A stretch of DNA of 37,871 nucleotides from Candidatus Woesearchaeota archaeon (GTDB lineage: Archaea > Nanobdellota > Nanobdellia > Woesearchaeales > GW2011-AR4). The stretch lies in the NCBI GenBank assembly GCA_016784195.1, contig JADHVE010000003.1, positions 1-37,871 of the forward strand. Reading direction: 5' to 3'. Below are positions 1-37,871 of this stretch, piece by piece. Every line of letters begins with the position of its first letter. Position 1 is the stretch's first letter. Position numbers and translations under genes: made by a program. A model generated the notes under the pieces. The model worked only from the letters and a program-made list of their open reading frames with translations. It did not search any database and was not told where the DNA came from.

Positions 1-777
1 AGATTCACAGAACAAAATAATTTAGTTGCAACCTACCTCTTTAATGGAGATACAATGTTCACATCAGCTCCTACTACATCTATATTTGGTGACAGCGCAT
101 TTCCAGGAAGATATATCCATCCTCTGACATATGGAATTCCTATTTTTGAAGTTGAACAACTAACTGGAAGAAACGGAATATCATTCAACTGGTTAGGAGA
201 CCCAACACTTAGAATGCGGTACGACAACAATAATAACAACAATAATATTGATAATGCAGCTATCTGTCTGGGTAGTACTGAAATTAATTTTGGAAATATT
301 GAGATAAGTAATGATGAGCTTGTAAAAGAGACTATCAAGATTTACAATAAGGGTAATACTCAATTGGAATTTGGAGCATATATTTTGTTATCCGAAGGTC
401 ATCAATATTCATTTGCTGAAGACTTAGAACAACCTCTAATGAGAATAAATCCTGGAAAATTTATGGAATTGTCGATAGAAATATCAGTGTTGAAAATGTT
501 CGATGAACGCACTAGTTCTGAATATGTTTCTGAAAATGGAAAAAAACCAGGAAACTTTCAGGGAGAACTAGTTCTCATCTCAAATGACTTTAATTATAAT
601 TTAGTCAAAGTACCATTTAAAGGAAGAGTTTTAAAAGTGAATTATATTGAAGATGAAAAGCCTTTGCAAACAGAGATTTTATCATGTGCCAGCAATGAAG
701 ATTGTATACAGAAATGTAGAGTTAAGGGGTTTGACAGTGGGTTATGCATTGGAGATTCCGACTGTATATGCAGCTAA
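1..777 (+). CDS. Secreted/surface protein, 5'-truncated by window edge (peptidase C25-like C-terminal segment, Asn-rich linker, ASPM/Hydin-like beta domain, C-terminal six-Cys module)
   Basis: Frame is open from the window start through 777; 'GRNGISFNWLGDPTLRMR' then DNNNNNNN linker, 'INFGNIEISNDELVKETIKIYNKGNTQLEF' and Cys-rich C-terminus. Family calls tentative. Confidence 0.6.
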   Translation, partial: RFTEQNNLVATYLFNGDTMFTSAPTTSIFGDSAFPGRYIHPLTYGIPIFEVEQLTGRNGISFNWLGDPTLRMRYDNNNNNNNIDNAAICLGSTEINFGNIEISNDELVKETIKIYNKGNTQLEFGAYILLSEGHQYSFAEDLEQPLMRINPGKFMELSIEISVLKMFDERTSSEYVSENGKKPGNFQGELVLISNDFNYNLVKVPFKGRVLKVNYIEDEKPLQTEILSCASNEDCIQKCRVKGFDSGLCIGDSDCICS

Positions 778-899
778 ACAATATTTGTAAATCATACCTC
801 TCCATATTTTTGAAAATGAATATTCACTATAACTTCCCCATAAGAAGTATTGAATAGGATTTAATTATTTTTTAACAAGGGAGATCTAACAATAAAAAC

Positions 900-1394
900 C
901 TACCCCTTCCTAAAATCAAAGATAGAACTCAGCTTATGCTCTAGAACCTTGCCGTTCTCTGCATCAATTTTAACATTCAGTGTTTTAAACGCTTTTGTTA
1001 TAAAAGTCATATTCCATACATTCCCTAACTCCTCAAGATTCTGAAGTATTGCTATTACCTTATCAATCACTTCTTTCGAATACTTTTCTTTTTGAAACTC
1101 AGAAGCCTTATCCACAATCTCAGCAAAAGTCAACTTGACCTTATCAAGATCGACCTTATTAACTTTCATATCAGGCTTCTTAAAAATCTCCTCCAGGGGC
1201 ATTATCTCTATTTTCTCATTAACAACAAAAGTAGTTATCTGGTCATTCTTTTTGTTGTAATACCCTACTTGCCATTCATTCCCTACATCCAATTTACAAA
1301 AAGCATAAGAAAAATAATCATCCTTATTTTTCTCCCTCCATCCTTTAAATTCAGGGCTTGCCTCTAACCTGCTTAAAGTTTCTTTTATCTCCAT
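900..1394 (-). CDS. Conserved hypothetical protein (start reassigned to MEIKETL...)
   Basis: ORF 900..1445 is open, but a TATA-like 'atatataaatatt' lies just upstream of ATG at 1394, making the upstream Met unlikely. Confidence 0.6.
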   Translation of the reverse strand: MEIKETLSRLEASPEFKGWREKNKDDYFSYAFCKLDVGNEWQVGYYNKKNDQITTFVVNEKIEIMPLEEIFKKPDMKVNKVDLDKVKLTFAEIVDKASEFQKEKYSKEVIDKVIAILQNLEELGNVWNMTFITKAFKTLNVKIDAENGKVLEHKLSSIFDFRKG

Positions 1395-1446
1395 AACATT
1401 TGTTTTTAGATTAATATTTATATATCTTTGTCTTTTACTGATCATT

Positions 1447-2385
1447 ATGGTGTCAGAATTAAAGAAAAAGGATTTGGAAAAACAAGGCTATAGGCTAATT
1501 GGCAACCATTCAGCAATTAAAATATGCTTATGGGCAAAAAAATCCATAAGAAATGAAGATGTGTGCTATAAAAACACATTTTATGGAATAAATTCAAATA
1601 GATGTGTGCAAATGACTCCAAGTTTATTTTTTTGCAATCATAGATGTTTTCATTGCTGGAGAGATATTGAATTTACCTTGCCAAACTGGGAGGGCCCAGT
1701 TGATAAACCTAAAGACATTATTGATGGCTGCATTTCAGCCCATGTCGAATATTTACAGGGGTTTGGAGGAAATCCAAAAACAAGCAGAAAAAAATATTTA
1801 CAAGCCCTAAAGCCAAAGCATTTTGCTATCTCTTTGAGCGGAGAGCCAACATTCTATCCAAAACTCCCGGAATTGATAAAAGAATTAAAAAAAAGAAAAA
1901 TAAGTTCTTTTTTAGTAACTAATGGAACCCACCCTGATATGCTTAAAAAATTAATAAAAACTCAGCCAACTCAATTATACTTAACATTACCTGCTCCTGA
2001 TGAACAAATCTATAAAAAAGCCTGCAATCCTTTAATCAAAGACAGCTGGGAAAAAATACAGCAGTCATTGAGGCTATTAAATAAATTCAAAAGAAGCACT
2101 ATAAGATTAACTTTAGTAAAAAATATCAATATGCTCAAGCCGGAAAAATACGCGGAGTTAATTGAAAAAGCAGAGCCAAAATTTGTAGAAGCCAAAGCAT
2201 ACGTGTGGGTAGGCCACTCAAAACATCGTTTAGGAATTGAAAATATGCCCTTATACCCTGAAATGGTAAATTTTTCTAAAAAAATAGAAAAAAACTCTAC
2301 ATATAAGATTATTGACAAAAAAAAAGAAAGTAGGGTAGTTTTATTGATGAAAAAAGACTTCAAGGGAAGGGTTATGAAATTTTAA
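1447..2385 (+). CDS. taw1: tRNA-wybutosine synthesis radical SAM enzyme TYW1/Taw1
   Basis: Radical SAM motif CNHRCFHC in 'CVQMTPSLFFCNHRCFHCWRDIEF', 'ISLSGEPTFYPKLPELI', 'FLVTNGTHPDML'. Confidence 0.93.
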   Translation: MVSELKKKDLEKQGYRLIGNHSAIKICLWAKKSIRNEDVCYKNTFYGINSNRCVQMTPSLFFCNHRCFHCWRDIEFTLPNWEGPVDKPKDIIDGCISAHVEYLQGFGGNPKTSRKKYLQALKPKHFAISLSGEPTFYPKLPELIKELKKRKISSFLVTNGTHPDMLKKLIKTQPTQLYLTLPAPDEQIYKKACNPLIKDSWEKIQQSLRLLNKFKRSTIRLTLVKNINMLKPEKYAELIEKAEPKFVEAKAYVWVGHSKHRLGIENMPLYPEMVNFSKKIEKNSTYKIIDKKKESRVVLLMKKDFKGRVMKF

Positions 2386-2464
2386 AATTATTTTTTTATC
2401 ATTTAATCTTGGTCATTAAGCGCTATTATCCTTTTACAATCATCTGGATATTTTTTATTGATAC

Positions 2465-3067
2465 CTAAATATTAATCATCTTTCCATAAGGTCCGGGATT
2501 AATTGCTTTTGTCTTCTTTATCTTATCCTCTTTGCCGTAATTCTCATGTATATGCCCGCATATCAACAAATCAACCTCGTTTTTCTCTACGAACTCTCTT
2601 ATAGTCTTATTTCCGCAATAATCCTTGCCTAATCTATCAAGTTTAGTCTTATAAGGCGGAGCATGCGTAACAAGAATTATTTTTTTACCTTCGTTTTTCT
2701 TTATTAAATCTTTAAATTTCTTAGATATTTTCTTTAAGCCTGGCTCTGTCAATGAAAAGCCTCCTCCGCCATAGCCTAAAAACAGATAATTGCCTAAAAT
2801 ATAAGATTTTTTATGCAAAAAAACAGTATTCTTTAATTTAGAGCATATCTTTTTCATTGTAGTTTGGGTTTCATGATTTCCATGTATAACTAAAAAAGGA
2901 ATTTTAAGCTTATCAAATTCTTTCAATAAATAACTCAGACCCTGCTCAAATATGCTTAAGTCCCCAGCGCATACAATAACATCAGGTTTCTGCTTCTTTA
3001 TTTTCTTTTTCAGCCTTTTGAATGTCTTAAGCAATGCATGCATATCCACAAACGCTAATATTTTCAT
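2465..3067 (-). CDS. Calcineurin-like metallophosphoesterase
   Basis: 'VCAGDLS', 'VIHGNHE', 'LVTHAPP', 'LLICGHIHENYG' motifs. Confidence 0.88.
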   Translation of the reverse strand: MKILAFVDMHALLKTFKRLKKKIKKQKPDVIVCAGDLSIFEQGLSYLLKEFDKLKIPFLVIHGNHETQTTMKKICSKLKNTVFLHKKSYILGNYLFLGYGGGGFSLTEPGLKKISKKFKDLIKKNEGKKIILVTHAPPYKTKLDRLGKDYCGNKTIREFVEKNEVDLLICGHIHENYGKEDKIKKTKAINPGPYGKMINI

Positions 3068-3119
3068 TCTTTAGTTTTTATTTCCAGTTATATTTAAATT
3101 TATGTGTAACCATTCTTAA

Positions 3120-3860
3120 ATGGTAAATAAAGGAAAAGCTTATAAAAAACTAAAAAATCTAAATTGTAGGTTATTGAAAATGGGCAAAAAAATTAAAATT
3201 ATTGGAACTGAACGCAGTTTATACGATGAACTTATTGATGGAAATCTAAGTAGACAAAGGATGGCGAGATATTATGTTAAGCCTACCAAAAGAGCTTTAA
3301 AAAGTTTCATAAGATTATCTAATCAATTATCAGGTGATTCTGCTCCACATGGGGCACTTTTAATGTTGGGTTTTGTATCGGGCAGTTCGTCAGGTTATAA
3401 AGAAATAGATGAATGTTTTATTTATGGCATACAAAAAGACACATCACAAAATCTAAGCTTGACTGATGATTTTGATAAAACACTTGATACGATCATTAAA
3501 AGGACTCTTTCAGAAGAAGATCATGATGGTGCTTTCTTATTCAGTCCTGATGGCATCTTAAAACATAGTGGAGCAGAATTTGCCCCTAATAAGAAACAAG
3601 TTTACCAAGCCCATGGATTTTCTACTTATTATTCCTTTAAAGATGCAGCAGGTATAAAAGGAGCAACACGGATGAGTTCAGCTGTTATACAATCTTTATT
3701 GTTTGTTAATTCTCTAATAGCATCAATAAGTGAATCAGGAGATCCTTCCAAAATAGTTTTTGCTCATAATGGGAGACTCGTTCCAATTAATCAATACGAT
3801 GTTAAACAATACTACAATAATCCTCCAGCACAACCTTATCAATGTTCTCAACATCCCTGA
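3120..3860 (+). CDS. Divergent DisA_N/DAC (diadenylate cyclase-like) domain protein
   Basis: 'DHDGAFLFSPDGILKHSGAEF' (DGA motif), 'IKGATRMSSAVIQS' at the GTRHRAA position, 'ISESGDPSKIVFAHNGRL' at the VSEE...G position. RHR motif degenerate. Confidence 0.65.
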   Translation: MVNKGKAYKKLKNLNCRLLKMGKKIKIIGTERSLYDELIDGNLSRQRMARYYVKPTKRALKSFIRLSNQLSGDSAPHGALLMLGFVSGSSSGYKEIDECFIYGIQKDTSQNLSLTDDFDKTLDTIIKRTLSEEDHDGAFLFSPDGILKHSGAEFAPNKKQVYQAHGFSTYYSFKDAAGIKGATRMSSAVIQSLLFVNSLIASISESGDPSKIVFAHNGRLVPINQYDVKQYYNNPPAQPYQCSQHP

Positions 3861-4992
3861 TAACATATAATCTGCCTTTTCCAATCTCAACAATTTTCTT
3901 GGCTAACTTCTTTCCTTTTTCATCTAAATTGATTCCAATAAAAGAAATAGTAATACCGTTATTCCTGGCAACAGAAGCCTCCTGTAGTGTCTCCTTTTCA
4001 GGCTCTTTGCCTATTGTGGGCAAAGCATCGCTTATCAAAATAAGATGTTTAGTTATATTCCCTGAAGGGAATAATTCTATTGCTTTCCTTAACATACAAA
4101 CAAGATCTGTCTGCCTGGAAGCCTTGATTTTTGTTATACTCTTCAATAAAAAAGCAAAATCAGTAGTCGGCTCAACAACCTCTTTTACCTCAGTGCCAAA
4201 AACTATCAACCCCACCTTGTCCTTTTCTTCAATCGCCTTATAAGCTAAGGCTATCCCAGCCTTTTTACAGGCGCTGATTTTCTTGCCTTTCATCGAGCCG
4301 GAAGCGTCCAGAGCATAAACAATACAGCACCGGCCTTTGCTTTTTCTTTCAAAAACTTTTAGGTCTTTTTCATCCAATTTTTTATGGTTTCTTCTTATAG
4401 CCAGTTTAACAGATTTTTTAATCGCAATATCTCTGTATCTGTCGCTTCTCTTAAAATTTTTTACATCCTCTTTTCCGCCGTAAATAGAATCCTTTTTATG
4501 TATTTTTCCACCTAAAATTCCCATGGGTTTTAGTTTATCTAATTCCTCAAAATAAGTTACTAAAGAAGCGAGTTCAATGCCTTTCTCATTTATTGAAGTA
4601 TCATTCCCGATTAATTTTTCTTCTTTCAGCTCTTCAATATTTTTCTCAATCCTCTCTTTTAGTTCTTTTTGAAACTCAGGAATATTGATGTTTTTTTTAA
4701 CATAATCCGGATTATAGCCTGAAATAAGCTTGATTAAAGAGCCCCCATAGATATGCCTTGCAACTGAAAAATTGTTTACTAACTGCTGGAATAATAAGTC
4801 CGGGGTAAAAGAATTTAAGCCTTGATTTATAGCATCATTTATTAGTTTCCCTTTTTCTATTGTTTTCTTGTCATTCTGCAGAACAGAATGCATTAATTTA
4901 TCCTCTATTTTCTGGAATGATGACTTTCCTGCTAGCTCTTCTATTTTTTCCAGATCCTTTATCTCAGTTTGCAGGCTGTCAAAGGCAACCAC
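3802..4992 (-). CDS. von Willebrand factor A (VWA) domain protein, partner of MoxR
   Basis: MIDAS-type 'YALDASGSMKGKK', 'ASRQTDL', 'LILISDALPT'; adjacent to MoxR AAA ATPase with 14-bp overlap. Confidence 0.9.
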   Translation of the reverse strand: MVAFDSLQTEIKDLEKIEELAGKSSFQKIEDKLMHSVLQNDKKTIEKGKLINDAINQGLNSFTPDLLFQQLVNNFSVARHIYGGSLIKLISGYNPDYVKKNINIPEFQKELKERIEKNIEELKEEKLIGNDTSINEKGIELASLVTYFEELDKLKPMGILGGKIHKKDSIYGGKEDVKNFKRSDRYRDIAIKKSVKLAIRRNHKKLDEKDLKVFERKSKGRCCIVYALDASGSMKGKKISACKKAGIALAYKAIEEKDKVGLIVFGTEVKEVVEPTTDFAFLLKSITKIKASRQTDLVCMLRKAIELFPSGNITKHLILISDALPTIGKEPEKETLQEASVARNNGITISFIGINLDEKGKKLAKKIVEIGKGRLYVIRDVENIDKVVLEDYCSIV

Positions 4993-5929
4993 CTTTTTCT
5001 TCCCATTTTTCCCTAGTAACTTCTTTTTCGAACTTCTCTTTTACATAATCTTCAGCTGCCTGCAGATATTTTATAGATGGCTTTAGCCTTATCCTGTGGC
5101 TTAAGACAGAAACAACAGCCTCTTTTACATCATTAAAACTTACCTCTCTTTTCCCTTTCACCAGGCAATTTGCTTGCGCTCTTTCATAAAGCCCGATAGA
5201 AGCTCTAACACTGGGTTTTTTCTCTAAATTCTTATCCTCTCTCAATAGTCTTATAAAATAAACAATCAATGTTAATAATTTATCATTGATTTTAACCTCA
5301 TCAACTTTTTTCCCTTTTTTTAATACTATCTCTTTTTCTATATCTATATTTTCCGGATAATGCATGTATATCAAATCAAACCTGTCAAGCAAAACATCTG
5401 ATAATTTTTCAGTAGAGCTGTCTTCAGGGTTCATAGTTCCGATAAAAATCAAGTCAATGTCAAAATCAACGTCATACGAACCAATAGTGGCTTTTCCTTC
5501 CTCCAAAACCTGTAGTAGGGCATTCTGCAGCTTCTCAGGACACCTGTTTAATTCATCAAAGAATAGAATTCCCTTATCTGCCTTGAAGATTTTTCCTTTT
5601 GTAAAAGCATCTAGGCTCAAAGGACCATGTTTCATAGCCTTTATTGGATCAATATCTCCTAGTAAATCCTCAACAGTCAAGTCCGGGCTTCCTTGAACCC
5701 TTATGAATTTCTTTCCAGGAATCAGTTTTGCAATATTCTTTGCCAAAGTTGTTTTCCCAATACCTGGTGCTCCAACTATGATGATATGCCTGTTAGTCAA
5801 TAAAGCAGACTTTACGTCTTTCTTTACCATTTCTTGCCCTAAAATATCTGTAAAAGGGCATTTCTCTTTCAATAATACTTTTTTTAATTGTTCTGATAAC
5901 ATGTCAAAAACCACCTGTTTTGAGCACAC
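4979..5929 (-). CDS. MoxR-family AAA+ ATPase
   Basis: Walker A 'GAPGIGKTT', Walker B 'GILFFDELNR', 'IGTMNPEDSS'. True start may be at MLSEQLKK. Confidence 0.92.
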   Translation of the reverse strand: MCSKQVVFDMLSEQLKKVLLKEKCPFTDILGQEMVKKDVKSALLTNRHIIIVGAPGIGKTTLAKNIAKLIPGKKFIRVQGSPDLTVEDLLGDIDPIKAMKHGPLSLDAFTKGKIFKADKGILFFDELNRCPEKLQNALLQVLEEGKATIGSYDVDFDIDLIFIGTMNPEDSSTEKLSDVLLDRFDLIYMHYPENIDIEKEIVLKKGKKVDEVKINDKLLTLIVYFIRLLREDKNLEKKPSVRASIGLYERAQANCLVKGKREVSFNDVKEAVVSVLSHRIRLKPSIKYLQAAEDYVKEKFEKEVTREKWEEKGGCL

Positions 5930-6128
5930 TTGAAAATCTCGGAGGGATACAGGAAGAATAGTTGCTGTATTTTAGATTTCCGATGTTTTGAACTAAATAG
6001 AATACTTTTGTCTTTTATAAATATTCGGGTTTTTATTAAGCGAGCGTGAATCCATTTTCAAAACTATAAAACTCTTTGTCAAATAACAAACATGGAAACA
6101 ACAGAAACAATCAACTTAAACTTCTTGA

Positions 6129-6758
6129 TCAAATCAGATACTTAATAACCAAAAACCCGCCGATGAATAAGATAAAAAAAAGGATTGTGAGTAAATTAAA
6201 GTATTTATCTATAAATTCCTTCATCTTAGGGCCAAAGAAATAAAGCAACGTTGCAACTAAAAAAAATCTTGCACTTCTTGAAACTGCAGAAGCAATAAAA
6301 AACATCCCAAAGCTAACACCAAAAAGTCCTGCGCTTATTGTGATGATCTTATAAGGTATGGGTGTAAATCCGGCTGTAAAAACAACCCAGAAATTGTATA
6401 GTTCGTACTTTGATTTGATAACCTCAAAAATATGGGGTGTAAAACCTGGTATGTATGAAAAGAAAAAGCCCTTTAGCACAATCCACAGCTTCCACCCTAT
6501 AAAATACCCTAAAATACCGCCTAAAATAGAGCCAATTGAGGAAATAAAGGCATAAAAAAATGATTTTTTTGGCTTAGAAACCGATAAAGCAATCTGCAAA
6601 ACATCAGGCGGAACTGGAAAAAATGATGATTCAGCAAATGCTAAGACAAACAACGCTGCAGACGAATGCTTCTTATGCGCCCATGACAAAACCCAGTCAT
6701 ACATCTTCCTTAAAAAGCCAAATGCATAAAGATGAATCCCTTTTATTTTATTAATCAT
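6129..6758 (-). CDS. DedA/VTT-domain (YqaA-like) membrane protein
   Basis: 'FAESSFFPVPPDVLQIALSVSKPKKSFFYAFISSIGSILGGILGYFIG' and 'AGFTPIPYKIITISAGLFGVSFGMF'. Confidence 0.88.
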   Translation of the reverse strand: MINKIKGIHLYAFGFLRKMYDWVLSWAHKKHSSAALFVLAFAESSFFPVPPDVLQIALSVSKPKKSFFYAFISSIGSILGGILGYFIGWKLWIVLKGFFFSYIPGFTPHIFEVIKSKYELYNFWVVFTAGFTPIPYKIITISAGLFGVSFGMFFIASAVSRSARFFLVATLLYFFGPKMKEFIDKYFNLLTILFFILFIGGFLVIKYLI

Positions 6759-6854
6759 TTTTTAATCTATTAATTTTAAACCACCGAATTCTACAACAGT
6801 GCACAGTTATTCTAATATTTTTAAGTTCTTTTCTTTGTATCTTTTTTTTTAAAT

Positions 6855-7892
6855 TTACTTAACATCTTCTTTAATCTCTCCTTTTATCTCCTTATTAGGC
6901 CATACTTTACATCCCGGGTTTATAATAACACCCTTAGCTATTACATTATCTCCTAAAATCCCTCCAAGTCTCTTAACAACAACTGCCTTTCCTTTAACCA
7001 TTGATTTCACATTCTCTTCAGAAAATATCTTTCCGCTAAAATAAACCCCCTGGCCTATAATGGAATCTTCAATTTCAGAGTTTTTCTCAATTGTAACATT
7101 ATCCATAATGATGGAATCCTTTACAGACCCATCAATAATGCAGCCATCACCTACAGAGCTGTTAACAATCTTTCCATCTGCTTTTGTTTTTTTCCCGATT
7201 TTATTTTTACCTTTTCTAAAATACTTATCCGCTTCCAGCAAATCCCACACGTATCCAATAGGAAACCATCCATCACTTTTGACGCAATAAATATCTTTTT
7301 CCCTAGCCAAATGCCCTATAGCATCAATTACTTCATACTCTTCTCTCTCTGATTTTTTTATTTTTTTAAGAAAACCAAAAATTTTCTTATCAAAAACATA
7401 CATCGCGCAATTTATCAGATCAGAAACAAACAACTGCGGCTTTTCAATAATCCCTATCACAATATTATTATTTTCTTTGACAACTCCAAACAGCTCAGGA
7501 TTCCTAACCTTCTTGACCAAAATTGAATTTTCATGCTTCAAGCAATTCTTAACATCCTGCTTAGAATGAATGTTGTCTCCCATCAATAAAATAAACCTGC
7601 CCTTAATGAATTTCTCAGCTAAAGACAATGCATGCCCTGTCCCCAATTGCTTTTTCTGCTCAACAAACATTACTTTGAACTTATATTTGTTTTTTATCTT
7701 GTCAACAAACTCTACAATCATTTCTTTTTTATACCCTACAACCAAAATAACTTCATCAACCAAGCCATTTAAAACATCAAAATTCCACTCAAGCAGGGTT
7801 CTATTCGCAGCCTTAAGCAAAGGCTTTGGCTTAGTGATTGTTAAAGGATATGTCCTTGTAGATCTGCCTCCTGCTAGAATTATAGCTTGCAT
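6855..7892 (-). CDS. Sugar-phosphate nucleotidyltransferase with left-handed beta-helix C-terminus
   Basis: 'MQAIILAGGRSTRTYPLTITKPKPLL', 'LLMGDNIHS', C-terminal hexapeptide-like repeats. Confidence 0.9.
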   Translation of the reverse strand: MQAIILAGGRSTRTYPLTITKPKPLLKAANRTLLEWNFDVLNGLVDEVILVVGYKKEMIVEFVDKIKNKYKFKVMFVEQKKQLGTGHALSLAEKFIKGRFILLMGDNIHSKQDVKNCLKHENSILVKKVRNPELFGVVKENNNIVIGIIEKPQLFVSDLINCAMYVFDKKIFGFLKKIKKSEREEYEVIDAIGHLAREKDIYCVKSDGWFPIGYVWDLLEADKYFRKGKNKIGKKTKADGKIVNSSVGDGCIIDGSVKDSIIMDNVTIEKNSEIEDSIIGQGVYFSGKIFSEENVKSMVKGKAVVVKRLGGILGDNVIAKGVIINPGCKVWPNKEIKGEIKEDVK

Positions 7893-7893
7893 T

Positions 7894-9201
7894 TTATTTT
7901 ATAAATTTAACATCGCTTATTTTCTGTTTTAAATATGGATCATTAAACAAGTATTTAATCAACTTCTCCGGCTCTCTGTATTTCCTTTTATCCGAGGCAA
8001 AAATTTTTCCTTTTTTAACAAAAGTTTTTTTATGTTTTTTCTTAAAATTATTAGCATGCTCTTTTGCCTTTATTGGAGGACCGCTTTTTTCTATATTTTC
8101 AGATAATCTTTTTTTATCCAAAACAAAATAAAACACAGCTTTTTTATCCCAATTCCACCCATACTCAGAAACCTTAAAATCATTTTCAATAAGTTCTTTA
8201 TTGATAAATTCCAAAGTCTTCACTAATTTACATCCCACAACATCTTTTTTCCCACTTAAAGGTTTAACTTCTAAAACTATTATTTTTTTGTTTTTATTTT
8301 TTTTAATGATACACTCTATTGAAAATTCTTTAACCGCAAAAAACTCCTCGGATGGTTTCTTGACAAATCTTCTACAAGCTTCCCTAAACCTGCTAAAACT
8401 TTCAAAAGACAAGGCAGCAGCCGCATTCCTGGTGGCTTGAACAGGATCAATAACAATCAGCGGAGAGACTAATTTCGATTTATTCAGCTCCCTAAAAACA
8501 TCTTTTCTTTTATAATAACCTTCAACATCAATAACCTCTTTATCTTTCCATTTAGCAGCTTTTCTAATCAATTTCAAAAAAGAGCCATAGTACACTGTTA
8601 ATATCTCGCAGATATACCCTGAAAATCCTTTTATATAAGATTCAGCACCATAAACCTCCTGGGCTTTGCAAAACTGCTTCGCCAATTTCATCTCATCCTG
8701 CAGTTTATGCACTAAAAAACGCTTCGCGTTTTTGGTGTCTTGAAAATCTTTGATTTTCCTTGCATCTTTGATTTTCATGGACTTTAAAACCCATTTAGCA
8801 TGCAGGGGGCTCACATCTGTTATATTTTTGGCCTGCTCTGCTTTTTTAATGTCTAGAATAGGGATTATCTCAAAAGTAAAATTTCCTTTTTTTATCTGAA
8901 AATAGTCTCGGCTCCCATGCAGCCTTGTTACTCCGGTAAATTCCTTTTTCAAAATTTTCTCTAAAATATCAGAAATAAGATTGTTTTTACCCTTGTATTT
9001 GCTATACTTAAACTTGACAAAAATATCAGCATCAAATGCCTTAAGCCAGGTTCCTTTTGCACCGCTCCCGCCTAACACCGCCTTGCCGTCTTTCAATTTT
9101 TTATTTATCTTATTTATGATTGAGTCTACTTGCCCTAAAACCTTTTTTTCATAATCTTTATCAGGGCTGATATCCTTTATAATATCTTTTAATAATTTCA
9201 T
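7894..9201 (-). CDS. cca: CCA-adding tRNA nucleotidyltransferase (archaeal class I)
   Basis: 'GGSGAKGTWLKAFDADIFVKF' catalytic motif, 'VIDPVQATRNAAAALS', C-terminal PAP-like region. Start placed at MKLLKDIIKD. Confidence 0.92.
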   Translation of the reverse strand: MKLLKDIIKDISPDKDYEKKVLGQVDSIINKINKKLKDGKAVLGGSGAKGTWLKAFDADIFVKFKYSKYKGKNNLISDILEKILKKEFTGVTRLHGSRDYFQIKKGNFTFEIIPILDIKKAEQAKNITDVSPLHAKWVLKSMKIKDARKIKDFQDTKNAKRFLVHKLQDEMKLAKQFCKAQEVYGAESYIKGFSGYICEILTVYYGSFLKLIRKAAKWKDKEVIDVEGYYKRKDVFRELNKSKLVSPLIVIDPVQATRNAAAALSFESFSRFREACRRFVKKPSEEFFAVKEFSIECIIKKNKNKKIIVLEVKPLSGKKDVVGCKLVKTLEFINKELIENDFKVSEYGWNWDKKAVFYFVLDKKRLSENIEKSGPPIKAKEHANNFKKKHKKTFVKKGKIFASDKRKYREPEKLIKYLFNDPYLKQKISDVKFIK

Positions 9202-9361
9202 AGCTAAAATTAAATTCAATTTCTATAAAAACTTTTGGTTTTGATTTTTATTCTACCTCAATTCGTTTTAAATAAAAATTTTGCCTGTTTTCTTTAAACT
9301 TCAATTTTTAACGATAAATATTTATATCTCCATTAGATTAAAAATAAAAAAGAGGTATATT

Positions 9362-10564
9362 ATGGAAGTTTTGGTTTTTTTAACATATCTTGCGATAATC
9401 CTTTTAATAGGAATTTTTTGTACTTTCATAGCCCAAAAAATCAACATTCCTAACATCCTACTACTAATCTCTGCAGGCATAATCCTAGGCAATTTGCCTT
9501 ATAAAGATACTCCGTTAATTTCATTTCCACCCATATTCCTCACTTCAATAGGAATTCTGGCTTTGGTTATGATAGTTTTTGATTTCGCTTCAAGGTTTAA
9601 GCTGGGAAAATTTGATAAATTATCAACGCAAACATTAAAGCTTTCGGTAGTTTTTTTAATCCTGAATTTAATTTTCCTGACCATTTTTGTCAACCTCGTA
9701 TTCGATCTGGAGTCTATATTTCTTGTATTGCTGTTCAGCTCACTAATGTCCGGAACAGACCCTGCAGCAATTCTCTCAATGTTAAAGCCTGCCACACACA
9801 GGGTTTTCGAACTATTGAGAATAGAATCTTTAATCAACACCCCCTTAGTAGTTTTGCTGCCTTTTATCATCCTGGATTTAATGAAAACAGTGGAAAAAGA
9901 ATTAATACTCACCAAATTTATCGAGCAGATTCTGCCGTTTCTGCAGCAATTCGTCGTAGGTATAGGGTCTGGAGTTTTAGTAGGAATCATAATGCTTAAA
10001 TTTATGAAAAGGGAATACTCTCATGTTTTATCCCCTTTAGTTATGATAACAGCAGCCCTGATAACTTATATCTTAGCTGAAAACCTCAAGGGCAATGGTG
10101 TTTTAGCAGTGACTGCAATGGGCTTGTTGTTTGGAAATATCTATCTAAGGCAGAAATTTCAGCTCCAGGAATTCTCATCTATCTTTTCAAACGCCTTAGA
10201 GATACTTGTTTTTGTTCTCATAGGATTGATAATCAAAATTCCTTTTTCTTTAACATTCTTCCTGCGTTCATTTATCCTGTTTATTATCTATCTTGTAATA
10301 AGGTACATAGCAATAGCCCTCTCTCTAAGAGATTTAGAACTATCTGCAAAGGAAAAAATATTTATGGCCCTAAACGCCCAAAAAGGAATAGCAGTTGCTG
10401 TTGTTGCATTCACTTTAAGCACATTCAACATACAGGGCATACAGTTTATCCTTAACTTAATATTAACATTTATGCTCTATTCAATCATAATTTCAACAAT
10501 AGCAATAAAATTCTCAAAATATTTCATTGAAGAAAAAAAAGTATGTAAGATACAAAAAAAATAA
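9362..10564 (+). CDS. CPA-family Na+/H+ (cation/proton) antiporter
   Basis: Multi-TM; 'SLMSGTDPAAILSMLKP', 'KGNGVLAVTAMGLLFGN'. Start moved from 9281 to ATG 9362, just downstream of a TATA box near 9315. Confidence 0.88.
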   Translation: MEVLVFLTYLAIILLIGIFCTFIAQKINIPNILLLISAGIILGNLPYKDTPLISFPPIFLTSIGILALVMIVFDFASRFKLGKFDKLSTQTLKLSVVFLILNLIFLTIFVNLVFDLESIFLVLLFSSLMSGTDPAAILSMLKPATHRVFELLRIESLINTPLVVLLPFIILDLMKTVEKELILTKFIEQILPFLQQFVVGIGSGVLVGIIMLKFMKREYSHVLSPLVMITAALITYILAENLKGNGVLAVTAMGLLFGNIYLRQKFQLQEFSSIFSNALEILVFVLIGLIIKIPFSLTFFLRSFILFIIYLVIRYIAIALSLRDLELSAKEKIFMALNAQKGIAVAVVAFTLSTFNIQGIQFILNLILTFMLYSIIISTIAIKFSKYFIEEKKVCKIQKK

Positions 10565-10603
10565 AAGAATCCACTATAAACCAATTAACAAATAAATGAA
10601 CAT

Positions 10604-13054
10604 TCAATCTTTAACAATCTTGGTTGTAGCTACTACTTTATCTTCTCCGTTTAACTTCATTAATCTAACTCCTTGAGTTGCTCTTCCAATAACTGAAATA
10701 TCAGAAACAGGAACCCTTATCACAATCCCTTTCTGGCTTATGAAAATGATCTCATCATTATCCAAAACAGAGTTTACAGAAACAACCTTGCCGTTTCTTT
10801 CCGAGCATATGATATTTCTAACACCTGAACCGCCCCTGTTGATTAACCTATAATCCCCTACCTTAGTCCTTTTCCCATAGCCATTCTCAGTTACCGTCAA
10901 TAGGCTTTTCTCATCATCAGCAACAACCATACCTATAACTCTATCATTCTTCAGCCTTATTCCTCTAACGCCTTGTGCAGACCTTCCAGCTGCCCTAACA
11001 TCTTCTTCCTTAAATCTAACAGCTATTCCATTCTTTGTAGCTAAGATTATCTGCTTGTGTCCATCAGTTAGTTTTACATTTATTAATTCATCGTCCTCAG
11101 CCAGAGTTATTGCAATTACCCCGTTTTTCCTTGGATTACCATAGGCAATTAGCTTTGTCTTCTTAACAATCCCTCTTTTAGTCCCCATAATCAGATATCT
11201 TTCATTATCAAATTTCTTTACAGGAATAAAAGCATTAACCTTTTCATCTTTCTCAAGATTTAATAAATTAACCATGGCTTTTCCTTTTGCTTGCCTTCCG
11301 GCTTCAGGAATATAATAAACCTTAAGCCAATGCACCTTGCCTTTATTTGTAAAAAATAGCAGATAAGAATGCGTATTAGCTATAAAAAGGTCATTTACAA
11401 AATCATCTTCATGGGTTGTAGTTCCTATGACTCCTTTCCCTCCTCTTCTCTGTTGCTTATAAGTATCTAAATGCAGCCTTTTTATATACCCTGAATGTGT
11501 TATTGTAACAACCATATCCTCTTTCTCGACCAAATCTTCCATATTCAGATCTGTAGTCTCTACATCAACTATCTCACTCTTCCTCTCATCCCCATACTGC
11601 CCTTTTAATTCCAGTAATTCGTTTTTTATTATGTCTAGTATTTTTTTGGGATTTTGCAGGATAAACTTCAGCTCTTCTATAAGCTTCAAAAGATTTTTAT
11701 GCTCTTTTCTTATTTTTTCCTGCTCCAGCGAAGTTAATCTTTGCAACCTCATCTCAAGAATTGCATTTGTCTGCTCCTCGCTCAATTTATAATTAGAAAT
11801 TAAGGAAGTTCTTGCTGTCTCTGTAGATTTACTTTCTTTAATCAGTTTGATTATCCTGTCAATGTCATTCAAAGCTACGATTAAGCCCTCTAAAATATGG
11901 GCCCTCTGCTGTGCCTTATTCAGCTCAAATAATGCCCTCTTCCTCACAACATCTCTTCTATGAGAGATATAATGTCCAATCAAGTTTTTAAGATTCAGAA
12001 TCTTTGGCTCATTATTTACCAAAGCAAGTATATTTATTCCAAAAGTTGTTTGCAGTCTTGAATGCCTGTACAGCTGGTTCAGAACAACCTCAGCATTGCC
12101 GTCTTTCCTTAACTCAATAACCACCCTCATGCCGTCTCTATCTGATTCGTCTCTTAAATCCGATATCCCATCAATCTTCTTATCTTTAACTAGCTCAGCA
12201 ATATGGATTATTAACTCGGCCTTATTAACCATATAAGGAATTTCAGTAACAATAATGCGCTGTCTTCCTTTTATCTCTTCAGTAATTGTTTTTGCCCTAA
12301 CAATAACCTTGCCTCTGCCAGTGGAATAAGCATTTATTATTCCGTTTCTTCCGCAAATTAAGCCTCCTGTTGGAAAATCAGGTCCTTTAACAAACTGCAT
12401 TAATTCCCTAACTGTTATTTCAGGATTGTCTATCTGATTTATTACCCCATCAATTACCTCTGCTATATTATGCGGAGGGATATTTGTAGCCATTCCAACA
12501 GCTATTCCGCTGCTTCCGTTAATCAGCAGATTTGGCAGCTTAGCAGGCAGTACAGAAGGCTCTTTGTTGCTGTTATCAAAAGTAGGAACAAACTTAACTG
12601 TTTTTTTTTCTATATCCTGCAGCATTTCTTCTGCTATCTTTTTTAAGCGAGCTTCAGTATATCTATACGCAGCAGCTCTATCACCATCAACACTACCAAA
12701 ATTACCCTGGCCTTGCACTAAAGGATACCTCAACGAAAAATCCTGGGTCATCCTGACTAAAGAATCATATACTGCAGCATCACCATGGGGATGATATTTT
12801 CCAAGTACAGCTCCTACTACTGTAGCGCTTTTCTTGAAAGGCTTATTGTACAGCAAACCCATCTCATGCATAGCATACAGGATTCTCCTATGGACTGGTT
12901 TTAATCCATCTCGGGCATCAGGCAATGCTCTTCCGACAATAACACTCATAGAATAATCAACATAGCTCTGCTTCATCTCCTCTTCTATCACTCTCTGAAC
13001 TATCTCAGTCCCTTTGCTAGCTTCTTGTTCTTTTTTCTTGTTATTTTCATCCAT
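10604..13054 (-). CDS. gyrA: DNA gyrase subunit A
   Basis: '[31 protein letters not shown]', active site '[10 protein letters not shown]', GyrA-box 'QQRRGGKG'. Start placed at [10 protein letters not shown]. Confidence 0.96.
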
Positions 13055-13191
13055 TTTTAAAGCAGAATTTGACCTATTTTGTCGTCTATAAATAGGTATG
13101 TTCAAGGCTTTATAAGTATTATGTTTTTTCACTATTTATTTACTATACAGAAAATAATTAACAAATCAACGATTTGTTCAGGAATCAAATC

Positions 13192-13341
13192 TTAATTAGA
13201 AATCTTTTTGACAATAGCCTCTCTGACATTATATGACTTCCCGCAATAAACACACTTCTTCCTTTTTCCTGTTAATATCATCCCTTTGCTCTGATACTTC
13301 ATCTTATTCTTGCAGTTCGGACATTTTAAAAGAAACATCAT
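13192..13341 (-). CDS. Small zinc-ribbon protein, 49 aa (absent from ORF track)
   Basis: Own translation: MMFLLKCPNCKNKMKYQSKGMILTGKRKKCVYCGKSYNVREAIVKKISN*; two CxxC pairs. Confidence 0.8.
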   Translation of the reverse strand: MMFLLKCPNCKNKMKYQSKGMILTGKRKKCVYCGKSYNVREAIVKKISN

Positions 13342-13424
13342 TTTTTTTATTATTTTTTAAAATAGTTTTTTAATTTTTATTAAAGATTTTTTAATGGTAT
13401 TTTCTATTTAAGGTATTTAGTTTT

Positions 13425-13655
13425 TTATTGGATTTTTAATACTTTCTCCTTTGACTTTAACCCTTTAATTATTTTTACCCTTTTCTTCAGCAATTTAGAA
13501 AAAAACTTTATTACTTCAATATTTGCCTTATTGTTTTCAGGCTTTTCTTTGATATTAACTCTGTAAGCTCCTTTTTCCTTATCAAATCTCACAATCTCAT
13601 TCTTTACAGAGTTTGGCTTTACAATAATTTTAAATACGTTTTCTTTAATCTCCAC
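13425..13655 (-). CDS. DUF167 (YggU) family protein
   Basis: 'VKPNSVKNEIV', 'YRVNIKEKPENNKANIEVIKFFSKLLKK'. Confidence 0.88.
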   Translation of the reverse strand: MEIKENVFKIIVKPNSVKNEIVRFDKEKGAYRVNIKEKPENNKANIEVIKFFSKLLKKRVKIIKGLKSKEKVLKIQ

Positions 13656-13707
13656 TCACAAACAAAAAACAGAAAGATTTATATAGTTATGTTATTACTC
13701 TAAAGGG

Positions 13708-14111
13708 GTAAACTGAATAGTGAATATAAAGACGCAACTAAAAAAATTGCAATTGAGGGATTGGAAGAGGATATTGTACCGTTAATTAAGAAATTAGTGG
13801 AAAGATGTACAACGCACCTAGTAATCTATGCAAATGAAAGTTCTTACGATACTTCATGGAACAAACCAGAAGCCATTACTGATAAAATTATTAAATCTAA
13901 TCCAGACCTGACAATAATTTGTAATGCTCAAGGAGGCTATCTAAATGTCATTGAGAGTTATACAAAAACAACAACAACAACTCCTCTACTTATGTTTACC
14001 GGAGGAGGCCAAGATTTAGAAGAAAAGGTTCAAAATTATACTTCTCATTTAATTAGTGCACCTTGCAGTATAGAACTCTTCAATAAAAAAATAGTGGAAA
14101 TACTCGGTTAA
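13708..14111 (+). CDS. Degenerate CheY/receiver-like protein; start codon uncertain (CTG ~13709 or TTG 13761)
   Basis: 'PDLTIICNAQGGYLNVIESY..TTTPLLMFTGGGQDLEEKV..HLISAPCSIELFNKKIVEIL' has receiver-like order. TATA 'atttatatag' and an SD-like 'aggggt' precede the CTG. Confidence 0.55.
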
Positions 14112-14154
14112 ATTTAATATTTTATTTAATTACCTGCTTAAAGAATTTGTAAAA

Positions 14155-14205
14155 TTAATTATAATCTCTCAGGGTATGCCCTCACTTCTCGCACAATGAA
14201 AATCT
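14155..14205 (-). pseudogene. Remnant of a TFS C-terminal zinc ribbon
   Basis: Minus strand reads RFSLCEK*GHTLRDYN*; intact tfs ends KFLKCEKCGHTWRDYN*. Confidence 0.75.
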
Positions 14206-14244
14206 TCAATTTTCAAGGGTGAACAATATTTTACTAAGAATAAA

Positions 14245-14565
14245 TCAGTTGTAGTCTCTCCAGGTATGTCCACATTTTTCACACTTCAAAAACTTAGTCT
14301 CAGGCTCATCTCCCGCTCTTGTCTGAATCAGCCAGAAATAAGCTTTTCTGTGGCTGCATTTTGGACATTCTGCCTCTGTTTTAGGCAATGTCTCTAACTC
14401 TCCTTTTTCAATAATAACTTCAACATCTTTCCCTTTTTTGATAACCTTTTCTCTAATAGTTGCCTGCTCTATCTCCTTGGTCTTATATCCGCATGAGCAT
14501 ACAAGTAATTTTTTATTATCTTCTCGTTTGGGCACCAATATCGAGCCGCATTTAGGACAAAACAT
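14245..14565 (-). CDS. tfs: Archaeal transcription factor S (TFIIS/RPB9-like cleavage factor)
   Basis: N-terminal 'CPKCGSILVPK', C-terminal ribbon 'ECPKC...RAGDEPETKFLKCEKCGHTWRDYN'. Confidence 0.95.
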   Translation of the reverse strand: MFCPKCGSILVPKREDNKKLLVCSCGYKTKEIEQATIREKVIKKGKDVEVIIEKGELETLPKTEAECPKCSHRKAYFWLIQTRAGDEPETKFLKCEKCGHTWRDYN

Positions 14566-14791
14566 AATTCACCTTAAGATTAAAGATTTTACACACAATT
14601 TAAAAAACTTGTTATTTTTTTTGAGTGCTATAGCTTAAGCAGCTAAAACCTGCAGATTTCAAAAGTAGACTGCAGCAATTGAGCAGAGGGTTTATATGTA
14701 TCAGTTCTAAATCTCTTATTAGAGCAATAAAAGAAACTATGAAACAAACCAAGAACCTAGATACCTCCTAAGAATAAACCCCGGAAATTAA

Positions 14792-15403
14792 CTATTTCAC
14801 TATTCCTGTAAGCTTCAAAACCTCAACAAAAATTATCTTGATATAGCCCAGTAAGGGGACCTTCAGCACAGCCTTGCCTACCAGCATATCTTTGCTGATC
14901 TTAGTTTCATCAACTAAGCTGTTTTTTATAGAATCTTGGTTATTGTCCCCTTTTGTCTTAAAATAATATTCTCCATCTTCCTCCCATTTATTTACAATCC
15001 TGTGGATTATAGGGTCTGGCTTGTTGCTTTTAAAAACAATTACATCGCCCACATCTAAAGACTCGGGCTTTTTACCAAACAAAACCATGATATCTCCCTT
15101 GTAAAAGCCATTCTTCAGGTGAAAGCTGGAGAATTTTTCTTCAGAGATTCCATTTTCAACATACCACTTGTTATTATTACTCCACCATTCATCAAAACCC
15201 ATCCCTTTATGCTCCATGCTGTTTGAAACCACAGCCACAATAGGATAATTAGTCCCTAAAACAAAGCCTAAGCCGGGATAGACCATAAATTTGATTAAAA
15301 CAAACGCTAAGACAATATTGACTAGCCAGCTCCATATGCTGTCATCTTCCCAGACAAACCACCATACTTTTTTCCAAGTGCTTTTAATTTTATTTTTGTT
15401 CAT
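14792..15403 (-). CDS. Signal peptidase I (archaeal/Sec11-type)
   Basis: 'VVSNSMEHKGM', 'VGDVIVFKSNKPDPIIHRIV', 'FKTKGDNNQDS', N-terminal TM segment. Confidence 0.88.
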   Translation of the reverse strand: MNKNKIKSTWKKVWWFVWEDDSIWSWLVNIVLAFVLIKFMVYPGLGFVLGTNYPIVAVVSNSMEHKGMGFDEWWSNNNKWYVENGISEEKFSSFHLKNGFYKGDIMVLFGKKPESLDVGDVIVFKSNKPDPIIHRIVNKWEEDGEYYFKTKGDNNQDSIKNSLVDETKISKDMLVGKAVLKVPLLGYIKIIFVEVLKLTGIVK

Positions 15404-15525
15404 TCTAAAATCATTTTTTAATAAATGAAAATTACTGTTTTTTTAAATTGAAAATAAGGGCTTATAATATTTATTAAACAAATTAAATCAAAACTAATAA
15501 AAACCTTTTGTTTTATACACTCTAT

Positions 15526-15945
15526 ATGCACAAAGACTATTTTGAAGGCATTTTGCAATTGAGAGACCCAAATGAAGAAGTATTTGAATTTATCCAGAAC
15601 CAGATAGAAAAAAGATCCGACGTTTTCATAACCAAAGCACTGAAAGTCAATAACGGCATTGACCTTTACATAACCTCTCAAAAATATCTTCAGGCTTTAG
15701 GAAAAAAACTAAAAAAGCACTTTAAGGGAGAATTAAAAATAAGCTCCAAGCTACACACAAAAAGCAGGCAGACAAGCAAAAACCTCTACAGAGTTTCTGT
15801 TTTATTCAGGCCTTCAAAATACAACGCAGGAGATATCCTAAATTTTAAGGGAGACCAAATAAAAATCCTGAAACTAGGGAAGAAAATACTTGCAAAAAAC
15901 ATAAAGACAGGAAAAAAACTAAACCTTAATTATCAAGATCTATAA
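15526..15945 (+). CDS. NMD3-like protein lacking the N-terminal zinc-finger region
   Basis: 'DYFEGILQLRDPNEEVFEFIQNQIEKRSDVFITKALKVNNGIDLYITSQKYLQALGKKLKKHFKGELKISSKLHTKSRQTSKNLYRVSVLFR' has the NMD3 pattern. Start placed at MHKDYF. Confidence 0.72.
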   Translation: MHKDYFEGILQLRDPNEEVFEFIQNQIEKRSDVFITKALKVNNGIDLYITSQKYLQALGKKLKKHFKGELKISSKLHTKSRQTSKNLYRVSVLFRPSKYNAGDILNFKGDQIKILKLGKKILAKNIKTGKKLNLNYQDL

Positions 15946-17116
15946 TCCTTTCTTTCTTATAATTCTCCACTATATTATTTAAAATATTCACCTGGTTTGC
16001 TTCTTTATTCAGCACATCTTTGCCTACAACAGCAAAATGCTCCATTTCTCTTAAAATTAAATTTTTATAATCTATAAAAACAAAACCCAGCCTTTTAGTC
16101 GATTTGTTCAAACATTTTTTATAAACAATTATCCTTACCTTACCTTTTATTTTTTCAACAACTTTGTTATTGAATATATTCGGATTATTCACTAATAAGA
16201 TATCTCCTCCCCCTACATTTAAAAATTTAGTTTTATCTTCAAATTCTAAACTACCCAGATTATTCAGCTTTTTAAGAAGATAATTGTCATTAAGGCTCGA
16301 CAAAATAAAATTAAGATTATTTATTTTCTCTCTTAAAAGCCCAATCTCCGCATCCTTAACCTTAACCATTCCATCAAAAAATTTAATCCTCCTTTCCTTA
16401 AAATTTATCAGCTCCTCTGCCTTTTCATCAGATTTAAACATCTTAACCTTTTTTACTATATCCTCATATTTATCAAAGCTATTTTTTAACTCCCCCTTTA
16501 GAATATTATTCTGTTTTCTCAAAAACAAGCTCTCTTTTTCATACCTTTTTGCCCGGTCATACAATTTTAAAAAATCAGCCTGCCTTAACTCTTTCTCTTC
16601 CACTACCTTTTTGATTATCTTAGCATCCTCTTTTTCAGGCCTCTCAATAATATCCATAGCCAGCTTTATGCTGATGTTCTTAGTAACAACCAGCTCAATT
16701 ATCCTGTCTTTAATCCCCATTTTTTTATGAGCTTTAACAAAAACATCAATCTTCTTCAGCAAACTTCCCATTTCTTTATACGCAAACAAAGCAGAAGCCA
16801 GAGCATCAGCTTGATGGCTGTCTTTAACTTTATAGCCTGAAATTAATCTTTTCTTCTCATTTACTTTCAAATCCTCTTCAGGCAGTATCCTCTTTCCTCC
16901 GGTCTTTATAGAAAACATCTCAACTAAGTTAGGAACCTTAGCTTTGTCAGCCCCTACAACAATAACCTTGCCCAACTCTACAACCTCAGAAATCAAAGAA
17001 TTCAGATTCATCTGTTTTGATGATTTTACCTTCACCGCACAACCATTAACATCCAAAACAGCATAACCTAAAGTAGTGCCAGGATCAATCCCCACAATAA
17101 GAAGCTTATTTCTCAT
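15926..17116 (-). CDS. DUF460-family RNase H-like protein
   Basis: 'LIVGIDPGTTLGYAVLD', 'KVKDSHQADALASALFAY', coiled coil in the middle. Confidence 0.85.
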   Translation of the reverse strand: MRNKLLIVGIDPGTTLGYAVLDVNGCAVKVKSSKQMNLNSLISEVVELGKVIVVGADKAKVPNLVEMFSIKTGGKRILPEEDLKVNEKKRLISGYKVKDSHQADALASALFAYKEMGSLLKKIDVFVKAHKKMGIKDRIIELVVTKNISIKLAMDIIERPEKEDAKIIKKVVEEKELRQADFLKLYDRAKRYEKESLFLRKQNNILKGELKNSFDKYEDIVKKVKMFKSDEKAEELINFKERRIKFFDGMVKVKDAEIGLLREKINNLNFILSSLNDNYLLKKLNNLGSLEFEDKTKFLNVGGGDILLVNNPNIFNNKVVEKIKGKVRIIVYKKCLNKSTKRLGFVFIDYKNLILREMEHFAVVGKDVLNKEANQVNILNNIVENYKKERIIDLDN

Positions 17117-17217
17117 CTGAAAATTGTATAGGGAATTCTATTTAAAAAATTTTCTATCTAAGCTACTCATTTTTGTTAAGCGTAAAATTTATAAGTAACT
17201 CTGCTTTATCCTGGATG

Positions 17218-17859
17218 ATGAATTACAACTATCTTGAGTTGTTGCTGTATTTAGCAGACAAAACAAAACTATTCTCGCCGTTATTAACATCAACAAATCA
17301 AATATCTTCAGATATTAAAGTTTCTCAGCAGACAATAAGCCGCAAACTCAGAGAAATGGAAAAACTCGGTTTGATAACAAGAAACGTAAATTATCTGGGG
17401 CATACAATAACATTAACTCAAATCTCAATAAGCATTTTAAAAGAACATTCAAAAAACCTCACAGCTTTATTAAAAAACAAAAAAACCTCAGTTACCGGAA
17501 CCATCATGGATGGCTTAGGTGAAGGCAAATATTACATATCTTTAAAGCAATATAAAAAAAACATTGAGAATAAATTAGGCTTCGCAGCCTACCCCGGAAC
17601 ACTAAATGTCAAGATAACTAAGCAAGGTATGGCTCCTTTTTTAAACAGCCTGATACCCATCAAGATTACAGGCTTCAAAACAAAACAACGCTCTTTTGGA
17701 AATATTGCCTGCTATAAAATAAAGCTTAAAAACACTGATGCTGCAATTATTGTCCCGGAAAGAAGCAGATATGAAGACATACTGGAAATAATAGCTCCAG
17801 TTAACATAAGAAATAAACTCAGCCTCAAAACAGGAGATAAAATAACAATTAACCAATAA
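17218..17859 (+). CDS. ribK: CTP-dependent riboflavin kinase with N-terminal HTH
   Basis: N-terminal wHTH 'VSQQTISRKLREMEKLGLITR'; 'GEGKYYISLKQYKKNIENKLGFAAYPGTLNVKI', 'IVPERSRYEDILEIIAPVNIR'. Confidence 0.93.
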   Translation: MNYNYLELLLYLADKTKLFSPLLTSTNQISSDIKVSQQTISRKLREMEKLGLITRNVNYLGHTITLTQISISILKEHSKNLTALLKNKKTSVTGTIMDGLGEGKYYISLKQYKKNIENKLGFAAYPGTLNVKITKQGMAPFLNSLIPIKITGFKTKQRSFGNIACYKIKLKNTDAAIIVPERSRYEDILEIIAPVNIRNKLSLKTGDKITINQ

Positions 17860-18063
17860 ATAAAACACCAGCAAAAAACAGCCAATAGTGCACAAACTGG
17901 ATATCACTTAGTTATGCACGCGGTTAAGTTAATTTTTCATTATTATTGCAAAATTTTAAAAACTTAAAAAATATCCAAAAAACAAAACTAAGAAGATCTA
18001 CCAATAATTGTGTTTGTGTAAAATTACCTAATGTCAAAAAAATAATCAATAAAACAATTAAAA

Positions 18064-18468
18064 ATGAATCTAGCAATAGTAACAGCAGACTTCAACAGCA
18101 AAATAACCTACAAAATGGAAGAGGTAGCTAAAAAACAGGCTGTAAGCTTAGGTGCAAAAATAAAAAAAACAATCCATGTTCCTGGAGCATTCGAAATACC
18201 TTTTGCAGTCAATAAATTATTAAAAGATCCTGAAATTGATGGCATTATAACTCTAGGCGTAGTCATCAAAGGGCATACAGACCACGACCAAGTTGTTGCT
18301 AACAATGCCTCAAAACAGATAATGAACCTATCATTAAAATATGAAAAACCAGTTTCCTTAGGAATCATCGGCCCGAATGTCACAAGAACCCAGGCAGAAG
18401 AAAAGCTGGAAAACTACGCAAAACGGGCTGCAGAAGCAGTAATCAAAATGCTGAATATAAGTTATTGA
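18064..18468 (+). CDS. ribH: 6,7-dimethyl-8-ribityllumazine synthase
   Basis: 'VPGAFEIPFAVNKLL', 'DGIITLGVVIKGHTDHDQVV', 'PVSLGIIGPNVTRTQAEEK'. Confidence 0.93.
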   Translation: MNLAIVTADFNSKITYKMEEVAKKQAVSLGAKIKKTIHVPGAFEIPFAVNKLLKDPEIDGIITLGVVIKGHTDHDQVVANNASKQIMNLSLKYEKPVSLGIIGPNVTRTQAEEKLENYAKRAAEAVIKMLNISY

Positions 18469-18560
18469 TATAACCTAAAAATGATAGTTTGCTCTGACAT
18501 ACAAATCCAAACATATAAATACTAAAACAAAACAGTATCATAAAAAAAAGGGGTGGTAAA

Positions 18561-19178
18561 ATGACAAACTCACAAAAATATGCAGCAGTTCCAGAAAAAA
18601 TAATATATCTAATCTTAATTGTTTCTATAATTTCTCTGGCAGTTTCATCATTTACCTTGTATGAGCTCAAAAAAACAACCAAGCCCGTACAAGGCATAGC
18701 AATTGACCAATTTTTAGCAAAACTAACAGACCACACCGAATTAGCAGATTATAAAGGCATTCCTCCTTCAAATATAGTGAGGGTAGAAAACACAAATCTT
18801 GCAAACCTTCAAGCCCAGATTAATGGCTTAGACACGTCTTTTATCGGGAGCTATATAGTCCAGTACACAGACAGGTTATTCATTTATAATTTAGAATCTG
18901 ACAAAATAATGGCTAATATACCCTTGGAGACTCAACCTCCAATGCCTAATGATCTTTTCACAAAATTATTACAGCATCCAGAGCTTAAAGGAACCGAACA
19001 GTCAACACCTCGGGGAGGACTCTTAGATGAAGAATCCTTACAAGCTCTAAAACAACAGCTTCCTGATGTTTACAAAGATGCCCAAGCAGGAGATTATTTA
19101 TTCAGATATCCAGATAGGCTGGTTATCTACAACTATCAGCAGGATAAAATAATAAATGCAGTAAGCCTTCAACAATAA
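18561..19178 (+). CDS. Single-TM extracytoplasmic protein with duplicated ~45-aa module
   Basis: N-terminal TM helix; repeated 'GSYIVQYTDRLFIYNLESDKIMANIPL' / 'GDYLFRYPDRLVIYNYQQDKIINAVSL'; SD-like 'ggggtggtaaaATG'. Confidence 0.8.
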   Translation: MTNSQKYAAVPEKIIYLILIVSIISLAVSSFTLYELKKTTKPVQGIAIDQFLAKLTDHTELADYKGIPPSNIVRVENTNLANLQAQINGLDTSFIGSYIVQYTDRLFIYNLESDKIMANIPLETQPPMPNDLFTKLLQHPELKGTEQSTPRGGLLDEESLQALKQQLPDVYKDAQAGDYLFRYPDRLVIYNYQQDKIINAVSLQQ

Positions 19179-19224
19179 ACCATGTAATTCAAAAAATAAA
19201 GAAGTAAAAAATAATAATTTTAAA

Positions 19225-20025
19225 CTAAAAGAAATCACTCAAAGTCATTTCTCTCTTTATAATTTCTTTTTCTTTTTCTTTTATTCCCTGCATCTTCAAT
19301 AAGGAATTAAAGAAAGGCTTTCTTGTCCGCCTGTTTAAAATGCTTTTTTGTAATAACTCTGCCAGTTTTTCAGGATTTTTAACAGAAACATGCTTTAGTA
19401 TCTCCGCTAATCTTTCTTCATTAGTCTTTCTGAACTCTTTGATCATATCTTCCTGATCCAGTACTGCCTTCAAAAATTCTTCTCTGTCTCCTGACCTTAA
19501 AACATTGCTCAAACCTGCAAACGCGCTTGGCTTTGCTAAAACAAGATACTTGACCAGCTGCAAAGTCCTTATTATGTCATTTTTGTAGTATTGCGTATCC
19601 AGCTTTTCAAATACTTTGCTCAATATAGTCTGAAATTCTAAAACCTGAATATTCTTGTTTCTAAAACTATCAACAATCTCTTTTTTTCTCGATTTAGGCA
19701 GCATACCTAAAACCAGAACTTTTTTTATCTTTTTACTGTATGAAAAATTCTTCAGGTGCGCATCAACACCTTTAATGATATCTTTATTATCAAACTTTTC
19801 ACCAATAATCTTTTTTACAGAATTACTGAAGTTTTTATCAAAAGCATTCCCACTGATAGAGCAGCTAACCTCAATATGGTGTATTTCCTCAATCTTTTCT
19901 TTCTTGAACTTCAGCGCAATAACTCCTATATCCCTGTTAGCAGCTTTTATATTGTTTATAGTAAAGAAACCGTTTTTATTATACCAATAATTAACTATCT
20001 CCTTTTCAGCAGACAACTTAAACAC
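19225..20025 (-). CDS. Hypothetical protein, possible PD-(D/E)XK nuclease-like N-terminus
   Basis: 'AEKEIVNYWYNKNGFFTINNIKAANRDIGVIALKFKKEKIEEIHHIEVSCS' has D...ExS spacing; family call weak. Confidence 0.5.
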   Translation of the reverse strand: MFKLSAEKEIVNYWYNKNGFFTINNIKAANRDIGVIALKFKKEKIEEIHHIEVSCSISGNAFDKNFSNSVKKIIGEKFDNKDIIKGVDAHLKNFSYSKKIKKVLVLGMLPKSRKKEIVDSFRNKNIQVLEFQTILSKVFEKLDTQYYKNDIIRTLQLVKYLVLAKPSAFAGLSNVLRSGDREEFLKAVLDQEDMIKEFRKTNEERLAEILKHVSVKNPEKLAELLQKSILNRRTRKPFFNSLLKMQGIKEKEKEIIKREMTLSDFF

Positions 20026-20278
20026 CCCCTTAGAACCAATAAGAGTTGGATTATTTATAAGGTTTTTCTTTTATTTTTGAATAAGTTTTTACAATTAGAT
20101 ATATTATTATGCGCAATTATTTGAGTATTTATCATCTCTTTTCTTTGTATTCTTTTTATTTTTTAAAATTAATTATAATTTTTATTTGATGGCAGGTATA
20201 GGAGGTATTGATTATTTTTTAATGGAGTATCAGAATATTGGCTTAACAATTAATTATAAGATTGACTAACAAACTGGC

Positions 20279-20698
20279 TTAAATACTCCACAAATTCAGC
20301 CCTATATCTTCATCTTTCTCTCTCTTAATTAAACCATCAACTTTCCTCAATACAATTTCTCCTGTTACGCTTATGATGCCTTCTTTCAAATGCCCGCCAA
20401 AAGCACCCATCTTCTCATCACTCAGTACAATATGAGAATGTACCAAAACCTCCCCATCTAATTGAGTTACATTCCCGCTGATATTAGCTATTTCCAGGTC
20501 TTTCTTTATGTTATTTTCAGAATATTCTTTTGTGGTGGTATCAAATATACTCAGAGTAACATTATCTACTGCACCTATTCCATTAAAAAATCCTAATTTT
20601 ATATTTTCCTTTTTACACATTTCTGTAATCTCTTCTATTATCTTATCTCCTTTCTCCAGCTTTATGCAGTAATGCTCTCCAAATTTTTTATATTTCAT
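20279..20698 (-). CDS. PPC/DUF296 domain protein
   Basis: 'FFNGIGAVDNVTLSIFD', 'ISGNVTQLDGEVLVHSHIVLSDEKMGAFGGHL' typical of the PCC/DUF296 trimer fold. Confidence 0.9.
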   Translation of the reverse strand: MKYKKFGEHYCIKLEKGDKIIEEITEMCKKENIKLGFFNGIGAVDNVTLSIFDTTTKEYSENNIKKDLEIANISGNVTQLDGEVLVHSHIVLSDEKMGAFGGHLKEGIISVTGEIVLRKVDGLIKREKDEDIGLNLWSI

Positions 20699-21435
20699 CT
20701 TAAAATAAGGATATTTCCCCTCCCTTTTTTAATCTTTCTTATCCTGCCATTAGCTTCCAGCTCAGCAATTACCAGGCTTATCTTTGCCTCAGACAGTGGG
20801 ATCTTTTTCCTTATCTCTTTCTGTGTTGTTCTCCCACCTTCTTCTTTTATCATCTCAATAACCTTCTCAGCTAGATTCTCTAAATAAAAATCATACCTTT
20901 CCTTTTTTTCTTCTTTTTCATCTTCTCCCCCTTTTGTTATCTCCTCAGCCTTTTCTTCAAAAGAATCTTCCTTTTCAATTACCTCCCTCTTCTTTACACT
21001 CTTTTTTTTATTATAAAAATAAAATAATATCCCTGCCAAAATAATTAAAACAACAGAAAAACTGCCGATATTAAACCTATTCTTAGAAACCTCAATCTCA
21101 TCTTCTAATAACTCTTCCTCATTTATGACTGGAAACAGCACCAAATCCAGAATATAATCTCCATTATCCTGTACAGTTATATTCTCAGAAGTTGAAGAAA
21201 TAAGCAAAGTGCTTTCATAATGCTGCGCTTTGACTTCATAAACACCAATAGGAACTGTAAAAGAATAAGTTCCATTCTTTGAAACAAAAAATTGCTTTGG
21301 AGCAGTATTTATCTCGATAATAACATTCCCTATCCTATCCAATGAAAAATCATAGATATTTCCATGGATATTAGCCCCTAAAACAACCTCAGTCATCAAT
21401 AAAAATACAAACAATACCAACAAAAATTTCTTCAT
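20695..21435 (-). CDS. Membrane protein: signal peptide, carboxypeptidase-regulatory-like domain, TM, cytoplasmic wHTH
   Basis: 'GNIHGNIYDFSLDRIGNVIIEINTAPKQFFVSKNGTYSFTVPIGVYEVKA', TM 'SFSVVLIILAGILFYFY', wHTH 'ERVIEMIKEEGGRTTQKEIRKKIPLSEAKISLVIAELEANGRIRKIKKGRGNIL'-like segment. 4-bp overlap with the PPC gene. Confidence 0.78.
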   Translation of the reverse strand: MKKFLLVLFVFLLMTEVVLGANIHGNIYDFSLDRIGNVIIEINTAPKQFFVSKNGTYSFTVPIGVYEVKAQHYESTLLISSTSENITVQDNGDYILDLVLFPVINEEELLEDEIEVSKNRFNIGSFSVVLIILAGILFYFYNKKKSVKKREVIEKEDSFEEKAEEITKGGEDEKEEKKERYDFYLENLAEKVIEMIKEEGGRTTQKEIRKKIPLSEAKISLVIAELEANGRIRKIKKGRGNILILR

Positions 21436-21640
21436 ATCAACAGTTAAGTCAGTCATAATATAAAAATGTTATGATAACTAAAAATCTCTAAAAATGCTTG
21501 TTTTAAAATAAAAAAGAGTTTCCAGCCTTAAAAACCTAAAAAAAGAGCTTATAAAGTTTTATAAAGTTTTAAAACCCCTAAAAGCCAATATATTTTTTTT
21601 AAGAGTAAGTATCTTTATAAATAAAAGCAACCATTATATC

Positions 21641-21722
21641 CTTGAATCAACTTAACAGTTGGTTCTATTCGGCTATCTTTATATTGGGGCAAACCTCGCG
21701 GTTTTGCCTTTATTTTTTTTTT
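21641..21722 (+). ncRNA. Candidate small RNA ending in a hairpin plus U-tract
   Basis: TATA-like 'ctttataaata' ~21612-21622; hairpin CAACT/AGTTG near 21648-21661; terminal hairpin GGCAAACC-tcgc-GGTTTTGCC (21688-21708) then TTTATTTTTTTTTT. Confidence 0.4.
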
Positions 21723-21797
21723 AAATTCTCTACTAAACTAAACTATGCAACATAAATAATAAACTATTTATACCTAACCATCTTCCATACATAAGAG

Positions 21798-23408
21798 ATG
21801 AAAAAAATCATTAAGTTAATAATTCTGGCTCTTTTTTTAGTTATCGCCCTTCCACTTGTAAATCCAGAAGAAACAAAGAATATGAAGAATACATCTCTTG
21901 ACCAGACAAACTCGCTTAAGGAAGACCTCGCTAAAGAACGGCAATTTGCAGAAATAAAAAGACAAAAACTGGAAAAAACCCAGGACTTAGAAGAAAAAAC
22001 AATAGAAGAATTCAGGATTCTAGAAAAAAACGAGCTTCAGAACATAATGAAGCTAAACGAAGAAAAACTAGTGAAACTAGCAGGGTTAAATAAATCACAA
22101 ATAAAAAAGCTTGCTGAAATCAAAGCAGTAAACCTAAGAAAAATAATCGGCTTGGATGAAAAAAAAATAAACAAAATAACTTCTCTTGACCAAGCTCAGT
22201 TGGAAAAATTATCAAATCTTGATAGGGCACGCTTAAATAAATTCTCGCAATTAAGCATCAACAGCCTAAACAAAGAACTGCAGAAATTAGAGATTAAAAA
22301 GATAAACCCTTCAGCCTTATTCAGAAAAAGGATATTAACAGAGCAAAAAATAAGAACAGCAGCAGAAAGATTTCAAGTAGCAGAACAAAACCTATTAAGC
22401 CTAAAAAAAGATTTAGATGCTGAGATAAAGCTGCTAAAAAAAGCTAAGGGAAGCAAGGATGAATTAGGAGTAAAAGAACATTCAAAAAAATACCTTTTGA
22501 CAGCAGCAGATGCTATAATAAACCATCTTGAAAAAATAAAAAGCAGGGTCCAGCAATCCCAGAATATTGATGAGGAAGAAGCATTAGAGCTTATTAAAGA
22601 TATTAACAAAAAAATACAGGAGCTTGAAGACTTGAAATCATCTGCAGAAGATATTGAAACAAAAGATGGAATAAAAAGTATAGCAAAAGACATAAATGCT
22701 GCATGGAAAAGAACAAGAATAAGCTCTGAATTCTATGTAAGATTATTAGTTAACAAAAAAATACAGGAAACCATAAAAAGATCAGAGCAGCTGGAAAAGA
22801 AACTTGACAGCATACTCGCAGAAATAGAAGAAAAAGCTTTTGAAGTTAAAAACATAGAGGAGATTTTAACAATATTCAGCGAAAAAATAGACGAAGCAAG
22901 AGAAAAACTTAAGGAATCACAGGGGAAATCCATCAAATCAAGAGCTACAGGCATTGAAGCAGACATCCAACAATTAATAATAGAGTCAAAATCTTCTTCA
23001 CAAGAATCAGAAATCCTACTAAAAGAAGCCCATAATATCTTAACAGAAATAGTAAAGGGCATAAAAGCTTTGTATCCTGCAGTGGATTTTGAAAAAGACA
23101 GGTTGGAAGAACAAATAATGATTGAAGAAAAAGAAGAAACAAGCAAAGTTAATGTTGAAATTAGAGGTTTCTTAAAAACTTCTCAGCAAACATTAGTTAA
23201 TTCTTTAATCCAGAATCTGAACCAGACAAAAACAAATGCAGAAATAGAGATAGATGCAACTGTAGAAAAAGAAAATTTAGAGCTAAAAAAAGAAATCAAA
23301 GGCACATTAACAGACCATCAAAAAATATTAGTCACTCAATTAACAGTAAGCCTTGAAGATATAGGTGAAAATGTAAAAATAAAGATTTTAGCAGGTGAAT
23401 TTGAATGA
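21798..23408 (+). CDS. Exported coiled-coil protein with eight hendecad repeats and duplicated C-terminal module
   Basis: Signal peptide 'MKKIIKLIILALFLVIALPLV'; 11-aa repeats from residue 77 to 164; long charged helices. Confidence 0.85.
   Translation: MKKIIKLIILALFLVIALPLVNPEETKNMKNTSLDQTNSLKEDLAKERQFAEIKRQKLEKTQDLEEKTIEEFRILEKNELQNIMKLNEEKLVKLAGLNKSQIKKLAEIKAVNLRKIIGLDEKKINKITSLDQAQLEKLSNLDRARLNKFSQLSINSLNKELQKLEIKKINPSALFRKRILTEQKIRTAAERFQVAEQNLLSLKKDLDAEIKLLKKAKGSKDELGVKEHSKKYLLTAADAIINHLEKIKSRVQQSQNIDEEEALELIKDINKKIQELEDLKSSAEDIETKDGIKSIAKDINAAWKRTRISSEFYVRLLVNKKIQETIKRSEQLEKKLDSILAEIEEKAFEVKNIEEILTIFSEKIDEAREKLKESQGKSIKSRATGIEADIQQLIIESKSSSQESEILLKEAHNILTEIVKGIKALYPAVDFEKDRLEEQIMIEEKEETSKVNVEIRGFLKTSQQTLVNSLIQNLNQTKTNAEIEIDATVEKENLELKKEIKGTLTDHQKILVTQLTVSLEDIGENVKIKILAGEFE
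22026..22289 (+). repeat. Eight tandem 11-residue repeats (consensus roughly xxxLxKLxxLD)
   Basis: KNELQNIMKLN/EEKLVKLAGLN/KSQIKKLAEIK/AVNLRKIIGLD/EKKINKITSLD/QAQLEKLSNLD/RARLNKFSQLS/INSLNKELQKL. Confidence 0.9.
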
Positions 23409-23623
23409 AAAAATCCCATATAGCCTTATCTCTGATTATCATCTTTTTAGTAAGCTGCACAACAATACCTAACATCCAGGAAGAGCAGCAGGAAGAAACA
23501 GAGAAAAGCCTAGATATCTCAGAAACTACAGATGTTTCAGGTGTAGGGGCAATGGACAAAGAGTTAGACACTGCATCACTGGATACCTTAGGGGAAGATT
23601 TGGAGTATATTGAGAATATCTAA
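23405..23623 (+). CDS. Small lipoprotein, 72 aa
   Basis: Lipobox 'IIIFLVSC'; acidic mature region; ATGA overlap with upstream CDS. Confidence 0.75.
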   Translation: MKKSHIALSLIIIFLVSCTTIPNIQEEQQEETEKSLDISETTDVSGVGAMDKELDTASLDTLGEDLEYIENI

Positions 23624-23719
23624 GCCGTCCCTTTAGGAATTCACCCAATTAATGCAAATGAGTCCTGAATAAATTCTAAGTCAATAATTTTAAATAATAA
23701 TAGATAATTCTTTTCATTT

Positions 23720-24820
23720 ATGATTAAGCTAGATGGTTCTTACATGGAAGGGGGGGGAAGCATAGTAAGGCAAGCCTTAGCACTCTCAACAATAACCCAA
23801 AAGCCGTTTGAAGTTGATAATATAAGGCAGGGGAGAGCAACTCCGGGATTGAAAAACCAGCACCTTCATGGTATAAAGGCTTTAGAAAAATTATGCAGCG
23901 CAAAAACAGAAGGCGTTTCTTTAGCATCAACTCATCTTAAATACTGGCCAAATAAAATTGAAAGCAAAAATTTGGATATTGATATTGGAACTTCCGGCTC
24001 AATAACTCTATTATTACAATCCCTGCTAATCCCCTCTATTTTTGCAGATAAGCCATTAAAAATAACCATAATCGGAGGAACTGAAGGAAAATTTGCCCAG
24101 CCTTTTGATTATTTCAATGAAGTTTTTTTACCTCAGCTAAGAAGGTTTGCGGATATTGAAGTGAGATTACTCAAACGAGGATATTACCCTAAGGGAAATG
24201 GTAAAATTGAGCTCAAAATAAAGCAAAAATTTCATTTAAATGATTTTAATAATTTTGAAGATTTTCACAAACAATTAAAAGGAAACATTCCAAGAATAAG
24301 CCTAACGGAGCAGCATAACTTAATCCAGATAAAAGGAATTTCACATGCTTCTTTTACCCTGCAAAAAGCAAATGTCGCTGAAAGGCAGACAAAAACAGCA
24401 GAATTAATATTGAAAAATAAATACAGCTGCCCTGTGAACATAGGCACTGCCTATAACGAAACCTTATCAACAGGCTCAGGAATAGCTTTATGGGCTGTTT
24501 TTTCCAAAGATGAAGATGAAATTGACATCACCAACCCAATAAGGATAGGATCAGATTCTTTAGGAGAAAGAGGGAAAAAAGCAGAGATAGTAGGCCAGCA
24601 AGCAGCAAGTAATTTAATAAACGAAATAGAAAGCAAAGCCCCAGTTGACCATTACTTAGCTGATCAAATTTTATCGTTTATGGCTCTAACTGGTAAAAGC
24701 AAAATAAAAACCTCAAAAATAACAAGTCATTGCAAAACAAATATCTATGTCATAGAGCAGTTCCTTGGCAAAACATTCGAAGTTGATGAAAAAGAAAATG
24801 TTATTTCTACTATAGATTAA
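23720..24820 (+). CDS. rtcA: RNA 3'-terminal phosphate cyclase
   Basis: 'MIKLDGSYMEGGGSIVRQALALSTITQKPFEVDNIRQGRATPGLKNQHL', 'PRISLTEQHNLIQIKGISHAS', 'GLALWA'-like 'GSGIALWAVF', 'DHYLADQILSFMAL'. Confidence 0.95.
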   Translation: MIKLDGSYMEGGGSIVRQALALSTITQKPFEVDNIRQGRATPGLKNQHLHGIKALEKLCSAKTEGVSLASTHLKYWPNKIESKNLDIDIGTSGSITLLLQSLLIPSIFADKPLKITIIGGTEGKFAQPFDYFNEVFLPQLRRFADIEVRLLKRGYYPKGNGKIELKIKQKFHLNDFNNFEDFHKQLKGNIPRISLTEQHNLIQIKGISHASFTLQKANVAERQTKTAELILKNKYSCPVNIGTAYNETLSTGSGIALWAVFSKDEDEIDITNPIRIGSDSLGERGKKAEIVGQQAASNLINEIESKAPVDHYLADQILSFMALTGKSKIKTSKITSHCKTNIYVIEQFLGKTFEVDEKENVISTID

Positions 24821-24864
24821 AAAAATCCATAATCTTTATAAACAAAACTCAAATCCCACTTATC

Positions 24865-25041
24865 ATGGCAGAAGAAAAATTTGTATGTTTATCATGTAAA
24901 AAACGAATAACAAACACTCTGGGAACAACTAGATTTAAATGCCCGAACTGCGCTAAATCAGAAATCATCAGATGCAGGCATTGCAGGGAAATAGTTGCAA
25001 AGTACAAATGTGCATTATGCAATTTTGAAGGTCCTAATTAA
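24865..25041 (+). CDS. Small archaeal zinc-ribbon RNA-binding-type protein (DUF1610-like), 58 aa (absent from ORF track)
   Basis: Own translation: MAEEKFVCLSCKKRITNTLGTTRFKCPNCAKSEIIRCRHCREIVAKYKCALCNFEGPN*; four CxxC knuckles; next to aEF-1beta. Confidence 0.88.
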   Translation: MAEEKFVCLSCKKRITNTLGTTRFKCPNCAKSEIIRCRHCREIVAKYKCALCNFEGPN

Positions 25042-25049
25042 TTCTAAAA

Positions 25050-25328
25050 ATGGCTAGTGTAATAATAACTCTAAAAATAATGCCAAAAAGCCCGGAAGTA
25101 GATTTAAATCCATTAGAACAGAAAGCAAAAGATATTATAAAAGAATTCACAGGGGAAACAGAATTTAAAACCGAACAGGAGCCAATTGCATTCGGCCTTA
25201 AAGCATTAAATATAATGTTTGTTATGGACGAAAGCAAAGGCTCAACCGAAGAGATGGAAAACAAGATAAAAACCATTGAAGGAATAAATTCTGTTGAAGT
25301 TGTTGATGTTCGAAGAGCTATAGGTTAA
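25050..25328 (+). CDS. ef1b: Translation elongation factor aEF-1 beta
   Basis: 'VIITLKIMPKSPEVDLNPLEQKAKDII', 'EPIAFGLKALNIMFVMDESKGSTEEMENKI', 'INSVEVVDVRRAIG'. Confidence 0.95.
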   Translation: MASVIITLKIMPKSPEVDLNPLEQKAKDIIKEFTGETEFKTEQEPIAFGLKALNIMFVMDESKGSTEEMENKIKTIEGINSVEVVDVRRAIG

Positions 25329-25380
25329 TTAAGCATTTTCCAGTTTAAGACAGTTTCTGTTGTATCTTCCCAGCTTCCGC

Positions 25381-26433
25381 CTATTGCTTCACGAATCGTA
25401 ATAATTTACCTAAGGGAATATCTGATCTCAACCCAGTACCTGAAAAATGTGTTTCACTAACCTTAAACCCTCCACGCTTTATCCTTTTAATTAATTTTTC
25501 TTTTTTCGGTATTTTTTTTATTTTATGTTTCTTAACCAACTTATGGACATCATAAAAGCCGACGGTATTTATTTTTGATTCATCTTTTATTATTTTTAAA
25601 AATTTAATTAATTCTTGGTCATATATTTTATTTTTTAATAATAATTTATAAATACAATCCACCAATTTCTTATCCCACAATTTACCTGCCCATAACGGCC
25701 CTGCTTTTTCAAAAAACCCATGCTGTTCTATAACCTTGTCAGCATCCTTTTTTCCTTTAACACACTTAAAAAATATCCTGAAATAATGATTCTTAAAATA
25801 AGAAAAAATAGGGATTAAAGCCTTTTCATACTGTGCTCCAATCAGCTGGCATTTTCTTATTAAAATCCTCAGCCCGATTTCATGCATCAATTCATTTCTT
25901 AAAGGCTCTGCCCAGTATTTCCGCCTGCAAACTTTAGGGTATGTGCCGGTTAAAGCAGCAGTATCAGTAGCAGTAACTGCTAAAATACCTTCCCTGGATA
26001 TCCTTCTGATAGCAGAATCAAGCATAAAATTGGGGCTTCCAAAAGGATCAACATCAATATAATCAAAACCTTTAGAGTTTAAAAGAAAAAGATTAGCATC
26101 TTCATTAGTTATTCTTACCTTATCTTTTATTGTTTTATTTAATAATAAATCACTTTTAATTGATTTAACAGCATCTTTTGAAATATCATTAAAGCTTATA
26201 CTTTTAATCTTATTTTTCCTTAATTCCAGTAAGAACCTGATACCTCTAATACCTGTTCCGGCTAAAGGCAGCCCAATCTGCATATCTTTTTTCCCTATAC
26301 AATTCAGCAGCAAAACAGAAATATCTCTGTTATGCGCCATTACAGGATTATAAAAAACCTCCATCTCTTTGCTTATCTTCTTTGCTTTCCTGACCTTTAT
26401 TCTGGCGTTTCCTTCTTTAATTATTTCATACAT
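25381..26433 (-). CDS. trm1: tRNA (guanine26-N2)-dimethyltransferase Trm1
   Basis: 'VFYNPVMAHNRDISVLLL', 'DYIDVDPFGSPNFMLDSAIR', 'LAVTATDTAALTGTYPKVCRRKY'. Confidence 0.94.
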   Translation of the reverse strand: MYEIIKEGNARIKVRKAKKISKEMEVFYNPVMAHNRDISVLLLNCIGKKDMQIGLPLAGTGIRGIRFLLELRKNKIKSISFNDISKDAVKSIKSDLLLNKTIKDKVRITNEDANLFLLNSKGFDYIDVDPFGSPNFMLDSAIRRISREGILAVTATDTAALTGTYPKVCRRKYWAEPLRNELMHEIGLRILIRKCQLIGAQYEKALIPIFSYFKNHYFRIFFKCVKGKKDADKVIEQHGFFEKAGPLWAGKLWDKKLVDCIYKLLLKNKIYDQELIKFLKIIKDESKINTVGFYDVHKLVKKHKIKKIPKKEKLIKRIKRGGFKVSETHFSGTGLRSDIPLGKLLRFVKQ

Positions 26434-26480
26434 AATAAAAAGAGCTTATTAGCCTATTTAAAATTATTTTGATTTTATAA

Positions 26481-26569
26481 CAAACACATTAATCAATCGA
26501 ACATTATTATGTGTTTGTTATATTCGACGAACTAAACACTATGTTTGAATATTTAGTTCGTGCACTATA
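26481..26569 (+). repeat. Double-hairpin dispersed repeat, copy 1
   Basis: caaacacattaatcaatcgaacattattatgtgtttgttatattcgacgaactaaacactatgtttgaatatttagttcgtgcactat; homologous to copies 2 and 3. Confidence 0.85.
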
Positions 26570-26609
26570 AAACAACAACATTTAAAAAACGCTATTGACT
26601 TCTCACTGA

Positions 26610-28379
26610 TTGATAAAAATGCCGTTAAGACAGGTCGTGGTGAGTTTTGTAGGTCATGTAGACCACGGGAAATCAAGTATCTTAGATAAAATTAGGGATA
26701 CCGCTATTGTCTCTTCTGAAGCAGGAGGCATTACCCAGGCAATCGGCGCTTCAATAATCCCTTTACAAACCATCAAAAAAATCTGCGGGCAACTGCTTAA
26801 AACCTTAAACATGGAAATCAAGATTCCCGGAATACTCGCAATAGATACTCCAGGCCATGCAGCCTTCACAAACCTGAGAAAAAGAGGAGGAAACTTGGCA
26901 GACATAGCCATATTGGTAATAGACATCCATGAGGGAATTAAGCCCCAGACACTTGAATGTATTGAAATTTTAAAGCAATACAAAACCCCTTTTTTAATAG
27001 CCTTAAACAAAATAGACTTATTATCTGGCTGGCAGCATCATGAAGGCATTTTGTTGGAAACAATAAAAAAACAATCTGCAAATATTCAGCAGTTATTAGA
27101 TAAAAAGATTTATGAGTTAGTGGGTAAATTATCAGAGCTTGGATTTAACTCAGAAAGATTTGATAGGATAGAAGATTATACAAAGCAGATTGCTATTATT
27201 CCTACTTCTGCAAAAACCGGCCAAGGCATACCTGAGCTTTTAATGTCCTTGACAGGCTTAGCCCAAAAATTTCTCGAGCAATGCCTTGAATGCAATATAA
27301 AAGGGCCTGCAAAAGGCACAGTATTAGAAATTAAAGAAGAAAAAGGCTTAGGCAAGACAATAGATGTCATAATCTATGATGGAACATTAAAGAAAAACGA
27401 CATAGTTGTTATTGGAACCCTTGATGAGCCCATTGTAACAAAAGTAAAAGCACTCCTTGAGCCAGCTCCATTAGCAGAAATGAGGGACAAAAAAAGCAAA
27501 TTCAGGCAGGTAAAAGAAGTATTTGCAGCTACTGGCGTAAAAATCTCTGCTCCGGAACTTGAAAATGCAGTAGCAGGAATGCCTTTAAGGTGCTGCAAAA
27601 AAGAAGAAATTGAAAAAATCAAAGAAGAGATCAAAAAAGAAATTTCAGAAGTCTTGATTGAAACAGAAAAAGAAGGCATCATACTAAAAGCAGATTCTTT
27701 AGGCTCTTTAGAAGCCCTGATAAAGCTGTCAAAAGAAAAAAACATACCTATAAGAAAAGCTACTATTGGAAACATCTCAAAAAAAGATTTGTCAGATGCC
27801 GAATCAATCTGCAAAAAAGATCCCTTAAAAGCAGCTGTTCTAGGCTTTAATGTAAAAGATGATTCAAAAACATGCATTGAGAATGTAAAGGTAATAACCT
27901 CAGATATAATATACAAGCTCATAGAGGATTTTGAAAAATGGCGGGAAGGGGAAATAAAAAAACAGCAAGGCAAAGCCCTCGAACTTTTGGTAAGGCCATG
28001 CAAAATGCAGATAATGAGGGGCTATATATTCAGGCAGAACAACCCCGCTGTTGTGGGAGTTGATATCTTATCAGGAACACTAAAAGCAAACACGCCTTTA
28101 ATGAATCAAAACGGCAACGAACTAACAGAGGCCAAAAGTATACAGCTGGAGCAAAAAAACATAGACAAAGCAGAAAAGGGCAAGCAGGTAGCTGTTTCTT
28201 TGCCTAATGTGACTGTTGGCAGGCAGATAAATGAAGGAGATATATTGTATAGTGCAGTACCAGAAGAAGATTTCAGAAAACTAAAGGACTTAAAAGACCA
28301 GCTAAGCCAGGAAGAAATAGCAATATTGAAGGAAATAGCAGAAATTAAAAGAAAAGACAACGTGGTTTGGGGAATTTAA
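26610..28379 (+). CDS. infB: Translation initiation factor aIF5B / IF-2
   Basis: G1 'GHVDHGKSS', 'AIDTPGHAAFTNLRKRGG', 'NKIDL'; C-terminal aIF5B region. Confidence 0.96.
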   Translation: MIKMPLRQVVVSFVGHVDHGKSSILDKIRDTAIVSSEAGGITQAIGASIIPLQTIKKICGQLLKTLNMEIKIPGILAIDTPGHAAFTNLRKRGGNLADIAILVIDIHEGIKPQTLECIEILKQYKTPFLIALNKIDLLSGWQHHEGILLETIKKQSANIQQLLDKKIYELVGKLSELGFNSERFDRIEDYTKQIAIIPTSAKTGQGIPELLMSLTGLAQKFLEQCLECNIKGPAKGTVLEIKEEKGLGKTIDVIIYDGTLKKNDIVVIGTLDEPIVTKVKALLEPAPLAEMRDKKSKFRQVKEVFAATGVKISAPELENAVAGMPLRCCKKEEIEKIKEEIKKEISEVLIETEKEGIILKADSLGSLEALIKLSKEKNIPIRKATIGNISKKDLSDAESICKKDPLKAAVLGFNVKDDSKTCIENVKVITSDIIYKLIEDFEKWREGEIKKQQGKALELLVRPCKMQIMRGYIFRQNNPAVVGVDILSGTLKANTPLMNQNGNELTEAKSIQLEQKNIDKAEKGKQVAVSLPNVTVGRQINEGDILYSAVPEEDFRKLKDLKDQLSQEEIAILKEIAEIKRKDNVVWGI

Positions 28380-28442
28380 TGAACCAGATAAACCCTCTGA
28401 GGCTTTACCGCTGAGGGTTAAAATTTTTGATTAAATATTAAA

Positions 28443-28895
28443 ATGCAGAATTTAACAATTTTGAATAAAAAACAGGCAAAAGAAATTCTGAAATTGATTA
28501 AAAAACAATTCAATGCAGATTTTAAGTCAGACTATGCTTTCCTAAAAAACGAAAAAGAGAAAATATACTTGATTCATAAAGATATTTCAGTAATTAATAT
28601 TGAAAAGTTAAGAATCAATTCTTTCGGCATGTATTTTGCGCAAATAAGAAACAATGAAATAAGGCTCAGTATAGAAGGCTCACAGCTAATAGGCCCAAAA
28701 GCAGATAAAAACATTTTAGAGATAGATGAAAAACAAACAAAAGAATGGATGGCTGGAACTGATTTGGAGATTGAAGGAGATTATTCTGGATTTGTATTAG
28801 TTAAGCATAATAAAGATTTCTTAGGCTGCGGAAAAGCAAGAGATGGGAAAGTTTTTAATTTTGTAGGGAAAGCCAGGAGAATAACTACAACTTAA
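28443..28895 (+). CDS. PUA-domain protein (NIP7-like C-terminal region)
   Basis: 'IRLSIEGSQLIGPKADKNILEIDEKQTKEWMAGTDLEIEGDYSGFVLVKHNKDFLGCGKARDGKVFNFVGKARRI' typical PUA pattern. Confidence 0.82.
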   Translation: MQNLTILNKKQAKEILKLIKKQFNADFKSDYAFLKNEKEKIYLIHKDISVINIEKLRINSFGMYFAQIRNNEIRLSIEGSQLIGPKADKNILEIDEKQTKEWMAGTDLEIEGDYSGFVLVKHNKDFLGCGKARDGKVFNFVGKARRITTT

Positions 28896-30174
28896 TTGGT
28901 TCTGTTAATTCTTGTCTCCCAAATAAACTTTCTAAATTTCTTTTGTAATCATCAATAAATTCTTGTTTACTCAATTGCGAATTGCCTTGGTCACTCATCT
29001 TCACTTTCCCCCCTAATTGTTTTTCTTTGTAAAGCCCATGTCTCGCATTACTTGCTGTATCAATATAGCCGTAATGATATTGCTCTTTATCAAAAATTTG
29101 TATCTCTCTTGTTACTTTTCCTGTTCTCATGGTTGAAGTACTTACAACCACTTTAATCATCTTGAAACCATTAGGTTTAGGTGAAGCATACAGATCCCTA
29201 GTTAATAACCACTCTAAATCCAAATTGCCCAATTTAGGAGATTTTTTTAAATAGTCTCCAAATTCTCTAACTTCTTTCTCATCAGCAAGGATTACTCTAT
29301 TCGCTGTCCAATCGTTTATTGGATACTCTTTAGGGTATGTTTCCCAGGGGCATGTTGTTTTAAAATCAAATTTTTTTATTAATTTGGCTGTTAGTGTTTG
29401 TTTCAACCTCGAACTCATAAATCGGAAATTCGATCCTCGATATTCTTCAGCAGTAGGCGATTTAACATCTTCTAAAACTATGTTACCTTCATTCCTGGAA
29501 AGCATCAATCTGGATGCTTCCTTTAAAGTTCCATCATTTTCATCTTTAATATATTTCAATACTAAACCGCTCTGGACTGGTGAGATCATAGGCACTAATT
29601 TTTTCATTATTATTTGTCCATCTTCACCAATATAGTCTTGTATCTCATCTTCCTCAAAATAAAAAAACTTGGAGGTATTTATCCCAAACGAAGAGCTTTT
29701 CCTTAAAATATCAACCCCTCCAGAGTCTATGTTTCCTTGGTGATTATCAAATGCAGTCCTTACCATTTTCCTAGTCACATATTCATCTATAGTAGAGTAT
29801 CCTGATTGTTTTGTGTGTAAATAGTGTTCCCTATTACCGCTCAAATCTATTGGTAAAACCGTTTTAATATTCTCTTCTCCATAGAAAGTCCCCCCCACTA
29901 GCATAACAATCCTTTTTTTCTTTCTACCAAAAATCTGATTGTACAAACTTTGCGAAAATTCATACGTTGAAGTATCTAATATTTTTCTTTTCTTTTTAAT
30001 TTCATCTCTTGCTTTTTTCATATCCTCTTTAGAAATCTTGTATGTTAACCCTCTTTGAAAATTATTTTTCATATCCCTTACTATATCCCTAGCTTTTGAA
30101 TTCTTACCTTTATAGAAACTTTTCCCAAAATAAAAATCCATCAGGTTATGTTCTTTATTGTAAGATTGGACCAT
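28885..30174 (-). CDS. Divergent RelA/SpoT-type (alarmone synthetase-like) protein
   Basis: C-terminal half 'SRLKQTLTAKLIKK...INDWTANRVIL...LYASPKPNGFKMIKVVVSTS...TREIQIFDKEQYHYGYIDTASNARHGLYKEKQ' follows RelA_SpoT synthetase order. Confidence 0.6.
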   Translation of the reverse strand: MVQSYNKEHNLMDFYFGKSFYKGKNSKARDIVRDMKNNFQRGLTYKISKEDMKKARDEIKKKRKILDTSTYEFSQSLYNQIFGRKKKRIVMLVGGTFYGEENIKTVLPIDLSGNREHYLHTKQSGYSTIDEYVTRKMVRTAFDNHQGNIDSGGVDILRKSSSFGINTSKFFYFEEDEIQDYIGEDGQIIMKKLVPMISPVQSGLVLKYIKDENDGTLKEASRLMLSRNEGNIVLEDVKSPTAEEYRGSNFRFMSSRLKQTLTAKLIKKFDFKTTCPWETYPKEYPINDWTANRVILADEKEVREFGDYLKKSPKLGNLDLEWLLTRDLYASPKPNGFKMIKVVVSTSTMRTGKVTREIQIFDKEQYHYGYIDTASNARHGLYKEKQLGGKVKMSDQGNSQLSKQEFIDDYKRNLESLFGRQELTEPIKL

Positions 30175-30203
30175 TTTATTCAGTTAGTAAATTTTTTATC
30201 TAG

Positions 30204-30291
30204 CAAACACATTAATTAATCAAATATTATTATGTGTTTGTTATACCCTCCGAACTAAACACCATATTTAAATATTTAGTTTGTTCACTAT
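30204..30291 (+). repeat. Double-hairpin dispersed repeat, copy 2
   Basis: caaacacattaattaatcaaatattattatgtgtttgttataccctccgaactaaacaccatatttaaatatttagtttgttcactat. Confidence 0.85.
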
Positions 30292-30659
30292 ATTTTGTTA
30301 AAATCTCCTAAAACTTGGTTTACAACCTGCCCATAATTTTCGAGAATACTTTCTAAAGGAATATCTTTTTTTGTTTGAAACAGCAAAATTTGCTGAATCA
30401 TTTTTGCAACATCTGCTTCCTTTACATTTTTTGTTGTAACGGGGTCATTTTCCCCTGCAATTAATGGGTTTACATGTTGTTGTTCAGTATTTGGCATCCA
30501 TCCCAATCTACTATACCCATCTGTTGAAATAAGGGTGTAAAATGAATAAAAATCTCTATCAGGCAAGTCATTTGACCGGCCATATAAATGGATCTCATAC
30601 GTTTTCATTTCTTGGTAGGCTGGTTTTTGATTCTCTAATTGTTTCAATTTAACCTCCAT
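30288..30659 (-). CDS. Unknown 123-aa protein between the Rel-like hydrolase and synthetase genes
   Basis: Open frame MEVKLKQLENQKPAYQEM...VNQVLGDFNKI; no family recognised. Confidence 0.65.
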   Translation of the reverse strand: MEVKLKQLENQKPAYQEMKTYEIHLYGRSNDLPDRDFYSFYTLISTDGYSRLGWMPNTEQQHVNPLIAGENDPVTTKNVKEADVAKMIQQILLFQTKKDIPLESILENYGQVVNQVLGDFNKI

Positions 30660-30788
30660 TTAGTCATCAGATATAAACTACTATATAAACCTTTCTAATT
30701 TCTCCACTACCTAGTAGTTAATAATAACTCTAAGCCCTATACCTCTTAAGATCTATATTTTTTGCAAATACAGCCCCAACTTAAGAAA

Positions 30789-32117
30789 TTAGTCAGACTC
30801 TAACATATTTCTAAAGTCCTCAGCAGTCTTATCTTTTAGATTAATCAGGCTAAAATTTTTGATAATCTGCTCAGATTTTAATATAGATTCCAATAATATC
30901 AAATCCTGATACTGAGTTAAGTAATCATCTTCTGCAACTAATCCTTCTTTGTTGTCCAGCAACATCCTCATATACCTGTAAATAGTTCCATCAAATATGT
31001 TGCCGTTTCCACCCAGGGTTGTATTTAGAAAATCTTTTGTACCTTTGTAATCAATTAGTTTTTCATCAAGTCTCTTTCTATCTTCTTTGCTTATCAAGTC
31101 TCTTTTACATAAATAAGTAATATCCTTCTTGCATTGTTTCAAAGCCTCAGTTCTTAGTTCGCCAGCTTGTGTTGATATCTTGTGTAGGTAATCCTTCTTA
31201 ATTTTTGTTTCCTTGACACTCGCTTCATGAATTATCACCAGACTTTTCCATTCTGCAAAAAGTCTGTTTGGAATTCCAAAATAGTCTCTGGGCATGTCTT
31301 TTAAGTTTGATAAGTCATCTGCAATCTTGCAATGGATTGTTCTCCTCTTGATTCTTTCAATATCATTTTTAACCAAAAGTTTTGAATTCACATGTCTCTC
31401 ATATTCTTTTATAAATTGCGATTTATCCTTAATATCTTTAAAATTCCCATAGAATGGCAATACATCAACAGGAGTTATTTCGGTGATAAATCCACTCTCA
31501 GGCATAGTAAAATAGAATATTTGGTCATAAAGGTACCTCAAATGAGTATTGTTAGAATCTCTGGTGAGATTCTTGATAATAGTCATGATTATCTTAATAT
31601 CCTTATAAAATAAGTCCTTATTCTCAATTTTCTTATTATTTTTAACAAAATTATAGAATTCAAGCCCAATAGAGTAAAAAATAGCATTTACTTTGCCCCT
31701 ATAGGCAGGATCACTCGTTTTCAATTCCTTTTCTGCTCTCTCTTCTATAATATCATGCAACATCTCTGCGATATAAGCAGTATACCCCACCTGATAACCA
31801 TTCAATAAAGATGTTGCGCTAGTAGGATGGCTGATATAGGGTTTATTAGTTTTCCTTTTATGGCCTCTATGACCTGCAATAGAATATGCTCTTCCAAATT
31901 TCATCATCTCCACTATATCTTCAATAGAGCGTTCTGCCTTAAGACCTTCATCATGACTTTCCTTAACATGGGGGATGTAATGATCAGTTACATACTTTTC
32001 TAAACCTCTATTTTCCTTATCAAATACTGCATAGACTATATTTGAAATATATTTTCCCTTATCTCCCAATATCCTCCCCTCCATTTCCAATAATCCTACT
32101 AATTCTGTTAAGCCCAC
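30789..32117 (-). CDS. SpoT-type HD-domain (alarmone hydrolase-like) protein
   Basis: 'AYSIAGHRGHKRKTNKPYISHPTSATSLL...YIAEMLHDIIEERAE' and 'HCKIADDLSNLKDM' match the SpoT/MESH HD signature. GTG start at 32117, alternative start at MEGRILGD. Confidence 0.82.
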   Translation of the reverse strand: MGLTELVGLLEMEGRILGDKGKYISNIVYAVFDKENRGLEKYVTDHYIPHVKESHDEGLKAERSIEDIVEMMKFGRAYSIAGHRGHKRKTNKPYISHPTSATSLLNGYQVGYTAYIAEMLHDIIEERAEKELKTSDPAYRGKVNAIFYSIGLEFYNFVKNNKKIENKDLFYKDIKIIMTIIKNLTRDSNNTHLRYLYDQIFYFTMPESGFITEITPVDVLPFYGNFKDIKDKSQFIKEYERHVNSKLLVKNDIERIKRRTIHCKIADDLSNLKDMPRDYFGIPNRLFAEWKSLVIIHEASVKETKIKKDYLHKISTQAGELRTEALKQCKKDITYLCKRDLISKEDRKRLDEKLIDYKGTKDFLNTTLGGNGNIFDGTIYRYMRMLLDNKEGLVAEDDYLTQYQDLILLESILKSEQIIKNFSLINLKDKTAEDFRNMLESD

Positions 32118-32318
32118 CCATTAATCCATATCCTAAGTCCATCCTTTTGTACATTTTTCAACCTATTATCATTATTTCAAAAAATAAAGAAAAAACCCCT
32201 TTTTACAGGTAGTACTCATTTCTAATATAAATACTTAACTAAAAATCAATTTCAGTTTATCCTCTGCTATTCAACCAGATACCTTAGAAATAAAACCCAA
32301 TTTTGTTTATATAACCCT

Positions 32319-32402
32319 CGCATTGATTAATCGAACATGATTATGCGTTTGGTATATTCAACGAACTAAACAAAATGTTCGGATATTTAGTTCGTTCGCT
32401 AC
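32319..32402 (+). repeat. Double-hairpin dispersed repeat, copy 3
   Basis: cgcattgattaatcgaacatgattatgcgtttggtatattcaacgaactaaacaaaatgttcggatatttagttcgttcgctac. Confidence 0.85.
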
Positions 32403-32405
32403 AAT

Positions 32406-32822
32406 TTATTGCTTAATTTCAATACTGATCTCTTGTGAAGAATTCCTTAAGATTTCAGTAAACTCCTTGCATAACTCCCAAGCACCCTTGTCAGCCCTAA
32501 CGCCAAAAGTCCTCTCATCCCTAAAATCACTTTTCCTGATAACCATCTCTCTGTCAGAATTAAACTCAGGATTAATCTCCGCAACAATCTCTTCTTTTAT
32601 TATTTTATTATTTACTTTATCTTTCAATCCAATAATAATCTCTATCTTATTATTTTTTAATGATTTAATAAATTTTTTTAATTGAATCAAAAAAAAATCA
32701 GCATTAACCCCTATAATACAATCCCCCCTTAAACTTAAATTCTTATCTTTAGTAAATTCTAATGTAGTCTTATGTTTTGCAGTTATATTCGGATGTCCAT
32801 AAGCCTTAAATTTATATTGCAT
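32406..32822 (-). CDS. DUF371 family protein
   Basis: 'FKAYGHPNITAKHKTTLEFTKDKNLSLRGDCIIGVNADF' is the DUF371 signature. Confidence 0.88.
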   Translation of the reverse strand: MQYKFKAYGHPNITAKHKTTLEFTKDKNLSLRGDCIIGVNADFFLIQLKKFIKSLKNNKIEIIIGLKDKVNNKIIKEEIVAEINPEFNSDREMVIRKSDFRDERTFGVRADKGAWELCKEFTEILRNSSQEISIEIKQ

Positions 32823-32909
32823 TTTATTATTTGATTCCTAAATCCTAGATTGAAACTAACCAAGTTTACTTAACCTGGAATATAAAAATTAAAAAGAATG
32901 ATTAACTTT

Positions 32910-33155
32910 CTACCTCAGCATATCCTCTATAGGCCTATCTGATTTTTTAGCAGTTTTAGCAGATTTCTGAGCTTCTTTAGCAACCTTCTCCAAATCTACC
33001 CCTAGTTCATTTAAGCCCTTGATATGCATCTGCATCAATTGCTCTACTATCTGGAGTATCTTCATCATTTCTTCTCTTTCCTTAGCCAGTGTTGTCAGAG
33101 CACCTTTATGAAATCCAACTTGTTCATCCTTATTAACATCCTGTTTTTTTGTCAT
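32910..33155 (-). CDS. Small helical hypothetical protein, 81 aa
   Basis: Clean ORF in an operon-like position; helical, charged. Confidence 0.6.
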   Translation of the reverse strand: MTKKQDVNKDEQVGFHKGALTTLAKEREEMMKILQIVEQLMQMHIKGLNELGVDLEKVAKEAQKSAKTAKKSDRPIEDMLR

Positions 33156-33240
33156 ATTATCACCATTTAATCCGATATGTGTATATTATTGTTACTTGTT
33201 TTTAAATATTTTTATAAATAAACAATAAGTTCCATTGATA

Positions 33241-34146
33241 ATGGAAGAAATTTTCATAAAAAACAATAATCTGATAGAAGAGCCTGAATGGAAAGCCCTA
33301 ATCAAGAATATCGAAACAAACTTCAATAACTTAGAAACCAACAAACAAAGGGCAAAAAGAAAGCTAAAAGATTCATTAATAAATTCAATAAAAAACAGAA
33401 CCAGAGATATAGGCAATTTTGGAATCTTATTCTCAGGAGGCATTGACTCAACCTTGATAGCATTTATCTGTAAAAGCCTGAAAAAGAATTTCACCTGCTA
33501 CACTGTAGGCTTGGAAAACTCCAAAGATATAGAGGCAGCAAAAACAGTAGCCGATTTTTATAATCTTAATCTTAAATATAAAACCCTCGCTTTAGATGAA
33601 TTTGAAAATATTGTAAAAGAAACAGCACCAATATTAAATGAAAATGATGTAATGAAAGTATCTGTTGGCTCTGTTTTGTATGCAGCATCAAAATTAGCAT
33701 TAAAAGATAACATCCATACTTTATTCACAGGCCTTGGCTCTGAAGAGTTATTTGCAGGCTACCAAAGGCATGAAGAATCCTTAAAAGAAAATAACTTTGA
33801 AAACCTCCACAAAGAATGCTGGAACGGCTTAAAAAAAATGCACGAAAGAGACTTAAAAAGAGACTTTTTAATCAGCAAAAAACTAAACATAACTCTTCTA
33901 ACGCCTTTTCTGGATATAGATTTAATAAAAACAGCAATGTCAATACATCCGATGTATAAAATAGACAAAACCAATAAAAAAATAATCCTTAGGGAAGCAG
34001 CAGAAGAGCTTGGCTTAAAAAAAAGCTTTGCCCAAAGAGAAAAAAAAGCAGCGCAATACGGTTCAAACTTCATAAAAGGCCTAGATAAATTAGCTAAAAA
34101 ATACAATTTTGAATTTAAAAAGGATTATTTGCAAAGTTTGATTTGA
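33241..34146 (+). CDS. Asparagine synthase-like ATP-pyrophosphatase (no glutaminase domain)
   Basis: PP-motif 'GILFSGGIDSTLIAFI', 'LFTGLGSEELFAGYQRH', 'LTPFLDIDLIKTAM'. ATG at 33241 or 33235. Confidence 0.85.
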   Translation: MEEIFIKNNNLIEEPEWKALIKNIETNFNNLETNKQRAKRKLKDSLINSIKNRTRDIGNFGILFSGGIDSTLIAFICKSLKKNFTCYTVGLENSKDIEAAKTVADFYNLNLKYKTLALDEFENIVKETAPILNENDVMKVSVGSVLYAASKLALKDNIHTLFTGLGSEELFAGYQRHEESLKENNFENLHKECWNGLKKMHERDLKRDFLISKKLNITLLTPFLDIDLIKTAMSIHPMYKIDKTNKKIILREAAEELGLKKSFAQREKKAAQYGSNFIKGLDKLAKKYNFEFKKDYLQSLI

Positions 34147-34270
34147 TCACATTTTTTTAATTATTCAGTATAAATTTTTAATTGATGATTTATAAAATTG
34201 ATTTTTATTAGTAGAAATAAGATCTTTATCGAATTTTTTAATGATAAACTCAGGGGGATATAAACTAATT

Positions 34271-35437
34271 TTAATTCATATGAAGCTCCAGAACATCTCC
34301 ATCTAAAAGCATTTTATCCATTTTCCTGAACAGCTGCCCGCCAAACTTAGAGCTTTTTCCCCAGACCCTAGCAAACTTAAACTTATCCACAAAATCCTTG
34401 TGCAGTTTCATACAGACATCTCTTATTGTACATCCTTTAAACATTATCAACGGCTCTTCCATATCGGCCTTGTTATTCACTTCTTTCAAAAATATCTTTA
34501 TAATCTCTAACTTATCATATATAGCCTTTTTTAACTCTTCCATGCCCTGCTTTTTTTCTGCAGACACTATCAAATCAGGCTTTATCTCTTTAGATATCTC
34601 ATCTAGTCTTTCTTTACTGACCATATCTGCTTTTGTAATGATTGTCAAAGCTTTTGTGTATTTTTTATCCCCTTCAATAATATCAATAAGCTGATCAGCA
34701 TCAATATCCGTCCTTATAAGAATCTCAGCATTATTTAACTTCATCTCCCTTGCAATACCCTCAATAGTCTTTTTGTCAGTCTTAGTCAGCCTTACAGTTG
34801 TCCCTACAATAACCCCTCCACGCTCTTTCTTGGTTATATTTACATCAGGCTTTTTTTGGTTAACTCTAATCCCAGTTTCATATACCTCTCTAAGTATCGC
34901 ATTGTAATGCTCTGGTTTAAGTGCTTCAACTAAAATCAATATCAGTTCAGAATTCCTTAAGATCCCTAAGATCTCCTTGCCTCTTCCTCTTCCGGAAGCA
35001 GCCCCTGAAACAATACCTGGCACATCAATTATCTGTATTTTTGCATGTTTATACTCCATCAGGCCGGGAATTGCTCTCAGCGTTGTAAAAGAATATTCAC
35101 CTATATCTGATTTTGCATTTGTAATCTTATTTAGCAGCGTAGATTTGCCAACAGAAGGGAATCCCAGCAGAACAACAGTCCCGTCACCTGTTTTCCTAAC
35201 AGCAAATCTATCATCCCCCTTACCCTTGCCGACAGATGACCTTTGCAGCGCCCTTTCCTTAAGAACAGCCAGCTTCGCTTTAAGCAGCCCAACAGCATGC
35301 TGTGTTTTCTTGTTGTATTTAGTTTTACTTATCTCTCCTTCTAGGTCTTTTATCTTTTCATGAATACTTAGCTCTTTTCTTTCAGTAACTTCTGCTGTTT
35401 TTCTCTTTCCTATATTAATTCCTTTCTTCCCAGCCAT
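34271..35437 (-). CDS. DRG-family (Rbg) GTP-binding protein with TGS domain
   Basis: 'VVLLGFPSVGKSTLLNKITNAKSDIGEYSFTTLRAIPGLMEYKHAKIQIIDVPGIVSGAASGRGRGKEIL'; C-terminal TGS. Confidence 0.95.
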   Translation of the reverse strand: MAGKKGINIGKRKTAEVTERKELSIHEKIKDLEGEISKTKYNKKTQHAVGLLKAKLAVLKERALQRSSVGKGKGDDRFAVRKTGDGTVVLLGFPSVGKSTLLNKITNAKSDIGEYSFTTLRAIPGLMEYKHAKIQIIDVPGIVSGAASGRGRGKEILGILRNSELILILVEALKPEHYNAILREVYETGIRVNQKKPDVNITKKERGGVIVGTTVRLTKTDKKTIEGIAREMKLNNAEILIRTDIDADQLIDIIEGDKKYTKALTIITKADMVSKERLDEISKEIKPDLIVSAEKKQGMEELKKAIYDKLEIIKIFLKEVNNKADMEEPLIMFKGCTIRDVCMKLHKDFVDKFKFARVWGKSSKFGGQLFRKMDKMLLDGDVLELHMN

Positions 35438-35491
35438 ATTCTATTTAGAATTACAGAAGCTATAAATACATTTCTTTTTGAAGTTTTGAAT

Positions 35492-37765
35492 CTAAGAACT
35501 CAGCCTGGAATAGACATCCATAAACTCATCATAAATATCTTTTTTCTCTTCATAAGGCAGTTTAGTGTATAACTCCCTTGTCTTCGGATATAATCCTTTA
35601 GCAGCATCCATTTTGCCTTCATTCATCAAGCTTTTTATCTTCAATAACATATTATGGCATTTTACAAACTTTCTGCTTTTTCCTTCTATCCTCTTTTTCA
35701 ACATAACCTTTTCTTTAGGCTTTTTCACATGCTCTTCTTTTCCCCTATTCCCCTCACCTTTTCTTTGCTTCTCTGACCTCAATTTTTCAATCTCTTTTTT
35801 TCTCCTATATTCCTCTTTTTGCCTTATTCTGTCTTCTTCAACCTTTTTCATTTCACTTTCTCTCTGTTCCCTCAACCTCTCTTTTTCCCTTAACTTCTCT
35901 TCTTTCAGCCTCCCCTCTTCAATTTTTCTCTGCCTTTTCTCTTCTTCAGCCCTTTTGATTTCAAGCTCTTTTTTCTTTATCACATTCTCCCTTAACTTCT
36001 CTAACTTCGCTTTTTCTCTTTTTGTCTTATACAACCCAGCACTATACAAAAAATCAATTGTCTTTTTCTTTACTATTTTCTTAATCAATTTTTTCTTTAG
36101 TTCCCTAACCTTTTCTCTTTCCAACTGCTCTTTTTTTCTCCTCTTCCTTTCACTTTCTCTCTGTTCCTTCAACATCTCTTTTTCCCTTAACTTCTCTTCT
36201 TTCAGCCTCCCCTCTTCAATTTTTCTCTGCCTTTTCTCTTCTTCAGCCCTTTTGATTTCAAGCTCTTTTTTCCTCATCACATCTTCCTTTAGCTTCTCCA
36301 ACTTTACTTTCTCAAGCTCTTTATTTCTCCTAGATTCCTCTTTCTGTCTTATTCTGTATTCCTCCACATTCTTCCTTTCATTTTCCTTCTCTTTCCTTAG
36401 TCTCTCTTTCTTAGCTTCCCTCTCTTTTCTTTTCTCTTCCTCCTGTTTTCTTTCTCTTGACCTTTCAATCTCTATTCTTAACTTTAAAAATTCTTTTTCC
36501 CTCTCTTCAACCTTCCTCAAACTCTCTAGTTTCTTCCTCTCGTCCTCTTTCCTTCTCTTTTCATTCCCTCTTTCTTTTTCTCTCTTCCTTCTTTTTTCCA
36601 ACCTCTTCTTTTTTGATTCTCTGCCTCTAGCCCTGTAGATTCTAAGAATCCCGTTCACTCTATCTTTCCCTTTAGCTTTAACTTCTTTTAATTCTACTGC
36701 AGGAACTCTGCCAGTTATCCTCGCAAAGCCTCCTGTAAGTTTATGGTAGACATAAGCCCCAAAAGAAAATAAAACAAATATCAGCGCTAAAGAAATGGTC
36801 CAGCAAAGCACATCATTGCTGCAAAACCCTGCAATCTTAAACTCCTTATCAGCTTTTGCATTAACAACCTCAAATAAGTAACTTGAAGTTCCGACTGAGC
36901 TGCCATATTCTGCATGTACAACAAAAATATAATCCTTAGCCCTTAAGTTTAAAGGAATCTTTAAAGTCTTAAAAAAAGAAGCCTGAGTTTTTACAACAAC
37001 ACTCTCTGTTTCTGTTATAATTGTATTCCCTTCCAGATCCCTGACAAAATAATTCATCTCAACATTTACTGGCTCTATACCTTCAAGGTTAAATAGCCTC
37101 ACTTCAATATTAGCCTCCTGGCCTTGCGGAATTCTCCCCTCTTTTGAATTAGGATTAAGGTTTATATCAAACAAAACAGTCTTACTTTCAATCTCAACAA
37201 TAACTGGAATCTTCCTCAATAGACCATTAGAATAAACAATTAATTTACCAATATAAACTCCCGGGGCCTGCTCAATTTCTTGGTCCTTTAAAACAGAATT
37301 AAAATTTAGATTAATACTCTTTGTTTGCCCAGGTTTTATACTGAAAAATGGGTCCTTCACATCAACCATATCCAAGCCTTCTGCCTTAATCTCAAAACTG
37401 CTTTCATCCTCACCAGTATTCATCACTCTTATCTGCTTGTCAATGAACCCTCCTTGTTTAATCAAAACCTTGATCAATGTCTGATCGACCTCAAACTTGG
37501 GTTCGTTCTCTTTGATTTCCTCAGACAAAAACCCAACCCTGTTTTGCACAAGGAAAAATAGGCTGCCGGCTATAATCAAAAAAATCAGCAAAACAATAAA
37601 GAACAAAAACTGATTTGGCTTTTGAACAAATTTTCCCCTTTTTTTATTATTAAACTGCTCAGTACCTAAATAAACAGACTTTATCTTGCCACCATTTCCC
37701 CTAACCTTAGGGTAATTATCAGGCTTGGACCTTTCGTTTTTAGTGGTGTACCTCTTATAAGCCAA
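35492..37765 (-). CDS. Membrane protein: N-terminal TM, extracytoplasmic Ig-like domains, second TM, long K/E/R-rich helix, conserved helical C-terminus
   Basis: TM 'FLFFIVLLIFLIIAGSLFFLV' and 'CWTISLALIFVLFSFGAYVYHKL'; extended charged helix; C-terminal 'KCHNMLLKIKSLMNEGKMDAAKGLYPKTRELYTKL'. SD 'gagggtgat' favours TTG start at 37765. Confidence 0.78.
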   Translation of the reverse strand: MAYKRYTTKNERSKPDNYPKVRGNGGKIKSVYLGTEQFNNKKRGKFVQKPNQFLFFIVLLIFLIIAGSLFFLVQNRVGFLSEEIKENEPKFEVDQTLIKVLIKQGGFIDKQIRVMNTGEDESSFEIKAEGLDMVDVKDPFFSIKPGQTKSINLNFNSVLKDQEIEQAPGVYIGKLIVYSNGLLRKIPVIVEIESKTVLFDINLNPNSKEGRIPQGQEANIEVRLFNLEGIEPVNVEMNYFVRDLEGNTIITETESVVVKTQASFFKTLKIPLNLRAKDYIFVVHAEYGSSVGTSSYLFEVVNAKADKEFKIAGFCSNDVLCWTISLALIFVLFSFGAYVYHKLTGGFARITGRVPAVELKEVKAKGKDRVNGILRIYRARGRESKKKRLEKRRKREKERGNEKRRKEDERKKLESLRKVEEREKEFLKLRIEIERSRERKQEEEKRKEREAKKERLRKEKENERKNVEEYRIRQKEESRRNKELEKVKLEKLKEDVMRKKELEIKRAEEEKRQRKIEEGRLKEEKLREKEMLKEQRESERKRRKKEQLEREKVRELKKKLIKKIVKKKTIDFLYSAGLYKTKREKAKLEKLRENVIKKKELEIKRAEEEKRQRKIEEGRLKEEKLREKERLREQRESEMKKVEEDRIRQKEEYRRKKEIEKLRSEKQRKGEGNRGKEEHVKKPKEKVMLKKRIEGKSRKFVKCHNMLLKIKSLMNEGKMDAAKGLYPKTRELYTKLPYEEKKDIYDEFMDVYSRLSS
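35851..36280. repeat. Two near-identical 133-bp direct repeats (35851-35983 and 36148-36280) within the charged-helix CDS
   Basis: Same 133-nt sequence with only a few mismatches, offset exactly 297 nt (99 codons), encoding KKELEIKRAEEEKRQRKIEEGRLKEEKLREKE... Confidence 0.88.
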
Positions 37766-37871
37766 TAATATCACCCTCAATACTACTCCAAGAATACAAA
37801 TAACTTAAATAAACATTAAAATACAAAACTACCACCCCTTTTTTTGTAGTGTAACCACCACAAATAACTTT

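Follow-up and report, generated by a model that had tools for sequence, protein, structure and literature searches.

Why would an archaeon carry an HD hydrolase and a RelA/SpoT-like synthetase (SYNTH) on separate genes, and not on one polypeptide with C-terminal regulatory domains? In bacteria, separate SYNTH and HD genes are known as a toxin and its enzymatic antidote, and a literature search did not find SYNTH/HD pairs described as archaeal cassettes. The question is raised by a stretch of 37,871 nucleotides (contig JADHVE010000003.1, hereafter the window), in which a preliminary description had noticed three minus-strand genes in tandem, encoding an HD-like, a 123-aa and a 429-aa synthetase-like protein. 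We found the three open reading frames exactly where they had been placed and with the lengths given (Table 1). The window genome is that of a woesearchaeote. The neighbouring genes are archaeal, as the earlier assignment had it, and the same-order relative G036 (JAHFPP010000022.1), the sole relative retrieved by a genome-wide scan, is registered as 'Candidatus Woesearchaeota'.

Table 1. Genes, domains and repeat elements at the locus (positions in the window)
Feature	Position	Strand	Description
IF2 gene	26610..28379	+	translation initiation factor; adjoins the slot
150-aa gene	28443..28895	+	convergent; downstream slot border; RsmF-type PUA-like domain
Partner gene	28885..30174	-	429 aa; family-specific N-terminal region of ~240 aa and predicted C-terminal RelA/SpoT synthetase (SYNTH) domain
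Predicted SYNTH domain of the partner	29023..29427	-	~residues 250-384; R256/K258/K264, D288, R293, G336-F337, E357, Q359, H379
Third-component gene (u123 family)	30288..30659	-	123 aa; homologues within other HD/SYNTH cassettes
HD hydrolase gene	30789..32117	-	442 aa, GTG start; SpoT/MESH1-like HD domain at ~residues 73-275, then an extra C-terminal region
First HD motifs, coding part	31725..31901	-	residues 73-131: HRGHKRKTNKPYISHP ... LHDIIEE
DUF371 gene	32406..32822	-	upstream slot border; Pfam PF04027, E 1e-31
81-aa gene	32910..33155	-	conserved; usual neighbour, upstream of DUF371
Two-hairpin repeat, copy A	32304..32399	-	~96 nt; between DUF371 and HD gene
Two-hairpin repeat, copy B	30193..30288	-	~96 nt; between 123-aa gene and partner gene
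Two-hairpin repeat, copy C	26470..26565	-	~96 nt; between IF2 and Trm1

Identity of the three proteins

Judged by its sequence, the 442-aa protein belongs to the HD hydrolases of the SpoT type. All the SpoT/MESH-type motifs that had been quoted for it are present, and it matches the NCBIfam profile spoT_relA (E 2.6e-7, residues 82-127) as well as solved Rel structures (E 3e-5). Its match to Pfam HD_4 (E 9e-5, 22.7 bits) lies under the cut-off of 27.2, which a relative in G065 passes with 27.9 bits, and hhalign matches HD clade H1 to canonical Rel at 99%. Furthermore, the residues of the HD metal site (H97, H121 and D122) and the catalytic E125 are invariant in 31 of 31 HD proteins from the chromosomal slot described below, and are the only four invariant columns among these proteins, whose pairwise identity is 11-22%.

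The 429-aa protein alone gives no match in Pfam, PDB or NCBIfam, and AlphaFold2, run on a two-sequence alignment only, returned a mean pLDDT of 32. When the profile of its clade was compared with 30 canonical woesearchaeal Rel proteins, hhalign gave a probability of 90% (E 1.5e-6) against at most 0.6% for each of six decoy families, so that the resemblance to Rel is not a matter of chance. Across 380 genomes the clade HMM also picks up canonical Rel ORFs, the best at E 3.5e-8, with the match limited to the C-terminal half of the profile. Because the profile comparisons match in both directions, we conclude from homology that a divergent RelA/SpoT SYNTH domain makes up its C-terminal part; the synthetase-like order of motifs noticed earlier is indeed present. 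Full-length homologues score 29.0 (G223), 25.4 and 19.4 bits against RelA_SpoT (PF04607, curated cut-off 27), which is the sole recurring Pfam family among 35 partners (12/35). Profile comparison detects no synthetase match in some of the partner families (S4, S7, S10 and singletons), which show only an excess of the residue pattern over shuffles (49, against a mean of 28 and a maximum of 40).

For the 123-aa protein, Pfam, NCBIfam and PADLOC all gave no match, and AlphaFold reached a pLDDT of 46 from the single sequence. Its homologues sit in other cassettes, which strengthens the suggestion that it is a third component.

A fixed slot with exchangeable genes

Next we consider the position of the genes. 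They lie in a slot with the layout DUF371/PUA genes, cassette, convergent PUA/IF2 genes, set within a cluster of translation genes (IF2, PUA proteins, Trm1). Among the 69 slots of related genomes for which both ends were seen, 26 hold an HD gene and then a partner gene, with HD first in every case, 15 are empty and 16 are occupied by other genes. The co-occurrence in related genomes on which the earlier proposal depended is thus found, with constant order, and extends to G197, whose slot is empty and whose HD/partner pair lies instead beside a prolyl-tRNA synthetase gene, indicating that the cassette is mobile and that the pair travels together. Most RelA_SpoT genes of 280-480 aa outside the slot in this archaeal order have no adjacent HD gene, and pairing is therefore a property of the cassette and not of every short SYNTH protein.

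The two genes are also replaced independently at the one slot. In genus g4, where the median identity of IF2 is 75%, the HD/partner identities are 65%/1%, 55%/10%, 1%/39% and 0%/40%. Independent replacement of either gene at one slot is what a toxin-antitoxin or antiviral arms race would predict. We regard the fixed slot, the hypervariability and the partner swapping as more important findings than the observation in the preliminary description.

Relation to the housekeeping Rel

RelA/SpoT has been reported in 41.7% of Woesearchaeota genomes (PMC8407392). Long Rel was found in 67 of the 196 genomes of this analysis, and in none of the 36 genomes of the window's family nor in the window genome itself (G000). 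Since long Rel is absent from the searched genomes of this family, we reject for it the reading of the locus as a mere second copy of a housekeeping Rel.

The same absence, and the place of the slot inside the translation gene cluster, would suit a split housekeeping Rel, in which HD and SYNTH jointly act as the ordinary stringent-response alarmone enzyme of lineages without long Rel and in which the rapid divergence would be a sign of relaxed constraint on small genomes. We consider this unlikely, given that slots are empty in genomes of the same genus (G197, G199, G205 and G213), that three genomes with HD and SYNTH have long Rel too, and that HD and partner are swapped independently while IF2 remains about 75% identical; relaxed constraint, moreover, does not fit an HD protein whose catalytic residues are invariant. 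Eight slots hold a partner only. In favour of the effector/antidote reading set out below, six of these are in genomes with long Rel, as against 3 of the 26 HD-and-partner slots (Fisher p 0.0014), a comparison in which phylogeny is a confounder (p 0.05 once family f1 is left aside). G208 has one of the two partner-only slots in genomes where long Rel was not found, and its partner has Gly in place of the catalytic Glu. The partner-only slot of G041, where neither HD nor long Rel was found and the synthetase looks intact, speaks against that reading.

Catalytic residues of the partner

The most conserved columns of the partners form the catalytic skeleton (D288 in 28/32, G336 in 26/28, H379 in 26/34, Q359 in 24/34 and E357 in 22/34). 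The replacement of GYxSxH by GFKMIK in the nucleotide loop, as first described, is confirmed by the alignment of Rel 'N(G/M)YQSLH' to N335-G336-F337-K338-M339-I340-K341. All five members of the P0001 clade with sequence at this site have Phe for the nucleotide-binding Tyr, and Lys or Asn replaces the loop His. As FaRel2 is compromised by the corresponding Tyr-to-Phe change (PMC11782079), the P0001 clade may be a weak enzyme or use another substrate.

Such substitutions, the catalytic Glu changed to Gly in the G208 partner, and the perfect conservation of the HD but not the SYNTH residues could also mean that the SYNTH fold of the partner has lost its catalytic activity or been repurposed, serving as a nucleotide or RNA sensor that regulates HD, with HD as the effector on nucleotides or RNA. 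This seems to us improbable: the 429-aa protein keeps the metal/catalytic acidic residues D288 and E357, which align with the D and E of Rel, and the full GYxS-H/ExQxR set is retained by several partner families. That the slot accepts any gene, as a neutral insertion hotspot would, with HD/SYNTH pairs as common passengers, is very hard to credit in spite of the other occupants (aminoacyl-tRNA-synthetase-like proteins, an RNA ligase, an AbiEii-like nucleotidyltransferase), because one functional type, HD and/or SYNTH-like partner, fills 38 of the 54 occupied slots with HD first whenever both are present, several of the other occupants are themselves related to RNA or translation, and the pair in G197 moves as a unit.

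A candidate toxSAS-like cassette

We favour, with somewhat better than even confidence, the reading that Woesearchaeota carry a polymorphic cassette of two or three genes and that this locus is one of its alleles. In this reading a toxSAS-like SYNTH effector is paired with an HD antidote, gene exchange has diversified the pair, and the cassette probably serves immunity or conflict. The identity of the genes, the intact HD site, the homology to synthetases, the constant gene order and slot, the hypervariability and the independent replacement are observed, whereas we infer that the proteins are active enzymes, what they act on, that the effector is toxic and HD neutralises it, and that the cassette is antiviral. 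The 429-aa protein would be the effector, and its SYNTH domain probably uses ATP as the pyrophosphate donor and a purine nucleotide or the 3' end of tRNA as the acceptor, a reaction that would arrest growth or translation. As the antidote, the 442-aa protein would strip off the 3'-pyrophosphate as long as the cell is not under stress. Partner recognition and the trigger probably depend on the variable parts of the two proteins (N-terminal in the effector, C-terminal in HD) and on the 123-aa protein, and replacement of either gene at the same slot would diversify the cassette. More tentatively, the slot could be a dedicated immune locus of Woesearchaeota, housing a polymorphic SYNTH/HD system that pyrophosphorylates nucleotides or tRNA, its effector and antidote swapped independently at one address and sometimes replaced by other RNA-targeting genes.

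The closest parallel is the toxSAS with a hydrolase antitoxin (FaRel/ATfaRel SAH/AT2faRel of Cellulomonas marina; PMC11782079), where a SYNTH effector gene likewise lies beside the gene of an HD alarmone hydrolase and in some cases a small third gene joins them, and by analogy HD would here too be an enzymatic antidote. The window system differs in being archaeal, in its altered nucleotide loop, in its large extra regions (HD proteins of 369-639 aa, partners of 338-965 aa with a family-specific N-terminal region), in its fixed chromosomal slot with both genes exchanged independently, and in a third gene whose sequence resembles no known family. In the antiphage toxSAS CapRel and FaRel2, which pyrophosphorylate tRNA-CCA (PMC9712102, PMC11559606), SYNTH is likewise a translation-targeting effector and offers a plausible model of the chemistry here; what neutralises them, however, is a pseudo-zinc-finger domain or protein that keeps ATP from binding and not an HD hydrolase, and no pseudo-zinc-finger domain was recognised in the window system. 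Long Rel/SpoT (RSH) proteins, including those of Woesearchaeota, have homologous HD and SYNTH domains, but on a single polypeptide of ~640 aa at varied chromosomal positions, and were not found in the window's family. The archaeal small alarmone synthetases and hydrolases (divRel, divSpo, pbcSpo, Mesh1-L; PMC3153485) are SYNTH-only or HD-only proteins as here, yet turn up singly and sporadically in a few euryarchaea and not as adjacent pairs in a conserved slot.

If the toxSAS-like reading is right, a large order of uncultured archaea possesses a conflict system that works through alarmones or tRNA. Most of its proteins would have diverged too far for profile databases to recognise, yet the conserved slot allows them to be located by position. 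Hypothetical proteins that look unrelated would become a single testable system, the question of archaeal immunity by (p)ppGpp-like chemistry would be directly testable, and the many natural effector/antidote combinations would be available for studies of specificity.

Repeat elements and defence searches

Any association of the two-hairpin repeat element (Table 1) with the cassette is tentative, and an Rfam search of the region gave no match. Relatives of the HD, 123-aa and 429-aa proteins were all absent from a search of viral contigs. The PADLOC defence models did not match the proteins of the window, and some relatives of the partner weakly match one of them, the candidate model PDC-S33, and no other.

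The cassette and its synthetase-like domain

The three open reading frames reported in the preliminary description, encoding an HD protein (442 aa), a 123-aa protein and a 429-aa partner, are present as placed in the genome, which belongs to the Woesearchaeota (G000, 1.09 Mb in 73 contigs; other G numbers denote related genomes). The HD protein had been called SpoT-like, and it is recognisable as such by Pfam (HD_4, E 9e-5, under the curated cut-off), by NCBIfam (spoT_relA, E 2.6e-7) and by solved Rel structures (E 3e-5, across the H...HD motif region). Taken alone, the 429-aa protein has no convincing match in Pfam, PDB or NCBIfam, and the 123-aa protein none in Pfam or NCBIfam.

The homologue of the 429-aa protein in G036 is truncated by the contig end; those of G208, G197 and G223, in the same family, are complete, and a further one, from G224, joined from the slot survey. 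The alignment of this clade (A5) has in common an N-terminal region of ~240 aa and a C-terminal domain. Three profile lines place this C-terminal domain in the RelA/SpoT synthetase family (RelA_SpoT, PF04607), so that the proposed synthetase-like character is supported by way of the clade. Compared with 30 canonical woesearchaeal Rel, the clade profile gives an hhalign probability of 90% (E 1.5e-6) over the synthetase domain, against at most 0.6% for six unrelated decoy families. In the reverse search of 380 genomes of the phylum, the clade HMM recovered ORFs of canonical long Rel (best E 3.5e-8); all matches outside the clade lie within its C-terminal half. Single homologues score 29.0 (G223), 25.4 (G197) and 19.4 bits (G224) against PF04607 (cut-off 27).

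In alignment with Rel, the active-site Asp and Glu are retained as D288 and E357, and R256, K258 and K264 would fit the ATP-binding basic motif known from RelSeq. The nucleotide loop is altered from GYxSxH to GFKMIK, as the preliminary description noted. Because the same Tyr to Phe change defines a catalytically compromised laboratory form of FaRel2 (PMC11782079), the clade may be attenuated or may use a different acceptor. AlphaFold, run on the 429-aa protein with one other sequence only, gave a mean pLDDT of 32, too low to speak for or against a synthetase fold.

A fixed slot with variable content

G036 has directly adjoining HD and 429-like genes, situated next to the DUF371 and 81-aa genes just as they are in the window. 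DUF371 or HD neighbourhoods retrieved across the order and family define a slot with one conserved order: [81-aa gene]-DUF371-(archaeal PUA protein)-cassette-><-PUA-like protein<-IF2. For 69 slots, both borders lie on a single contig. Of these, 26 contain an HD gene and a partner, with HD first in every case; 8 have just a partner and 4 just HD, 15 are empty and 16 contain other genes, counts slightly biased by six loci originally fetched via an HD or PF04607 match, and in which "partner" means position and similarity to the positional set, with varying synthetase evidence. The other occupants include TyrRS-like, class I tRNA-synthetase-like, RNA ligase and AbiEii-like nucleotidyltransferase genes.

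RelA_SpoT matches at E<=1 occur in 12 of 35 partners, and no other family recurs; five are well above the cut-off (41-65 bits), and a G175 relative of the G149 partner reaches 33 bits. By partner clade, hhalign against Rel is clear for S0a, S0b, S0c and S9 and suggestive for S5, S8 and S11, with no detectable match for S4, S7, S10 and several singletons. The top conserved internal columns of the 35-partner alignment are the synthetase skeleton (D288, G336, H379, Q359, E357). The undetectable partners have 49 of 78 key synthetase residues, against an average of 28 and at most 40 for 20 shuffled controls, which is modest evidence for a synthetase domain in these as well.

The 31 HD proteins are only 11-22% identical to that of the window and share exactly four invariant columns, H97, H121, D122 and E125, which are the metal-site and catalytic residues of the HD domain. 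By this pattern, selection clearly preserves hydrolase chemistry as the remainder of the protein changes.

Within a single genus (g4, twelve genomes), IF2 identity is 69-81% (median 75%), while the global-alignment medians are 4.7% for HD proteins and 7.5% for partners. Pairwise identities indicate that gene exchange runs in both directions: HD is kept and the partner differs in G210/G203 (65 and 1%) and G161/G210 (55 and 10%), and the partner is kept and HD differs in G211/G212 (HD 1%, partner 39%) and G198/G209 (0 and 40%). Order-wide, four HD types occur beside synthetase clade S0, and two beside each of S4, S5 and S8. G197 has nothing in its slot and carries an HD gene together with a 429-like gene at another site, beside a prolyl-tRNA synthetase gene, so that the two genes move as a unit.

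Relation to long Rel and interpretation

Of 196 genomes in the order, 67 encode canonical ~640-aa long Rel, which was found in none of the 36 of the window's family; a published count puts RelA/SpoT at 41.7% of Woesearchaeota genomes (PMC8407392), and archaeal SAS/SAH proteins are described as sporadic (PMC3153485). Short synthetase genes elsewhere in the order are mostly without an HD neighbour. Many genomes have one or two additional such proteins (280-480 aa) at other sites, likewise without one. Long Rel accompanies 3 of 26 HD-plus-partner slots versus 6 of 8 partner-only slots (Fisher p 0.0014; p 0.05 outside the window's family), and these phylogenetically confounded counts would suit a partner dependent on the presence of some cellular hydrolase. 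Two partner-only genomes are without long Rel: in G208 the catalytic Glu is lost (RGIQ instead of REIQ), whereas in G041 the synthetase looks intact, a counter-example.

Several features together fit a toxSAS-type conflict system: the adjacency of synthetase and HD genes, an HD site that is intact, variability like that of effectors, presence in some slots and absence from others, mobility, and the exchange of partners. Toxicity, substrate and immune role are inferred. In such a system the synthetase protein would modify a nucleotide or tRNA, a change that the HD protein would undo. The main rivals are that the pair is a split housekeeping Rel, or that the partner is a regulatory pseudo-synthetase. 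For a conflict system, the nearest described arrangement is that of FaRel, accompanied by the SAH antitoxin ATfaRel and another antitoxin (PMC11782079). No description of such archaeal cassettes was found in the full texts searched, which leave out bioRxiv and many subscription papers.

Third genes and other features of the window

The cassettes of G115, G212 and G201 encode homologues of the 123-aa protein, and those of G136 and G182 weaker ones, alongside differing partner types; in other cassettes a small methyltransferase-like or GNAT-like gene takes this position.

An element of ~96 nt comprising two hairpins (folding z-scores -2.8, -3.1 and -5.4) has three copies in G000, all within the window, and no match in Rfam. 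Relatives lie at unrelated sites in G210 and G093, and in G182 close to the slot. The loops of the element could pair mutually, and differences among the copies would compensate one another. Possible readings are a small mobile repeat, a regulatory RNA and a recombination seed.

By eye, the 842-aa ORF resembles a bacterial-type DNA gyrase subunit A, in an archaeal genome, and the 762-aa ORF has an apparent transmembrane segment followed by a C-terminal part that is very long, charged and K/E/R-rich and probably forms a coiled coil.

Coordinates of features in the window and in fetched slot loci (L numbers)
Feature	Position	Strand
842-aa ORF	10604-13132	-
~96-nt element, between IF2 and Trm1	26470-26565	-
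429-aa protein	28885-30174	-
~96-nt element, between 123-aa and 429-aa genes	30193-30288	-
123-aa protein	30288-30659	-
HD protein	30789-32117	-
~96-nt element, after DUF371 gene	32304-32399	-
762-aa ORF	35492-37780	-
Methyltransferase-like gene ending cassette, in place of 123-aa gene	L036:8926-9765; L087:12460-13038; L148:7879-8496; L162:4716-5306	
TyrRS-like occupant, 724 aa (RNA-related)	L156:7495-9669	
Class I tRNA-synthetase-like occupant, 823 aa (RNA-related)	L108:10492-12963	
RNA ligase occupant (RNA-related)	L097:7000-7731
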